A DNA stretch of 64,000 nt from Spartobacteria bacterium (GTDB lineage: Bacteria > Verrucomicrobiota > Verrucomicrobiia > Chthoniobacterales > UBA6821). The stretch is from positions 1-64,000 of the forward strand of contig CANIVT010000001.1 in assembly GCA_947471565.1 (NCBI GenBank), read 5' to 3'. Below, in pieces: positions 1-64,000 of the stretch. The position numbers and the translations under genes were made by a program. How positions within the stretch are numbered: the first letter of the stretch is position 1; every line of letters starts with the position of its first letter. The notes under the pieces are model-generated. The model was not told the origin of the DNA. It ran no database searches and saw only the letters and a program-made list of their open reading frames with translations.

Positions 1-1017
1 AAGGCCTTTTCCAACTGGAGTGTGCTCAGCCAGTTGAAGCGATATCAGCAGTTGGGAGGCTATGAAATCTGGCTGATTCATAATGTCTTTCCGGCCATGT
101 CTCCTGCGGTGTACGAGTTGGGATTTCGTCTGGGGATTCCCATTGTCCAGTATCTCCACAACTATCGGATGGGTTGCGTAAACGGCTTCTTTCTCAATCA
201 CGGGGAGCCTTGTCAGACCTGCATGGATGGCAATTTCAGCAAGGCCTTCCGCACGGCCTGCTGGCATGGTAGCCACATCCAAAGCGGGGTCATGGGGATG
301 ATCACGGCCCGGGCAAGGGGAATGGATCTTTTTCACCGGATCAGCCACTGGATCGCCATCAGCGAAGCACAGAAACGGGAGCATGTCGCCATGGGAATAC
401 CGGAGGAACGGATCACCGTGGTTCCTCATTTTTATGAATCTGAGGTAATTGCTGCTCCGCCCCCCAGTGGTGAGGGCGACGCCCTCTATGTCGGGAGGCT
501 CTCTCCGGAAAAAGGAGTGGATCGACTGATTCGCGCCTGGAAGCTCATTCAGGATTGCGGTCGAACGCTCTGGATCGTCGGAGATGGGCCGGAGCGTCCC
601 CGGTTGGAGACCGTGATTCGCGAGGAGAAAATTGCCAATGTCCGTTTCACCGGATTCCTCAATCAACAGGAAATGGCTGAAATCTGGACCAAGGCGTCAT
701 GCAGTATCGTTCCCTCGATCTGGAAGGAACCATTTGGAATGGTTGTTCTGGAGGCATGGGCCAAGGGACGCCCCGTCGTTGCGCATCGCATCGGAGCGCT
801 TCCTGAAATCATTGGTGACGGGGTGGATGGACTCCTCGTTCCCGAAAACTCCCCCGGGGAATTAGCTGAGGCGATTCTGTCGCTCTTGAATAATCCCGTC
901 AGGGCCGGTGAGATGGGGCGGGCTGGATTGCAAAAGTTGAAAGAGCGCTATTCCAAGAACGTCTGGATGGACGCCATGAAGCCTGTTCTCTCAAACTTAA
1001 CACGAATGAAAGCATGA
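1..1017 (+). CDS. Glycosyltransferase family 4 (GT-B), 5' end outside window
   Basis: Transfers a sugar from a nucleotide-sugar donor, probably for cell-surface or exopolysaccharide synthesis. The frame is open to the first base of the window, and family members have roughly 80-100 more N-terminal residues, so the gene is cut by the window edge. The visible part starts in the acceptor-binding half (HNYRMGC, then a CxxC-type stretch GEPCQTC). The donor-binding half follows, with the family motif LYVGRLSPEKGVDRL and the E-x7-E signature in KEPFGMVVLEAW. Acceptor and donor cannot be read from sequence. The next gene begins 85 bp downstream on the same strand. The family assignment is secure; the role is inferred. 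Confidence 0.88.
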   Translation, partial: KAFSNWSVLSQLKRYQQLGGYEIWLIHNVFPAMSPAVYELGFRLGIPIVQYLHNYRMGCVNGFFLNHGEPCQTCMDGNFSKAFRTACWHGSHIQSGVMGMITARARGMDLFHRISHWIAISEAQKREHVAMGIPEERITVVPHFYESEVIAAPPPSGEGDALYVGRLSPEKGVDRLIRAWKLIQDCGRTLWIVGDGPERPRLETVIREEKIANVRFTGFLNQQEMAEIWTKASCSIVPSIWKEPFGMVVLEAWAKGRPVVAHRIGALPEIIGDGVDGLLVPENSPGELAEAILSLLNNPVRAGEMGRAGLQKLKERYSKNVWMDAMKPVLSNLTRMKA

Positions 1018-1102
1018 TGATGGGAGAGAGATACTTTGATGCCCATGAACTTAGCCGGTTTGCCGTCGCTTCCGTAGAAGCACGACTATTTCCCAAAAAC
1101 GC

Positions 1103-1822
1103 ATGAGTGTGAACCGCCGCAAGTTCGACTGGGTGGGGGGAGCCGTCATTCCGTTTTCCTATCTTCTCGTCGTCCTGTTGATCGATGCCACAACGGCTCG
1201 CAGCACCATCACGCCTCTTTTCGGGATCATCGGGTTGCTTGTTCTTTCATTCTGCCTGACTCCTCGGGTCATGACTTTTTGGGCCGCCGTCTATTCGGTG
1301 ACCGTGGTGGCAATTTTCATGAACCCAATGCTCTTTCATTTCCTTAACAGGGAAGCTCCTGCAGGTGATGGACTGACCCCGCTTGTGCGAAGTGCCACGT
1401 TCGTCGTGGGAGCGATCATCTCCACTCTTTTTTGCCGGGTTCAATACCGTCTCAATCAGAGCAACACTGGATTGATCCATATGCTGGAAGAGATTCCGTC
1501 ACCTGTGATCACCTCCGATCAGGACGGGAGGATTTATTTTGCGAACAGGTCTGCCGCGGTGATCGCCGGCCTGTCAGCAAAAGAATTACATGGCATGTTG
1601 TTTTTCGACCTCTTCGCCGACAAGGACCGTCAGGGAGCCACCATTGCGGATTATCTCCGAAGGTTTTCTTCCTCTCATATCGAGGAGCCGATTTTTCTGA
1701 AATGTCGGGGAACGACTTATCTGGGTTCCACCCGAATGATCGATACCTTAAGTCCGAGGCTGCTTATGATCGTTCTCAGTAGAGAAGATGTTGCAGACGG
1801 TTTCGTCCCACCCAACTCCTAA
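1103..1822 (+). CDS. Membrane-anchored PAS-domain protein without an output domain
   Basis: A 239-residue protein with four predicted hydrophobic helices (about residues 13-30, 38-55, 57-75 and 93-112), then a cytoplasmic PAS domain at about 120-230. The PAS start is recognisable in LEEIPSPVITSDQDGRIYF followed by ANRSAAVIAGLSAKELHG. No histidine kinase, GGDEF or receiver domain follows, so it is a sensor module lacking its own output. It may pair with a partner protein or be a shortened kinase. Its end overlaps the start of the exonuclease gene by 35 bp, which suggests translational coupling. Ligand and partner are unknown. Confidence 0.72.
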   Translation: MSVNRRKFDWVGGAVIPFSYLLVVLLIDATTARSTITPLFGIIGLLVLSFCLTPRVMTFWAAVYSVTVVAIFMNPMLFHFLNREAPAGDGLTPLVRSATFVVGAIISTLFCRVQYRLNQSNTGLIHMLEEIPSPVITSDQDGRIYFANRSAAVIAGLSAKELHGMLFFDLFADKDRQGATIADYLRRFSSSHIEEPIFLKCRGTTYLGSTRMIDTLSPRLLMIVLSREDVADGFVPPNS

Positions 1823-2891
1823 AAAGCCATTGCAATTTCCAGTGGATCCATGCCGTTCCGCAGAGCGTCTTCTCCTCGTCGACGGGCATTACTATCTCTA
1901 CCGCTCATTTTTCGCGATCAGGGGACTCACGAATTCCAAGGGGGAGCCGACCAATGCCATCTACGGGTTTGTGAAGGCGATGCGCCGCATGATCTCGGAT
2001 CTGAAGCCTGACTACGCGGCGGTCGTCTGGGATGCCGGACTGCCCGAGCGTCGCACCCAGCTCCAGCCAGAGTACAAGCAGCATCGCGACGAGATGCCCG
2101 ATGATCTGGAGGTCCAGCAAGACCCGATTCAGGAGATCGTTCCTCTCGTGGGCGCGGCGAGCGTCTTCCTCGAGAACCATGAGGCCGATGACCTGATTGC
2201 CTCCTACGTGATTGATGCGAGGAAGAGGGGCATTGAGTGCGTGGTTGCAACCAATGATAAGGACATCCTTCAGATGGTGGGAGAGGGGGTATCTGTTTAC
2301 TCCACGGCCAAGAACGATGTGGGAGAGGGGAATGGTGGTTTCAAATTACTCGGAATCGCGGAGGTCCGCGAGAAGTGGGGAGTTGATCCCCATCTCATTG
2401 CCGATGTTCTGGCTCTCACCGGCGATGCGGCTGACAACATCCCGGGTGTTCCCGGTGTGGGTGGCAAGACCGCTGCGAAATGGATCACCCAGTATGGTTC
2501 GCTGGATCGGATTCTAAGCTCGGATGGAGTCGATCCGAAGGTTTTGGAAAAAATCGCGCCTCACAGAGAGCAGATCCAAAGTAACAAACAGATGGTCGCC
2601 CTCGATCTTGACCTGCTTCTGCCCCTGCCTATCACTGCCATGAAGGTAAGCCCCCGATATCCTGAGCTAATCGAGGCGATGAAGCGTTGCGAATTCCGAT
2701 CACTCACCGCAGAGGTGGAGCGGGAAGCAGCGGAATTAGGAGCTGGGAGATCGGAGATAGAGTCTAGGGGAGAGAGAAACGACGATTCTCTTCCCGGGAG
2801 CCGATCACCCGTTTCCGATGCTGACGCCCCAATGAGCGATGCCCAAGCTTCCAACTCCCATCTCCCAACCCAAGGGGAGCTTTTCTCATGA
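1788..2891 (+). CDS. Stand-alone 5'-3' exonuclease (PolA N-terminal / FEN type)
   Basis: Degrades 5' flaps and RNA primers during replication and repair. It is homologous to the 5' nuclease domain of DNA polymerase I but has no polymerase. Metal-binding acidic motifs are visible: LLLVDGHYYLYRS, then ENHEADDLIASYV, ATNDKDILQMV and the helix-hairpin-helix region GDAADNIPGVPGVGGKTAAK. The nuclease core ends near residue 300; the last 55 residues are low complexity and are encoded by an inverted-repeat element (separate entry). The ATG at 1788 overlaps the upstream gene; an in-frame GTG near 1842 is an alternative start. The stop overlaps the next gene as ATGA, so they are probably cotranscribed. 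Confidence 0.88.
   Translation: MLQTVSSHPTPKKPLQFPVDPCRSAERLLLVDGHYYLYRSFFAIRGLTNSKGEPTNAIYGFVKAMRRMISDLKPDYAAVVWDAGLPERRTQLQPEYKQHRDEMPDDLEVQQDPIQEIVPLVGAASVFLENHEADDLIASYVIDARKRGIECVVATNDKDILQMVGEGVSVYSTAKNDVGEGNGGFKLLGIAEVREKWGVDPHLIADVLALTGDAADNIPGVPGVGGKTAAKWITQYGSLDRILSSDGVDPKVLEKIAPHREQIQSNKQMVALDLDLLLPLPITAMKVSPRYPELIEAMKRCEFRSLTAEVEREAAELGAGRSEIESRGERNDDSLPGSRSPVSDADAPMSDAQASNSHLPTQGELFS
2733..2871. repeat. Inverted-repeat element inside the 3' end of the exonuclease gene
   Basis: The left arm (about 2733-2768) is built of GGAGCTGGGAGATC-like units. The right arm (about 2846-2871) carries the complement (CCAACTCCCATCTCCC). About 77 bp separate them. The element stays in frame and encodes the serine-, glycine- and acid-rich tail after residue 310. 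It resembles in design the other low-complexity armed elements in this window but uses a different unit. Confidence 0.6.
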
Positions 2892-3508
2892 GGGCCTCGC
2901 TTGCTCTGGGAGCCGGTCGAGGTCCAAGGCTTGCCGTTTTGGAATCGGTGAAAAGGTTCCCCGGTGGGATCAGTGTCACCGATCTCTCTGGAGAACTCGG
3001 GATGAGTTACATGGGTATAAAGGCTCACTGCCTTGCGCTTGAAAAATCGGGGTATCTGGAGACCAGGCGTGGGATTTCCAGCAAAGGGCGCCCGAAGCTG
3101 AATTACCGACTCACCACGGCCGGGGAAGAACTGTTCCGTGGTGCCGGAAACGATCTGGCTCTGGCGATTCTAGGCGAGGCTGCCGGTCTCTTTGGGCCAG
3201 CGGCTCCACAAAAGCTTCTGATGATGTATTTTCGCACCGAGGGCGCCCGCTATGCGGCATTGATCCGGGGAGATCATCTGGAGGACAGAATAGCCAGCTT
3301 TGCGAGGATTCGTGATTCCGAGGGGCGTATCTGCAGTCTGCTCTCCGGTTCTCCGACTGAGATCCACGAGTGCCATGATTCCTTGGCAGACCTGCGACAC
3401 GCCTATCCGGGGATCGATGCCATGGAGGAGGCGATGGTTTCCGAGGTTCTTGGAATGAATGTCCGGAGGGAGAGGCGGGAAGGAAGGACTGTTTTTTTGA
3501 TCGGCTAA
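2888..3508 (+). CDS. SufR/DeoR-like winged-helix transcriptional regulator
   Basis: A 206-residue protein. Its N-terminal winged helix is at about residues 12-85 (GGISVTDLSGELGMSYMGIK as recognition region, wing around RGISSKGRPKLNYRLT). The rest resembles the C-terminal domain of SufR-type iron-sulfur-sensing regulators. Classical SufR has several conserved cysteines that bind an Fe-S cluster. Here only one (in IHECHDSLADL) aligns by eye; the position usually LCE is GID and the C-terminal cysteine is absent, so cluster binding is doubtful. The start overlaps the exonuclease stop (ATGA), indicating an operon. Targets are unknown. Confidence 0.68.
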   Translation: MRASLALGAGRGPRLAVLESVKRFPGGISVTDLSGELGMSYMGIKAHCLALEKSGYLETRRGISSKGRPKLNYRLTTAGEELFRGAGNDLALAILGEAAGLFGPAAPQKLLMMYFRTEGARYAALIRGDHLEDRIASFARIRDSEGRICSLLSGSPTEIHECHDSLADLRHAYPGIDAMEEAMVSEVLGMNVRRERREGRTVFLIG

Positions 3509-3515
3509 AGGAAGC

Positions 3516-4316
3516 TTATCTTCCCGGAAGGTGCTCAAGGCAATATTCAGAGCCTCCCGTCGTCACGCGGAACTCAAGGTCGGGATTTGTCAGTTCAGTC
3601 CTTCCGCATGTCGTGCAACGGTGTAGGGGTTCCTCAGTGAGGATCGTTTTGTTCAAGGCTGCACGCAGGGGGGCTCCTGAGCGGCCAAGTCCCGCCAAGC
3701 CGATCTTGCGCGCAAGTTCGGTACCGAAAAACAGAAGATAATTCAGCAGAGCGGCACCAAGCGTCGCCGCCGCGACCAGAGGTTGGCCCAAAACGGCCAA
3801 GATCATGAGGATCGCACTGATGCCAGCCAGCCAAGCGATGCGTACCGGTAGGATGAAAAAGACGAGCACCTTGAAGTCGGGGTAGAGGGTTGCAAAGGCA
3901 AGGAGCAGCGAGAGGTTAAGGAAAGTATTGGCCCTGCCGACAGTTCCTCCTCCCCCCTGAAGGCCAAAGAAGAAATTCACCACCGTGCACAGCACGACTC
4001 CCGTAAGATAGAACAGCGTCAGTCTTGGGGGGCCCATTCCCGCCTCTAGTCCGTCTCCAAGATAGAGTAGGAAGAGCAGGGCAAAGAAAATCCAAAATGG
4101 GCTGAGTGTCTCGGGAATGAAGATCCAGGTGATCAGTCGCCAAATCTGACCCTCGAGGATGAGGCGAGGATCGAGTTCGAGAACCGAGAGATAGCCAGGC
4201 GCCAGCAGATGGAGGATGAAGACCAAGGCATTCAGCAGGGCCACGTAGCGGATGAGCCCTGGAACGGCAAAGCGGTCCTGAAGGTTCTGAATGAAGCGGC
4301 CTTTGTTCGTTGCCAT
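3516..4316 (-). CDS. Rhomboid-family membrane protein lacking the catalytic dyad, with zinc-ribbon-like tail
   Basis: A 266-residue protein with about six transmembrane helices and a rhomboid-like layout (WRLITWIFIP after the first helix). Active rhomboids have GxSx in TM4 and a histidine in TM6. Here the TM4 position reads GRAN (residues 127-130) and the TM6 position is T in ATLGAALLNYL, so it is a predicted pseudoprotease. The C-terminus carries CTTC-type cysteines C234 and C237, then C259 and H262, a plausible zinc site. The chosen start ATG at 4316 fits the family better than an upstream in-frame ATG. It is convergent with the regulator gene. Function is probably binding or chaperoning of membrane proteins, by analogy with other inactive rhomboids (inference). 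Confidence 0.68.
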   Translation of the reverse strand: MATNKGRFIQNLQDRFAVPGLIRYVALLNALVFILHLLAPGYLSVLELDPRLILEGQIWRLITWIFIPETLSPFWIFFALLFLLYLGDGLEAGMGPPRLTLFYLTGVVLCTVVNFFFGLQGGGGTVGRANTFLNLSLLLAFATLYPDFKVLVFFILPVRIAWLAGISAILMILAVLGQPLVAAATLGAALLNYLLFFGTELARKIGLAGLGRSGAPLRAALNKTILTEEPLHRCTTCGRTELTNPDLEFRVTTGGSEYCLEHLPGR

Positions 4317-4450
4317 CGGCAGATGATGACACTTTGGAGTTTGCATGAACATCCGGAAGATCCCTTCCTTTCCACAAGGGGCCCAGATTGTGTCAAAAGA
4401 GACACAATCATTTTGGTGGCAAGTCCTTAGGATGGAGGTAGCTTTTCTCT

Positions 4451-5131
4451 ATGGCCTCTCCGGAGGAAATTCCAAATATCGAACCCTTTCCCCTGTCTCC
4501 TCGATTCAGGAGAGGGGAGGAGTCCGCCGAATTATCTACTGGTCCGTCAGTCCCATCGCCCAAGGCTGTCCGTTCGTTCACTCCTTCGTCGCGGGCCAAG
4601 GTGGAGTTTTGGCATCAGGGAGAGCAACCCAGCCAAGTAGAAAAGATTTCCAAGGCTCCTCGCTATAATCATGCCCGTCGTGCCGATCAGATGGGTCTGC
4701 TGATGGCTATCTTTGCTGCCTTGGTCATCGCTCTCGTGGCCTTGGCTCTTCGTCTGAACAACAAGAAGTATTCTTTCCAGTCAGGAACAGCGCCGAAAAG
4801 CAGAACGCCGGTGGTTGATTTTTATCAGGGGAATCAAGCCTTTGCAAAAAAGGTGAAGCAAGAAAGAGAGGGTCCATCAGCTGCGGATCTTCCGGTTCAG
4901 GGTGCGAACGAGGATTTCGAAATCTCTCTTCAGGCCCAGATGGCGAGCATGAACGCCAAGTTGGAAAAAATGCGTTCGCAGAAACTTCTTGAGGAACCAC
5001 CGATTCCCGTGCCTGACAAGGGGGCTCGTCCTGCTCCCGTGATCGGTGTGCGGCCCACGGAAATCCAGAAATTCAATTCACCCTTGGAGTTTAACGGGAT
5101 GCTGCCAAAGCCTCTTCGGGAGGCCAAGTAA
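4451..5131 (+). CDS. Hypothetical single-pass membrane protein, proline-rich N-terminus
   Basis: Not recognised. The 226-residue protein has a Pro/Ser-rich N-terminal 75 residues with no signal peptide. One strong transmembrane helix lies at about 81-101 (MGLLMAIFAALVIALVALAL), followed by a polar C-terminal region with a short charged helix (about 155-180, possible coiled coil) and a Pro-rich tail. Topology is probably N-in with the C-terminal domain in the periplasm. It stands alone between divergent and convergent neighbours, 134 bp from the rhomboid start. Coding potential is supported by length and by codon use similar to its neighbours, but there is no family evidence. Confidence 0.6.
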   Translation: MASPEEIPNIEPFPLSPRFRRGEESAELSTGPSVPSPKAVRSFTPSSRAKVEFWHQGEQPSQVEKISKAPRYNHARRADQMGLLMAIFAALVIALVALALRLNNKKYSFQSGTAPKSRTPVVDFYQGNQAFAKKVKQEREGPSAADLPVQGANEDFEISLQAQMASMNAKLEKMRSQKLLEEPPIPVPDKGARPAPVIGVRPTEIQKFNSPLEFNGMLPKPLREAK

Positions 5132-5219
5132 GGTAGGTTGCCCTGGTGGTATGACAGGGGATTCGTCCGGCCTCAGTGGCTAGGCATTAAGAGCTTGGCA
5201 TGAACTCAGCCTGCCGTCG

Positions 5220-5636
5220 TCAGTCCTGCTTAAACTTGGAGTGACCCTCTTTCTTGATCGGGTTGATCAGCGCCGCCATCGACTGGGCTTTGGGGTAGTC
5301 TCCCGCCTTCACAGCCTGCTCCACCTGATCAAAGGCTGCCTTCAGCTTTTCGAGTTCAGCCCTGTAGTCAGCCAGAAAAGCTACACGACCCGCTTCTGGA
5401 ATGGTTTTGGTTTTCAGTGGATCGAGCGCCTGGGCGTCCGTGGCGGCTTTCTTAAGCGATTCCAGCAGGGCGATGTTCTCTTGCTGCTTGGCAGGATCGG
5501 AAAGCTGCTGGGAAAGTTGTCTGGTGCCGCGGGCGAGGATCTTCATCTGTCCATCAAGCGGAGTTTCATCGTCAGCTTGCAGGACGTGGGTGAAAGGAAG
5601 AATCGCTAGGGTGATGAGGAGAACGGGATGCTTCAT
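5220..5636 (-). CDS. Cytochrome b562-family periplasmic protein
   Basis: A 138-residue exported protein predicted to be a four-helix bundle. Residues 1-20 form a signal peptide (MKHPVLLITLAILPFTHVLQ, cleavage near A21). The mature part aligns with E. coli cytochrome b562 over its full length. The two haem ligands are present: M31 in LDGQMKIL (Met7 of the mature E. coli protein) and H132 in KKEGHSKFK (His102). It should therefore bind a b-type haem non-covalently. Physiological partner is unknown, as for the family. The start at ATG 5636 is chosen because the signal peptide begins there; a longer frame upstream adds only low-quality sequence. Confidence 0.77.
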   Translation of the reverse strand: MKHPVLLITLAILPFTHVLQADDETPLDGQMKILARGTRQLSQQLSDPAKQQENIALLESLKKAATDAQALDPLKTKTIPEAGRVAFLADYRAELEKLKAAFDQVEQAVKAGDYPKAQSMAALINPIKKEGHSKFKQD

Positions 5637-5718
5637 AGGTGGAACACAAAAGTGATCACGCCGTTGGGTGCAGACAATCTCATTCTGGAGAGATGTTGTC
5701 GGTAAGACGGCTGCGTGG

Positions 5719-8268
5719 TTACGCAACGACAATGTTCACGAGGCGGCCGAGGACAACGATCACCTTCTTTACCTCCTTGCCCTCTAAGTGTGGTCTGAGG
5801 GATTCCTCTGAGAAGGTCGCCTTCTCGACGGCATCCTTGTCTGCGGCGGTCGGGACGGTGACATGACCGCGGACCTTACCGTTGATCTGAACGGCGTAGG
5901 TGACCTCGTTGACGATGAGGTATTCCTCGTTCCATGTGGGCCAGGGCACCTGCGAGGCGAGTCCTTCGAAGCCTGGGAACTTCACGGCCAGGCGGGACCA
6001 GAGTTCCTCCACAAGGTGGGGTGCGAAGGGGCTCAGGAGCGGCAAGAAGAGTCGCAGGGCCTCAATCGGGCGAGGGGTGGCCGAGGTGAACTCGTTCGTG
6101 CAGACCATCATCTGGGAGATTGCCGTATTAAAACTCAATGACTCGATGTCGCCGGTGACCTTCTTGATCGTGGCGTGCAGGACGCGGCGCTGTGCCGATG
6201 TAAGCTCCAGATCGGCGAGATCGCCCGAGAGGACCCAGTTCCCCTCCTGATCCTCATTCATAGCGAGGCGCCAGACGCGGGCGAGGAAGCGGTAGACACC
6301 CTCGACGCCGGTAGTGCTCCAGGGCTTCCCATGCTCGAGAGGTCCCATGAACATCTCGTAGAGACGGAGGGAATCGGCCCCGTACTCGGAGACGACCGAG
6401 TCGGGATTGACCACGTTGCCTCGGCTCTTGGACATTTTCACCCCATCCTGTCCAAGGATCAGACCTTGGTTTACAAGACGCTGGAACGGCTCGGGGGTTG
6501 TGAGGTGGCCGAGGTCGCGAAGCACCTTGTGCCAGAAGCGGGCGTAGAGCAGGTGCAGGACGGCGTGTTCGGTGCCGCCAACATAGAGGTCGACGCCACC
6601 CGGCTTGCCATTGGCACCCATCCAGTACTCCTCGGCCTCCTTGCCGATAAAGCGCTCGTTGTTCTTAGGGTCGCAGAAGCGCAGGTAGTACCAGCAGGAG
6701 CCTGCCCATTGGGGCATCGTATTGAGCTCGCGCACGGCCGTGTCGGAGTAGCGAACCCAGTCCGTGGCCTTGGAAAGCGGGGGCTCGGCTGTTCCGGTTG
6801 GCTTGAAGTCTTCCATTGCCGGAGGCTCGACCGGGAGATCCGAGTCGGAGAGGGAGCGGTGCTTTCCATTCTCCCAGATGATGGGGAAGGGCTCGCCCCA
6901 GTAGCGCTGGCGCGAGAAAAGCCAGTCGCGGAGCTTGTAGGTGATGGTGCCCTTGCCGAGCCCTTTCTCCTCGAGCCAAGTGATGATCCGCTGTTTTGCC
7001 TCGGGGGTGCGGAGGCCATCGAGATGGGCGGAATTCACCGCTGTTCCTTCTCCGCTAAAACATCCATCCATAGGCTCGTCGGGGCGGACGACTTGGATGA
7101 CTGGGAGGGAGAACTTCAAGGCGAATTCATGGTCGCGCTCATCGTGCGCTGGGACGGCCATGATGGCCCCCGTGCCGTAGCCGGTGAGGACATAGTCGGC
7201 GATCCAGACGGGGATCTTCTCGCCGTTGACGGGATTGATGGCATAGGCACCGGTGAAGACGCCGGTCTTTTCCTTGGCGAGATCGGTGCGCTCGAGATCG
7301 CTCTTGGCATTGACGGCCTTCACGTAGGTCTCAACTGCAGAGCGCTGTCCCTCGGAGGTGATCTGTGCGACCAGCGGATGCTCAGGGGCAAGTACGAGGT
7401 AGGTCGCGCCGAAGAGGGTGTCGGGTCGCGTCGTGAAGACGGTGACGGAGTCGTTTTTTTCTTCGAGGCCGAATCGCACCTCGGCTCCCTCACTGCGACC
7501 GATCCAGTTGCGTTGCAGGATCTTGATGGATTCAGGCCAGTCGAGCTCTTCCAGATCAGCCATCAGGCGCTCGGCGTAGGCCGTGATGCGGAGCATCCAC
7601 TGGCGCATCGGGCGACGTTCCACGGGGAAGCCCCCGACCTCGCTCTTCCCATCGACGACTTCCTCGTTGGCGAGCACCGTGCCGAGTTCGGGGCACCAGT
7701 TCACAGGTACCTCCGAGACATAGGCGAGACGCACGGAATCGGGATCCTCGCCCGAGTAGGTGGAGATTGGTTCGGCATGGCCGGTCGCCGGGTTGACCCA
7801 GGCGTTGTAAAGCTGGAGGAAGATCCACTGAGTCCAGCGGAAGTACTCCGGATCGGTCGTCCCTACCTCTCGGGACCAGTCGTAACTGAAGCCAAGTGAC
7901 TGAAGCTGCTTGCGGAAGTTGTCGACGTTGCGCTGGGTGGTGACGCGGGGATGCTGACCGGTCTTGATCGCGTACTGCTCGGCAGGAAGGCCGAAGGCGT
8001 CCCAACCCATCGGGTGGAGAACGTTCGCACCCGTCATGCGGCGGTAGCGGGCGAGGATGTCGGTCGCGGTGTACCCCTCGACATGGCCGACATGGAGTCC
8101 GTCGCCACTGGGGTAGGGGAACATATCGAGCACATAGTACTTCAGTGCATCGGCACGGAAGCCGGGGTCGCCGGGATTCTTCGCGCGGAAGGCATGGGTC
8201 TCGAGCCAGTGCCGTTGCCAGCGAGGCTCGAATTCGGAAAAGGGATAGTGCTTGCGGGTCAGGGACAT
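5719..8268 (-). CDS. leuS: Leucyl-tRNA synthetase
   Basis: Attaches leucine to tRNA-Leu in the cytoplasm. The 849-residue class I synthetase has the HIGH-type motif HVGH at residues 59-62 ([19 protein letters not shown]), a CP1 editing domain in the middle (threonine-rich [19 protein letters not shown]) and the KMSKS loop in [17 protein letters not shown]. The C-terminal anticodon-binding and LeuRS-specific domains are complete (VQINGKVRG motif). Length is normal for bacterial LeuRS. The start at ATG 8268 gives [18 protein letters not shown], which matches the usual N-terminus. It is divergent from rdgB with only 24 bp between start codons. Confidence 0.97.
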
Positions 8269-8292
8269 CTCGTTCGAACTGTTGAGTCCGTT

Positions 8293-8913
8293 ATGCAATC
8301 CGAAAACCCCGCTGTCGCCAAGCCCACGCCCATTTTCCTCGCCACCCGCAATCGCCATAAGACCCGCGAGATTCAAGAGATGCTGGGATCTGGGGTGCTG
8401 GTGACCGATGCGACGACCGTTCCCGAGTTGCCCGAGATCGAGGAGACCGGGACCACCTTTGAGGCCAACTCACGCCTAAAGGCCGAGGGGATCTCCCGTC
8501 ATGTGCCGGGCATCGTGTTGGCCGATGACTCGGGATTGGAGGTTGATGCACTTAGCAAGGAGCCGGGTGTCTATTCCGCCAGATATGCGGGCCCGGGATG
8601 CACCGATGAGCAAAATACGGCGCTCGTGCTGGAGAAGACTGTAGGGGTTCTCCATACCGAAAGGACAGCCCGATTCCGCTGCGTCCTAGCGGTTGCGGAG
8701 AACGGCGTAACACTTGCCACCTTTGACGGGACGGTCGAGGGGATCCTAGCCACCGAGGTGCGCGGGGCCGGCGGCTTCGGTTATGATCCGATCTTCATGC
8801 CTCTAGGTTATAGCGAAACCTTTGGGGAGCTCTCCAGCGAGGTGAAGCACGGGATGAGCCATCGCAGTAGGGCCCTGGCCCAGTTCAAGCAGTGGTGGGC
8901 AGCGAGGCAGTAG
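8293..8913 (+). CDS. rdgB: XTP/dITP diphosphatase (RdgB/HAM1 family)
   Basis: Hydrolyses non-canonical purine nucleotides (dITP, XTP) to monophosphates, cleaning the nucleotide pool. The 206-residue protein shows the N-terminal substrate loop [14 protein letters not shown], the acidic metal and catalytic region [15 protein letters not shown], the GVYSARYAG motif and the C-terminal [13 protein letters not shown] and SHRSRAL motifs. Length is typical. It starts at ATG 8293, 24 bp from the divergent leuS start, so the two promoters must overlap each other's 5' regions. It converges on the response regulator gene. Confidence 0.95.
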
Positions 8914-8935
8914 GAGAACACGTCGCCGAGCAGCT

Positions 8936-9670
8936 TTACGCCCGGTGATTTTTTCGGAAGAGGGCGCCTTGTCGCCTTGAGAAGATGATTTCCCGTCCGC
9001 TGTTCAGGCGTACCCGGAGCCCCTCTTCCTCCTGACGCGTTTCACGGATGGCATGGATGTTAACCAGTGCTTCACGTGAGCACCGGAAGAAAAGACGGGG
9101 ATCGAGTCGCTCCTCAAGGCGTTGAAGGGGTCTGTTGACAATCCCTTTCCCTTGGTCCCAGTGCACTGTCGTCCCCTCTGTGGAGGACTCAATGAGTTGG
9201 ATTTCATGAATGGGAAGGAGCAGGCACTCGCCATCGATTTTGAGCAGGATCACATCCCCCGAGGTGAGCCGGGTATCCTGAGTCTCAGACGATTTGAGTC
9301 GGGAGAGCGCCTTCGCTAGGCGGTCCTTGTCGAATGGTTTGAGCAGGTAATCGACGGCCTTCTCCTCAAACGCCTGCACGGCGAAGTGTTCGTAAGCAGT
9401 CGTGAAGATAACCGGTGGCCGATCGGGACCGAGCTTCCGAAGTAGGTCGAAGCCGCTTCCTCCCGGCATCTGGATGTCGAGCAGGATCAAGTCGGGGCGC
9501 GAGGACTTGGCCAGAGGGATGGCCTCGCTCACCGAGGATGCCTCCCGGATTTCACCCGTCATTCCGAGAGAGAGCAGCATACGCCGGAGATCGGAGCGTG
9601 CAGGACGTTCGTCCTCGACGATCATGATGCAGAGGTCGCGAGCCAAGGTGTCGTGAAGAAGCGAGCTCAT
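8936..9670 (-). CDS. LytTR-family response regulator
   Basis: A 244-residue DNA-binding regulator. The receiver domain (about residues 12-125) has the acidic pair in MIVEDERPAR, phospho-acceptor D65 (LILLDIQMPG), the conserved Thr/Ser region FTTAYEHF and K111 (DYLLKPFD). The LytTR domain covers about 145-240 (FFRCSREALVNIHAI, then REIIFSRRQ). It lies 16 bp behind the sensor kinase gene on the same strand, making a LytS/LytR-type two-component pair. Targets cannot be read from the window. Translation could also begin at a later ATG (9625), but 9670 fits the intergenic spacing. Confidence 0.9.
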   Translation of the reverse strand: MSSLLHDTLARDLCIMIVEDERPARSDLRRMLLSLGMTGEIREASSVSEAIPLAKSSRPDLILLDIQMPGGSGFDLLRKLGPDRPPVIFTTAYEHFAVQAFEEKAVDYLLKPFDKDRLAKALSRLKSSETQDTRLTSGDVILLKIDGECLLLPIHEIQLIESSTEGTTVHWDQGKGIVNRPLQRLEERLDPRLFFRCSREALVNIHAIRETRQEEEGLRVRLNSGREIIFSRRQGALFRKNHRA

Positions 9671-9686
9671 GATCAGTTATCGGGGG

Positions 9687-11258
<1,572 letters not shown>

Positions 11259-11310
11259 GAAGCGCGGGCGACCATTATGGTGGCGCGCGCCGCGTTCCAT
11301 CGGGAGGCGT

Positions 11311-11922
11311 TTATTTGACCGCGAGATAGGGGATCGCAGCGACGCGTGTTTTCACGTCGTCGAGGCCGTCGACGAGATCGGCAATCGAGTCCCAGCGGCC
11401 CTCAAGCAAAGGCTTGCGAGCCTGTTCGGGAATGACGATGACCGCCTTGAAGTCAACGTCGTCCACGGTGACCTTGTTCTCGGTCAGGTCGACCGTCACG
11501 AGGACGCCGGGGGTCTTCTCAACCAGGGCGGAGAGGTCGGCGATGTCCTGCTTGGACATCTTGACGCAGGGGATGCCAAGGGTCGTGGAGTTGCCGAAAA
11601 AGATCTCGGCGAAGCTCTCCGCGATGATGGCTCGGAATCCGTAGCGGTAGAGGGCCTGAGGGGCATGCTCACGGGAACTGCCGCATCCGAAGTTGGATCC
11701 CGAGATGAGGATCGAGGCTCCGTTGAAGCGCTCGTCGTCCAAGGGATGAAGGCGGCCTGCTGCCTTTTCTGCAGCCTTGGCATCGGAAAAGGCAAATTCT
11801 CCGAGTCCGTCAAAAGTCACGCACTTCATGAAACGGGCAGGAATAATGCGGTCGGTGTCGATGTCATCGCCGGGGACTGGAACAGCGCGACCGGTGACCT
11901 GGGTGATTTTTTCGAGGGACAT
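11311..11922 (-). CDS. leuD: 3-isopropylmalate dehydratase small subunit
   Basis: With LeuC, isomerises 2-isopropylmalate to 3-isopropylmalate in leucine synthesis. The 203-residue protein has the swivel-domain signature GDDIDTDRIIPARFMK and the substrate-binding motif ILISGSNFGCGSSREHAP. Length is normal for the long bacterial LeuD. It follows leuC on the minus strand, separated by 111 bp that hold a TTAAAAG-type inverted repeat. The sensor kinase gene starts about 50 bp after its stop. Confidence 0.96.
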   Translation of the reverse strand: MSLEKITQVTGRAVPVPGDDIDTDRIIPARFMKCVTFDGLGEFAFSDAKAAEKAAGRLHPLDDERFNGASILISGSNFGCGSSREHAPQALYRYGFRAIIAESFAEIFFGNSTTLGIPCVKMSKQDIADLSALVEKTPGVLVTVDLTENKVTVDDVDFKAVIVIPEQARKPLLEGRWDSIADLVDGLDDVKTRVAAIPYLAVK

Positions 11923-11935
11923 GGGAAGGGAAGAT

Positions 11936-12030
11936 GAAAAGTTAGAAGGTTAAAAAGTAAATAGGTGAAAGCAGGTTGTTTTGAGGAGATTCGTTTTAAC
12001 GGTTCAACTCTTTTAACGATTTTAACCTTG
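11936..12030. repeat. TTAAAAG-armed inverted-repeat element, copy 1
   Basis: The left arm (about 11936-11960) contains GTTAGAAGGTTAAAAAG. The right arm (about 11993-12028) contains TTTTAACGGTTCAAC and TTTTAACGATTTTAACC in opposite orientation. A spacer of about 32 bp lies between them. It occupies almost the whole leuC-leuD gap. Copies with the same arms and unrelated spacers lie at 44.2 kb and 60.5 kb. Confidence 0.75.
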
Positions 12031-12033
12031 GCA

Positions 12034-13443
12034 TCAGCCGATTCCGAAAACCTTGCGGGCGTCGCTGATCTTTCCTGTGAGGGCCGCTGCGGCGACCATG
12101 AGGGGACTCATGAGCATCGTGCGTCCGGTGGGGCTACCCTGACGGCCCTTGAAGTTGCGGTTACTGGAGCTGGCACAGAGTTGGTCCCCGACGAGCTTGT
12201 CGGGATTCATCCCAAGGCACATGGAACACCCGGCACCGCGCCACTCGAATCCCGCCTCACGAAAGATCTCGGCAAGACCCATTTTCTCCGCCACTGAGGC
12301 CACTCCCTGGGATCCCGGGACGACGATCGCCTTGACGCCGGCAGCGACCTTGCGGCCCTTGATATGCTTCGCCACCTCCTGAAGATCGGAAAGGCGCCCG
12401 TTGGTGCAGCTTCCGAGGAAGGTCACGTCGACCTTGATTCCCTCGACCGGGGTGCCCGAGGGGAGCTTCATATGCTCGATCGCCTCGGCGGCGGTGTCGC
12501 GGTCCTTCTCGGGAAGGTCCTTGGGATCTGGGATTGCCTCGTCGATGAAGACGGCCTGCCCCGGGGTGATTCCCCAGGTGACGGTGGGCAGAATCTCCCC
12601 GGCCTTGAAGTTCACGACGTCGTCATAGACAGCATCCTTGTCGGAGGCGACCGACTTCCAGCGTGCAACGGCGGCGTCCCACTCCCCTCCCGTGGGGGAA
12701 TAGGGACGGCCTCGCAGATATTCGAAGGTGGTCTCGTCAGGGTTCACATAGCCGACACGGGCGCCGCCCTCGATCGACATGTTGCACACGGTCATGCGTT
12801 CTTCCTGCGTGAAGGCGTCGAAGGTAGAACCTCCGAACTCGTAGGCGAAGCCGATGCCGCCGTTGACCCCCAGCTTGCGGATGATGTGCAGGATCACGTC
12901 CTTGGCGTAGACACCGGGGGCGAGCTTGCCGTCGACATTGATGCGTCGGACCTTGGGCTTGGCAATCGCCATGGTCTGTGTGGCGAGGACGTCACGCACC
13001 TGGCTGGTTCCGATGCCGAAAGCGATCGCGCCGAAGGCGCCGTGGGTCGAGGTGTGGGAGTCGCCGCAGGCAATCGTGGTGCCGGGTTGGGTGATTCCCT
13101 GTTCAGGGCCGACGATATGAACGATGCCCTGCTTGCCGGTCGGGAGATCGAAGAAAGTCACCCCTGTCTCGGCGCAGTTCTTGCGCAGTTCCTTGACCAT
13201 TGCGTCGGCAAGGGGGTCGGAGAAGGGTTCCTGGGACTGGTCGGTCGGGACGATGTGGTCGACCGTCGCGAAGGTGCGGTGAGGGTAGAGTACCTTCAGG
13301 CCGAGATCGCGCACCATGCCGAAAGCCTGCGGGCTAGTCACCTCGTGGATGAGGTGGGTGCCTATCAGAAGCTGGGTCCGTCCATCAGGGAGAGTGCGAA
13401 CGGTGTGTTCCTCCCAGACCTTATCAAGAAGCGTTTTGCCCAT
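12034..13443 (-). CDS. leuC: 3-isopropylmalate dehydratase large subunit
   Basis: Catalytic aconitase-family subunit of isopropylmalate isomerase. The 469-residue protein holds the three cysteines for the [4Fe-4S] cluster, in [13 protein letters not shown] and [13 protein letters not shown], plus the signatures [15 protein letters not shown] and [12 protein letters not shown]. Length matches bacterial LeuC (about 466). It is the first gene of a minus-strand run leuC-leuD-kinase-regulator and is divergent from icd, sharing a 103-bp intergenic region. That region contains a short GTTGC/GCAAC palindrome (near 13488) that could be an operator, though this is speculative. Confidence 0.97.
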
Positions 13444-13459
13444 AGTCAGTCCAATCTAG

Positions 13460-16101
<2,642 letters not shown>

Positions 16102-16109
16102 AGGCAGAA

Positions 16110-16296
16110 GGCTCGCGACATCGGCGGATAGCTGTGTTGGCCCGCGGTCGCCGTAGGATAACTACGGCTTGAACGGCACTTTGCTCCCGCAAAGCTGTAC
16201 CGTCCTCCGGACTTGCCTACGGCAATTTCTCCGCGCCTCTTCCCGGAGGCTTGGTTCCCTTGGCCGCCTTGCTCTCCATCCGATCTTACGACCCTT
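16110..16296. repeat. REP-like nested palindrome, copy A (long form)
   Basis: Begins GGCTCGCGA and ends near TCTTACGACCCTT. An outer GGCGG/CCGCC pair encloses an inner hairpin CCGTAG-loop-CTACGG at 16151-16167. Flanks GGCGGATAGC, TGCGGTCG-like sequence and CTCTCCATCC are shared with the copy at 39.3 kb. Compared with that copy it carries about 80 extra bp after the inner hairpin. It fills most of the 274-bp gap between the PhnA-like gene and the AsmA-like gene; the rest of the gap (16297-16375) shows nothing else clear. Confidence 0.7.
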
Positions 16297-16375
16297 GAGT
16301 CTAATTCAGGATCGCTTTTGGAGGCTGCCTGGGGCGAGTTGATCGAAGCCTCGTCTCGGGCTTGGGCAAGCAAGC

Positions 16376-17134
16376 CTACTTGAACAATCCCTTAAGGAAG
16401 TTCCCAAGTTGCTGATTGCCGTTCTGCTGAAGTTGGATCAGGCCCTGTTTGGTAGCGGCCTTGATGCCCTCGTCGATGGCGGCATTGATCAAAGGGGTGA
16501 AGATTTGCTCTGAGATTTGTGAAGCTGAGAGTCCCTTGCCGTCGGATCCGAGGTTCTGGAGTTGGATTTCGGGAAGGGTCAGTGCCTGATTGACGCTTTG
16601 GCCAAAGGCTCCGAGTACCACGTCGACCTTTGCTCCCGAGATAACGACACTCTTCACAATGAACTTTTTGGAATCCGAGTTTTTCCCTGATGGGGACGCT
16701 GATGGCGAGGGGATTGCTGATTTTTCCTTGGAGGCGCCGTACGACTTGATGTTGCGCATGATCTCCTGAAGGTTGGTTCCTCCAGGGGTGCCGATGAGCG
16801 CGAGTTGGGGATCCCGGATCACGATGGAATTCACGACAATCGGATCCTTGAGAAGGGTTTCCTTGTCAACGCTCAAGGAGATGCTGCCTAACCGTAGCGC
16901 ATAGGGGGCGCTGTATCCCTTGGGATTGCCCACCACAAAGCCGCTGAGTTTGCCGCTGCCGCTTAGAGGCGAGAGATTGGCCGAAGCGAGCGTCACATCG
17001 GTCCTGGTGATTGCCGGGCCCACGGTCTCGACGGCCTTCTTCACCAGCGTATTGAGCGAGAGATAGAGGTAGGCGACTCCCCCGATAAGGAGAAGCAGGA
17101 TCAGGGCCACGGCACCGAGCAGGAATTTTTTCAT
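16376..17134 (-). CDS. AsmA/DUF748-like membrane-anchored periplasmic protein
   Basis: A 252-residue protein with an N-terminal signal anchor (residues 4-24, LLGAVALILLLLIGGVAYLYL). A beta-rich region with the recurring pattern seen in AsmA/lipid-transfer-like proteins follows (TDVTLASANLSPLSGSGKL, then SISLSVDKETLLKDPIVVNS). A Ser/Pro-rich linker lies at about 140-155. The C-terminal part is helical and Gln/Asn-rich near its end. Such proteins sit in the periplasm and are linked to envelope biogenesis. It is short compared with AsmA proper (over 600 residues), so the precise role is unknown. It is divergent from the phosphatase gene. Confidence 0.62.
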   Translation of the reverse strand: MKKFLLGAVALILLLLIGGVAYLYLSLNTLVKKAVETVGPAITRTDVTLASANLSPLSGSGKLSGFVVGNPKGYSAPYALRLGSISLSVDKETLLKDPIVVNSIVIRDPQLALIGTPGGTNLQEIMRNIKSYGASKEKSAIPSPSASPSGKNSDSKKFIVKSVVISGAKVDVVLGAFGQSVNQALTLPEIQLQNLGSDGKGLSASQISEQIFTPLINAAIDEGIKAATKQGLIQLQQNGNQQLGNFLKGLFK

Positions 17135-17266
17135 GAAGTGTGGGAGCAGTTTCTCCTTGTTCTAGAGAACAAGGGGGTCTGTGCCAGCATAAAACAACCA
17201 GTGATAGGAGAGAGCAGGAAGAAGGATCCCTATTTTCATCTCGGGATAGCGCTGTTAGATTCAGGC

Positions 17267-18232
17267 ATGAGCCAACTCCGGACCCGCCGGGAATTTGTCA
17301 GGACTCTCTTTGCGTCCACTGCTGGAACGGCGCTTTCCGGGCCTCTTCTCACGAGGGTTCTTGCATCGGGCTCCGCCTCTGCAGAGGGATCACTTCCTTT
17401 CCTGATTTTCGGTGACTGGGGGAGAAGGGGACAGCGCGATCAACTCAATGTGGCCGCTCAGATGGGAGTGGCTGCGACCGCGCTCCAAGTTCCATTTGTG
17501 GTGTCGCTCGGGGATAATTTCTACGACTACGGGATTACGTCCATGGATGATCCGCAGTGGAAGGAGTCCTTTGAGAATGTCTACACCGCACCTTCGCTCC
17601 AGGTGCCATGGAATTTGATTCTCGGTAACCATGACTACTGTGGCAACTGCCAGGCGCAGATCGACTACTCGGCTCGAAGTCCGCGGTGGAGGATGCCTTC
17701 CCGCTATTACTCACGCAAAGAGAGCATTCCCGGCGGTAAAAGCATCCTGATGGTCTATACGGATACTTCTCCCTTCGTCATATCTTATGCCAAGAACGAG
17801 TTGATGGGGCCTAATGTCCGCTCCCAGGACACCGCTGCGCAGCTGGAGTGGATCGACCGGACGCTCTCGGAGTCGAAGGCTGACTGGAAGATCGTCCTGG
17901 GTCATCACCCCATCTATTCGGGAGGTGAGCATGGCGATACGCCCGAGCTGATCGAGCGTCTTCTTCCGTTGCTGAAACGCCACGGTGTGCATGTCTATCT
18001 GAACGGCCACGACCATGATCTCCAGCATCAGGAAGCGGGAGGGATTCATTTTTTCTGCGTGGGTGCGGGTTCCACCGTCCGTCCGATCAGGTCGGATAAA
18101 CGCTCCTTGTTCGCCAAATCAACCCCCGGATTTGCTGCGGTTTCAGTCGGGCCGGAAGCGATGGAGGTCAGGTTGACCTCGGCTTCGGGAGAGGTGCTTC
18201 ATTCCGCCTCAATCCCGCGATCCGGCGCCTGA
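17267..18232 (+). CDS. Exported purple-acid-phosphatase-like metallophosphoesterase
   Basis: A predicted periplasmic phosphatase of 321 residues, similar in layout to tartrate-resistant (type 5) purple acid phosphatases. The N-terminus has a twin-arginine-type signal (TRREFVRTLFAST, cleavage near ASA40). The full set of two-metal motifs is present: IFGDWG (about 48-53), SLGDNFYDYG, LGNHDYC, LGHHPIY and NGHDHDL. ATG 17267 is chosen because it places the RR motif 8 residues in; a frame 43 codons longer lacks a signal. Tat export suggests folding with metals in the cytoplasm (inference). The natural substrate is unknown; phosphate scavenging is likely. Confidence 0.85.
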   Translation: MSQLRTRREFVRTLFASTAGTALSGPLLTRVLASGSASAEGSLPFLIFGDWGRRGQRDQLNVAAQMGVAATALQVPFVVSLGDNFYDYGITSMDDPQWKESFENVYTAPSLQVPWNLILGNHDYCGNCQAQIDYSARSPRWRMPSRYYSRKESIPGGKSILMVYTDTSPFVISYAKNELMGPNVRSQDTAAQLEWIDRTLSESKADWKIVLGHHPIYSGGEHGDTPELIERLLPLLKRHGVHVYLNGHDHDLQHQEAGGIHFFCVGAGSTVRPIRSDKRSLFAKSTPGFAAVSVGPEAMEVRLTSASGEVLHSASIPRSGA

Positions 18233-18272
18233 GTCACCGAGGAGTTCCTGCTTTTGGTCGCAGGAAAGCGGT

Positions 18273-18926
18273 CTATTTGTTAAGAAAACGATGCGGCCTG
18301 TCGGCGCTCGGGCAGAGGATGCGTAGTTCGCAGGCTTCGCAATCGGGGTTCCTAGCCTTGCATCGTCGTCGTCCGTGCCAGATCAGCCAGTGGGAGAAGA
18401 GGGTCCATTGATCCCGTGGAATGAGCTTCATGAGATCCTGCTCCACCTTCACGGGATCGCTGTGGGTCGTGAGGCCGAGGCGCAGGCAAAGGCGTCCCAC
18501 GTGGGTATCGACGACGACGCCCTCGTTGATGTCGAAGGCATTGCCAAGGACGACGTTGGCGGTCTTGCGTCCGGCTCCGGGAATTGCGGAGAGTTCCTCC
18601 ATGGAGGAGGGGACTTTGCCTCCGTGGCGTTCCACGAGCGCCGCGCCCATACCGCGGAGTGACTTGGCTTTATTCCGATAGAATCCGGTGGAGCGGATGA
18701 TTTCCTCGAGTTCCTCTTTTGGGATCCCTGCGTAGTCGGCGGCGGTCTTGCAGCGCTTGAAGAGCACCTTCGTCACCATGTTCACCCGGACATCCGTGCA
18801 CTGCGCGGAGAGGATCGTGGCGACGAGGAGTTCCAGCGGATTCTTGAAGTCGAGTTCGCAGTGGGCGTCCGGATAGATCCGGGGGAGTTCCTGCGAAAGC
18901 CGTTCGGCGCGTTCTTTTTTGGTCAT
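18273..18926 (-). CDS. nth: Endonuclease III (base-excision DNA glycosylase/AP lyase)
   Basis: Removes oxidised pyrimidines and cuts the abasic site. The 217-residue protein has the helix-hairpin-helix and catalytic residues K121 (IPGAGRKTANVV) and D140 (GVVVDTHVGRL), equivalent to E. coli K120 and D138. It also has the C-terminal [4Fe-4S] ligands with C-x6-C-x2-C-x5-C spacing (CKARNPDCEACELRILC). Length is normal. It lies 12 bp downstream of the membrane glycosyltransferase on the same strand, so the pair may share a transcript although the functions are unrelated. Confidence 0.96.
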   Translation of the reverse strand: MTKKERAERLSQELPRIYPDAHCELDFKNPLELLVATILSAQCTDVRVNMVTKVLFKRCKTAADYAGIPKEELEEIIRSTGFYRNKAKSLRGMGAALVERHGGKVPSSMEELSAIPGAGRKTANVVLGNAFDINEGVVVDTHVGRLCLRLGLTTHSDPVKVEQDLMKLIPRDQWTLFSHWLIWHGRRRCKARNPDCEACELRILCPSADRPHRFLNK

Positions 18927-18938
18927 GGGATGGAGGGA

Positions 18939-20501
18939 TCACTCTTCCCTGATACGTGTGGGGTCGTACCCCTTGTTCAGGGTGAGGGAAAGGGGACGCG
19001 CCACTCCGGGTAACAACACCTGTCTGGTTTTTCCTGGCTCCCTAAAAAGTTGGTTGAAGTTGCAGCCTGCGCGGGGCCACTCGGCGGTGAGGCCGTCCTT
19101 GCCGGTCCATGCGCCCTCGTTGATCCACGGGAATCGTTTCCTGCCATGGATAGGAAGCCAGAGGGATGATTCAAGTTCCGGCTGATAATAGGAAAGAACG
19201 CCAAAGGTCTGGTAGGTGTCGGCACAGAGGAAGTCGGCACCCGAGGATCGGAATTCGCTTGCGACCCGGTCGGCCACTTCGCGGGGTCCTAGGATTTCGG
19301 AGAGTTTGGCCTGCAGGTCGGCAATGTTGCGAGAGGCTTCCCGGGCCAGGAGTGGCGAACCTGTCCAGCATCCTATCCATCCAAAATCGGGTTGGGTCGA
19401 TAACCAGGGAGTCAGCGCGCTTCCGGTGAGAATGAGAAGGCTGATGCCGAGCACGGCCACTCCGTCTGCGATGGCAAGGATCAGCAAGGATGCCCGCCTC
19501 CAGTTATGGCCAAAGCGCTCCCAATCGCCGGCGACCAGGATCAGGCCACTGACGAAGGCCATCATCGGCCAGTTTGCCTCGATATGGGCTTTCAGCGCGG
19601 AGTAGGCAAAGAAGGCAACCACGGCCCAGAAGAATGCCGAGAGGAATCGAAATCGCTCGTCGGCGAAGTCTACCGCGCTTCGGAAACAAAGCAGTCCTAG
19701 GCCCGGGGAGACCAGCACGACCAGGAACAGCGCATAGTTGGCCAGGAAATCGATGTGGATCCAGACCGCCTGTTCATTGCGGAATCCGTGATGGATCTGA
19801 TGGGCGAACGACGCCCAGTGGTGGGCGGCATTCCATTGGATGACAGGAATGAAAAAAATCAGGGCCACGATCCCGGCGACCAATGAGCCGAGGAACACCC
19901 GGCCGCGCTTTCCGGGACTTGTGATCCAGAGCAGGGCAAGTCCTCCGAAGAACAGGATCATCGTGTACTTGCTGAGCAGGCCGACTCCCGTGGCGGCGCC
20001 CGAAGCTGCCCACCAGAGAAGGGAATTTTTCTGAAGCCCCTTCCAGGCGAAGAGCATGGCCAGAGCCCAAGCTGGGGCGAGCCATGTGTCCGGGGTCATC
20101 AGGAAGGCGTTGCCCGCAAAGATCGGAGCCAAGGTGAGAAAAATCCCGGCACGGTTGCCGGCGGCTTGGCCGAATTGCTCCCTGGCAAGGATCCGGCCCG
20201 CCAGAGAGAGGATGATTCCCGAGATGATGGCACCTGAGCGGACGGCCAGTTCCTGATGTCCCAAGAACGAGCGTCCCGCCATGATTGACCAAGCCACCAA
20301 TGGCGGATGGTCAAAGTAGCAGGCTTGCGGGTGGAGGGCCCAGACCCAGTAATAGCACTCATCGAAAATCAGCCCCAAAAAGGCTCCGGCCATGAGCTTC
20401 CAAAGTACCACGGTCCCAAGGATGCCCCAGAACCAGCGATCCCCATCCACCTCGCCAATCAGCCCTTTTAGGCGGGGTTCAGGGGTGGCAGTGCGCGGCA
20501 T
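18939..20501 (-). CDS. Polytopic GT39/ArnT-like glycosyltransferase
   Basis: A 520-residue integral membrane protein with about ten helices. The N-terminal periplasmic loop carries the GT39/83 signature acid DECYYWVW and the following HPPLVAW motif, typical of enzymes that take a sugar from a polyprenyl-phosphate donor. The C-terminal third is a soluble periplasmic domain (from about residue 390). Likely job is sugar transfer to lipid A, protein or a surface glycan; the acceptor cannot be assigned. It is transcribed ahead of nth. Upstream there are 216 bp to nusA on the opposite strand, with no clear promoter. Confidence 0.83.
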   Translation of the reverse strand: MPRTATPEPRLKGLIGEVDGDRWFWGILGTVVLWKLMAGAFLGLIFDECYYWVWALHPQACYFDHPPLVAWSIMAGRSFLGHQELAVRSGAIISGIILSLAGRILAREQFGQAAGNRAGIFLTLAPIFAGNAFLMTPDTWLAPAWALAMLFAWKGLQKNSLLWWAASGAATGVGLLSKYTMILFFGGLALLWITSPGKRGRVFLGSLVAGIVALIFFIPVIQWNAAHHWASFAHQIHHGFRNEQAVWIHIDFLANYALFLVVLVSPGLGLLCFRSAVDFADERFRFLSAFFWAVVAFFAYSALKAHIEANWPMMAFVSGLILVAGDWERFGHNWRRASLLILAIADGVAVLGISLLILTGSALTPWLSTQPDFGWIGCWTGSPLLAREASRNIADLQAKLSEILGPREVADRVASEFRSSGADFLCADTYQTFGVLSYYQPELESSLWLPIHGRKRFPWINEGAWTGKDGLTAEWPRAGCNFNQLFREPGKTRQVLLPGVARPLSLTLNKGYDPTRIREE

Positions 20502-20717
20502 GGGTCAGGAAGATTGGTGAAACGTTTTAGAAAACGAGAGGATGGTGGGGGGCATCTGTTCGGTCAAAGAGATTCCCTGAAGTGGGATCACTGAAACCGA
20601 GTCGGTCAGCAGGTCATTGTTTTGGTTGACCACCCTCTGGTGATCTGTCACTTTTTCAAACCCCCGACACGCTGTCATGGAATCCTCCCGACCGGTGCGT
20701 CGGGACTATCCATTGCC

Positions 20718-21998
20718 ATGAACTCCGAATTTATCGCCATGCTCGACTACCTCGAGCGTGAAAAAGGTATCAAGCGAGAGACCCTCATCGAGGCCATCTC
20801 CTCCGCCCTCGTAGCCGCCTCCAAGAAAGCGTTTTCCTGCTCCCGCGAGGTCCGCATCGATATCAATCCGAAGAGCGGCCAGATCCGCGCCTTCGCCAAG
20901 CCTGTCGTCGTCGAGACCGTGAGCAATCCGCAGGAAGAGATCACCGTGGCCAAGGCCCGACTCGTCAACAAGGAGGCCAATGTCGGCGACGAGGTTGAGA
21001 TCGAGGTGACCCCGCGTGACTTCGGTCGTATCGCCGCCCAGACCGCGCGTCAGGCGATCGCCCAGCGCATCCGTCAGATCGAGAAGGAGATGATCTATGA
21101 GGAGTTCAAGGACCGCGCCGGCGAGATTGTCAGCGGCACCGTACGCCGGTTCGATCGCAGCGACGTGATCCTCGACCTCGGCAAGTTCGAGGGTGTGATG
21201 CCCTCCCGCGAGCGTGTCCAGACCGAGGAGTACAATGTGGGTGACCGCATCCGTGCTTATGTTGTGGCTGTCGAGAACGGCCAGCGTGGCCCCGAGATCA
21301 TCCTCTCCCGTAGCCATCCGAACTTCATCCGCCGACTCTTCGAGATCGAGGTGAGTGAGATCGCCGACCGAACCGTCGAACTGCGTTCCATCGCCCGTGA
21401 GGCCGGATTCCGCACCAAGGTCGCCGTCCATAGTGCCAGCGACAAGGTCGATCCGGTCGGTGCCTGCGTCGGTATGCGCGGGGCCCGCGTGAAAAATATC
21501 GTCCGCGAACTCGGAAACGAGAAGGTCGACATCATCCGCTGGTATGAGGATCCCAAGGAATTTGCCCGCGAGGCCCTCAAGCCCGCCAAGATCCGCTCGA
21601 TCGAACTCGACGAGGCCGCTCACACACTCCACATCGCGGTAGACAAGGAAGACCTTGCTCTGGCCATCGGTAAGCGCGGACAGAATGCCCGCCTCACCGC
21701 CCGCCTTACCGGCTGGGAGATCGACATCAAGGAAGACCGCTCCGCGGCCGATGCCTTCGAGCAGCAGCTCGGTGGCGCGGTCCAGCAGCTTGCTTCCGCC
21801 CTGGGCATCTCCGAGGAAGAGGCCAAGAATCTCGCCGCCGGGGGAATGAACTCGGTCGACGTGGTCGTCACCGCCGAGGCTTCCGACATCGACGGAATCC
21901 TTTCCTGCGGCCCCGAAAAGGCCGAGTCCATCCTTGCCGCCGCCAAGGCCCATCTCGCTCCCAAGTCATCCGAGCCCCAGGAGCAACCGGCGGCCTGA
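20718..21998 (+). CDS. nusA: Transcription termination/antitermination factor NusA
   Basis: Binds RNA polymerase and modulates pausing, termination and antitermination. The 426-residue protein has the N-terminal RNAP-binding domain (about 1-130, MNSEFIAMLDYLEREKGI), the S1 domain (about 135-200, GEIVSGTVRRFDRSDVILDL), two KH domains (DPVGACVGMRGARVKNIVREL; KEDLALAIGKRGQNARL) and one C-terminal helix-hairpin-helix region. E. coli NusA is longer because it has two acidic repeats. The start at 20718 matches the family N-terminus and has no obvious Shine-Dalgarno. It leads a five-to-six-gene translation cluster; the usual upstream rimP is missing here. Confidence 0.96.
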   Translation: MNSEFIAMLDYLEREKGIKRETLIEAISSALVAASKKAFSCSREVRIDINPKSGQIRAFAKPVVVETVSNPQEEITVAKARLVNKEANVGDEVEIEVTPRDFGRIAAQTARQAIAQRIRQIEKEMIYEEFKDRAGEIVSGTVRRFDRSDVILDLGKFEGVMPSRERVQTEEYNVGDRIRAYVVAVENGQRGPEIILSRSHPNFIRRLFEIEVSEIADRTVELRSIAREAGFRTKVAVHSASDKVDPVGACVGMRGARVKNIVRELGNEKVDIIRWYEDPKEFAREALKPAKIRSIELDEAAHTLHIAVDKEDLALAIGKRGQNARLTARLTGWEIDIKEDRSAADAFEQQLGGAVQQLASALGISEEEAKNLAAGGMNSVDVVVTAEASDIDGILSCGPEKAESILAAAKAHLAPKSSEPQEQPAA

Positions 21999-22046
21999 TC
22001 CGCCGCACCCCGCATGCCGGGGTGAGAGGATCCTTTCCCAACATTC

Positions 22047-24203
22047 ATGCCACCCAAAGTCCCGAGCACCAAATCCGCTTCCTCCAAGCCGTCCGGGAGC
22101 AAGGCGCCCTCCCGCGGCGCCTCCGCTTCCAAGTCGTCTTCCAAAGCCCCTGCTCGCGGTAGGGCTTCCGCCTCCAAGGTTGAGGCGAAAGAGCCCAAGA
22201 ATTCCAAAGAGGCAAAAGAGGTTAAAAAGCCCGCTGTCAAGACCTCGGAACTCCCGACCCTCTCGCTGATCGACGAGCCCGTTCCGAAAAAGCGCGTCGT
22301 CACCGCAGCCAAGGCCCTGCCCCGCATCGGCGAGGAGGACCATGTCGCTTCGACGCCTGCTCCCGTTTCAGAAGCCGAGGAGATCCCTGTGGAGGATGAG
22401 GTAACCCCCGCGGGCGAGGACACGCGCAAGGTCATCCACATCAAGCCTCCCATCCAGATCAAGGAACTGGCGGCCCAGATGGATGTTCCTCCCTTCAAGA
22501 TCATCAAGGATCTGATGGGGATGCAGATTTTTGCCAACATCAACCAGTCGGTGGAGCCCGAGATCGCGGGCAAGCTCTGCGAGCTTTACGGATTTGTCTT
22601 TGAGCGTGAAAAGCGCGTTGCCGGCGCCGGCGTCCACAAAGAGGAGAAGGTAGTCGTCGAGCCTCCGAAGCCGGTTGAGGAAAAGCCCGAGGAAAAGAAA
22701 CTCCGCGGACCGATCATCACCTTCATGGGTCACGTTGACCATGGAAAGACCTCTCTTCTCGACGCCATCCGTCGCGCCAAGGTGGCCTCAGGCGAGGCTG
22801 GCGGCATCACCCAGCGCATCGGCGCTTATTCCATCGACTGGAAGGGTCAACCCATCACCTTCATCGACACCCCCGGCCACGCCGCCTTCTCGGCAATGCG
22901 CGCACGTGGTGCGACTGTCACCGATATCGTCGTCCTCGTCGTCGCCGCCGATGACGGCCTGATGCCACAGACCCTCGAGGCCCTCAGCCATGCACAGGCC
23001 GCCAAGGTCACGATCATGGTCGCGATCAATAAATGCGATCTCAGGACCGCCAATCCCGACCGCGTGAAGCAGCAGCTTCAGGAAAAGGGACTTGTTGCCG
23101 AGGATTGGGGAGGGGACGTCGTGATGTGCGAGGTCTCAGCCGCCACCGGCAAGGGAATCGATAATCTGCTCGAGATGATGTCGTTGCAGGCCGAGGTTCT
23201 CGAACTCAAGGCCAATCCCGACCTTCCTGCCCGTGCGAACGTGATCGAGGCTCAGGTCGAGGCCGGACGTGGCCCCACCGCCACCATCATCGTTAATACC
23301 GGAACGCTACGCGTCGGAGACCCCTTCATCTGCGGCAACCACTGGGGCAAGGTAAAGCAGCTGATCGACGAGGATGGCAACGCCTTCAAGTCCGCCGGAC
23401 CCGCCATCCCGGCGAAGGTTCTGGGTCTCAGCGGTCTTCCCAATGCCGGCGATGAACTCGTCGTCATGGAGAGCGAGCGCTCCGCCCGCCAGCTCAGCGA
23501 GGAACGCTTGGATACCCTCCGCAAGGAGAAGCTCTCCGCCCCCAAGCGCGCCACACTCGAGAATCTCTTCGCTAACATCGAGGCCGACCAGAAGAAGACC
23601 CTCCAGATCGTCCTCAAGGCCGACATGCAGGGATCGCTCGAGGCCATCACCGGCATGCTCTCCGACATCCCGCAGGAGAAGATCGATCTCAAGATCATCC
23701 ACTCCGCTGTTGGCCCGATCACCGAGAGCGACGTCCTGTTGTCCAGTGCCTCGGACGCCGTCATCATTGGCTTCGGCATCAAGGTCGAGAACAGCGCCAA
23801 CAATGCCGCCCGCAAGGAAGGGGTGCAGATCAAGCTCTTCAGCATCATCTACGAGTTGGCCGACCAGATGCGCGACGCCATGCAGGGGATGCTCGATCCC
23901 GAGGTGCGCGAGGCCGTCATCGGCCATGCCGAGGTCAAGCAGCTCTTCGATCTTACCAAGGGGATGGTTGCCGGATCGCTTGTCACTGACGGACGCATGT
24001 CCCGCTCGGCGCGCGCACGTGTCGTTCGTGGCAAGCAGGCCGTCTATGACGGTAGTCTCACGACCCTGCGACGCTTCACTGAGGATGTGAAGGAGGTCCG
24101 CGCCGGTCTCGAGTGCGGTATCCGCCTGGGCGATTATTCGGAGTACGAGGTCGGCGACATCATCGAGTGCTACACCCTCGAGAAGGTCGCCCAGACCCTC
24201 TGA
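22047..24203 (+). CDS. infB: Translation initiation factor IF-2
   Basis: GTPase that brings fMet-tRNA to the 30S subunit. 718 residues. The N-terminal 125 residues are a Ser/Ala/Lys-rich, poorly conserved linker, followed by the IF2N fold (about 130-185). The G domain has GHVDHGKT at 228-235, DTPGHAAF and NKCD. Domains II, III and the fMet-tRNA-binding C-terminal domain end in [16 protein letters not shown]. Length is on the short side because of the reduced N-terminus. It lies 48 bp after nusA and 44 bp before rbfA, the classic order. Confidence 0.98.
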
Positions 24204-24247
24204 TCCCAGCCATCGTCCGGGGATCCGTCCCGGGGCTTTCCACGACC

Positions 24248-24640
24248 ATGAGCCTACGCACCCTGAGAGTCTGTGAACTGATCAAGCGGGAACTCGGCGT
24301 GATCGTCGGACGTGAGCTGAAATTCGACGCGCCGCTGGTGACGATCCGCGCTGTGGATATCACCCCTGACCTGAAGAACGCCCATGTCTTCGTGAGCGTT
24401 ATCGGCACTCCGGGGCAAAAGAAACAGGCGATTGCTGCGCTGGAAGGAGCTCGACAGCATCTCCAGCACGAACTGTCGCGCCGCGTCATCCTGAAATACA
24501 CGCCCCACCTCCACTTCCAGCTCGACGAGTCGATCGAGCGGGGAACGCGGGTGCTCAGTCTGCTCGATGAGATCGCCCCGACCCTGCCTCCTGACGAGGT
24601 TCCCGGGGAGGATCCGGAGGACGGGGAGGCTGAGCGATGA
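24248..24640 (+). CDS. rbfA: Ribosome-binding factor A
   Basis: A small KH-fold protein needed for late maturation of 16S rRNA and the 30S subunit. The 130-residue protein shows the family pattern RVCELIKRELGVIVGREL, VDITPDLKNAHVFVSVIG and LKYTPHLHFQLDESIERG, with an acidic tail (DEVPGEDPEDGEAER). ATG 24248 gives MSLRTLRV, the usual N-terminus. Its stop overlaps the next gene's ATG by 4 bp. Position in the nusA-infB-rbfA cluster supports the call. Confidence 0.95.
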   Translation: MSLRTLRVCELIKRELGVIVGRELKFDAPLVTIRAVDITPDLKNAHVFVSVIGTPGQKKQAIAALEGARQHLQHELSRRVILKYTPHLHFQLDESIERGTRVLSLLDEIAPTLPPDEVPGEDPEDGEAER

Positions 24641-25617
24641 AGAACGCCACCTTTTCCGAGATCCGAGAGGCGCTTCGCGGCAAGCGCCGTATCCTGGTCG
24701 CCAGCCATCTTCGTCCCGATGCCGATGCCTACGGGTCGACGATCGCAGTCGCCCTATGGCTGCTCTCCGAGGGACACGAGGTTACCGCCTGGAACGAGGA
24801 CGGAATGCTCTCCAAGTTTGCCTTTCTACCTTCCTCGGAGCTCGTCACTGCACCGCCGGAGACACCGGTCGCCTTCGACGCGGTGCTGGCCCTCGATACC
24901 TCGGTAAAGAACCGTCTCGGTACGGTCATCGGCGCTGTCTCTGATTCCCCGCTCTGGATCTGTATCGATCATCATCGTAGCAACGAGGGATACGGAGATC
25001 TCAACCTCATCGATCCCACCCGTCCGGCAACGGGACAGATCATCGCCGAGGGTTTCTTTGACGCGGGCATCACGGTCACCCCCGAGATGGCCACCAATCT
25101 TTTCGCCGCCATTTCCACCGATACCGGCTCCTTCCAATACGAGGGGACTGGTGCCGAGACCTACGAGGTAGCCGCCAAGCTGATCCGCCTCGGCGTTCAT
25201 GTGGCAATGCTCTCGAGGTCACTCTACGAGAATCAGCCGCGCCGCCGGCTTGAACTGCTCAGGCATGCGCTTGTGAACGCCAAGTTCACCTGCGAGGACC
25301 GCGTGGCGAGTTTCTCCCTTTCGATGGCCGACGTGGAGCGACTCGGTGTCATCCCTGAGGATAACGAGGGGATCATCGATCACCTCCGATCCGTGGAGGG
25401 GGTGAAGGCTGCCGCGTTTTTTGAGGAAATGCCCGACGGGAAGGTCCGGTTGAGCCTCCGCTCCAAGGATTCGAGTTTCGACGCTTGCGCCCTCTGCAGC
25501 CGGTTCGGCGGCGGCGGGCATCTCATGGCTTCCGGAGCCCGTATCACGGGAACCCTTGCCGACGTCGAGTCCCGTGTGCTCGAGGCGATCTGCGCCGACA
25601 TCAACGCCAACCGGTAA
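24637..25617 (+). CDS. DHH/DHHA1 phosphoesterase, NrnA-like oligoribonuclease/pAp phosphatase
   Basis: Cytosolic Mn-dependent phosphoesterase of 326 residues. NrnA relatives degrade very short RNAs and dephosphorylate 3'-phosphoadenosine 5'-phosphate. The DHH domain has ASHLRPDADAYGSTIA, ALDTSVKNRL and CIDHHRSNEGYG. The DHHA1 domain ends with the substrate-binding GGGGHLMASGARI. It is fused tightly into the operon (4-bp overlap with rbfA, 19 bp before truB), the common order rbfA-nrnA-truB. Whether it acts mainly on nanoRNA, pAp or cyclic dinucleotide products cannot be told from sequence. Confidence 0.92.
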   Translation: MKNATFSEIREALRGKRRILVASHLRPDADAYGSTIAVALWLLSEGHEVTAWNEDGMLSKFAFLPSSELVTAPPETPVAFDAVLALDTSVKNRLGTVIGAVSDSPLWICIDHHRSNEGYGDLNLIDPTRPATGQIIAEGFFDAGITVTPEMATNLFAAISTDTGSFQYEGTGAETYEVAAKLIRLGVHVAMLSRSLYENQPRRRLELLRHALVNAKFTCEDRVASFSLSMADVERLGVIPEDNEGIIDHLRSVEGVKAAAFFEEMPDGKVRLSLRSKDSSFDACALCSRFGGGGHLMASGARITGTLADVESRVLEAICADINANR

Positions 25618-25636
25618 TCACCAAGGAATTCGATCC

Positions 25637-26359
25637 ATGCGCCCCGAATCCACCCTTGATGGCGTCCTCCCCATCGATAAGGCCTCCGGAATGACCTCCC
25701 ACGATGTGGTGGCCATCGTTCGCCGAGTTCTCAACACCAAAAAGGTTGGCCATTGCGGGACCCTTGATCCCATGGCCACTGGTCTGTTGCTCCTGACGCT
25801 CGGACGAGGTACTAAGATCCAGGATCTCCTCATGAGCGAGGACAAGGAATACGTCGGGACCTTAAAGCTCGGGGAGACGACCGATTCGCAGGATGCCGAC
25901 GGGGAGGTCACCTCAACGAATCCGGTTCCGCAACTAAGCGCCCAGCAACTCGAGGCGGCATTTGCCAAATACGACGGCGATTTTTACCAGACCCCGCCGA
26001 TGGTCTCGGCCATCAAGAAAGACGGCGTTGCTCTATACAAGTTGGCCCGCCAGGGCAAGACGATTGAGCGCGAACCCCGTTTCGTCCACATCTACGCCCA
26101 TCAGATCCTCGGGACCCGCTTGCCGGAGGTCGACTTCCGGGTTGTTTGCAGCAAGGGATTCTATGTTCGCACCTACGCGCACGATATCGGCAATGATCTC
26201 GGTTGCGGGGCGCATCTCAATGCTCTGCGCCGTACAAAGTCTGGACGGTTCGACGTCGAGATGTCTTTCCCAGCAGATCAACTCAAGACGGCTTCCCGCG
26301 AGGAGATCCTCGCGAAGCTACTGACCCTCCCTCAGGTCTCCCGCATCCGCGGAGCATAA
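25637..26359 (+). CDS. truB: tRNA pseudouridine(55) synthase
   Basis: Makes pseudouridine 55 in the T-loop of tRNAs. The 240-residue protein carries the catalytic aspartate D44 in VGHCGTLDPMATGLLLL, the GVLPIDKASGMTSHD N-terminal motif and later conserved strands (VVCSKGFYVRTYAHDIG). It lacks the extra C-terminal PUA domain of E. coli TruB, giving a short form. ATG 25637 is chosen to fit the family start; a frame opening earlier inside the upstream gene is not needed. A GCAGAG-type inverted-repeat element separates it from ribF. Confidence 0.95.
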   Translation: MRPESTLDGVLPIDKASGMTSHDVVAIVRRVLNTKKVGHCGTLDPMATGLLLLTLGRGTKIQDLLMSEDKEYVGTLKLGETTDSQDADGEVTSTNPVPQLSAQQLEAAFAKYDGDFYQTPPMVSAIKKDGVALYKLARQGKTIEREPRFVHIYAHQILGTRLPEVDFRVVCSKGFYVRTYAHDIGNDLGCGAHLNALRRTKSGRFDVEMSFPADQLKTASREEILAKLLTLPQVSRIRGA

Positions 26360-26369
26360 GAGTTAAATT

Positions 26370-26503
26370 TTCCCGCAGAGGCGCGGAGTCGCGGAGGTGG
26401 GAAAAAAGAGTGAATGATTCAGGGATGCAGTTGGATATCCTCATGTTCTTCATCACCTGAATTCCTTGAAAATATCTCTGCGTCTCTGCGCCTCTGCGCG
26501 ATA
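26370..26503. repeat. GCAGAGGCGC-armed inverted-repeat element, copy 1
   Basis: The left arm 26370-26397 (CCCGCAGAGGCGCGGAG) and right arm 26473-26503 (CTCTGCGTCTCTGCGCC) are inverted and enclose about 75 bp containing GATTCAGGGATG. It fills the 155-bp truB-ribF gap. The full-length relative at 34.7 kb and single arms at 32.5 and 57.6 kb share the arm units. Confidence 0.78.
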
Positions 26504-26514
26504 AAACTCAATCG

Positions 26515-27444
26515 ATGATCATTCTCAAAGCCATTGAGGAGCTTGCCAGCCTGAAGGGATCGATTGTCCTGGCAGCGGGGACATTCGACGGGGTGCATCT
26601 CGGCCATCAGGCGCTCATCCGTCGCGCGATGTACGAAGCCGCTTCCTGTGGTGGTACGGCCGTGGTGATGACTTTTGACCGGCATCCCGCCGCACTGTTG
26701 CGGCCGGAGAAAGCTCCCAAGCTGTTGACTCGGAACCACGAGAAAATTGCCCTACTGGAAGAGATGGGTGTTCCAGTCCTGCTGATGCTCCCTTTCACGA
26801 GTGATCTTGCTGCCGTATCCGCCCGCGACTTCATCACGTCGCTTGTCCATTCAGCTGCTCCCTTGAGGGCAATCTGCGTCGGGAGCCAGTGGTCCTATGG
26901 CAGGGGAGGGGAGGGGAATGTGTCTCGATTGCGTGAACTTGGTGCGGAATGGAACTTTGAGGTGATCCAGATCGATCCCGTCTCAGCCGGTGATGCTCCG
27001 ATCAGCAGCACTCGGATCAGGGCCGCGATCTCCTCAGGAAATCTTACCGAGGCCGCCACCTGTCTGGGACATCCCTTCCTGCTTTCCGGCACTGTTATTA
27101 CCGGAGCAGGGCTCGGTTCCAAAATCGGATTCCCGACCGCGAATCTCGATGTCGCCGGGATGCTGTTACCCCCCAACGGCGTCTACGCTGCGAAAGTCCG
27201 CCAGGGAGAATCGATTCTGAGAGGCGTCTGTAATATCGGCCTCCGCCCCACGGTCGATGACTCAGCCGTGACGCCCATGGTGGAGGTTCATCTTTTCGAT
27301 TTCTCAGCCGATCTCGTCGGCGAGGAACTCTCGTTGGAGTTTGTGAAGTTTCTGCGTCCGGAGCAGAAGTTTTCCGGAATCGAGGAATTGAAAAGACAGA
27401 TTTCCCGGGACTGCGCTGATGCGAGAAAAACGCTCAGTGCCTAA
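26515..27444 (+). CDS. ribF: Bifunctional riboflavin kinase/FAD synthetase
   Basis: Converts riboflavin to FMN and then FAD. The 309-residue protein has the N-terminal nucleotidyltransferase with GTFDGVHLGHQALI (HxGH-like motif) and SSTRIRAAI. The C-terminal riboflavin kinase domain has GLGSKIGFPTANLDV and NIGLRPTVD. Length is typical. It ends the nusA-ribF run; its 3' end overlaps the convergent aroE gene by 11 bp, so no shared terminator space exists. Confidence 0.96.
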   Translation: MIILKAIEELASLKGSIVLAAGTFDGVHLGHQALIRRAMYEAASCGGTAVVMTFDRHPAALLRPEKAPKLLTRNHEKIALLEEMGVPVLLMLPFTSDLAAVSARDFITSLVHSAAPLRAICVGSQWSYGRGGEGNVSRLRELGAEWNFEVIQIDPVSAGDAPISSTRIRAAISSGNLTEAATCLGHPFLLSGTVITGAGLGSKIGFPTANLDVAGMLLPPNGVYAAKVRQGESILRGVCNIGLRPTVDDSAVTPMVEVHLFDFSADLVGEELSLEFVKFLRPEQKFSGIEELKRQISRDCADARKTLSA

Positions 27445-28366
27445 GCGCTGAAAGAGCCTCCCGCATCGTTTCAAGCGGGGCTGGTTCGCCGAACCAGAGG
27501 GCGTTCTGCAGGACCCCCTGACGAAGGAGCATGGAGAATCCATTGGCGCCTCGAATCCCTAACTCGCCTGCCTGTTTCAGGAGGGCTGTCTCGCCACCGC
27601 TGTAGACGGTATCATAGACGAGGTGGTGTGAGTTCAGAAGTCCTTCTGGAAGATTTTGAAGAGGAGAGGGATCGTCTGATTTCATGCCCAGAGGCGTGGC
27701 ATTGATAATGAGATCCACGGAGGAGAGCGTTGGGCGGAGATCTTCGAGATCGAGCGAAACAGACGTCACTTCTTTGCCGAGTGATTCTCGGATCTCGCTC
27801 GCAAGGGATGCTCCTTTTTCAGCATTCCGGTTGGCGATGGTGATGGAGGGGCATCCCTCAAGGGAACACTGAACCGTGATTGCTCGTCCTGCTCCTCCTG
27901 CTCCGCCGAGAATAAGAACGCGGAGATCCTGCAGGGGAATTCCGAACTCCTCATGGATTGCGGCGGATAGGCCCGGGCCGTCGGTGTTGTGACCGAGGAG
28001 CTTTCCGTTGTGAAGGACTACCGTGTTGATTGCTCCCATGATTCGGGCTTCGCGGGTGACCTCGTTCATCAGCGGGAGGGCCGCCTGCTTGTGGGGAATG
28101 GTAAGACTGACTCCTAGGAATCCTGTCGCGGAAAGATTCCCCAGAGCGACGGGCAATTCCTCGGGGGTAACGAGGATGCGAACATACTGAGCCTCAAGTC
28201 CGCGGGCTTTCAGTGCCGCATTCTGCATTTGCGGCGAGGCGGAGTGAGCAACAGGATCGCCGAAAATCGCCAGCCTTGCCGAAGGATGCAGGGTTTTCAG
28301 GGGACCTTCACCCCGTGCGAGCAGGGCGAGATCGTCAGCGCTGAAAACCTCTGCGTCTTTACTCAT
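27434..28366 (-). CDS. aroE: Shikimate dehydrogenase
   Basis: Reduces 3-dehydroshikimate with NADPH in aromatic amino acid synthesis. The 310-residue protein shows the substrate-binding GDPVAHSASPQMQNAAL and the catalytic lysine in SLTIPHKQAALPLM. NTDGPGLSAA and the NADP-binding loop LILGGAGGAGRAI with a following NRN motif are also present. About 25 N-terminal residues precede the usual family start, giving a slightly long protein. Its start overlaps the gltX stop by 4 bp (ATGA), so gltX-aroE form an operon. Confidence 0.94.
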   Translation of the reverse strand: MSKDAEVFSADDLALLARGEGPLKTLHPSARLAIFGDPVAHSASPQMQNAALKARGLEAQYVRILVTPEELPVALGNLSATGFLGVSLTIPHKQAALPLMNEVTREARIMGAINTVVLHNGKLLGHNTDGPGLSAAIHEEFGIPLQDLRVLILGGAGGAGRAITVQCSLEGCPSITIANRNAEKGASLASEIRESLGKEVTSVSLDLEDLRPTLSSVDLIINATPLGMKSDDPSPLQNLPEGLLNSHHLVYDTVYSGGETALLKQAGELGIRGANGFSMLLRQGVLQNALWFGEPAPLETMREALSALRH

Positions 28367-29694
28367 GCAGAAGTGCCTAAAGCCTTTATGATGCCCTTCT
28401 CGAATCGGGCGAGGGTGCGCTGCTTGCCCAGAATCTCAAGCATCTCGTAAAGCCCGGGTCCAATTCCACGACCGCTTGCCGCTACCCGTGCGGGATGAAC
28501 TAATTCACCGGTCTTCACCCCGATCTTTGCCGCGGTCTCTTTGAGCGCGGATTCGAGCGAGGCCAGATCCCAGATCGCAAGGGCGGAGTAGGCGTCACGG
28601 AGCGCCGACAGGCGCTCCACAGCGAGAGGACCTGTGAGGGACTTGGCTACGGCGGCCTCGTCGAAAGAAAACTCCTCGTTGAAGAAATAGCCGACCCACT
28701 CGGGCAGATCCTTCAGGAGTTTCACCTTGGGCTTCACGATGCTGAGGACCTTTTCGAGAGCATTCCAGGTAGGCCATGTGATGCCTGCCTTTTCGAGGAA
28801 GGGCACAGCCAATTCCGCATAGCGAGCCAGATCCATGGAGAGGAGATACTGACCGTTGATCCAGAAGCATTTGTCGAGGTCGAAGGCGGCGTTGCGCCTA
28901 TTGATGTTACCGAGTTCAAAGAGGGCGACGACTTCCTCCGTGGAGATGATCTCGCGGTTTTCCTTCGGCGACCAACCGAGCAGGCAGAGGTAGTTTCGCA
29001 CGGCCTCCGGGACATACCCGGCCTCGGGGTAAGTGCCGAGGGCCGCTCCTTCATCGCGCTTGCTCATCTTGGAGCCGTCTCGGTTCAGGATGAGAGGCAT
29101 GTGGGCGAAGCGGGGCGGTTCGGCGCCCAGTGCGCGGTAGAGCTCGATGTGCTTCGGGGTGTTGGAGAGATGATCTTCGCCGCGAATGACGTGGGAGATC
29201 TTCATCTCGATGTCGTCGACCACACTGACGAAGTGGAAGATCCAGGAACCGTCGGGACGGCGCAGCGTCAGATCGGGGTGGGTTCCGGGATTGGTCAGGT
29301 CGAACTCGATCTTTCCGCAAATCTCGTCATCGACGAAAACCTTCTCGCGGGGTGAGCGGAAACGGATGGCCCCGTTGTCTTCGTAAAGATGCCCGCCCTT
29401 CTCCAGACGCGAGAGGTATTCCTCGTAGATCGCCCCGCGCTCACTCTGGTAGTAGGGACCGTGGTTACCGCCTTTCTGCGGACCCTCGTCCCAGTCGAGG
29501 CCAAGCCAGTGGAGGCCATCGAGGATCACCTGCTTGGCCTGCTCGGTGTTACGGCTGTGGTCGGTGTCCTCGATGCGGAGAACAAAGGTACCCCCGTGCT
29601 TCTTGGCGTAGATCCAGTTGAACAGGGCGGTGCGGGCTCCTCCCACGTGGAGGAGGCCGGTTGGGGATGGGGCGAAGCGGGTACGGACGGTCAT
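28363..29694 (-). CDS. gltX: Glutamyl-tRNA synthetase
   Basis: Charges tRNA-Glu (and possibly tRNA-Gln in organisms using the amidotransferase route). The 443-residue class I enzyme has the N-terminal signature RFAPSPTGLLHVGGARTAL and the KMSKR-type loop GSKMSKRDEGAALG. The anticodon-binding domain follows from about residue 300. ATG 29694 gives MTVRTRFAPSPTG, the normal beginning; 16 extra codons upstream lie in a repeat element and are not used. It is about 25 residues shorter than E. coli GltX. Translationally coupled to aroE. Confidence 0.96.
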   Translation of the reverse strand: MTVRTRFAPSPTGLLHVGGARTALFNWIYAKKHGGTFVLRIEDTDHSRNTEQAKQVILDGLHWLGLDWDEGPQKGGNHGPYYQSERGAIYEEYLSRLEKGGHLYEDNGAIRFRSPREKVFVDDEICGKIEFDLTNPGTHPDLTLRRPDGSWIFHFVSVVDDIEMKISHVIRGEDHLSNTPKHIELYRALGAEPPRFAHMPLILNRDGSKMSKRDEGAALGTYPEAGYVPEAVRNYLCLLGWSPKENREIISTEEVVALFELGNINRRNAAFDLDKCFWINGQYLLSMDLARYAELAVPFLEKAGITWPTWNALEKVLSIVKPKVKLLKDLPEWVGYFFNEEFSFDEAAVAKSLTGPLAVERLSALRDAYSALAIWDLASLESALKETAAKIGVKTGELVHPARVAASGRGIGPGLYEMLEILGKQRTLARFEKGIIKALGTSA

Positions 29695-29722
29695 AGTTGT
29701 AAAAATGAAACCATAAAAAACA

Positions 29723-29908
29723 GTTACAACCACGAAAAACACGAACGGTACGAAAAGCGGATTTGAAAGGGCATAAAACGACTCTTCGCTACTTGGCGTG
29801 GGTAACTGGGGATCTTTACAACCGAGCCCTTGGTCCCGAGAGGGATGAGGAGAGTGCAGGGAACGATATCACCTTCCTTTTCGTGCTTTTTATGTTGTTC
29901 GCGGTTCT
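29723..29908. repeat. CACGAAAA-armed inverted-repeat element
   Basis: The left arm at about 29723-29757 (ACCACGAAAAACACGAA and a degenerate second unit) and right arm at about 29873-29908 (TTTTCGTGCTTTTTATG, then TTCGCGGTTC) are imperfect inverted copies. About 115 bp of unrelated sequence lie between. It occupies most of the 296-bp divergent gap between gltX and the yqeY-like gene, where promoters for both must also lie. No other gene is visible in this gap. Confidence 0.65.
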
Positions 29909-29990
29909 TTGCCATGCAGAGAATTCATTTACGGGGCCAACTCAAGCGCGTAGGGTCGGGATTCCAGCAAAACAACTGATTTTCACCGCC

Positions 29991-30464
29991 ATGACCCTCT
30001 CCGAACGCATCGACTACGACCTGAAGGAAGCCATGAAGGCCCGCGAGGCCGCCAGACTCGGCGCACTTCGGATGCTCAAGAGCGCCTTCAAATACGCCGC
30101 CATTGAGAAGAGCGGAGCTGATGCCGTGGTGGACGATGAGACGGCCATGTCGGTGATCCGCAAGCAGATCAAGCAGCGAGAGGATGCGGCCGAGGGATTT
30201 GAGAAGGGAGGTCGTCCTGAGCAGGCCGCTGCGGAGCGAGCGGAGATTGTCTTTTTCTCCGCCTATCTCCCTGCTGCCCTTTCGCCAGAGGAACTTTCCA
30301 CTCTTGTTAAGGAAGCGATTGCCGAAGTAGGCGCTTCCCTCGGAACACCAGCTGGTCTTGGAAAGGCCCAGATGGGTGCTGTCATGAAGGCCGCCCAGGC
30401 CAAGGCCGCCGGGCGTGCCGACGGACGCAGTCTCAGCGCAGAGGTCCAGAAGCAGCTTCCCTGA
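29991..30464 (+). CDS. yqeY: GatB/YqeY domain protein
   Basis: A 157-residue cytoplasmic protein homologous to the C-terminal tRNA-binding tail of the GatB amidotransferase subunit. The family pattern is clear: LSERIDYDLKEAMKAREAAR, RMLKSAFKYAAIEK, IRKQIKQREDAAEGFEKGGR, then the C-terminal GKAQMGAVMKAAQAKAAGRADG. Its biochemical function is not established; a role in tRNA-dependent processes is inferred from homology. ATG 29991 fits the family N-terminus. IspD follows 40 bp downstream on the same strand. Confidence 0.93.
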   Translation: MTLSERIDYDLKEAMKAREAARLGALRMLKSAFKYAAIEKSGADAVVDDETAMSVIRKQIKQREDAAEGFEKGGRPEQAAAERAEIVFFSAYLPAALSPEELSTLVKEAIAEVGASLGTPAGLGKAQMGAVMKAAQAKAAGRADGRSLSAEVQKQLP

Positions 30465-30504
30465 TCTCTTCTAGTAACGTTTCCGGGAAGTCCCGGTTGA
30501 TCCC

Positions 30505-31209
30505 ATGAACCAAGGCACCCCAACAGCTGGCGCCGTAATCGTTGGTGGAGGCTCGGGGAGTCGCTTTGGCGGCGACAAGCTCACGGGACTGATTGCCGGG
30601 AAGCCCCTCATTGCCCACACGCTTTCGGCCTTTGAGGCGTCAGGTGGCATCTCTTCGCTCGTTCTTGTGGTTCCCGTTGGACGCGAGGAGGAATTCCGCG
30701 CCATCGCTCGGGATGCCGGGATTACCAAACTGAGTGGAGTGGTCATCGGAGGGGGGCATCGTCACGAGTCCGTCCTGAAAGGATTGAAAGCCCTCCCTCC
30801 TGAGATCGATTTCGTGGCTATCCATGACGCCGCGCGCCCTTTGATCACGCCTGAACTGATCACCCGTTCGCTGGAGGCCGCATTTCGCGAAGGGGCCTCA
30901 GCCGTTGCGGCACCCGTGACCGACACTCTGCACCGAATCGATCATTCCGGGTATGCGGCTGGAACGCTTGATCGCTCATCATTAAGGGCGATGCAGACCC
31001 CTCAGGTCTTCAGGGTCCATGAGATCATGAAGCATTTTGATGCCGTGGAGGGAATCCCCACCGATGAGGTCTCTGTTGCGATGGCAGCTGGAAAAAAAGT
31101 CTCTCTCGTCGAGCATTCCGAGCCGAATCTCAAAGTCACCTGGCCACAGGATGTCGTGATGGCGGAGGCTCTCCTGCTTGCCCTAGCAAAGGAAGACAGA
31201 GGATCGTGA
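30505..31209 (+). CDS. ispD: 2-C-methyl-D-erythritol 4-phosphate cytidylyltransferase
   Basis: Third step of the MEP isoprenoid pathway: couples MEP to CTP. The 234-residue protein has the nucleotide-binding GAVIVGGGSGSRFGGDK, the family motif VAIHDAARPLITPELI and the later AMQTPQVFRVHEI and TDEVSVAMAAGKKVSLVEHS. Length is typical. It overlaps the M16 peptidase start (GTG at 31206) by 4 bp. IspF, often adjacent, is not here. Confidence 0.94.
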   Translation: MNQGTPTAGAVIVGGGSGSRFGGDKLTGLIAGKPLIAHTLSAFEASGGISSLVLVVPVGREEEFRAIARDAGITKLSGVVIGGGHRHESVLKGLKALPPEIDFVAIHDAARPLITPELITRSLEAAFREGASAVAAPVTDTLHRIDHSGYAAGTLDRSSLRAMQTPQVFRVHEIMKHFDAVEGIPTDEVSVAMAAGKKVSLVEHSEPNLKVTWPQDVVMAEALLLALAKEDRGS

Positions 31210-32474
31210 AGCCACAGATCTCAACGCTTCCCAACGGACTTCGCGTTGCAACCTGCGCGATGCCTTCGTCCCAGACGGTTGCCGTGGGTATTTGGGCCGC
31301 GGTGGGTGCCAGACACGAATCCGCACGTGTCGGGGGGATTTCCCACTTTCTGGAGCATCTTCTCTTCAAGGGAACTAAGAAGCGGAGTGCTCGACGCATC
31401 AGTGAGGAAGTCGAGGGGGTGGGGGGAGACCTGAATGCCTACACCGCCGAGGAGCGCACCTGCTACTATGCGGCGGCTTCCGTCGAGCATCTCGGACGGG
31501 TCACCGATGTCCTCTGCGACATGTACCGAAACTCCCGGCTCGATGCGGGGGAGATCGAGAGGGAGCGTGGTGTCATCGCCGAGGAGATTGAGATGATCAG
31601 GGATGAACCGGCCCAGCATGTGCACGAACTCCTCACCGCCGAGACATGGTCTGGTTCCTCTCTGTCCCGACCGATCACGGGGACTAAGAAGAGTCTTGGA
31701 TCGATCACTCGATCGGATCTCAAGGCGTATCTCTCCACCAATTACCATGCCGGTCGCACGATTCTGACGGCTGCTGGAGCCGTTAATCACGATGAGATTG
31801 TGTCCATGGCGAGCAAGCTTCTCGGAGGTCTCCCGAAGGGAGTTGCCCTGAAAAAGCCACCGACTCCGCAACCACAGAGAACACCGCGAGTCGTTACGGA
31901 GACTCGTGACACGCAGCAGACGCAGTTAGCCCTTTCTTTCCGGGGGATCGGGGCGCATGACCCGAGACGCTATGCTGTCTCCCTGCTTCACGTTCTCTTG
32001 GGTGGTAACATGAGTTCCCGTCTTTTTCAGGAACTGAGGGAGAGGCGCGGTCTCTGCTACTCGGTCAGCACGGCACTCTCCACACACTCCGACTGCGGTG
32101 CCTTTGAGATTTCCCTGGGCCTCGACGGGGAGAAGGTGGAGAAAGCCCTTGGTCTGATCCTCAAGGAATGCGACCGGATCGGGGCCAAAGGACCCTCCAA
32201 GTCCGAACTCAAGCGCGCCTGTGATTACTCGATAGGCACCAGTCGCATGGCTCTGGAACGCGCCTCCACCCAGAACTACCGCCTCGGTACATCCCTACTC
32301 ACCTACGGGAAGATCGTCCCACCCGAGCAGGTCTACGAGCGTCTAGCGAAGGTCACCCCGGAAGAGATCCGTAAAGTCGCTTCCCAGGTTTTGAACCGCC
32401 GTACCCTCTGCCTCGCCATGGTCGGCCCTGGCCCTTCAAAGGTACGTTTACTCAGGCTGATCCGTAAGAGCTGA
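31206..32474 (+). CDS. M16-family zinc metallopeptidase (processing-peptidase-like)
   Basis: A 422-residue pitrilysin-family peptidase similar to mitochondrial processing peptidase beta and Bacillus YmxG. The inverted zinc motif HxxEH is present in GGISHFLEHLLFKGT, with the distal glutamate region YTAEERTCYYAAAS. The second, inactive half has the substrate-gripping RERRGLCYSVSTALS motif. No signal peptide, so it is cytoplasmic. It starts with GTG overlapping ispD. Followed by a half copy of the GCAGAG-type element. Confidence 0.92.
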   Translation: MKPQISTLPNGLRVATCAMPSSQTVAVGIWAAVGARHESARVGGISHFLEHLLFKGTKKRSARRISEEVEGVGGDLNAYTAEERTCYYAAASVEHLGRVTDVLCDMYRNSRLDAGEIERERGVIAEEIEMIRDEPAQHVHELLTAETWSGSSLSRPITGTKKSLGSITRSDLKAYLSTNYHAGRTILTAAGAVNHDEIVSMASKLLGGLPKGVALKKPPTPQPQRTPRVVTETRDTQQTQLALSFRGIGAHDPRRYAVSLLHVLLGGNMSSRLFQELRERRGLCYSVSTALSTHSDCGAFEISLGLDGEKVEKALGLILKECDRIGAKGPSKSELKRACDYSIGTSRMALERASTQNYRLGTSLLTYGKIVPPEQVYERLAKVTPEEIRKVASQVLNRRTLCLAMVGPGPSKVRLLRLIRKS

Positions 32475-32488
32475 TTAATTTGGATTTT

Positions 32489-32575
32489 CTCGCGCAGAGA
32501 CTCAGAGGACGAAAAAGAGCAGAAGGGAAGATCAGCGATTCATGCAAGGTCAGGAGGTGTCACTTCTCCTTCATT
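32489..32575. repeat. GCAGAG-type element, single-arm copy
   Basis: One arm only (CGCGCAGAGACTCAGAGG at about 32492-32510) followed by CGATTCATGCAAGGTC, which resembles the interior of the two full elements (for example CGAATCATGCACAGGG at 34.7 kb). No right arm is seen. It lies in the 148-bp gap before the Ntn hydrolase gene. Confidence 0.5.
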
Positions 32576-32622
32576 GATTGACTCCTGAGAACGATCACCC
32601 TGAACTCACCAATACGTACCCC

Positions 32623-33765
32623 ATGAAAACAATCACAGCAGCCCTCCTCTCAATATTGCTGATCCTCTCTTCGTACAACAATTCCTCCGCATGCACTGCC
32701 ATGATGATGAAGGATGCGAATGGGAATGCCTATCAGGCCAGGACAATGGAATGGTCAGGGGTCTTGCCCGAGGCGCTTCATTACCTTCCCGCTGGATCTC
32801 AGGTCCAGTCTGAAACCCCTGATGGCAAGCAGGGTATGACCTTCAAGACAAAGTACGGTTTCGTGGGCGTCAGCCTGAAACATATGGTCCCGAATGCGAA
32901 GCAACCCGGGATCGCTGAAGGTGCTAACGATCAGGGACTTTCTCTTTCTCTCAATGCATTTCTCGGTTCCGAAGCGCCGGCGGTTGATTCCGATCCTAGC
33001 AACGTCTTATCCATCATGGATTTTGGAGCCTGGGTGTTGGGGAACTTCCAGAACGTGGCTCAGGTCAAGCAGGTGCTGGCAAACAAGGATGTCAGCATAT
33101 GGCTTCCTCCGATCGCAATCCTTGGTGGGATGAAAGCCCCATTCCATTACGCAATCTTTGATAAGACGGGCGCAGGCATCGTTGTGGAATTTGCTGAAGG
33201 CAAACTGAATGTTTATGACAATCCGGTTGGTGTGATGACCAATATCCCGGAGTTTCCATGGCACTTGAAGAATCTGAACAACTATGCCCAACTAACCAAT
33301 GTTGACCGCAACAGCGGAACCTTCGGCAGCCTGAAAGTCAGTTCTCCAGACGGCGGCAATGCACTGGCAGGAATTCCTTTCACCCAGATCTCCTCTGGAC
33401 GTTTCGTGAAGGCGGCATTTTTTACTAATTACGTGAGGAAGGCCAAAACGCCCGCCGAGGCCATCCAAACCCTCTCCCATGTGATCAATAACTTTGATCG
33501 TCCTTACGACTTGTCTGTCGATCTTCCCACCGGTGGGGTAGGTGCTGAGGGTGGCGACCCTCATGCCACGAGTTCCGAGGTGACGCTCTTCACCACGATG
33601 AACGATCTGGCTCAAAACCAGTTCTACATCCGTCCCATCAATTCGATCAATTTCTCCAAGATCGATCTTCGTAAGTTGGCTGATGTCAGGGAGGTCAAGA
33701 AGGTCTCTTTTGACGCGCTTGCTCAGCTTAACGGTGCGGATGCCACGGAACTACTCCTAAAGTAG
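32623..33765 (+). CDS. Exported Ntn-hydrolase, choloylglycine hydrolase/penicillin V acylase family
   Basis: Hydrolyses linear amide C-N bonds. In this family the N-terminal cysteine, exposed by processing, is the nucleophile. The 380-residue protein begins with a signal peptide (MKTITAALLSILLILSSYNN). Cleavage after SSA would expose C24 (ACTAMMMKDANG), consistent with periplasmic Gram-negative members. The following arginine and aspartate motifs (QARTMEWSG, ANDQGLSLSLNAFL) are family-typical, as is the late NNFDRPYDLSVD. Substrate could be bile-salt-like conjugates, penicillin V or acyl-homoserine lactones; not decidable. Convergent with folD, 7 bp apart. Confidence 0.87.
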   Translation: MKTITAALLSILLILSSYNNSSACTAMMMKDANGNAYQARTMEWSGVLPEALHYLPAGSQVQSETPDGKQGMTFKTKYGFVGVSLKHMVPNAKQPGIAEGANDQGLSLSLNAFLGSEAPAVDSDPSNVLSIMDFGAWVLGNFQNVAQVKQVLANKDVSIWLPPIAILGGMKAPFHYAIFDKTGAGIVVEFAEGKLNVYDNPVGVMTNIPEFPWHLKNLNNYAQLTNVDRNSGTFGSLKVSSPDGGNALAGIPFTQISSGRFVKAAFFTNYVRKAKTPAEAIQTLSHVINNFDRPYDLSVDLPTGGVGAEGGDPHATSSEVTLFTTMNDLAQNQFYIRPINSINFSKIDLRKLADVREVKKVSFDALAQLNGADATELLLK

Positions 33766-33772
33766 AAAAACA

Positions 33773-34651
33773 CTACGCCGTGAGGCGTTCGCAGGCGGTC
33801 ACCGTATTCGCCATCAGCATGGCGATGGTCATCGGGCCGACACCTCCGGGGACCGGAGTAATCGCCTTGCACTTGGATGCCACGGCGTCGAAGTCGACGT
33901 CGCCAACGAGGCGGTAACCGGTTTTGGTCGTCGAATCCTCGACACGGTTGATTCCGACATCGATGACAACGGCCCCGTCCTTAATGTGCTCGGCTCCAAG
34001 GGCCTTTGGTCGACCGATTGCGGCAATGACGATGTCAGCGCGGCGCGTGACGGCGGCGAGGTCCTTTGTGCGGGAATGAGCGATGGTGACGGTGGCGTCG
34101 CCGCCTTTGCCCTTGGCCATGAGGAGGAGGGCCATCGGCTTTCCGACAATGAGGCTGCGGCCGACCACGACCACCTCGGCACCCGAGGTTTCAATGCCTG
34201 CGGCGATGAGGAGTCTCTGACAACCGAGCGGGGTACAGGGGACGAAGGCGGTGGGATCCTCCATGGCGAGTTTCGCCACATTGACGGGGTGGAATCCGTC
34301 GACATCCTTGCGAGGATCGATCGTTAATGTAACCGCGTGCTCGTCGATGTGCTTCGGTGGCGGAGACTGCACGAGAATTCCGTGGATCTCCGGGTCGACA
34401 TTGAGCTTGGTGACCAGATCGAGCAGTTCCTCCTGAGTGGTGGAGGAGGGAAGCTCGATCTTGCGCGAATGCATCCCCAAAGCCGCGCAGGTGCGGTCCT
34501 TATTGCGGACGTATGCCTGGGAGGCAGGATTTTCGCCGATCAGAACGACGGCGAGGCCGGGAGTGATCCCGCGCGCTTTGAGGGCCTCGATGCGGGCACG
34601 GGTTTCGAGTTCGACTTCGGCGGCGACCGCCTTGCCATCAATGAGCTTCAT
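33773..34651 (-). CDS. folD: Bifunctional methylenetetrahydrofolate dehydrogenase/cyclohydrolase
   Basis: Interconverts 5,10-methylene-THF, methenyl-THF and 10-formyl-THF in one-carbon metabolism. The 292-residue protein has the active-site lysine in [16 protein letters not shown], the folate loop [27 protein letters not shown], the Rossmann [18 protein letters not shown] and C-terminal [19 protein letters not shown] 34651 gives [14 protein letters not shown], the standard start; an upstream extension into the GCAGAG-type repeat is rejected. Length is normal. Confidence 0.97.
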
Positions 34652-34697
34652 TATTTTATATTCCTTTGCTGTTTTGAGAGGGCACTGCATGGATTGT

Positions 34698-34850
34698 TTC
34701 CCGCAGAGGCGCGGAGACGCAGAGATACAGCGAATCATGCACAGGGATGAAGGGTATAGAAACCATGAAGGTCGTGTAGTTGGAGGGGTTCCTCAGGATA
34801 GGCTTTTGAATCTCTTTTTCTCTTTCCGCGTCTCTGCGCCTCTGCGGGAG
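34698..34850. repeat. GCAGAGGCGC-armed inverted-repeat element, copy 2
   Basis: The left arm 34698-34728 (CCCGCAGAGGCGCGGAGAC) and right arm 34822-34850 (CGCGTCTCTGCGCCTCTGCG) form a nearly perfect inverted pair of about 22 bp, with about 95 bp between. It fills the 205-bp space between folD and the acyltransferase gene. The interior (CGAATCATGCACAGGGATG) partly matches the copies at 26.4 and 32.5 kb. Confidence 0.8.
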
Positions 34851-34856
34851 TTCTTT

Positions 34857-35525
34857 CTATTGCTGGTGGGTATCGGCTTTCTCGGCTTCCTCGCGCAGAA
34901 GGGTTTCTAAGCGGAGGCGTTCGGCTTCCAGATCGGTCGCCTCCGGGTCGACCGTCAGGTAGGGATCCATTACAATGTCCACCCGCGAAAAAGGGAGGGG
35001 GATGGCGAAGTTGTCCCAAGTCTTGAGACGGATCGCCCGGTGATAGCGGGCATGGAGGGGCATGATCGGCACCCCCGTTTTCTGGGCCAGGAAGACGGCT
35101 CCGGGTCCGAGGGAGTATTTAGGTCCACGTGGTCCGTCCGGAGTGATGGCCAAGTCCACCCCCGACTCGAGAAGAGACGAGAGTTCACGGATAGCGGTCG
35201 ATCCCCTGCGGGAGCTGGAACCACGGACCGAGCCCATGCCAAGATTGGCCATGACGCCGGCAAGAATGTCGCCATCCTTGCTCGGGCTGGTGAGGACGCT
35301 GACTCCCTTGCGACTGGGGTGCTTCGAGGGATAGTGGCGCAGAAAGCCGATGGAGATCGCCGGGATCCTGTTGTGCCAGAAGACGAGGATCCGCGGGCCG
35401 TCGGGAGGATTCGTTAGGAATCCGGAGCGGTCGTTCATCCGTAGGCGGATCGTTGCGAAGATCAGACGGGCAAGATTTGCCGCGAGGGCGGCGAAGAGGG
35501 CCTGTTTATTGAATTTCCCAGCCAT
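34857..35525 (-). CDS. DUF374-family lysophospholipid acyltransferase-like protein
   Basis: A 222-residue protein of the LPLAT superfamily (DUF374 group). Recognisable elements are FWHNRIPAISIGFL (the HxxxxD-like region is reduced to H-N-R), SPSKDGDILAGVMANLGMGSVRGSSSRRG, TPDGPRGPKYSLGPGAVFLA and the final GVPIMPLHARYHRAI. Members are thought to acylate lipids at the inner membrane, some as late lipid A acyltransferases; substrate is unknown here. It starts directly after the ubiX stop with no gap, so the two are translationally linked. A GCAGAG-type element abuts its stop. Confidence 0.82.
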   Translation of the reverse strand: MAGKFNKQALFAALAANLARLIFATIRLRMNDRSGFLTNPPDGPRILVFWHNRIPAISIGFLRHYPSKHPSRKGVSVLTSPSKDGDILAGVMANLGMGSVRGSSSRRGSTAIRELSSLLESGVDLAITPDGPRGPKYSLGPGAVFLAQKTGVPIMPLHARYHRAIRLKTWDNFAIPLPFSRVDIVMDPYLTVDPEATDLEAERLRLETLLREEAEKADTHQQ

Positions 35526-36089
35526 CTATTCCGCCGGAGAGGGGTCTTCCTTCCACCGGCAGGCGTTCGGAGCGTGGATGCCGAGTTGGTCGAGAACGCG
35601 CCAGACGACCGTGTCGGCCAGCTCGTCAAAATTCTTGGGATGACTGTAGAAGGAGGGGGAGGCAGGCAGAATGATCGCACCTGCCTCGGTGAGGGTAACC
35701 ACGTTGCGGGCGTGGATGAGATTCCATGGGGTCTCGCGCGGGACGATGATGAGCTTGCGGCGTTCCTTGAGGAAGACGTCGGCGGCCCGCAGGATGAGGT
35801 TCTCGCTTGTCCCGGCAGCGATCCGTCCCATGGTGCCCATGGAACTGGGCATGATGATCATGCCGTCGAAGAGCGCGCTGCCGCTGGCAAACGGGGCATT
35901 CATCGATTTCTCGCTATGCTCGATCACGCCGGGTGGCAGTTTCAGCTCCCCGATCTCCTCATGGATGACCTGCTTTGCATAGGGAGAGAGAACAAGGTGG
36001 ATCTCATGGCCTCCGGGTTCCAGATGATGGAGCATCCGTTGCAGATAGATGGAACCGCTGGCTCCGGTGGCAGCAAGGACGAGGCGCAT
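35526..36089 (-). CDS. ubiX: Flavin prenyltransferase (UbiX/Pad1)
   Basis: Makes prenylated FMN, the cofactor of UbiD-type decarboxylases used in ubiquinone/menaquinone or aromatic acid metabolism. The 187-residue flavoprotein has the N-terminal FMN loop VLAATGASGSIYLQRML, the GMIIMPSSMGTMGRIAAGTS motif, the RRKLIIVPRETPWN catalytic region and the ILPASPSFYSHPKNFDEL C-terminal motif. ATG 36089 begins the Rossmann strand as in relatives; a longer open frame upstream overlaps xylB and is not supported. No ubiD is in the window. Confidence 0.94.
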   Translation of the reverse strand: MRLVLAATGASGSIYLQRMLHHLEPGGHEIHLVLSPYAKQVIHEEIGELKLPPGVIEHSEKSMNAPFASGSALFDGMIIMPSSMGTMGRIAAGTSENLILRAADVFLKERRKLIIVPRETPWNLIHARNVVTLTEAGAIILPASPSFYSHPKNFDELADTVVWRVLDQLGIHAPNACRWKEDPSPAE

Positions 36090-36090
36090 T

Positions 36091-36126
36091 GGGAAAAGGC
36101 TAAAGGCTGAAGGTGGAAGGCTGAAG
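36091..36126. repeat. GGCTGAAGG direct-repeat tract
   Basis: Three or four degenerate 9-10 bp units (AAGGCTAAAGGCTGAAGG, then GGAAGGCTGAAG) between xylB and ubiX. The same unit occurs at 37.65 kb on the other side of xylB, so the gene is bracketed by this family. Confidence 0.55.
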
Positions 36127-36129
36127 TAA

Positions 36130-37629
36130 TCAGAGAAGATTGGCCGAAGTGAGGGCGGTGCGGAGTTTGTTTGCTCGCTCAAGGAGTTCCTTATAGATCG
36201 CGGCATTTTTCGGATCGGGAGTGCAACGGGTGGACTCATCGAGGGTGACGAGGCGGTTGCATAGCGAATGAAGCGCGGTGGTGGAGTGATCGCCACCTGC
36301 TGCCCAAGCGGCCTGGATGGCACCACCAAGCGCGGCTCCCTCGCTGGAGTTAAGGCAGACGGTCGGCACTCCGAAGACATCGGCGCAGAGTTGGCGCCAG
36401 AAGGAGCTCTTGGTTCCGCCTCCGGTGATGCGGATTTCGGTCGGATTGACGCCAAGTGCCCTGAAACGGTCGAGTCCATAGGCGAGGCCGAGAGTCACCC
36501 CTTCCATCGCGGCGCGGGCGATATGGGCGGGGGTGAAGTTTTTGGTCGTGATGCCATGGAGGACGCCGCTTCCCCTCGGGAGGTTCGGAGTGCGTTCCCC
36601 GGCGAGGTAGGGGAGGAGCAGGAGGCCGTCGCTGCCGGCGGGTATGGAGGCAGCCTCGGTTGCGTATCGGTCATGGCTCCAGCCCGAGAAGAGCGAGCGG
36701 GTGAGTTCCGTGACGAGAGTCACGTTCATTGTGCAGGCGAGAGGCATCCAGGATCCGGTGCTGTCGCAGAAAGCCGCCACCTCTCCCCTCGGATCGACGA
36801 CTGGGAAAGGGCTGAAGGCGTAGAGGGTTCCCGAGGTGCCGAGGCTCGCGGTCATGATGCCCTCGCGGACATTGCCGGTGCCGATCGCGCCCATCATGTT
36901 GTCACCGCCGCCGGAGCTGATGACCACGGTGCTGGAGAGGTTCCATTTGCCGGCTAGATCGGAGCGAAGTGTTCCGGCGGGAACTTCCGAGGAGCGGAGT
37001 TCGGGGAGTTTGGCCGCGAGTCCGGGGGCCACGGCATCGAGGACCGGCTGTGACCAGGCACGGGTCTTCACATCGAGGAGGGCGGTTCCTGAGGCGTCGC
37101 CGTATTCCATGGATTTTATACCGGTGAGCCACCAGTTGATGTAGTCGTGAGGGAGGAGAACGGAGGCGGTCTTTTCCCAGTTTTGAGACTCATTCTGGCG
37201 AACCCAGAGGATCTTTGGCGCCGTGTAGCCAGTGAGCATGGCATTGCCGGTGAATTCCACGACCTTGGCTGGCCCCCTGAGGATTTCGGTCAGTTCAGCG
37301 CATTGTGCCGTGGTGGAGGTGTCGCACCAGAGTTTGGCGGGGCGGACTACTTGATCGTTGGCATCCAGAAGGACGAGTCCGTGCTGCTGGCCGCTGACGC
37401 CGATGCCGGCGACTTCAGTACGACGATTACCGAGTTTCTGGAGAACTTCCCCGATCGTGGCCTCGACGGCGGCAATCCAGACAGCGGGATCCTGTTCCAT
37501 GGCTCCCTCTCCCTGAGCCTCCACAAAGCCGTAGGCCTTCTGGGCGCTGGCAAGGATGTCGCCGGTCGCCGTGTCGAGGGCGACGGTCTTGGTGCTCTGG
37601 GTTCCACTGTCGATTCCTAGGGTGATCAT
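36130..37629 (-). CDS. xylB: Xylulokinase (FGGY carbohydrate kinase)
   Basis: Phosphorylates D-xylulose with ATP, feeding the pentose phosphate pathway. The 499-residue protein has the N-terminal phosphate loop ITLGIDSGTQSTKT, the substrate region GVSGQQHGLVLLD, the DASGTALLDVKTRAWS motif specific to xylulokinases, ISSGGGDNMMGAIGTG and the C-terminal ITGGGTKSSFWRQ FGGY signature. An ATG three codons earlier (37638) is an equally possible start; neither has a good Shine-Dalgarno. No xylose isomerase or transporter is nearby. It precedes ubiX by 40 bp of repeat. Confidence 0.92.
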   Translation of the reverse strand: MITLGIDSGTQSTKTVALDTATGDILASAQKAYGFVEAQGEGAMEQDPAVWIAAVEATIGEVLQKLGNRRTEVAGIGVSGQQHGLVLLDANDQVVRPAKLWCDTSTTAQCAELTEILRGPAKVVEFTGNAMLTGYTAPKILWVRQNESQNWEKTASVLLPHDYINWWLTGIKSMEYGDASGTALLDVKTRAWSQPVLDAVAPGLAAKLPELRSSEVPAGTLRSDLAGKWNLSSTVVISSGGGDNMMGAIGTGNVREGIMTASLGTSGTLYAFSPFPVVDPRGEVAAFCDSTGSWMPLACTMNVTLVTELTRSLFSGWSHDRYATEAASIPAGSDGLLLLPYLAGERTPNLPRGSGVLHGITTKNFTPAHIARAAMEGVTLGLAYGLDRFRALGVNPTEIRITGGGTKSSFWRQLCADVFGVPTVCLNSSEGAALGGAIQAAWAAGGDHSTTALHSLCNRLVTLDESTRCTPDPKNAAIYKELLERANKLRTALTSANLL

Positions 37630-37644
37630 GGGAGTCATACCATA

Positions 37645-37722
37645 CAGGCTGAAGGCCTGAGACTGAAGGCTTTTAGGAAACGGAGACAAGTCCAGGTGGG
37701 GTTCCCATTTTCAGCTTTTCAG
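37645..37722. repeat. GGCTGAAGG element with inverted arm between xylB and rplS
   Basis: Left units CAGGCTGAAGGCCTGAGACT (37645-37664) and a following TGAAGGCTTTT. Right segment TTTTCAGCTTTTCAG at about 37708-37722 is in opposite orientation. The arms are imperfect and short, so element boundaries are uncertain. Confidence 0.45.
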
Positions 37723-37733
37723 GTGTTTCCTTC

Positions 37734-37762
37734 TTGCCAAGACCCTGCTGGGGGAGCATTCT
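37734..37762 (+). promoter_or_regulatory. Possible sigma70-type promoter for rplS
   Basis: TTGCCA at 37734-37739, a 17-bp spacer and CATTCT at 37757-37762. The -35 matches well but the -10 is weak. It lies 45 bp before the rplS start. Offered as a candidate only. Confidence 0.3.
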
Positions 37763-37806
37763 TTCCGACCATTTCCGGGAGATTTTCCGGGCCAACCCTT
37801 TCTGTT

Positions 37807-38163
37807 ATGAGCATCATCGCCACCATCGAAAAAGAGCAATTCAAGACCGACCTAGTGGAGTTCCAGGTGGGTGATACCGTCTGCGTCCATACCCGCGTCA
37901 TCGAGGGTGACAAGGAGCGTATCCAGAAGTACGCCGGCATCGTCATCGGTCGCAAGGGCACCGGCATCAATGCCAACTTCACCGTCCGTCGCGTCAGCTT
38001 CGGCGAGGGTGTCGAGCGTGTGTTTCCGCTTCACTCGCCCCGCATCGCCAAGCTCGAGGTCGAGAAGCGCGGAGCGGTCCGCCGTTCGAAGCTGAACTAC
38101 CTCCGCGATCGTAAGGGCAAGGCCGCTGTCACGGTGAAGGACAAGGCTCAGGAGATCGCCTAA
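37807..38163 (+). CDS. rplS: 50S ribosomal protein L19
   Basis: Large-subunit protein at the 30S-50S interface. The 118-residue protein shows the family body FQVGDTVCVHTRVIEGDKER, QKYAGIVIGRKGTGIN, TVRRVSFGEGVERVFPLHSP and RRSKLNYLRDRKGKAA. ATG 37807 gives the standard N-terminus MSIIATIEKEQ. It heads rplS-rnhB-yraN; trmD and rpsP, usually upstream in many bacteria, are absent here. A strong hairpin lies 64 bp after the stop inside the next gene. Confidence 0.97.
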   Translation: MSIIATIEKEQFKTDLVEFQVGDTVCVHTRVIEGDKERIQKYAGIVIGRKGTGINANFTVRRVSFGEGVERVFPLHSPRIAKLEVEKRGAVRRSKLNYLRDRKGKAAVTVKDKAQEIA

Positions 38164-38184
38164 TCATTATTTTTCATCCTCCCG

Positions 38185-38871
38185 ATGACGAACGAACGTC
38201 GCGGGAAGAGTGACAAGACTCCCAAGAAGGGCCTCCGGAAATCCGGAGGCCCTTCGCTTTTCCACGAACAGGAACTTTATGCCCGAGGGATCCGACCAGT
38301 TGCCGGGGTCGATGAGGCGGGAAGGGGACCGCTGGCCGGTCCCGTCGTAGCCGCCGCAGTAATCCTGCCCGAGGGATTCAGGTTGGACGGACTGGATGAT
38401 TCCAAGAAGCTCAACCATGCCAAGCGGGAGGAGCTCTTTGAGGCCCTCGTTGGTAATGCCCAGCTTCGCTACGCCATTGCCGAGGCTAGTTCAGAGGAGA
38501 TTGGTTATCTCAATATCCTCAGGGCCACTCATCTCGCCATGAAACGAGCCCTGGTTGGTTTGAAGGAAAACGGACATCCCGTTGCCCATGCCCTTGTCGA
38601 TGGTCTTCCTGCCAAGGGGCTTCCCGTGGAGCAGACAGCCCTAGTCGGGGGAGATGGCCTCAGCCTGAGCATCGCGGCTGCCAGCATCCTGGCCAAGGTG
38701 ACCCGTGACCGGATCATGGAGGAACTCGATAGAGAGTTTCCGCAGTACGGATTTGCCATCCATCGCGGCTATGCCACGGCCGATCATCTGGCTATACTCA
38801 AAAAGCATGGACCTTGCCCGCACCATCGTCTCGGTTTTGCGCCGGTTGACCAACCGGGTTTCGATTTTTGA
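38185..38871 (+). CDS. rnhB: Ribonuclease HII
   Basis: Cuts RNA in RNA-DNA hybrids, including single ribonucleotides in DNA. The 228-residue protein carries the catalytic acids in [15 protein letters not shown] (D43, E44), [28 protein letters not shown] and [14 protein letters not shown]. About 26 basic N-terminal residues precede the conserved core and are encoded partly by a perfect 13-bp hairpin (separate entry). No other good ATG lies closer to the core. It starts 21 bp after rplS and overlaps yraN by 65 bp in another frame. Confidence 0.95.
38227..38254 (+). terminator. Perfect 13-bp hairpin near the 5' end of rnhB
   Basis: AAGGGCCTCCGGA at 38227-38239, a two-base loop, then TCCGGAGGCCCTT at 38242-38254, followed by CGCTTTT. 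It is strong enough to stall or partly terminate transcription after rplS, but the T-run is poor. It lies within the rnhB reading frame (codons about 15-23), so it could attenuate rnhB-yraN relative to L19. Confidence 0.5.
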
Positions 38872-39268
38872 CTGGAATCCCCCCGATTCCTCCAAAGGGC
38901 ACCTCGCTCTCGGGCAATGGGGGGAGGATCTCGCCGCACGGCATTTGAAACGTCGGGGTTGGAAGATCCTGCGCAGAAATTTCCGAGCCCCCGGAGGGGG
39001 GGAGGTCGACCTCGTCTGCCGGGACGGGGATACGCTGGTCTTCGCCGAAGTGAAGACTCGCCGCTCCGAGGAGATGGGCCGCCCTCTGGATGCTGTGGAC
39101 GGCAAAAAGCAGCGTCTGATCCGTCAGGGAGCCCTGTGCTGGCTTAGGCTCTTGGAAATGCCCGACATCACCTTCCGATTCGATGTGATCGAGGTGCTGG
39201 CGACAGATCCCGTGGAGGTTCGAGTCATAGAAAGCGCGTTTACTCTCCCCAATCCCCTCCGCTACTAG
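38807..39268 (+). CDS. yraN: YraN/UPF0102 endonuclease-like protein
   Basis: A 153-residue protein with the restriction-endonuclease-like fold of UPF0102. The signature [20 protein letters not shown] is followed by the nuclease-type motif [20 protein letters not shown] ending in EVKTR (D and E-x-K). Its function in bacteria is uncertain. ATG 38807 lies inside rnhB, giving a 65-bp out-of-frame overlap that adds about 30 N-terminal residues before the conserved part; a later start is possible. The order rplS-rnhB-yraN is widely conserved. Confidence 0.88.
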
Positions 39269-39271
39269 GAA

Positions 39272-39372
39272 AGGCTCGCGATCTTGGCGGATAGCGTCGT
39301 TGGTCTGCGCTCGCAGTATAATTTATACAGCTTCGCTTGCCCGCCTAGCTCTCCATCCAAGCATACGAGCCT
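39272..39372. repeat. REP-like nested palindrome, copy B (short form)
   Basis: Bounded by inverted ends AGGCTCG and CGAGCCT. Inside are GGCGGATAGC, TGCGCTCG, an inner hairpin GTATA-ATT-TATAC (39316-39328), then CTTGCCCGCC and CTCTCCATCC. The layout is the same as copy A, but the inner stem has a different sequence while staying paired. Confidence 0.7.
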
Positions 39373-39540
39373 TGGCGAAACCCAGGCTGGTTCTGGGTAT
39401 TGAGACTAGTTTTGAGTCAGTTGACCTAGGGGTTTCTGCTGAAACCTTGATCAATAACGGAATGTCTCATAAACGATCGTTTTTGTTATAGGAGGGAAAA
39501 AGCGAGGCGACGACCGAAGATTGTTCGCTCCAGTGACTGG
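39373..39540. other. Hairpin-rich intergenic stretch after yraN
   Basis: Three short stem-loops are visible: ACCCAG/CTGGGT near 39380-39398, GGTTTC-TGCT-GAAACC at 39431-39446, and the palindrome AAACGATCGTTT at 39471-39482. The region is AT-richer than its surroundings. A possible reading frame from about 39300 across copy B is not convincing. I see no gene here. Confidence 0.4.
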
Positions 39541-39810
39541 TTAGACCTGTTTTGCATCTGAAAGTTTAGCCTCTAAATCATCAACTCTTTTTTCAAGTTG
39601 GCTAATCTGAGAATGAGTTGAGGAAGCAATGAAGAAGAATAACAGCGGTAAAAATGCGAAGAATGCAGTCTGAATCGATATCCCTGATTTTGGAAAGCTG
39701 CCTGTAGCCACCACGATCCCACAGAGAAATAAGGAAAAGAAGGAAGGCAGCCAGATTTGCACATATCCGATCCACTTTGGGGATTTGCTTGAGGGTGTAA
39801 AATTGATCAT
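39541..39810 (-). CDS. Small two-helix membrane protein with coiled-coil tail
   Basis: Not recognised. Eighty-nine residues: two hydrophobic helices (about 15-36 and 45-63) and a C-terminal amphipathic segment with heptad pattern (QISQLEKRVDDLEAKLSDAK, about 68-87). The coding logic is protein-like and an ATG is present, but base composition is clearly AT-richer than neighbouring genes, suggesting recent acquisition or low expression constraint. No operon partner; exbB lies beyond 400 bp on the same strand. Confidence 0.45.
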   Translation of the reverse strand: MINFTPSSKSPKWIGYVQIWLPSFFSLFLCGIVVATGSFPKSGISIQTAFFAFLPLLFFFIASSTHSQISQLEKRVDDLEAKLSDAKQV

Positions 39811-40113
39811 AGATGTTTTTTGGTCTAACAGCTACTAGGGTGCAAATCAGCCGTGATTGTCTTTGTGGTTAAGAGAAACACTCTGGAAAAGGCTGCATTG
39901 GACTTGGAGATCTTCATCACCTTGCAAGCAGCTATGGAAATGGTGGAAATCTGAATCATTGCCTTCTTCCCTACCTCTCCCACCACCCAAAGGCAATCCC
40001 ACTTGGGAAGAGTGCATCCAGAAAAAAGTTATATTCTGAGTTACACTGATTTCTGATCGGCTGTAGAGGCTGATTATATATGCTTCTAGGAGGCAATCGT
40101 GTAAAGGGAACAC
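39811..40113. other. Gene-free AT-rich stretch
   Basis: This 303-bp stretch has several stop codons in all frames and only short open frames without recognisable family features. It may hold the promoter of the small membrane protein gene on the minus strand. Nothing else can be supported. Confidence 0.4.
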
Positions 40114-40181
40114 GGCTTTTGGGTAAAGCCTTGTAGATCGGCTGAAGGCCGACCCGGTAGGGCGAGTCGTGCAGGTGCACG
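40114..40181. other. Cluster of three consecutive stem-loops (possible structured RNA or repeat)
   Basis: GGCTTT/AAAGCC at 40114-40130, TCGGC-TGAAG-GCCGA at 40138-40152 and CGTGCA-GG-TGCACG at 40168-40181, spaced 7 and 15 bp apart. The cluster lies just downstream of the exbB stop (40213, minus strand). It could be a 3' UTR structure of the miaB-ogg-tonB-exbB transcript, a small RNA or a dispersed repeat. There is no match to a known RNA family that I recognise. Confidence 0.4.
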
Positions 40182-40212
40182 CGAGTCAATCAAACCCTCG
40201 TTTCGCGCTTCT

Positions 40213-40839
40213 TTAGCGGCTTAACGAAAGCTTGGCCATCAGATCCGTCGTTAACGACTCGAGTTCAATCGAGACTACCTCCACGCGGCGGGTGAAGTAG
40301 TTGTAGGCAACAAGGTTCGGGACAGCGACGCCGAGGCCGACGATGGTACAGTTCAGGGCCTCGGAGATGCCGTTGGCCACCATCTGCGGATCTCCATGGT
40401 CTCCGATATTGCCGAAAATCCCGACGAGTCCGGAGAGGGTGCCAAGCAGTCCAAGGAGAGGGGAAATGCCGGTCGTGATCTCGAGGAAGACGAGTCCCGA
40501 TTCGAGGCGTGAGATCTCGTGGCGGGCTCGGGTCTGCACGGCGTCGAGGATCTCGGCGCGGGTCCAGTTACGGTGTTGGAGGACATTATCCAAAACGCGA
40601 GAGAGGGGAGATGGCTCCGCACGCAGGATGCGCTCGAGGGTCTCGGTGCTGCCTCCCTTGAAGGCCTGCAGGGCACGGATCACCTCCATGGGGAGTGCAC
40701 GGTCCATCTTGATCACCCGGGCGCGCTGGAGGATGACCGCGAGCGAGAAGACCGAGAGAAGAAGCAGGACGAACATGAAGAATCCGCCCTGGACGAAAAA
40801 TTTGATGAATCCTGGAAGAGTGGCGAGCAAGAGGGGCAT
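40213..40839 (-). CDS. exbB: MotA/TolQ/ExbB proton channel protein
   Basis: Inner-membrane subunit that uses the proton gradient to energise TonB-dependent uptake. The 208-residue protein has three transmembrane helices: one near the N-terminus (GFFMFVLLLLSVFSLAVILQ) and two flanking the conserved GISPLLGLLGTLSGLVGIF and GLGVAVPNLVAYNYFTRRV. It follows the TonB-like gene by 4 bp. No ExbD-type partner is seen on either side, although the motor normally needs one. Confidence 0.9.
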   Translation of the reverse strand: MPLLLATLPGFIKFFVQGGFFMFVLLLLSVFSLAVILQRARVIKMDRALPMEVIRALQAFKGGSTETLERILRAEPSPLSRVLDNVLQHRNWTRAEILDAVQTRARHEISRLESGLVFLEITTGISPLLGLLGTLSGLVGIFGNIGDHGDPQMVANGISEALNCTIVGLGVAVPNLVAYNYFTRRVEVVSIELESLTTDLMAKLSLSR

Positions 40840-40843
40840 GGTT

Positions 40844-41884
40844 TCAGTAGATGGTGAAGCTATAGTCGATCTCGAGGCAGCCGTTCTGGATCGTGGGGAC
40901 GACGTCGGGCGGGATCGGGGGTAGCTTGGCGTCCATGATTGAGCGGAGGCTGCAATCCGTCAAAGACTCATTGCCGTTGCTGTGGACGACTCTCAGGGCC
41001 GTGACCTTGCCGGAGGCTGTCACCTTGAAGGTCACGTCGACGGTACCAATGCTCAGCAGGCCCATGCGTTCGTCGACGTAGTAATACCAGCGTGAGCCGA
41101 TGGCGTCGGCGACGGCCTTCTTATAACGACCGATCGGGGTGGCCTCGGCGGCCACGGAGGAGCGGCCACGGTTGGAGATGTTGCCCCTGATGACGGTCTG
41201 GTGTGTTTCGGGTTGGTATCCCTTGGTGGCTCCTACGGAGCCGGGGGTCGAGGGCGCGGAGGGATTGGAGGGTGAAGCTTGGGACTGTTTAGCGGGCTGG
41301 CGGGGCGCGGTATCTGGCGGTTGGAGGAGCTTGAGGTTATTTGGAGGGGGGGTGGAGGTGGGTGTCGGAGCAGGGGTGGGGGTGGCCGTTTTCTCCGGCT
41401 GCTTTTGGGCCGGTTTCTGGGGTGAGGGAGGGGTTGCGGGCGATGCCTGCTGGGGCGGGGCCGGGTTGCCCGCTTGGGTTGCCGGTTTTTCCCCCGCTGT
41501 GTGTTTCTGGTTCTGAAGTTCCAAGGCAGGAAGGGAGACCCCCTGCTGGGTTGGAAGTGGAAGATTGCCTTCCGGGGGTAGCTCGCTCGCTGCTTTGGAA
41601 TTCTGATCCGACTGGAAGGGAGCGTTTTCGGAAGGTTTGTCGGTCACCTCAGTGGCCGTGACGGTGGGACGGTCGTTGGGCGATGGGGGAGGGATGACCA
41701 GCGTCACCTCCGGTGGTGGAGGTGCTTTCTCGGTGTGGACAAAGTTACGGGCAAAGACAACAGCCAGCAGAATGATCAGCGTGGCGTGGATGACGCAGGA
41801 GAGTAGCAGGTAGAAAGGAAAGCGCTTCCGCCGCTTTTCCGTCTTCTCCCTTCGCGTGTCCGTGCTTGTGAGTTCCGTCATCAT
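40844..41884 (-). CDS. TonB-like energy transducer, proline-rich
   Basis: A 346-residue protein with a basic N-terminus and one signal-anchor helix (about residues 24-45, FPFYLLLSCVIHATLIILLA). A periplasmic Pro/Thr/Gln-rich spacer of about 180 residues follows. The C-terminal domain resembles TonB/TolA C-terminal folds (GSRWYYYVDERMGLLSIGTV then DVTFKVTASGKVTALRVV). It would contact outer-membrane receptors. Two adjacent ATGs (41884, 41881) overlap the glycosylase stop, showing coupling. No TonB-dependent receptor gene lies in the window, so the cargo is unknown. A TolA-like role is an alternative. Confidence 0.82.
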   Translation of the reverse strand: MMTELTSTDTRREKTEKRRKRFPFYLLLSCVIHATLIILLAVVFARNFVHTEKAPPPPEVTLVIPPPSPNDRPTVTATEVTDKPSENAPFQSDQNSKAASELPPEGNLPLPTQQGVSLPALELQNQKHTAGEKPATQAGNPAPPQQASPATPPSPQKPAQKQPEKTATPTPAPTPTSTPPPNNLKLLQPPDTAPRQPAKQSQASPSNPSAPSTPGSVGATKGYQPETHQTVIRGNISNRGRSSVAAEATPIGRYKKAVADAIGSRWYYYVDERMGLLSIGTVDVTFKVTASGKVTALRVVHSNGNESLTDCSLRSIMDAKLPPIPPDVVPTIQNGCLEIDYSFTIY

Positions 41885-42807
41885 CCGGTGACTGATCGAG
41901 GAATTCTCCGACAGGAGGGGGGGCTGCGGCGAGCCGTAGCTTTGACTTTGAGTGGCCTTTTGGCAGGGAGATCCAGCAAGCCCGTTCTTGCCCTGTGGAA
42001 AAGCCACTGCTGGACGTAGCCAGCAAAGGGGCCTAGCACTCGTTCCCCATAGCGCTCCAATTCTGCGGGGCTGGCCTTTCGGCGTCCGCGGAATGATCCG
42101 AGGATACGGCCGATCCAGACATCGACCGGAACGACCTCGAGGCGTCCGTAGGCGAAGAGGAGGATACAGTTGGCGACTTTGCGCCCGATTCCCGGAAGGG
42201 AACAAAGGGCGTCGCGTGCCTCTTCCGTGGAGAGGTTCTCGATCGCTTCCGGATCAAATTCCCCGGAGGCGACAAGCCGGGCGGTGCCAAGCAGTCCCTT
42301 GGCACGGAATCCCAGGCCGCAGGCCCGGAGTTCCTCCTCGGTCGCCGCGGCCAACGCCGAGGCGGAGGGAAAGGCCGGAATGGGGGTGCCGGAAAGCGGT
42401 GTGCCGAAGCGTTCCCGCAGGGCGAGGCTCATCTGCCGGATATGGGCGACCTGCTTCATCGGGGAGAGGATGAAGGTGGCGAGGCATTCCCAATGTGGTT
42501 GGCGCATGATGCGGAGGCCCCGGCACCCCAGCGAGGCCTCCCTGACAACGGGATGGTCGCAGGATGCCCTGATCGCCTCCAGATCGTGGTCGAGGGCGAG
42601 GTAATGTTGAAGTTCCATCACTCCGACCCCCCGGTACTCCAGCCTGTCGCCTTTCTGCCGCAGAAAAACGGCCGTGTCACCGATACACCCCGTCCAGCCA
42701 TCGTCCAGTGCGGTCCAGTGGAAGGCCTGACCACTGTTCAGAGTCATGGCAAGATTGAGTTCAGGGGCCTGAATCACCCCAGGATTGGAGCGTGATGGCC
42801 CGCTCAT
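41881..42807 (-). CDS. ogg: OGG1-type 8-oxoguanine DNA glycosylase
   Basis: Excises 8-oxoguanine opposite C. The 308-residue protein has the OGG N-terminal domain (about 10-110; NSGQAFHWTALDDG) followed by the HhH-GPD fold. Catalytic K210 lies in SLPGIGRKVANCILLFAYG and D229 in VVPVDVWIGR, as in eukaryotic OGG1. The last 35 residues are a basic extension without clear homology. It overlaps miaB (4 bp) upstream and the TonB-like gene (4 bp) downstream, so DNA repair, tRNA modification and TonB genes share one transcript here. Confidence 0.92.
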   Translation of the reverse strand: MSGPSRSNPGVIQAPELNLAMTLNSGQAFHWTALDDGWTGCIGDTAVFLRQKGDRLEYRGVGVMELQHYLALDHDLEAIRASCDHPVVREASLGCRGLRIMRQPHWECLATFILSPMKQVAHIRQMSLALRERFGTPLSGTPIPAFPSASALAAATEEELRACGLGFRAKGLLGTARLVASGEFDPEAIENLSTEEARDALCSLPGIGRKVANCILLFAYGRLEVVPVDVWIGRILGSFRGRRKASPAELERYGERVLGPFAGYVQQWLFHRARTGLLDLPAKRPLKVKATARRSPPSCRRIPRSVTG

Positions 42808-44216
42808 TCCCCCGGATCGCTCCCGTCGTGGATCGCGGGTGTGCCGTAAAGGGTCGAGCTGCTGGCGGAGGTGATCTCCACGTCGAAAATCTGTCCGTGG
42901 AAGCGGCGGCCTCCCTCAAAGATCACTATCTTGTTGGTGCGGGTACGACCGGCCAGGCGCGATGGGTCATTCCTGCTCGGGCCCTCGCAGAGGATTTCCT
43001 GCCGTGTTCCGACGCAGGCTTCGAGGATGCGCGAGGCGGAGGTATTCACGACGGAGAGAAGATCCTGATTGCGAGACTCCTTCTCTTCCTCCGTCAGCTG
43101 TTCCTCCATCAGGGCAGCGGGGGTGTCGCCGCGTTTGGAGTAGCGGAAGATGAAGGCCCCGTCGAAGCCGAGTTCCTCCGCCAGATCACGGGAGGCACGA
43201 TAATCCTCTTCGGTCTCCCCGGGGAATCCGACGATGATGTCGGTGGTGATGGCAATGCCGGGGCGCGCCTCGCGGAGGGCTGCGACGAGTTTCCGGTAGG
43301 AGGCCGCCGTGTAGGGGCGGTGCATGGCCTTGAGGATCCGATCCGAGCCTGACTGGAGCGGCAGGTGGACATGTTCCATGAGTTTGGGGAGGCGTGCGAA
43401 GCTCTCCACGAGATCCTTGCGAAAACCCATCGGGTGGGGTGAGGTGAAGCGGATGCGGTCGAGTCCATCGACCTCGTGCAGGGCCTCGATGAGCTGCACA
43501 AAGGGACTCTTGTCGCCGACTTTCGGGAACTCATGGCGGCCGTAGAGGTTCACGATCTGGCCGAGAAGGGTCACCTCGCGGACACCCCGCTCTACTAGGG
43601 TCCTGGCCTCCGCCACGATCTCGGCGATAGGGCGTCCCCGTTCCTCGCCTCGCGTTGTCGGAACGATGCAGAAGGTGCAGTGCATGTTGCAGCCCTGCAT
43701 GATCGAGATGAAGGCGGTCGCCTCCTTCTTTGTCTCCGGGAGATGATCACGGATCGTGTTCTGGGAGCCGGCTTCGGCGGCAATATCGACAATCGGTGTG
43801 ATTGGATTGATTGCGGATCCGAGTTCCGCGGTATCCTCCTGGGCAAAAGCCTCTTCTCTCTTGCGAAGTGCCTCCTCCACGTACTCGGCGACACGGTGGA
43901 ACTTCTGGGTGCCGACGACTAGGTCGACGTGCGGCGAGTGCTTTTCCAATCCCTCCCCGAGTCGCTGGGCCATGCACCCCATGTAGCCGAGGACAAGTTT
44001 CGGTCGCTCACGACGGAGTTTTTTGAGCATCCCCATTTTTCCGATCGCCTTCTGCTCGGCCATCTCGCGGACGCTACAGGTGTTGAGCAGGATGACGTCG
44101 GCCTCCTGCTCGCGCTGGACGAGACGGTGTCCCCGGTCCTGGAGGTCGCGGGCCACCTGCTCCGAGTCCCGCTCGTTCATCTGGCATCCGTAGGTCTTAA
44201 TGAAGACGTTGGGCAT
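42804..44216 (-). CDS. miaB: tRNA-2-methylthio-N6-dimethylallyladenosine synthase
   Basis: Radical-SAM enzyme that adds a methylthio group to i6A37 of tRNAs. The 470-residue protein has N-terminal cluster cysteines C11, C47 and C81, the radical-SAM motif C176-x3-C180-x2-C183 (MQGCNMHCTFCIV) and a C-terminal TRAM domain (TRQEILCEGPSRNDPSRLAG and following). Start MPNVFIKTYGCQMNERDSE is typical. It is the first gene of miaB-ogg-tonB-exbB. A TTAAAAG-type inverted repeat lies directly upstream of it. Confidence 0.96.
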   Translation of the reverse strand: MPNVFIKTYGCQMNERDSEQVARDLQDRGHRLVQREQEADVILLNTCSVREMAEQKAIGKMGMLKKLRRERPKLVLGYMGCMAQRLGEGLEKHSPHVDLVVGTQKFHRVAEYVEEALRKREEAFAQEDTAELGSAINPITPIVDIAAEAGSQNTIRDHLPETKKEATAFISIMQGCNMHCTFCIVPTTRGEERGRPIAEIVAEARTLVERGVREVTLLGQIVNLYGRHEFPKVGDKSPFVQLIEALHEVDGLDRIRFTSPHPMGFRKDLVESFARLPKLMEHVHLPLQSGSDRILKAMHRPYTAASYRKLVAALREARPGIAITTDIIVGFPGETEEDYRASRDLAEELGFDGAFIFRYSKRGDTPAALMEEQLTEEEKESRNQDLLSVVNTSASRILEACVGTRQEILCEGPSRNDPSRLAGRTRTNKIVIFEGGRRFHGQIFDVEITSASSSTLYGTPAIHDGSDPGE

Positions 44217-44235
44217 GGGGGAAAGGAGGGTGTGA

Positions 44236-44346
44236 AATGTTAAAAAAGTTACAAGGGTTAAAAGGTTTCCGAGGATCGGGGGTCAGGAAGCAACAATGGA
44301 TGCACGGCCTCCATGGTTTTAACTTTTCAACTTTTTAACCTTTTAA
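44236..44346. repeat. TTAAAAG-armed inverted-repeat element, copy 2
   Basis: The left arm (about 44236-44267) has GTTAAAAAAGTTACAAGG then GTTAAAAGG. The right arm (about 44316-44346) has TTTTAACTTTTCAAC and TTTTTAACCTTTTAAC in reverse. The spacer is about 48 bp and unrelated to copies 1 and 3. The right arm supplies the stop codon (TAA at 44343-44345) of the glycosyltransferase gene. Confidence 0.75.
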
Positions 44347-46970
44347 CTGCCCGGCTGAGGGGAGACCTCCGAGGGTTGCGGGGAGACATCCGATCCGCCG
44401 ACGGAGGCCTCTTCACGAGGTTTCTCACCCGAAGGTTTGTTTCTCCCTCTCGGATCGACCCGCTTCAGGCCGATACGCTGGCCGGCGGCCTCGATGAGTT
44501 GGGCGGTGCGCTTCTTGAGACGGCGTCCGATCGACCAGATGAAGAGCATCGTGGAGGCGTAGATGATTCCCGGCCAGAACAGTTCATGTCCGGCAGCCAC
44601 CCAGTAGATGAGGAAGCTGAGGAAAAGGAAGTTCAGCAGGAAGGTGGTCGCCACCATCCGGGTGGTGAGTCGGACGCGGGTGAGGCACTTGGGACCGCCA
44701 TGGTATTCCGTGACGCTCCTCATCGTGACGCCCCACCAGAAACTTCCGTAGATCTGGACGTCCCATTCTTTCCAACCCGTGTCGGTCGAGTAACTCCAGC
44801 CTTCCTTCTCAAGGGCCTCGATGACCGAGTTGAGGAGCAGTTCGCGTCCCTTGCCCTCCTCGTTCCAAAAGACGAGTTTGGAGAGGCCGCGTATGTTGCT
44901 CGGAGTGAAGTCCTTCTCCTTGGCGGCGATGACCGACTCGGGGGTGCGCTTGAATTTCAGCCACGTGAAGTAGCGGGCCCATCCGCGCACGAGCGGCTGG
45001 GAGAGGGCCAGGAAGGCCACGAGCAGGCGGGCCCGGATTGTATCAAAGCGGGGTTCCAGCTTCGCGTGGATCATGTAGGAGAGGGCCACGAGGAACGTCC
45101 CTCCGAACATCAGGTAGGCCACGATGCGGAGCGCTGGGAACGGGATCGAGAGAAGCAGCAGGAATGAAGTGAGGGTGACCCACTCGATGCTGCTCAGGTA
45201 GGCCGCCAATTCCGACTGCGGTGTCGGATAGATGCACTGGAAGAGTCCCTCGCCAAAGACTCCGTGGTAGATGACGGGCTTGTTGATCAGCCAAGTGAAG
45301 CGCGGAGCCCCGTAGATCTGCCCCTTCCATTTTGCGGTGCCGGTGGGGCCGAAGAAGACGAGATGCTTGAAGCGCAGGAGCGACTCGGCCTCGCCGTACC
45401 CCTCCTGTTGTTTGCGGAAGGCCTTGAGGGTGAAACGGCGGTAGTGCCAGACGATGGCCGAAGGACTGAAGGCGATCACCTGGCCCTCCTGCTGAAGACG
45501 CCAGCAGAAGTCAACGTCGTCGCCGGCCTTGCGGTATTCGGGATCGAAGCCGCCGACTTTGTCAAAGGCCCAACGGTGGAAAGCCATGTTGCAGCCCGGA
45601 ATGTGCTCGGCCACCACGTCGGTGAGCAGGACATGGCTGGGGCCGCCGGGGGCCGCCGCAACACAGGCCTGATGCCAGTTCTGCGCGGGCGGGGAGATGT
45701 TCGGGCCGCCGACACCCGCATAGTCGCCTGAAAGAAGTGTGCCGACGAGGTAGTAAAGCCAGTCGGGATCGGCCATGCAGTCGCTGTCTGTGTAGGCAAT
45801 GATCTCTCCGGAGGCATGGGCGGCGCCGACATTGCGGGCGACACTCAGGCCCATGTTGGGCTGGTGGATTGTTTTCACCCACGGGTGGTGGGAGACGATT
45901 TCCTTGGTATTATCCTTGGAGCCGTCGTCGACGAGCACCACCTCGTAGTCGGGATAGTTTAGCTTCTTGAGCGAGCGCAGGCAGGCCTCGAGGGTCTGTC
46001 CGCCGTTGTAACTGCAGACGATCACGGAAACTTTCGGGAAGCGCTGGAGCGGCGCAGCGTTGACGATGGTGCCCTGTTTCGTGAAAAAGCCTCGAACGGT
46101 TTCGAGCGCCTTCTTGGGAGTGCGGTCCCTGCGGACCAAGCCGAAAGCCCAGTCGAGAATCTCGTTGCCGCCGCGGTGCCACTCGTCGGTCCAGGCGTAA
46201 AGGATCGTGCCTGCCAGGCCGCCGCGGACCACCGCGTCGAGGTGCCAGCTAATCATCTCCGCCTGCTCCTCTTCGGTATGGCGGATCGTGTCCATGCCGA
46301 ACTCACCCATCATGAGGGGCTTGTCATCGGCAAGGTTCTGCAGGCGGCCCAAGTAGCGCTCGAAGTCCTCGCGACGGTGCAGATAGACGTTGAAGGTCAG
46401 GAAATCAACATTCTGCGGCAGCAGATACTCCGTTGGCGGATAGCTGGCGTAGGAGTAAAGTGCACGGGGATCCTCGCGACGGGCGATGTTGACCAGATGC
46501 TCGACAAATTCGGTGACCCGCTTCGCCCCGAGCCAGCGGACCATGGAGGAGGGGATCTCATTGCCCAGCAGGTATCCGAAGATGGCGTGGTGTCCCTTGT
46601 GCTCCCGGACGGCCTCGATGACAGCCTTCTCAACGGAAGCGCGCAACTTTGAGTCGTTCAGGAATTCGACATGCTCCATCCAGGCGATGCTCAGGAGAAC
46701 CCGGACTCCGTTCTCGAGGCAGAGATCAAGGAACCACCGCGGGGGATTGGTGTAGATGCGGACGAGGTTCGCCCCGCTCTGACGAATGGCGGCAAGATCC
46801 TTCGCGGCCTGCTCCCTGGGGCCGAACTGGAACCCCTCCGCATCGGGCGCAAAGGGTCCGTAGGTGACGCCCTTCACAAAAAACTTCTTCTCTCCCTCAA
46901 AGAAGAACTTGGACCGGACGGTAATTCGTTCGGTCATGAGAGGGGCGTTGGAGTTCGATTCGGAAGGCAC
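44343..46970 (-). CDS. Fusion of a clan-A glycoside hydrolase-like domain with a membrane family 2 glycosyltransferase
   Basis: 875 residues. Residues about 20-300 form a TIM-barrel like GH2/GH5 enzymes, with acid/base E138 (GYLLGNEIPSS) and nucleophile candidate E223 (LMMGEFGMDT). Residues about 312-560 are a GT2 domain: VSVIVCSYNGGQTLEACL, DDGS at 348-351, AYTDSDCMADPDW, GCNMAFHRWAF and the catalytic-type GDDVDFCWRLQQEG. About four transmembrane helices follow in 590-670 and 790-830, suggesting processive synthesis at the inner membrane. The sequence-repeat tail (VSPQPSEVSPQP) ends in a repeat element. It probably makes or trims an exopolysaccharide; substrate unknown. It starts 12 bp after carB ends, same strand. 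Confidence 0.82.
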   Translation of the reverse strand: MPSESNSNAPLMTERITVRSKFFFEGEKKFFVKGVTYGPFAPDAEGFQFGPREQAAKDLAAIRQSGANLVRIYTNPPRWFLDLCLENGVRVLLSIAWMEHVEFLNDSKLRASVEKAVIEAVREHKGHHAIFGYLLGNEIPSSMVRWLGAKRVTEFVEHLVNIARREDPRALYSYASYPPTEYLLPQNVDFLTFNVYLHRREDFERYLGRLQNLADDKPLMMGEFGMDTIRHTEEEQAEMISWHLDAVVRGGLAGTILYAWTDEWHRGGNEILDWAFGLVRRDRTPKKALETVRGFFTKQGTIVNAAPLQRFPKVSVIVCSYNGGQTLEACLRSLKKLNYPDYEVVLVDDGSKDNTKEIVSHHPWVKTIHQPNMGLSVARNVGAAHASGEIIAYTDSDCMADPDWLYYLVGTLLSGDYAGVGGPNISPPAQNWHQACVAAAPGGPSHVLLTDVVAEHIPGCNMAFHRWAFDKVGGFDPEYRKAGDDVDFCWRLQQEGQVIAFSPSAIVWHYRRFTLKAFRKQQEGYGEAESLLRFKHLVFFGPTGTAKWKGQIYGAPRFTWLINKPVIYHGVFGEGLFQCIYPTPQSELAAYLSSIEWVTLTSFLLLLSIPFPALRIVAYLMFGGTFLVALSYMIHAKLEPRFDTIRARLLVAFLALSQPLVRGWARYFTWLKFKRTPESVIAAKEKDFTPSNIRGLSKLVFWNEEGKGRELLLNSVIEALEKEGWSYSTDTGWKEWDVQIYGSFWWGVTMRSVTEYHGGPKCLTRVRLTTRMVATTFLLNFLFLSFLIYWVAAGHELFWPGIIYASTMLFIWSIGRRLKKRTAQLIEAAGQRIGLKRVDPRGRNKPSGEKPREEASVGGSDVSPQPSEVSPQPGS

Positions 46971-46982
46971 GGGCGGGAACGA

Positions 46983-49900
46983 TCAGGCGTGGTGTTCCTG
47001 GAGCGACTTCACCTCCAGCGGCTTCTCGGCGATCGAGCGGATGGCTTGGACGCTGGCGGCGGCGGCGCGGAGCGTGGTCATGATCGGGATGCGGTTGCCT
47101 ACGGCGGTAGCGCGGATCACCACCTCGTCGGCGCGCGGTTGCTTGCCGGCCGGGGTGTTGATGATGAAGTGCATCTCCCCGTTCTTGATCATGTCGACGA
47201 CATTGGGCCGTCCCTGAGCGAGCTTGTTGAGGCGGGTGACGGCGATGTCCTTCTGTTGCAGGAGTGCAGCAGTGCCATCGGTGGCGTGAATGGTGAAACC
47301 GAGATCGGCGAACTCCTTCACGATCGGGACGATCGCCTGCTTGTCGCTGTCCTTGACGCTGACAAAGAGATTTCCCTTCTGGGGAAGCGCCGGGGCGGCG
47401 GCCATCTGAGCCTTGGCATAGGCTCTGGGGAAGTCGGTATCGATTCCCATGACTTCTCCGGTGGATCGCATCTCGGGACCAAGGGTGATGTCGATGCCGG
47501 GGAACTTGATGAAGGGGAAGACGGCTTCCTTGACGCTGAAGTGCTTCGGGATGACTTCCTTGGTGAATCCAAGTTCCTGAAGCGTCTTTCCGGCCATGAT
47601 TTTGGCAGCCATCTTGGCGAGGGGAACCCCGATCGCCTTGCTGACGAAGGGCGACGTTCTCGATGCACGGGGATTGACCTCGAGCACGTAGACATCCTCG
47701 TCCTTGACCGCATATTGGACGTTCATGAGGCCGCGGACGTCGAGTTCCAGGGCCATCGCCTTGGTGGCCGAGCGGATGGACTCGAGCACCTTGGGTGAGA
47801 GAGAAACCGTCGGCAGGACACAGGCGCTATCGCCACTATGGATGCCGGCCTCTTCGATGTGCTCCATGATACCACCGATCACACATTCCTTGCCGTCGGC
47901 GAGGCAGTCGACATCGACCTCGGTGGCGTCCTCGAGGAAGCGGTCGACGAGGATCGGGCGCTCGGGGCTGACCTCGACGGCCGTCCGGATGTAACGGCGG
48001 AGATCCTCCTCGGTGTAGACGATTTCCATGGCGCGTCCTCCCAGCACGAAGGAGGGACGGACGAGCACGGGGTAGCCGACCTTGTTCGCCACGGCGACGG
48101 CCTCTTCCTCGTTGGTCGCGGTGCCGCCGGATGTCTGTCGCAGCTTCAGCTTATCGATCATTGCGGCAAAGTGCTTGCGGTCCTCGGCCATCTCGATGTT
48201 CTTGGGCTGGGTGCCGATGATGGTTACACCGCGTTCCTGCAGGGCGGCGGCGAGGTTCAGCGGGGTCTGGCCGCCGAACTGGACAACGGCGGCGTCACAC
48301 TGCTCGCGCTCGTAGATGTTCAGCACGTCCTCAAGGGTGAGGGGCTCGAAGAAGAGTTTGTCGCTGGTGTCGTAGTCGGTCGAGACGGTCTCGGGGTTCG
48401 AATTGACCATGATGGTCTCGAAGCCTTCCTCCTTCAGCGCGAAGGCGGCATGGACGCAGCAGTAGTCAAACTCGATGCCCTGTCCGATGCGGTTGGGCCC
48501 TCCGCCGAGGATCATCACCTTTTTTTTGGTACCCTTGCGGGTCTCATCCTCGTCGCCGTAGGTGGAGTAGAAGTAGGGGGTCGCTGCCTCGAACTCGGCG
48601 GCACAGGTGTCGACAAGGCGGTAGGTGGGCTCGACGCCGTCGGCCTTCCGCTTGTCGCGGATGGCATCTTCGGTCGTACCGGTGATCTGTGCGAGCTGGC
48701 GGTCGGAGAACCCGAGCTTCTTCGCCCTGCGGAGATCGATCCTGGCGGGATGCTTGCGGAATGCCTGCTCCTCCTCGACGAGTTCCTGAATGTTGTCGAG
48801 GAACCACGGGTCGACCGCGCTGATCTCGTGGATCTTTTTTGCGGTGAAGCCGGCGAGGAAAGCGTGGCGGAGGGTGAAGATCCGCTCGGCATTAGGAATG
48901 CGGAGGAGCTGTTCGATGCGGTCGGTGTCCCACGATCCGTCTTCCTTGCGCGGTTCGAGATCCTTCGGGTCGGAGCCGAGTCCGGCGCGTCCGGTCTCGA
49001 GCGAACGGAGCGCCTTCTGGAGGGCCTGCTTAAAGGTGCGGCCGATCGACATCGCCTCGCCGACGCTCTTCATCTGGCTGGTCAACGTAGGGTCAGCTTT
49101 CGGGAACTTCTCGAAGGTGAAGCGCGGAATCTTGACGACGCAATAGTCGATGGTCGGCTCGAAGCAGGCGGTCGTGGTTCGGGTGATGTCGTTCTTGAGT
49201 TCGTCGAGGCGGTAGCCGACGGCGAGCTTCGCGGCGATCTTAGCGATCGGGTAGCCTGTGGCCTTGGAGGCGAGTGCCGAGGAACGGGAGACACGGGGAT
49301 TCATCTCGATGACGATCTGTCGGCCGGTCTTGGGATCCACGGCGAACTGGATATTCGATCCGCCGGTCTCCACGCCGATTGCCCGGATGACGGCGAAGGA
49401 GGCGTCGCGCATCTTCTGATACTCGACATCGGTCAGCGTCTGGATCGGGGCGACGGTGATCGAATCGCCCGTGTGAACACCCATCGGGTCTAGGTTCTCG
49501 ATGGAACAGACAACGATGCAGTTATCGGCCTTGTCACGGATGACCTCCATCTCGAATTCTTTCCACCCGAGGAGCGATTCCTCGATAAGGACCTCGGTCG
49601 TGGGGGACATGTCGAGGCCGCGCCGGGCGATGGTCTCGAGTTCCTCGCGGTTATAGGCGATGCCGCCTCCCGCACCGCCGAGGGTGAAAGCGGGACGGAT
49701 AATGAGCGGATAGCGCCCGATCTTTTTGGCGATCTCGAAGACCTCGTCGATCGTGTGGGCGGCTCCGGACTCGGCAACTTCCAGACCGATCTCAATCATG
49801 ATCTCCTTGAAGAGTGTGCGGTCCTCCCCGCGCTTGATCGCCTCGGCATTGGCGCCGATGAGGCGGACCTTGTGCTTCTCGAGAACGCCGGAGTGGACAA

Positions 49901-50204
49901 GTTCCATGGCGGCGTTGAGCGCCGTCTGGCCGCCGAGGGTCGGCAGCAGAGCATCGGGCTTCTCCCGTTCGATGATCTTCTCGATGATCGCCGGGGTGAT
50001 CGGCTCGATGTAGGTCCGACCCGCGAACTCCGGGTCGGTCATGATGGTGGCCGGATTGGAGTTCACCAGCACCACGTCGTAGCCCTCCTCCGCGAGGGAC
50101 TTGCATGCCTGCACGCCGGAGTAGTCAAACTCGCATCCCTGGCCGATCACGATGGGGCCGGCGCCGATGAGGAGGATTTTCTTGATCGAGGTGTCTTTGG
50201 GCAT
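46983..50204 (-). CDS. carB: Carbamoyl-phosphate synthase large subunit
   Basis: Makes carbamoyl phosphate for pyrimidine and arginine synthesis. The 1073-residue protein has two homologous ATP-grasp halves ([21 protein letters not shown] and [21 protein letters not shown]), each with glycine-rich ATP sites ([24 protein letters not shown]) and metal-binding glutamates ([36 protein letters not shown]). An MGS-like allosteric domain follows after about 940. ATG 50204 is the usual start MPKDTSIKK. The small subunit carA is not in the window. Divergent from the leuA leader, with about 185 bp between. Confidence 0.97.
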
Positions 50205-50388
50205 GTCGGTTTCGGAAAAAAGCGTGGAATTGGAAAGTGTCGGACGGAGACCGTGACGGCCAACCATTCAAACCGCCTCCCGTCGGGTGGTCAAACGTGG
50301 AGTCAGGAAATTAGGATTTCGGTGATAAGGATTCAGCACGGACCCTACCCTCCTTGCAAAACATGGCAGCCTGTGAAAGGCTCTCATC

Positions 50389-50472
50389 ATGATTCAGGGC
50401 ATCTCCTCCATCCTGGTTGCCGGCAAAGGCCGCGCATTCCGCGCTGGCGGCCTGCTGCTTCTTGCCCTCTAA
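50389..50472 (+). CDS. Leucine-rich leader peptide for leuA attenuation
   Basis: A 27-residue open frame with ATG at 50389 and stop TAA at 50470-50472, 45 bp before leuA. A purine-rich GAAAGG lies about 8 bp upstream of its ATG. Five of its last six residues are leucine (ending GGLLLLAL), the hallmark of a leu operon leader. It is too short for normal gene finding. Ribosome stalling at the Leu codons (50452-50463, 50467-50469) would sense charged tRNA-Leu. Confidence 0.72.
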   Translation: MIQGISSILVAGKGRAFRAGGLLLLAL

Positions 50473-50510
50473 TTTTCTTGGAGCGGCCCTTGATCCGGTC
50501 GTTCCGGATC
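50428..50510 (+). promoter_or_regulatory. Alternative hairpins of a putative leu attenuator
   Basis: GGCCGC at 50428-50433 can pair either with GCGGCC at 50447-50452, just before the Leu codons, or with a second GCGGCC at 50483-50488. Downstream, GATCCGG (50492-50498) and CCGGATC (50504-50510) form a stem followed by CTTTCC, a weak terminator. Mutually exclusive pairing and the Leu codons fit classical attenuation, though the T-run is poor and the stem ends 7 bp before the leuA ATG, so it could act on translation instead. Confidence 0.55.
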
Positions 50511-50517
50511 CTTTCCT

Positions 50518-52071
50518 ATGAATAACGACCGAGTTCTCATCTTCGACACCACCCTGCGCGACGGCGAGCAGTGCCCTGGTGCCTCCATGAATCTGCGCGA
50601 GAAGCTGGAGATCGCCCGGCAGTTGGCCCGCCTCAAGGTTGATATCATCGAGGCAGGATTTCCCGTCATTAGTGATGGTGATTTCGAGGCCGTGCATACG
50701 ATTGCCTCGGAAGTGAAGGGGCCTGTTATTTGCGGTCTGGCCCGATGTGTGCCCAAGGATATCGAGGCTGCCGGAAAGGCGCTCCTGCCCGCTGGGAACA
50801 AGGGTCGCATCCATGTCTTCCTCGCCACCTCCAAGATCCACCGCGAGCACAAACTCAAGAAAGCCAACGAGGAGATCCTGCGCTTGGCCGCGGAAGGGGT
50901 GCGTCAGGCCAAGTCCTTCACCGCTGATGTGGAGTTCTCACCTGAGGATGCCTCCCGTACCGAGCCGGAGTTTCTGGCAGAGGTTGTGCAGGCTGCAATC
51001 GAGGCTGGCGCCACCACGGTCAATATCCCCGACACCGTCGGCTACGCGATGCCCGGTCAGTACGCCGACCTGATCACCTACCTGCGCAACCATGTCCGAG
51101 ACATCGCCAAGGCGGTGATCAGTGTCCATTGCCATGACGATCTCGGCATGGCCGTGGCGAATTCTCTCGCGGCCGTGCAGGCTGGTGCCCGACAAGTCGA
51201 AGGGACATTCAATGGTATCGGCGAGCGTGCCGGCAACGCGGCGCTCGAGGAGGTCGTCATGGCGATCAAGACCCGTCCCGATGTCTATGCTGGACTTTCC
51301 ACGGGGATCGAGACCCGCGAGATCCTCAAGACCTCCCGGCTCATCAGTCGCTTGAGTGGCCTGCAGGTCGCCCGCAGCAAGGCTATCATCGGAGAAAATG
51401 CCTTTGCTCATGGTTCCGGAATCCACCAGGACGGCATCCTCAAGATGCGTGAGACCTATGAGATCATGGATCCTGTCGAGGTGGGCTGGGGTGGCACGGA
51501 ACTTCCGCTGACCAAGCATAGCGGTCGCCATGCCATGGTGGTGCGTCTGGAGCACCTTGGCTTCCATCTCACCGAGGAAGAGATCGCCTCCGTCTTTGCC
51601 CGCTTCAAGGAATTGGGCGACAAGAAGAAGTTCGTCTACGACGACGATCTGGTCGCCTTGGCTGGGGATTCCGTTGCAGGGGATGCGGGTGCCTATGCTC
51701 TACAGTCGCTCCAGGTGGTCTGTGGTGGAAGTTCCGTCCCCACGGCCGATGTCATCCTCTCGCACCATGGGAAGACCGTCTCGGTCACGAGTCCCGGTAA
51801 CGGCGCTGTCGATGCCGCCATGAAGGCGATCGACAAGATCACGGGTAAGACAGGTCATCTGGCCGTCTATCTTGTGGAGGCTGTCACCGAGGGACAGGAC
51901 GCCTTGGGTGAGGTGACTCTCAAGGTCGATTTTGGTGACGGTATCCTCATCACCGGCAAGGGTGCTTCCACTGACGTGATCGAGGCCTCCGCCCGTGCTT
52001 ATGTGAATGCCATCAACCGCGCCCTGCTCATGCAGCAACCCAAGCCCGGCATCACTAAGCCGATGGTTTGA
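50518..52071 (+). CDS. leuA: 2-isopropylmalate synthase
   Basis: First committed step of leucine synthesis: acetyl-CoA plus 2-oxoisovalerate. The 517-residue protein starts with the HMGL-like barrel motif [17 protein letters not shown], has the metal-binding [14 protein letters not shown] and GAGxxxG-type [18 protein letters not shown]. The C-terminal regulatory LeuA dimer domain (about 390-510) binds leucine for feedback inhibition. leuC and leuD lie 37 kb away on the other strand; leuB is absent from the window. Expression is likely controlled by the leader peptide just upstream. Confidence 0.96.
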
Positions 52072-52151
52072 GAAATTGAAAATCTGAAATCTGAATAAGA
52101 ATCTTTCGAAAGACTCCATCACCCATTCCCGATTACCCATCACCCAATCAT
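52072..52151. repeat. Low-complexity repeat between leuA and lemA
   Basis: Left part 52072-52101 has AAATCTGAAATCTGAA direct units. A 12-bp perfect palindrome TCTTTCGAAAGA is at 52102-52113. The right part from 52116 to about 52151 has CATCACCCATT/ACCCATCACCC units. The two sides are different units, unlike the inverted-arm elements elsewhere. It fills the 81-bp gap up to the lemA start. Confidence 0.5.
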
Positions 52152-52152
52152 C

Positions 52153-52767
52153 ATGAACAAAACCCTCCTTATCGTCCTTGGTGTCCTCGTCGTCATCATC
52201 CTGGCCGCCATCTCCAGCTACAACGGGCTGATCGGCTCCGCGCAAGCAGTCGATGCCTCGTGGGCCCAGGTCCAGAATGTCTACCAACGCCGTGCCGACC
52301 TGATCCCGAACCTTGTCCAGACCGTGCAGGGAGCGGCTAACTTTGAGAAATCGACGATCGTTCAGGTCACCGAGGCCCGTGCCTCCGTCGGCAAGGTGCA
52401 GATCAATCAGAACCAGGCACCAGCCGATGCCGCCCAACTCGCCCAGTATCAACAGGCGCAGGGTCAGCTTGGCACGGCGCTCTCCCGTCTCCTCGTCGTG
52501 GCGGAGAACTATCCGGATCTCAAGGCATCAGCCAATTTCCGTGACCTGCAGGCCCAGCTTGAGGGAACCGAGAACCGCATCACCGTGGAGAGAGGGCGAT
52601 TCAACGCCGCCGTGCAGGAATACAACACGAAGATCAAGACCCTTCCGACCGTCTTCTTTGCTGGCTTCCTCGGCTTCCAGCCCAAGCCTTACTTTCAGTC
52701 GATGGCGGGTGCCGAGACCGCTCCCGCCGTGAAGTTCGACTTCAGTGCTGCTCCGGCAGCCAAGTAA
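52153..52767 (+). CDS. lemA: LemA-family membrane protein
   Basis: A 204-residue protein with one N-terminal signal anchor (about residues 5-22, LLIVLGVLVVIILAAI) and a long helical bundle exposed outside the membrane. Recognised by WAQVQNVYQRRADLIPNLVQ, VTEARASVGK and ENYPDLKASANFRDLQAQLE. Its function is not established. It is typically followed, as here after 20 bp, by a TPM-domain protein, so the two probably act together at the envelope. Confidence 0.94.
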   Translation: MNKTLLIVLGVLVVIILAAISSYNGLIGSAQAVDASWAQVQNVYQRRADLIPNLVQTVQGAANFEKSTIVQVTEARASVGKVQINQNQAPADAAQLAQYQQAQGQLGTALSRLLVVAENYPDLKASANFRDLQAQLEGTENRITVERGRFNAAVQEYNTKIKTLPTVFFAGFLGFQPKPYFQSMAGAETAPAVKFDFSAAPAAK

Positions 52768-52787
52768 GAAGGTTTTCACGAACCGCC

Positions 52788-53558
52788 ATGCGCCGATTGC
52801 TGCTCCTTCTTCTCCTTGGAGTGGGGCTGTCGGCCGGGTACCCCGCTAGGGCCGCCGAAACGCTCCCCCCGCCTCCTTCCCAATATGTCACCGACACGAC
52901 GGGTGACATTCCGGTGCCGTTAGTCGCACAACTCAACCGGCGTCTGGCCGATTTCGAGCGGCAGACCTCCAACCAGATCGTGGCGGTGGTCTCGCGCTCA
53001 CTTCCGGCTGGAACAACCCAGGAGGAGTACGCCCAGAGCCTCTACCACGCCTGGAAGATCGGCTCAAAAAAGAACTCCAACGGGGTCCTGATCCTGATGT
53101 TCATCAATGATAAAAAGGCATGGATCCAGACTGGATATGGACTGGAAGGAGCCCTCCCAGATGTCACGTGCAATCGCATTGTGAGGGAACAAATGTCACC
53201 GGCTTTCCGATCCGGAAACTACGGGGGAGCACTTGCTGCGAGTATCAATGCAGTAATGCAGGCAACCAAAGGAGAATACAAGGGGTCCGGGCAAGCAGCG
53301 AAACATCCCGCGACCTTCAAGGATTTTCTCTTCTCTCCGCTGGGCTTTTTCCTCTTTGTGTTCGTGCTTTTGATGATCGTGAGCAGGAGTCGGCGTGACC
53401 TCGGTCCCGGGGGAGTGAATCCCGGTGCGGCCGCTGCGACGGGATTCTTCATCGGAGGGCTCGGAGGATGGGGAGGTGGTTCCGGCGGCGGTGACTCTGG
53501 CGGATTTTCTGGTGGCGGGGGTGATAGCGGTGGAGGCGGGGGTGGCGGAGATTTGTAA
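52788..53558 (+). CDS. TPM-domain (YgcG-like) membrane protein
   Basis: A 256-residue protein with a signal peptide (about 1-22). A TPM domain follows (about 30-155; VTDTTGDIPVPLVAQLNRRL, SNGVLILMFINDKKAWIQTG, ALPDVTCNRIVREQMSP). One transmembrane helix lies at about 185-203 (FFLFVFVLLMIVSRS), and the tail is extreme Gly/Ser-rich, ending GGGGGGGDL. The TPM domain faces the periplasm. TPM proteins are linked in other systems to photosystem repair or acid phosphatase activity; the role here is unknown. Pairs with lemA. Confidence 0.88.
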   Translation: MRRLLLLLLLGVGLSAGYPARAAETLPPPPSQYVTDTTGDIPVPLVAQLNRRLADFERQTSNQIVAVVSRSLPAGTTQEEYAQSLYHAWKIGSKKNSNGVLILMFINDKKAWIQTGYGLEGALPDVTCNRIVREQMSPAFRSGNYGGALAASINAVMQATKGEYKGSGQAAKHPATFKDFLFSPLGFFLFVFVLLMIVSRSRRDLGPGGVNPGAAAATGFFIGGLGGWGGGSGGGDSGGFSGGGGDSGGGGGGGDL

Positions 53559-53598
53559 CAATGCACCTCACGGAAGCGCAGCGGAGGCTGGCAATGCC

Positions 53599-54327
53599 AT
53601 GAAGAAGGTTTTTCTCAAATCGAAGAAGTGGGAGGAGTATCGCCATCTGATCGGTGGACTCATCCTGCTCACGCTCATTTTTCTTGGATATATCATCCCC
53701 ACCATCATCACGCTCACGATGATGCTGTTCGTCTCCTGGATGGCGATCATCTCTTTTACCGGGTTCCGTACCGCGCTGATTGTTTCGGGCGGGAGTTTCC
53801 TGATCCGATTAGCCCTCTTTGCCTTGGATAAGGGCAAAATGGTAGGGGGATTTTCCACGGGGTGGATGGAGTCGTTGGAGGTCTCCCTCGAGAACTGCGT
53901 GCTTGTTTCGATGGTTTTCGGTGTCGTGATCTGGATCAGGAAAATTCTCCACTCGAAGCGGGCCGGATTCGACGAAGTGCTTGGCGCCATCAATCTCTAC
54001 ATCTGGATCGCGATCATCTACGCCTGCCTTTACAGCATTATATCGCGGAGTGCGCCGGATTCCTTTCATCTCGATGCGCAGTTGGCTTCGGGAACGGACA
54101 TTGAGCAGATCAAGCACAACTTCAACGAAGTCTTCTATTTCAGCTTCATTACGCAGACGACGCTTGGATACGGCGACATTGTCCCGGTGGGGCATCTGGC
54201 CCGCTCGCTCGCGATCTCCCAGGCCATCATCGGGCAGTTCTACGTGGCGGTGGTGCTGGCCTACATTCTTAATCTCTGGATCAGGGATCTTGGTCACCAT
54301 GTCGACAAAGCACAAACTCCCGAATAG
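53599..54327 (+). CDS. Ion-channel family protein with K+ selectivity filter
   Basis: A 242-residue inner-membrane protein. Helices lie at about 17-50, 56-76, 98-115, 130-150 and 203-228. The pore loop ends with TTLGYGDIVP at 187-196, a K+-channel filter (GYGD), preceded by the pore helix region FYFSFITQ. There is no RCK or cyclic-nucleotide domain, so it is likely an ungated or membrane-gated channel of the Ion_trans_2 type. ATG 53599 is chosen because upstream codons in this frame lie in the Gly-rich tail of the preceding gene. It sits between lemA/TPM and pyrophosphatase genes. Confidence 0.82.
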   Translation: MKKVFLKSKKWEEYRHLIGGLILLTLIFLGYIIPTIITLTMMLFVSWMAIISFTGFRTALIVSGGSFLIRLALFALDKGKMVGGFSTGWMESLEVSLENCVLVSMVFGVVIWIRKILHSKRAGFDEVLGAINLYIWIAIIYACLYSIISRSAPDSFHLDAQLASGTDIEQIKHNFNEVFYFSFITQTTLGYGDIVPVGHLARSLAISQAIIGQFYVAVVLAYILNLWIRDLGHHVDKAQTPE

Positions 54328-54415
54328 GTAGCGGGTACCACTTGGCCCGGACCAACAAATCAAGGGGAGACAATAGGTTCGACACGGAACCCATTTTCTC
54401 TACTCTCAAGTTTAT

Positions 54416-54464
54416 CCCCCTTCTTGCTCCACGCCTTGTGGAATCAGGAGGGGGCTTTCATTTT
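54416..54464 (+). terminator. Hairpin between the channel gene and ppa
   Basis: CCCCCTTC (54416-54423) pairs with GGAGGGGG (54447-54454). An inner stem TCCAC/GTGGA at 54428-54442 lies within it, followed by CTTTCATTTT. It can serve as a terminator of the upstream genes, or as a leader structure for ppa, whose ATG lies 18 bp on. Confidence 0.55.
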
Positions 54465-54481
54465 CCAGCAACAAGTTTGCC

Positions 54482-55081
54482 ATGACCAAGATTCCAGACC
54501 CCTACGAGCAGAGTGCCCCCAATATCTGGCATGACGTCACAGCTGGCTCCGAGACCTCGTCGGGTATTGTCCGCTGCATCATCGAGATCCCGATGGGAAG
54601 CTCCAACAAGTACGAATTGGATAAGGAAACCGGACTGTTGAAGCTAGACCGCGTCCTCTACTCCGCCGTCTACTACCCGGCCAACTACGGTTTTATTCCT
54701 CAGACACTTGCTGACGATGGCGATCCGCTCGATGTTCTCGTGCTTGGGGCCGAGCCGGTTTATCCCCTGACACTGGTTACAGCACGGGTGATCGGCCTCA
54801 TGGTCATGAAGGATCAGGACGAACTCGATCACAAGCTTATCGCCGTTCCCTTGGGAGATCCGGAGTTTCATAACTGCAAGGACGTCCACGATCTTCCGGC
54901 TCACCGTTTGGCCGTCATCAAGCGCTTCTTCGAGGACTACAAGATCCTCGAGAACAAGTCCGTGATCGTCGACGACATCCTTCCGGCCAAGGAGGCTCTG
55001 CCTGTTATCGCCGAATCCCTGGAGATCTACAGGACCTGGCGCTCAGGAGGTCAGGTTGTCCTGAATCAGCCGAAGGGCTGA
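54482..55081 (+). CDS. ppa: Soluble inorganic pyrophosphatase, family I
   Basis: Hydrolyses pyrophosphate in the cytoplasm. The 199-residue protein has the family I signature DDGDPLDVLVLG, the N-terminal CIIEIPMGSSNKYELDKETG substrate motif, YPANYGFIPQT and KDQDELDHKLIAVP. Length is slightly above E. coli PPase (176). It lies 205 bp upstream of the membrane pyrophosphatase on the same strand, an uncommon pairing that gives the cell both an energy-wasting and an energy-conserving route for PPi. Confidence 0.95.
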   Translation: MTKIPDPYEQSAPNIWHDVTAGSETSSGIVRCIIEIPMGSSNKYELDKETGLLKLDRVLYSAVYYPANYGFIPQTLADDGDPLDVLVLGAEPVYPLTLVTARVIGLMVMKDQDELDHKLIAVPLGDPEFHNCKDVHDLPAHRLAVIKRFFEDYKILENKSVIVDDILPAKEALPVIAESLEIYRTWRSGGQVVLNQPKG

Positions 55082-55286
55082 TCCTTTGCCTTTCCAGGCG
55101 GGCTCCTTCCGATGGGTTTGGAGCTTAGTATTCAGAGGTCGTCAGTGTGCCGAGATTGCTGGACAAGCCTGTCGATTTGCATTGGATTAATCCCTTCCCA
55201 TGGGAGCCCCCCTTCATGGATGAGACCGTCGGGCAGGTTGCCTGCGTCATTCTGAAGGAAGGGGATTTTGAGGGAACCCACATTCT

Positions 55287-57515
55287 ATGGAACATTTCAT
55301 CTACATCATTCCCGTGCTCGGCCTCGTCGGCCTGATCTACCGAACCATTCTTTCCGGGTGGGTCGTGAAGCAGGACGCCGGTGACGCCAAGATGAGCGGC
55401 ATCGCGGGGCACATCGCCGAGGGCGCCATGGCCTTCCTCAAGGCCGAGTACCGCATCCTCGCCATCTATGTCGTGCTCGCCGGCATCGGACTCGGGGTTC
55501 TCTCGCAGGTCCCTAAGGTGGCAGCCCACTCCAGCGTGCTGATCGTCGCCGGATTCGTTGTCGGATGTTTCTTTTCGGCCCTTGCCGGATTCCTCGGGAT
55601 GAAAATCGCCACCAAGGCGAACGTTCGCACGACCCAGGCCGCAAAGACCTCGCTGGCCAAGGCCCTGAAGGTCTCCTTCGGTGGCGGTGCCGTCATGGGA
55701 CTCGGCGTGGCGGGACTCGCGGTCCTGGGCCTCAGCTCCCTTTTCATCCTCTTCTTCCTCAAGTTCATGGGGGGTAGCTTTGCCAACGGGGGCTATGTGG
55801 AGATGACCCGCGTCCTCGAGGTCCTGGCAGGATTCTCACTCGGCGCCGAGTCGATCGCCCTCTTCGCTCGCGTGGGAGGCGGCATCTACACCAAGGCAGC
55901 CGACGTCGGCGCCGACCTGGTCGGCAAGGTTGAGGCGGGCATTCCCGAGGATGATCCGCGCAACCCCGCCACCATCGCCGATAACGTCGGTGACAACGTC
56001 GGCGATGTCGCCGGCATGGGCGCTGATCTTTTCGGCTCCTACGTGGCCACCGTGCTCGCCTCCATGGTGCTCGGAAACTACATCATCCGCGACAATGGTG
56101 GCGCAATTGCCGATGCCTTCGGTGGTATCGGTCCGATCGTTTTGCCCATGGCCATTGCCGGCATCGGCATTCTGGCCTCGATCGTTGGCACATGGTTCGT
56201 GAGCATCCCCGAAAAGGCCGGCAACAGCACCGTTGCGGTGCAGGGTGCCCTGAACAAGGGAAACAATCTCTCCATGCTGCTCGCCCTTGTGGGCTCCTAC
56301 TTCCTGATCAAGGCGATGCTCCCCGCCTCGATCAAGATGAGCGTCTTCAATGCCGGCAAATTCAACGAGATCACCACCAGTTCGACGAACGTCTTCTGGT
56401 CTGTCTGCATCGGCATGGCGGTCGGTTACCTGATCTCCTTCATCACCGAGCACTTCACTGGCCTCGGCGGCAAGCCCGTCGCCGGTATTGTCCAGAAGTC
56501 CGCAACCGGCACTGCGACCAACATCATCGCGGGACTCGGCACGGGTATGTATTCGACTGCCTATCCGGTCCTCATCTTTGCCGCCGCGATCTGGGGTTCC
56601 TACACGCTGGCCGGCTTCTACGGCGTCGGCATCGCCGCCTCCGCCATGATGGCCACGACTGCCATGCAGCTCGCGATCGACGCCTTCGGGCCGATCGCCG
56701 ATAATGCCGGCGGTATCGCCGAGATGAGCGAGTTGCCGAAGGAGGTCCGCGAGAAGACTGATATCCTCGACTCCGTTGGAAACACCACAGCAGCAGTCGG
56801 CAAGGGCTTTGCGATTGCCTCGGCTGCACTCACCGCGCTGGCTCTTTTCGCCGCTTACGTCACCCTTACCGGCATCCAGGGAATCAATATTTTTGACGCC
56901 AAGGTGCTCGCCGCACTCTTCATCGGTGGCATGATCCCGGTCGTCTTCTCCGCGCTCGCCATGAACAGCGTTGGTAAGGCTGCCATGGACATGGTCAACG
57001 AGGTGCGTCGCCAGTTCCGCGAGATTCCCGGTATCCTGGAGGGAACCGGCAAGCCCGAGTACGGCAAGTGTGTTGAGATCTCCACCAAGGCCGCCCTCCG
57101 CGAGATGCTCGCCCCCGGCATCATCACGCTGGTCACCCCGGTCCTCATCGGTCTCTTCATGGGCCCCGAGGCCCTCGGAGCCTACATGGCCGGCGTCACC
57201 GTCAGCGGTGTCCTCTGGGCAATCTTCCAGAACAATGCCGGTGGTGCTTGGGACAACGCCAAGAAGTCCTTCGAGGCCGGTGCCGAAATCGAGGTCAACG
57301 GCAAGAAGGAGATCTTCTACAAGAAGTCCGAGCCGCATAAGGCCGCCGTCGTTGGCGACACCGTGGGCGATCCGTTCAAGGACACCTCCGGCCCCTCGAT
57401 GAACATCCTCATCAAGCTCTCCTCGCTCGTCGGTCTGACGATCGCCCCGCTCATCGCGGTGAACGGGCACGAGACCACGGCGATTGTCCGCTGGATCCAG
57501 AGCTTCTTCGCGTAA
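55287..57515 (+). CDS. hppA: Membrane ion-pumping pyrophosphatase, K+-dependent type
   Basis: Couples PPi hydrolysis to H+ or Na+ export. The 742-residue protein has about 16 transmembrane helices. The catalytic loop DVGADLVGKVEAGIPEDDPR is followed by NPATIADNVGDNVGDVAGMG. The motif GNTTAAVGKG has alanine where K+-independent enzymes have lysine, which marks the K+-dependent subclass. Whether H+ or Na+ is moved cannot be decided by eye. The C-terminal VVGDTVGDPFKDTSGPS motif is complete. The gene ends in a strong intrinsic terminator. Confidence 0.95.
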   Translation: MEHFIYIIPVLGLVGLIYRTILSGWVVKQDAGDAKMSGIAGHIAEGAMAFLKAEYRILAIYVVLAGIGLGVLSQVPKVAAHSSVLIVAGFVVGCFFSALAGFLGMKIATKANVRTTQAAKTSLAKALKVSFGGGAVMGLGVAGLAVLGLSSLFILFFLKFMGGSFANGGYVEMTRVLEVLAGFSLGAESIALFARVGGGIYTKAADVGADLVGKVEAGIPEDDPRNPATIADNVGDNVGDVAGMGADLFGSYVATVLASMVLGNYIIRDNGGAIADAFGGIGPIVLPMAIAGIGILASIVGTWFVSIPEKAGNSTVAVQGALNKGNNLSMLLALVGSYFLIKAMLPASIKMSVFNAGKFNEITTSSTNVFWSVCIGMAVGYLISFITEHFTGLGGKPVAGIVQKSATGTATNIIAGLGTGMYSTAYPVLIFAAAIWGSYTLAGFYGVGIAASAMMATTAMQLAIDAFGPIADNAGGIAEMSELPKEVREKTDILDSVGNTTAAVGKGFAIASAALTALALFAAYVTLTGIQGINIFDAKVLAALFIGGMIPVVFSALAMNSVGKAAMDMVNEVRRQFREIPGILEGTGKPEYGKCVEISTKAALREMLAPGIITLVTPVLIGLFMGPEALGAYMAGVTVSGVLWAIFQNNAGGAWDNAKKSFEAGAEIEVNGKKEIFYKKSEPHKAAVVGDTVGDPFKDTSGPSMNILIKLSSLVGLTIAPLIAVNGHETTAIVRWIQSFFA

Positions 57516-57535
57516 GAAAAGTCTTTCACATCAAA

Positions 57536-57567
57536 GGCGCTGCTCCGAGAGGAGTAGCGCCTTTTTT
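57536..57567 (+). terminator. Intrinsic terminator of hppA
   Basis: GGCGCTGCTCC (57536-57546), loop GAGA, GGAGTAGCGCC (57551-57561; one G-T wobble) and six T residues. It lies 21 bp after the stop codon. A textbook Rho-independent terminator. Confidence 0.92.
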
Positions 57568-57589
57568 GTTGGGCGGAAGGCAAGAGAAT

Positions 57590-57617
57590 CTCGCGCGGAG
57601 ACGCAGAGGCGCGGAGT
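57590..57617. repeat. GCAGAG-type element, single-arm copy
   Basis: CTCGCGCGGAGACGCAGAGG followed by CGCGGAG; no opposing arm is found before 57.9 kb. Same unit as the elements at 26.4 and 34.7 kb. It sits right after the hppA terminator. Confidence 0.5.
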
Positions 57618-57710
57618 GGGGATGAGGCCGTTAGACTGAAGACTGGTAGGCTTATGTCCAAGTGAGTCGTGGCCACAAGCCACAACGCTGATGTACGCTG
57701 AACGAGATCG

Positions 57711-57887
57711 AGATGAAGAATTAGGCGTGCGAATGATGCCGTAGCTGTGACCTACGGCGAGCGAACTGCAACGCAGTAATCCGCCCGAGTCCGTCAGTTT
57801 TCGGTATGTGGATTTTAGATGCGGAGTAAGGCGAGCAAGGGAAGCCGTAGTCGGACCTACGGCGACCGCAGGTCAACAAAGCTCCGC
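57711..57887 (-). repeat. REP-like nested palindromes, two tandem copies (C2 and C1)
   Basis: Copy C2 is at 57711-57786 and copy C1 at 57811-57887, both in minus orientation relative to copy A. Each has the inner hairpin CCGTAG-loop-CTACGG (loops of 6-7 bases, different in each), flanked by TGCGGTCG-like and CTTGCTCGCC-like segments. Outer GCGGAG/CTCCGC pairs are clear in C1. The pair occupies the downstream flank of nuoD. The 57618-57710 part of this 383-bp gap shows only a small hairpin (GTGGC/GCCAC). Confidence 0.7.
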
Positions 57888-57898
57888 GCGAAAAGCCG

Positions 57899-59185
57899 CT
57901 ACCGGTCGCATTCGCCGAAGACCATGTCGACCGATCCCAGGATCGTGACGACGTCTCCGACCATGTGTCCGGGGAGTAGCTTCGGGATGATACTCAGATT
58001 AACGAACGAAGGGGCGCGGATATGCAGGCGGTTGGGAACTCCGCCTCCAAGGCTGTGAATGTAAAAGCCGAGCTCGCCCTTGGGGTTTTCCGCGCCGAAA
58101 TAGACTTCGCCTGCCGGGGCATCGATTCCTTCGGTCGTGATGATGAAATGGTGGATGAGTTGCTCCATTTTCTGGAGGACCTCCTCCTTCACGGGGAGGG
58201 TGCTTTTCCCGTCGACGACATTCACCGGGCCACCGGGAATGGTGTCGATCGCCTGCCGCAGGATCCTGAGGCTCTGGCGCATCTCCTCGATGCGGACGAG
58301 GTAGCGATCAAAGCAGTCGCCCACGGAACCGACGGGGATATCAAATTCATACTTCTCGTAGTCGAGGTAGGGTCGGGCCTTACGAACGTCGTACTCGACT
58401 CCTGAGCCACGGAGCATGGGGCCGGTCAGACCGTAGGCGATGGCGTCATCCTTTGAAATGACGCCGACATTCTTCGTCCGGTCGATGAAGATCGGGTTGC
58501 GGGTCAGCAAGCTCGTGATCTCGTCCAGCGCGCGAGGGAAGCTGTCGAGGAAAGCGTAGAGTTGGTCGGGGAACTTCTCCGGTAGATCTCGGATCTGGCC
58601 ACCGACGCGAGTGTAGCTCGTGGTGAAGCGGGCCCCGGTGAGCAATTCGCACAGATTGTAGATCTTCTCGCGCTCGGTGAAGGTGAAGAGGAAGACGGAG
58701 ATCGCGCCGATGTCCATGGAGCTGGCTCCGAGGCCGAGCAGGTGTGCGGAAATGCGTGCCAGCTCGCAGCAGATGACGCGGATGGCCTTGCCTCGGGCGG
58801 GAAGTTCCCAGCCCATGAGTTTCTCAACGGCGCAGGCGTAGGCGACGTTATTGGCCAGAGGGGCGAGGTAGTCAAGGCGGTCCGTGTAGGGCACGAACTG
58901 GTTGTACTGCATGTTTTCGGCGATCTTCTCGTCGCCTCGATGCAGGTAGCCGACCTCGGGCTTGGCCTTCACGATCAATTCTCCGTCGAGGTCGAGCACG
59001 ATGCGGAACACGCCGTGGGTCGAGGGGTGCGAGGGGCCGAAGTTCAGCGACATCGTCTCGCCGAGCAGTTCACTGGTGGGAACATGGGCCGCGTTGGCCG
59101 GATCTTTCAGAATCTGCTGGGTGCGGCCAAGGGCGTCGGGGGCCTCGAAAACGGTGGTCGTGCTCACGGGCGATGATTCAATCAT
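57899..59185 (-). CDS. nuoD: NADH-quinone oxidoreductase subunit D (49-kDa)
   Basis: Quinone-site subunit of complex I. The 428-residue protein has LNFGPSHPSTHGVFRI with the conserved histidines, VGYLHRGDEKIAENMQYNQF, YTRVGGQIRDLPEKF, GPMLRGSGVEYDVRK and the C-terminal PSFVNLSIIPKLLPGHMVGD motif. It is complete and normal in length. No other nuo gene is next to it: a hydrolase lies upstream and repeats lie downstream. Complex I must be assembled from loci elsewhere, or this is one of several scattered nuo genes. Confidence 0.95.
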   Translation of the reverse strand: MIESSPVSTTTVFEAPDALGRTQQILKDPANAAHVPTSELLGETMSLNFGPSHPSTHGVFRIVLDLDGELIVKAKPEVGYLHRGDEKIAENMQYNQFVPYTDRLDYLAPLANNVAYACAVEKLMGWELPARGKAIRVICCELARISAHLLGLGASSMDIGAISVFLFTFTEREKIYNLCELLTGARFTTSYTRVGGQIRDLPEKFPDQLYAFLDSFPRALDEITSLLTRNPIFIDRTKNVGVISKDDAIAYGLTGPMLRGSGVEYDVRKARPYLDYEKYEFDIPVGSVGDCFDRYLVRIEEMRQSLRILRQAIDTIPGGPVNVVDGKSTLPVKEEVLQKMEQLIHHFIITTEGIDAPAGEVYFGAENPKGELGFYIHSLGGGVPNRLHIRAPSFVNLSIIPKLLPGHMVGDVVTILGSVDMVFGECDR

Positions 59186-59229
59186 GAAGGGGGCGCCGCG
59201 TCCAACGCCTTCTTGTCCCCACGTCGACT

Positions 59230-60258
59230 TCAGTGAGTCCTCCCGGCGAGGGGAGGGGCTTTCAGGAACGAGGCGATCCCGTCCCAGGAGCGGGAGAACT
59301 GAGCGCCAACCGGCAGGATGTGGCCGATTTCGTGAATGACTTCCAGTCGGCTTCTTGGGATTGCAGAGAACCGTTTTCGGAGCGACTCATACGGGGTAGC
59401 CGTTGCATGCTCCCCGGTCAGCACGAGCAGGGGACAGCTGATCCGGAGGGATGACGCAGGGGGAATGTCCTTCAACTCCGCGTTATCATTGATGATTCCG
59501 TGTTCCCTGGGGGATAGGGGAGTCACGCTGAGGGCCAGTCCCTTCAGGAAGGCCTGCTGATCAGGGTCCCTCATCACGAGGGAAGCGATTGTCTCCCGTC
59601 CGCTAGGGCGGAGGGAGGACCCGATCCCCGTCATCTCGGCGAAGAGTTTGCGGGGACTCCATACGGTACGCAGGGAAAGCAACCAACAGCCGATATCCCC
59701 GGTGAGATCGTGAAACAGCCGGTATCCAATCGATGCGATCGGGGAGAATCCAAGGCTTTCGCCAGGAGGGGAGAGCAGAACCAGCGAAGAGACCTGTTCC
59801 GGATGCTGTGAGGCGAGTTGCAAGGCGCAGTCACTTCCTTCCGATACCCCAAGCACGCTGCAGATCGTGATGCCTCTTTGTGTGAGCAGTTCCGAAATCG
59901 CGTCGGCCTGTTCTGTAAACGTGGCTCCCGTGGCCAGAGGGGTCCTTAGGTATCCCGGACGAGACACGGAAAGAACGCGGAAACCACGGCGGATCAGTTC
60001 CTTCCCGTAGATCAGGCCCTGATCATAGCCACCGGGGGAACCGTGGATGACCAGCACGGCGGGCCCGTCTCCTCGTTCCGCGAATTCCATCACTCCCTGT
60101 GAGAGAAGAGTGGTTCCGGAACCGGCCTCCAGCTCCGCCAGCCGTCGGCTTTTCCAGCCGCTAAAGAGCCCTCCCAGACCGAGCAAAAGAACCGCGATCG
60201 CCAACATGCTGATCCAGAAAGCGGTCGGGAAGGGGCGTTTTCGTCCGTGACGGCTCAT
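59230..60258 (-). CDS. Membrane-anchored alpha/beta hydrolase
   Basis: A 342-residue protein with an N-terminal signal anchor (about residues 13-33) and an alpha/beta-hydrolase fold. Oxyanion region VLVIHGSPGGYDQGLIYGKE, nucleophile elbow GVSEG (in VLGVSEGSDCALQL) and the final histidine in VIHEIGHILPVG are visible; the acid is probably D or E around LVLTGEHATATP. Substrate unknown (esters, epoxides or lactones are possible). Its start is 37 bp from the tRNA gene on the same strand and its stop is 44 bp before the nuoD start, so they may be read together. Confidence 0.82.
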   Translation of the reverse strand: MSRHGRKRPFPTAFWISMLAIAVLLLGLGGLFSGWKSRRLAELEAGSGTTLLSQGVMEFAERGDGPAVLVIHGSPGGYDQGLIYGKELIRRGFRVLSVSRPGYLRTPLATGATFTEQADAISELLTQRGITICSVLGVSEGSDCALQLASQHPEQVSSLVLLSPPGESLGFSPIASIGYRLFHDLTGDIGCWLLSLRTVWSPRKLFAEMTGIGSSLRPSGRETIASLVMRDPDQQAFLKGLALSVTPLSPREHGIINDNAELKDIPPASSLRISCPLLVLTGEHATATPYESLRKRFSAIPRSRLEVIHEIGHILPVGAQFSRSWDGIASFLKAPPLAGRTH

Positions 60259-60295
60259 CGGCTCAAGGTCTAGTGGGGAGTTCCTTTCCGTGAAT

Positions 60296-60368
60296 TAGGG
60301 GCACCTGGATTTGAACCAGGGACCAACCAGTTATGAGCCGGCTGCTCTAACCGCTGAGCTATACCCCC
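60296..60368 (-). tRNA. tRNA with CAU anticodon (probably tRNA-Ile2; tRNA-Met possible)
   Basis: A 73-nt cloverleaf: acceptor GGGGGTA/TGCCCCT, D-arm GCTCAGCGGTTAGAGC, anticodon loop CTCATAA (anticodon CAU), variable TGGTC and T-arm CCTGG-TTCAAAT-CCAGG, discriminator A, CCA not encoded. The D-loop and variable region (GGTTAGAGCAG, TTGGTC) look closer to tRNA-Ile2, which is read as AUA after lysidine modification, than to elongator Met. Confidence 0.9.
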
Positions 60369-60514
60369 GTGAAAGAAGCGAGATCCTAGGCAACAGAAAG
60401 GCCGAGGTCATGCCGAAAATGAGCATTGTTGGAGACGGAAGGGTTAACCCGGATTTTGTGATGGAGCGGCGATAACGGATTCGGACACTTCACTAGGACG
60501 GTGTGTCCGTCCGG

Positions 60515-60686
60515 GGTTAAAACGTGAAAGCGTTAAAAAGTTAAAAAGGGACTGAATCCAATCAGAGTGAAGCGGGAATGGCACCCCTCCAGTGCATCTT
60601 GTGGCCAGTTGTATCCGTCTGTCCGCTGGACTCCCATCTCCACGTTGTAACGTTGTAACCTTGTAACGGTTCTAACCCTTTTAACT
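60515..60686. repeat. TTAAAAG-armed inverted-repeat element, copy 3
   Basis: Left arm 60515-60550 (GGTTAAAACG, GTTAAAAAGTTAAAAAGG). Right arm 60642-60686 (ACGTTGTAACGTTGTAACC, TTGTAACGG, CCCTTTTAAC). About 90 bp lie between. It covers most of the 328-bp gap between the tRNA and the HtrA-like gene. The remaining piece 60369-60514 has only a weak stem (CGGACAC/GTGTCCG near 60481-60510). Confidence 0.7.
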
Positions 60687-60696
60687 CAGTTTCCCC

Positions 60697-61722
60697 TCAC
60701 TGCTGAGAGAGCGCCGCCTCACTCGGAACAGGGACGCAACGGAGGGTAACGCGCCGCAGTTCCCCGCTTCGTGAGAGAACGATTCGGACATCCTGTCCCG
60801 CCGTCAGGTAAAACGAGGATTCCAGGACCTCCTGAGGCATGTGGATCGATCTGTCCCCCACGGCGAGGAGTGAATCACCGGGACGAATTCCTGCCCTTTC
60901 CGCAGGGCTACCCGGCTCGACTGCGGCGATCCGTGTACGGGAGTTCCCCTCAGGCACCGCAGCCTCCTCGACCACGGCACCGATCCAGCCGGGGTTGATT
61001 TTTCCGAAGCGGAGAAGATCACCATGCAGTTTCTCCACGGCAGCCGCCGGGAGGATTGCACACGAATCGTCCGCCAATCCCGTGCGCACCACGATACCGG
61101 CGAATTTCCCCGATAGGTCGAAGACCGGCGTTCCCGGGTGGCTTCCCACCGTGGGGAGCAGTGCAGTATGCAGGGAAACCGGGAAGAATCTCTCCCCGTC
61201 GTGGTCAATATTCCTCCCCGTGAAACCCAACAGCGGCAGGGTCAAGGTTCCGCTTCCGGAAGCCGTCGTTGCAAGTGCAGCCACGGGAGAGTTGACCGGA
61301 AGGATTGCCGAGGGAAAGGGTGAGATGAAGGAAGGGGCCGCGACCGAAGTTCTGAGGAAGGCGATGCCCGTCCGCTCATCGGCAAAAATCAGCGATGCCG
61401 GTAGTGCCTTGCCCCCCCTTTCAATTTCGATTCCGTTGCCGCCGCGAATGAAATCAGAAAGCGTGCAGACGGTCCCTGCCGGATCAATCAGAAATCCGGT
61501 TCCATTGATCTCGCCGGCCTCGTCTCGGCAACGGATCCGGACGAGGGTTTGGGATTTTTCCCTACCGATCCTGGAGAGAACAGAGGAGACCTCCGAGGAA
61601 AGCTTGGAGTCATCCCTGGATGGAGAGGACTGCAGCGGCCCCAAGGAGACAACACCGAGTGCCAGAATCGCCGGTATCCTGCCTACCGGGAAGAGAGTTT
61701 CAAAAGCTAAGCGGCGACTCAT
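60697..61722 (-). CDS. HtrA-like PDZ protein lacking the catalytic triad
   Basis: A 341-residue protein with an N-terminal signal peptide or anchor, a trypsin-like domain (about 55-240) and a PDZ domain (about 245-335; EPGSPAERAGIRPGDSLLAV). In active HtrA/DegP the triad lies in NNHVV, SDIAL and GNSGGP. Here the aligned positions are TLSDF, TGIAF (D to G119) and SHPGTP (S to P196), so it is a predicted pseudoprotease. ATG 61722 overlaps the upstream anti-sigma gene by 23 bp. Placement as third gene of sigma/anti-sigma/HtrA suggests a ligand-sensing or scaffolding role. Confidence 0.82.
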   Translation of the reverse strand: MSRRLAFETLFPVGRIPAILALGVVSLGPLQSSPSRDDSKLSSEVSSVLSRIGREKSQTLVRIRCRDEAGEINGTGFLIDPAGTVCTLSDFIRGGNGIEIERGGKALPASLIFADERTGIAFLRTSVAAPSFISPFPSAILPVNSPVAALATTASGSGTLTLPLLGFTGRNIDHDGERFFPVSLHTALLPTVGSHPGTPVFDLSGKFAGIVVRTGLADDSCAILPAAAVEKLHGDLLRFGKINPGWIGAVVEEAAVPEGNSRTRIAAVEPGSPAERAGIRPGDSLLAVGDRSIHMPQEVLESSFYLTAGQDVRIVLSRSGELRRVTLRCVPVPSEAALSQQ

Positions 61723-62134
61723 GATTCGCCGCCCGCGGACGGAGGAGATAGGAAGGCGGGAAAAGCGAATCGAACCGGTCACTCGTCGGAGGCTCCACGC
61801 GGAGCGAGACGGGTTGCATGGATGGAACGGTCACCGGAGGCTGGCTGTAGGAGGCTGCGTAAGCGCGGGGTTGGCCTGTTGTCCCGGGTTGATGCAGGAT
61901 GACGACGGAGGCTACGACCGCCACGGCGGCCGCCCCGGCATAGGCCATGGCTGGCACGCGGATCTCGGAGAGAATCGCATGGATTCTATCCATCAAGAGT
62001 TCTCCGATTGAGGGGCGCAGAAGTTCCGCCCGTTGGCGCCTGTGGAATTCCCTCAGGAAGTCGTCAAAGTATCCTTCGCGTGGCTGCTCGTAGCGCTTGA
62101 GGCGGATGATCCGGTGCATCGGTTCGTGACTCAT
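61700..62134 (-). CDS. Putative membrane anti-sigma factor
   Basis: A 144-residue protein. The N-terminal cytoplasmic region has charged helices (YFDDFLREFHRRQRAELLRP). One transmembrane helix lies at about 61-80 (VPAMAYAGAAAVAVVASVVI), then a short Pro/Ser-rich periplasmic tail. No zinc anti-sigma HxxxCxxC motif is present. Identity is inferred from its position directly after the ECF sigma gene (17 bp) and from its topology, so it is not certain. It ends inside the start of the HtrA-like gene. Confidence 0.62.
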   Translation of the reverse strand: MSHEPMHRIIRLKRYEQPREGYFDDFLREFHRRQRAELLRPSIGELLMDRIHAILSEIRVPAMAYAGAAAVAVVASVVILHQPGTTGQPRAYAASYSQPPVTVPSMQPVSLRVEPPTSDRFDSLFPPSYLLRPRAANHESPLSF

Positions 62135-62151
62135 GGAGCGAGGTTGGTTTC

Positions 62152-62748
62152 CTAGTTCTTTTTAAACTCGTGCAGGGAGTTTTGCAACTGCCTGTGGGCG
62201 TAAAAAAGCCGGGATCGGACGGTCCCCTCCGAGACCTTCAGGATTTTTGCGATCTCGGCGTGGGGGATTCCCTGAATATCGAACATGGTGACGGCCATTC
62301 TGTGATCATGAGACAGCTTCATCATCGCTGTGTTCAATTTTTTTTGCAGTTCGTGGATGCCGACCTCTTTCGTCGGGTCCCCGTTACTGGTGGCCGCGAT
62401 GAAGTCAGGGTCGTTCTCGATCCTGCTGTCCGGGTCGTTGAGGCTGGGGTGCTGGCGACGGTTCCTCTTCTTGAGGAAATTGATCGTCATGTTGACGGCG
62501 ATCGAGTGCATCCAGGTATAGAAGCTCGAATTACCGCGAAAATTGGTGATGGAGCGGTAGGCCTTGGAGAAGATGTCCTGTAGAAGGTCGTTGGTGTCCT
62601 CGTGGTTGGAGGTCATGTGGTAGACCAGTCCGTAGAGTCGGGGACTGTATTTTACGACAAGCTCGTCAAACGCCGTCGGATCTCCCCCCTGTGTCCGGGC
62701 AACGAGTTCCATATCGTTGTTCGGTTGATTTTCCGTTTCTGGGGTCAT
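62152..62748 (-). CDS. RNA polymerase ECF sigma factor (RpoE-like)
   Basis: A 198-residue group IV sigma factor. Region 2 at about 25-95 (TAFDELVVKYSPRLYGLVYH; DLLQDIFSKAYRSITNFRG; YTWMHSIAVNMTINFLKKR) and region 4 at about 135-190 (PHAEIAKILKVSEGTVRSRL). ATG 62748 is chosen because it starts about 25 residues before region 2; a longer frame crosses the sdhC promoter. It heads an operon with the membrane anti-sigma and the HtrA-like protein, as in envelope-stress systems. Target genes and signal are unknown. Confidence 0.93.
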   Translation of the reverse strand: MTPETENQPNNDMELVARTQGGDPTAFDELVVKYSPRLYGLVYHMTSNHEDTNDLLQDIFSKAYRSITNFRGNSSFYTWMHSIAVNMTINFLKKRNRRQHPSLNDPDSRIENDPDFIAATSNGDPTKEVGIHELQKKLNTAMMKLSHDHRMAVTMFDIQGIPHAEIAKILKVSEGTVRSRLFYAHRQLQNSLHEFKKN

Positions 62749-62814
62749 CAGGGTGGGGAGTGGTATAGCAGGGCGCCCGATCAGCGCAAAATCCTTTCCT
62801 GCTCGATCGCTTAC

Positions 62815-62843
62815 TTGAATTGCTTCCGGGAATTTTCTATAAG
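62815..62843 (+). promoter_or_regulatory. Sigma70-type promoter for sdhC, probably leaderless transcript
   Basis: TTGAAT at 62815-62820, 17-bp spacer, TATAAG at 62838-62843. The sdhC ATG is at 62852, so transcription would start at or within 2-3 bases of the start codon. No Shine-Dalgarno fits in between. Confidence 0.6.
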
Positions 62844-62851
62844 TAAAACTC

Positions 62852-63598
62852 ATGAGCGGTCCTGCCTCCTCCTCCAAGAAATCCTGCTGCAGTTGCAGCC
62901 CGCTTTTTTCCTCTTCGATCGGCAGGAAATGGATCGTGGCCCTGACGGGAATCGTTCTTGTCCTGTTTGTGATCGGACACTTGTTGGGGAATCTCTCCAT
63001 TTTCCTCGGTCCCGACGCGATGAATGCTTACGCGGCCTTCCTCAAGAGCACCGGCGAGTTGCTCTGGATCGTCCGCATCGTCCTGCTCACCTGCGTTGTT
63101 CTCCATATCTGGTTCACGATCACCCTCTGGCACGAGAACAAGCGCGCCCGTCCCCAAAAGTATGCCGTGAAAAACGAACTCGGCACCACCGTCTACGCCC
63201 GACTGATGCGGATCTCCGGCCTGACGGTGCTGGCCTTTGTGATCTATCACTTGGCGCAGTTTACCTGGGAGGCCTTCAACCCCGAGTATAAGACCTGGGT
63301 CGACGCCCAGGGACGCCACGACGTCTACCGCATGGTCGTGACGGCTTTTTCCTGCCCGCTGGTGAGCGGCTTCTACCTCATTGCGGTGGGCCTGCTCGGC
63401 ATGCATCTGAGCCACGGCATCGCCAGCCTCTTCCAGACACTTGGCCTCTCCAACCAGAAGCTGCGCCCCGTCTTCGAGCGAGGAGGTTTGATCCTTGCCT
63501 GGATCCTCTTCGTCGGATTCGCCTCCATCCCGGCCTCCGTGCTTCTGGGGCTGGTCAAGGTGACTTCCGGACTTCCCTCCTGCCCCGTTTGCCACTGA
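62852..63598 (+). CDS. sdhC: Succinate dehydrogenase cytochrome b subunit
   Basis: Membrane anchor of complex II (b558-type, Bacillus/Bacteroidetes-like, single long subunit instead of separate SdhC and SdhD). The 248-residue protein has five predicted helices. Candidate haem-ligand histidines lie in VIGHLLGNL (H43), VVLHIWFT (H85), VIYHLAQF and [12 protein letters not shown]. The N-terminal [12 protein letters not shown] stretch is cysteine-rich. It is followed by sdhA after 20 bp; an iron-sulfur subunit gene would be expected beyond the window. It is divergent from the sigma-factor gene. Confidence 0.93.
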
Positions 63599-63618
63599 GC
63601 CTCCCACCGACCCGACCA

Positions 63619-64000
63619 TGATCCTTGACGCCAAAATCCCCGAGGGTCCGCTCGAGAAGAAGTGGACCTCCTTTAAGAACAACGCAAAGCTCATCAGTCC
63701 GGCCAATAAACGGAAGTTCAAGGTCATCGTCGTCGGCACGGGGCTGGCTGGTTCCTCCGCCTCCGCGACGCTTGCGGAGCTCGGCTACCAAGTGGAGACC
63801 TTCTGCTTCCATGACAGCCCGCGCCGCGCCCATTCGATCGCCGCGCAGGGAGGCATCAATGCCGCCAAGAACTACCAGAACGACGGGGACAGCATCTGGC
63901 GTCTTTTCTATGACACGATCAAGGGAGGCGACTTCCGTGCCCGTGAGGCCAATGTCTACCGCCTCGCCGAGGTCAGCGGGAACATCATTGACCAGTGCGT
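63619..64000 (+). CDS. sdhA: Succinate dehydrogenase/fumarate reductase flavoprotein subunit, 3' end outside window
   Basis: FAD-containing catalytic subunit. The visible 127 residues carry the FAD-binding [20 protein letters not shown] and the covalent-flavin histidine motif [19 protein letters not shown], then [15 protein letters not shown] typical of the Bacillus-type SdhA. It starts at ATG 63619 after sdhC. The rest of the gene (usually 600-650 residues) lies beyond the window edge. Confidence 0.95.

Follow-up and report, generated by a model that had tools for sequence, protein, structure and literature searches.

The leuA locus and its leader

We analyzed a 64,000-nucleotide stretch (hereafter the window) at positions 1 to 64,000 of contig CANIVT010000001.1 from the Spartobacteria bacterium assembly GCA_947471565.1. 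The gene leuA, encoding 2-isopropylmalate synthase, lies on its forward strand at 50518..52071. It is a genuine leuA, as the initial annotation had it, matching TIGR00973 with 695 bits (cut-off 598.7), and its product is 90% identical to LeuA of metagenome-assembled genomes (MAGs) titled Spartobacteria, which fits the earlier guess that the DNA came from Verrucomicrobiota. Upstream on the same strand, a leader open reading frame (ORF) at 50389..50472 comprises 27 codons and a TAA (MIQGISSILVAGKGRAFRAGGLLLLAL*), running from the ATG at 50389 to the stop at 50470-50472, 45 bp before the leuA ATG at 50518. Codons 22–27 (50452..50469), the candidate control codons, read Leu Leu Leu Leu Ala Leu. 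The frame, its LLLLAL end and its distance from leuA are all legible in the sequence as initially described. A further ORF (46983-50267, reverse strand) upstream of the leader looks like carB by eye; because it runs the opposite way, a leuA promoter could sit between it and the leader.

The initial annotation assigned ribosome binding for the leader to a GAAAGG motif. The motif is present at 50375-50380, and its spacing in the window alone would suit that role, but it is kept in 3/15 genus members and sits at the expected −10 position below a conserved −35 element, which makes the assignment doubtful. We therefore disfavor it for the genus, while it may hold for the window taken alone. By eye, no clear Shine-Dalgarno box precedes the leuA of the window.

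Conservation of the leader in the genus

All 16 genomes searched in the genus of the window contained leuA, with sufficient upstream DNA in 15 (the exception being G009, locus L097, with 61 nt upstream). Using a threshold of at least four Leu in eight codons, we detected a Leu-rich ORF upstream of leuA in 11/15 members, against a mean of 1.3 and a maximum of 4 of 15 when the sequences were dinucleotide-shuffled ten times, and 1/15 on the reverse strand; the Leu codons, for which the initial annotation had proposed a comparison of relatives, are conserved in most of the genus. Most members end their leader with RAGxLLLLAL* or a near variant, and the N-termini of the peptides vary freely. Four members (L090, L094, L096, and L098) fell below the threshold: some Leu are replaced by other hydrophobic residues in L094 (GGFLVLAL) and L098 (GGILLLAI), two Leu are left within the last seven codons of L096, and a stop breaks the conserved frame in L090. 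Among 12 members, pairwise differences at codon positions 1, 2, and 3 amounted to 98, 66, and 177 over the last seven leader codons and to 184, 77, and 177 over the last twelve; the excess at position 3 therefore does not extend beyond the last seven.

An RNA model built from nine genus members hit the window's own genome once, in front of leuA, and matched at E < 0.002 in 12/16 genus genomes, each time at leuA. Elsewhere in the genus, the leader of G014 reached only 0.48, G005 and G009 gave no match, and the best match of G012 (0.007) was not at leuA; the filters of this search lose weak matches. Sequence comparison supports the view that a leucine-coded leader, followed by mutually exclusive structures, is conserved before leuA in most of the genus.

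Other genes of leucine and branched-chain amino acid synthesis were inspected for a conserved leader comparable to that of leuA. None was found before leuC (11 loci, L276 misanchored), leuB (13 loci; L328 misanchored, L338 with 11 nt upstream), or ilvB (15 loci, three of them with scattered, unlike Leu-rich ORFs). The earlier claim that leuA carries the leader and leuC does not agrees with this comparison at the 11 leuC loci.

Two mutually exclusive hairpins

Folding of the segment after the leader stop yielded two hairpins on the forward strand. In the ON hairpin, a candidate antiterminator or anti-sequestor backed by folding and covariation, GGAGCGGCC (50480..50488, 7 nt past the stop) pairs over nine positions with GGTCGTTCC (50497..50505; GGUCGUUCC in RNA letters). 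The OFF hairpin, identified from sequence and folding, joins GATCCGG (50492..50498), nearly invariant in nine close members, to CCGGATC (50504..50510), and had already been noted in the initial annotation. The GGTCGTTCC strand shares bases with each arm of this stem as well as with its loop, and the ON pairing (50480-50505) and the OFF pairing GAUCCGG/CCGGAUC (50492-50510) are mutually exclusive. Another alternative had been proposed at first, in which GGCCGC (50428-50433) pairs with either of two GCGGCC copies (50447-50452 and 50483-50488). The letters are present, but we rejected this pairing, as GGCCGC occurs in only 2/15 genus members; the 50483 copy has its conserved partner downstream, in GGTCGTTCC. 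The distance from leader stop to switch is 7–10 nt in 11 members.

Covariation was assessed in alignment A1, which omits L087, L090, and L096; alignment A2 and the RNA model additionally omit L086, L094, and L098. In the ON helix, pairing reached 93.5% over 12 sequences and 98.6% in the core of six pairs, with five double-changed cells and a covariation score of 0.246; one pair exchanges A-U for U-A, C-G, U-G, or G-U, and another C-G for U-A. For paired fraction, covariation score, and double-changed cells, none of 500 shuffles attained the observed value, while 13 matched the number of pair types and 81 the number of double-changed pairs (2); the shuffles ignore relatedness, and 0/500 is therefore not a probability. 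Sliding the helix out of register left at most 46.4% paired. Covariation of the OFF hairpin in A1 was not above shuffles; there, L094 and L098 are out of register at this stem and the remaining rows hardly vary.

Predicted response to ribosome position

A ribosome with a stop codon in its A site covers about 12–14 nt counted from the UAA. When the window leader was folded with 3, 8, or 10 nt barred from pairing, counted from the UAA, the predicted P(ON) was 1.00; a 12-nt mask gave P(OFF) 0.89 and a 14-nt mask P(OFF) 1.00. With the A site on any of codons 23–27 the ON hairpin was predicted, whereas on codon 22, the first Leu, a small hairpin and the OFF hairpin were predicted. Post-stop segments of all nine close members (9/9) folded ON under a 3-nt mask and OFF under one of 14 nt; with the latter, L094 turned OFF-like and L098 did not, and L086, L087, L090, and L096 displayed no clear flip. 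With whole leaders and a ribosome edge at +12, 6/11 members flipped (L083, L084, L085, L089, L091, and L093). L092 did so partially and L088 stayed ON, both needing a wider mask; L095 leaned OFF throughout, L094 moved partly, and L098 was unmoved. In the simulated absence of a ribosome most members leaned OFF, L089 was even, and L093, L094, and L098 were ON. The mask-dependent flip predicted by these models is clear in the genus core and unproven at its edges.

Leaders across Verrucomicrobiota and beyond

Searches for leuA at E ≤ 1e-150 retrieved matches in 85/288 phylum genomes and 61/213 genomes of the window's order, or 144 genomes combined. Five were unused, three with short upstream DNA (G009, G113, G226) and two with a partial leuA (G232, G384), and the leader counts exclude L003–L006, which duplicate genus members in full or truncated form. 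A Leu leader (at least 4/8) preceded leuA in 69/139 sampled Verrucomicrobiota genomes with usable upstream DNA (shuffles 7.0, reverse strand 4), and 40/139 retained one at a threshold of at least five Leu in eight (shuffles 0.9, reverse strand 0). The same scan of the 139 with ten other amino acids peaked at 13, for Arg. Under a slightly looser rule, leaders were identified in 74/139 genomes and 20/35 families, with hardly any or none in f15 (0/22), f16 (0/5), f40 (0/7), and f13 (1/9). Leu leaders are not confined to the phylum, since 8/46 named loci, mostly from outside it, pass the Leu rule against 1.4 in shuffles.

In families f4–f7, f10, and f13 of the window's order, leaders were seen and no common switch emerged. 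Leaders of f5 (L112, L201–L204, L207, L208, L210, L211) carry GSGAP after the Leu run. Those of f7 and f10 (L007, L099, L101–L103, L107, L186, L188) resemble RLGLLPSRL, and their own codons (CTCGGGTTGCTCCCGAG or close) can form a hairpin. Clear U-tract terminators are few in f5, f7, and f10. Two named loci from Planctomycetota (L069, L074) harbor Leu-rich ORFs ~175–180 nt before leuA, with a common tail REMRVCT after the Leu run and TTGAC upstream; a related attenuator in another phylum is possible there. A LeuA match was absent from 5/6 genomes of another genus of the window's family (G016–G021), with only a 29% partial match in G021, which suggests that this sister genus lost this leuA. In-frame stops initially called inside leuA of f40, one each in G137, G301, G260, G276, G317, G243, and G296, were discarded after inspection of the seven found none.

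Promoter spacing and a probable leaderless start

Leader start codons had been chosen without regard to promoters. Relative to them, TTG[AC] starts at −41..−33 in 63/74 phylum leaders (2–12 in equal windows elsewhere) and TAnnnT at −15..−11 in 27/74 (0–7 in other windows). At the window locus, a putative −35 element of this phylum-wide spacing, TTGCAA (50354..50359, forward strand), begins 35 nt upstream of the leader ATG. The −10 region expected from its spacing (50376..50382, forward strand) is a poor match, AAGGCT, overlapping GAAAGG. Ordinary sigma-70 spacing would place +1 on or near the leader start codon. GGAG, GAGG, or AGGA occurs within −18..−4 of 3/92 leader starts vs 24/92 leuA starts, in a set that mixes named loci with genomes and in which three or more near-duplicates remain (L007 with L186/L189, L020 with L212, L030 with L179). 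L094 and L098, which are not among the 92, carry GGAG or AAGGA immediately 5′ of the leader start. From their upstream sequences, the leader peptides look leaderless, a statistical statement about the set, in which the window's own −10 is weak.

Before leuC of the genus (window 12049-13443, reverse strand; relatives L267–L277), GCTA recurs with its TA ~15 nt before the ATG in 9/11 loci (L270 has ACTA; L276 is misanchored), and by sequence this gene looks leaderless too.

A probable leucine-responsive attenuator and its rivals

We consider it likely, from the sequence comparison and folding models, that leuA is controlled by a ribosome-mediated, leucine-responsive attenuator, whichever step carries the output. 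The conserved leader, the covarying ON hairpin, the mutual exclusion, and the mask-dependent flip have a comparative or in silico basis; ribosome stalling, a leaderless start, and the step at which output is set are our inferences. Transcription would probably start at or a few bases from the leader ATG, as the promoter spacing indicates, giving a leader peptide translated from leaderless RNA. With enough charged Leu-tRNA, a ribosome reaching the UAA at 50470 would shield the first bases of GGAGCGGCC; formation of the ON hairpin would be blocked, the OFF hairpin would form, and leuA expression would fall. Under a shortage of charged Leu-tRNA, the ribosome would stall on the Leu codons and leave GGAGCGGCC free to pair with GGUCGUUCC, which would break the OFF hairpin and allow leuA to be expressed. 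The probable attenuator of the initial annotation thus stands through its conserved Leu leader and mutually exclusive structures, having shed its GGCCGC pairing and probably its GAAAGG ribosome-binding site. Several observations count against an attenuator: the four of 15 members below the Leu threshold, OFF covariation that does not exceed shuffles, a flip in only 6/11 members at +12, the OFF state predicted for a stall on codon 22, a ribosome-free state that differs among members, a weak or missing U-tract, the poor −10 of the window, and GGAG or AAGGA in L094 and L098.

Premature transcription termination, as in the terminator-bearing relatives, is on this analysis somewhat more likely as output than blocked leuA translation. 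Phylum-wide, a hairpin and T-tract precede leuA in 60/91 gaps (shuffles 13.7) under an ad hoc rule uncalibrated on known terminators, and many relatives outside the window's order bear intrinsic terminators. An antiterminator test covered 41 of these 60 calls; the other 19 are L234, L179, and 17 from the window's order. The leader stretch best complementary to the 5′ arm of the terminator fell within −28..+3 of the leader stop in 35/41, just past the Leu codons; at most 2/50 shuffles did as well in 24/41, and more did in 17/41. Under the translational alternative, which claims an appreciable but lesser share of the likelihood given to the attenuator and adds nothing to it, the sensor is the same, the OFF hairpin lets RNA polymerase pass but makes it harder for ribosomes to start at the leuA ATG, a few nucleotides 3′, and a leader stall frees the start region. 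The hairpin indeed ends 7–9 nt before leuA in nine close members; a canonical hairpin with T-tract is found in only 5/11 genus leaders scanned (in L093 through the ON hairpin), the window failing the rule with CTTTCCT (50511..50517, forward strand), a weak U-tract between OFF hairpin and leuA; and L086, L087, L094, and L098 lack a T-run after the hairpin. In the portion of the report available, the leuA leader of Streptomyces lividans is likewise described without a typical terminator (PMC8079986). Blocked translation fits less well with CTTTTTT after the hairpin in L084 and L093 and with strong terminators in most relatives outside the order, and, with both hairpins within the reach of an initiating ribosome, it is not evident that access would improve.

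It seems unlikely to us that the leader ORF is incidental and that the element is a structured RNA recognized by a protein or another factor. The available text on the actinobacterial LEU element, for which a protein site was proposed, offers a precedent, with Streptomyces codon mutations that behaved unlike classical attenuation (PMC1262725); yet Leu runs recur here in unlike leaders of many families, and the codon-position bias and the 7–10 nt between stop and switch in 11 members also speak against this reading. Slightly less credible still is an ORF that mainly aids leuA translation, through reinitiation or as a stable small protein, with no attenuation. Leader genes have been proposed to raise translation of a nearby gene (PMC4833913, as far as its accessible part goes), but the 45-nt gap and the alternative structure right after the stop fit attenuation better, and the N-termini of the peptides vary freely. 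Hairpins and short ORFs are common, and 4/15 genus members miss the Leu threshold; nevertheless, a chance Leu-rich ORF beside chance hairpins is highly improbable given the shuffle and reverse-strand controls, the covariation controls, and the promoter spacing. The attenuator remains our preferred reading.

Relation to known systems and implications

The enteric leu attenuator (leuL) and the locus of the window share a Leu-codon leader before leuA, alternative hairpins, and stalling logic. The switch described here differs in its two overlapping short hairpins adjoining leuA, in the want of a clear U-tract in the window, and in its seemingly leaderless start. Rfam release 15 returned no gathering-score match in window positions 48000-53000 (five chance-level matches below gathering) and only two tRNAs across 20 related loci.

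The following comparisons reflect the accessible portions of the reports cited. Leu-run leaders before leuA are reported from Actinobacteria, including the LEU element (PMC1262725) and Corynebacterium glutamicum (PMC4046766, PMC3890552). The LEU element shares such a leader with our locus but is a pseudoknot whose base stem joins Leu codons to the leuA Shine-Dalgarno box, whereas the conserved pairing here lies wholly 3′ of the leader stop. LeuL1 before leuA of S. lividans is alike in being leaderless and without a typical terminator (PMC8079986). Campylobacter LeuL, a 28-aa leader with five Leu near its end before leuABCD, is similar, although leader ORFs in that study were sought with a ribosome-binding site and, unlike here, their RNAs end shortly past the stop codon (PMC3847290). 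The Staphylococcus aureus ilvD attenuator also combines a Leu-rich leader, terminator, and antiterminator, but precedes ilvD and has a ribosome-binding site and a poly-U terminator (PMC5794164). Mycobacterial polycysteine attenuators (Canestrari 2020, cited in PMC9031893) share a leaderless short ORF with a run of controlling codons that regulates downstream genes, and differ in amino acid and phylum. PMC13236596 concerns ilvB1. Our literature searches, which cover few subscription journals and extend only to the matches listed, gave no description of a leucine attenuator in Verrucomicrobiota and nothing on leaderless transcripts or transcription start sites in the phylum, whose name a term search also failed to find in a survey of premature terminators (PMC2965389). 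Leucine attenuators, even leaderless ones, are already known in Actinobacteria.

As a broader and tentative proposal, for which we would claim distinctly less than even likelihood, bare-5′-end leucine attenuators may occur throughout Verrucomicrobiota, and in the window's order an ancestral intrinsic terminator may have decayed to a hairpin abutting leuA, shifting the output from transcriptional to translational within one lineage. If the attenuator is real, ribosome-mediated leucine attenuation would extend to Verrucomicrobiota. The phylum would then supply many natural variants for comparison, with what is apparently one and the same leaderless sensor coupled in some families to strong terminators and in another to a hairpin that abuts the start. 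It would become possible to test how a ribosome loading at a bare 5′ end can keep up with RNA polymerase, and how the output of an attenuator can switch between transcription and translation.
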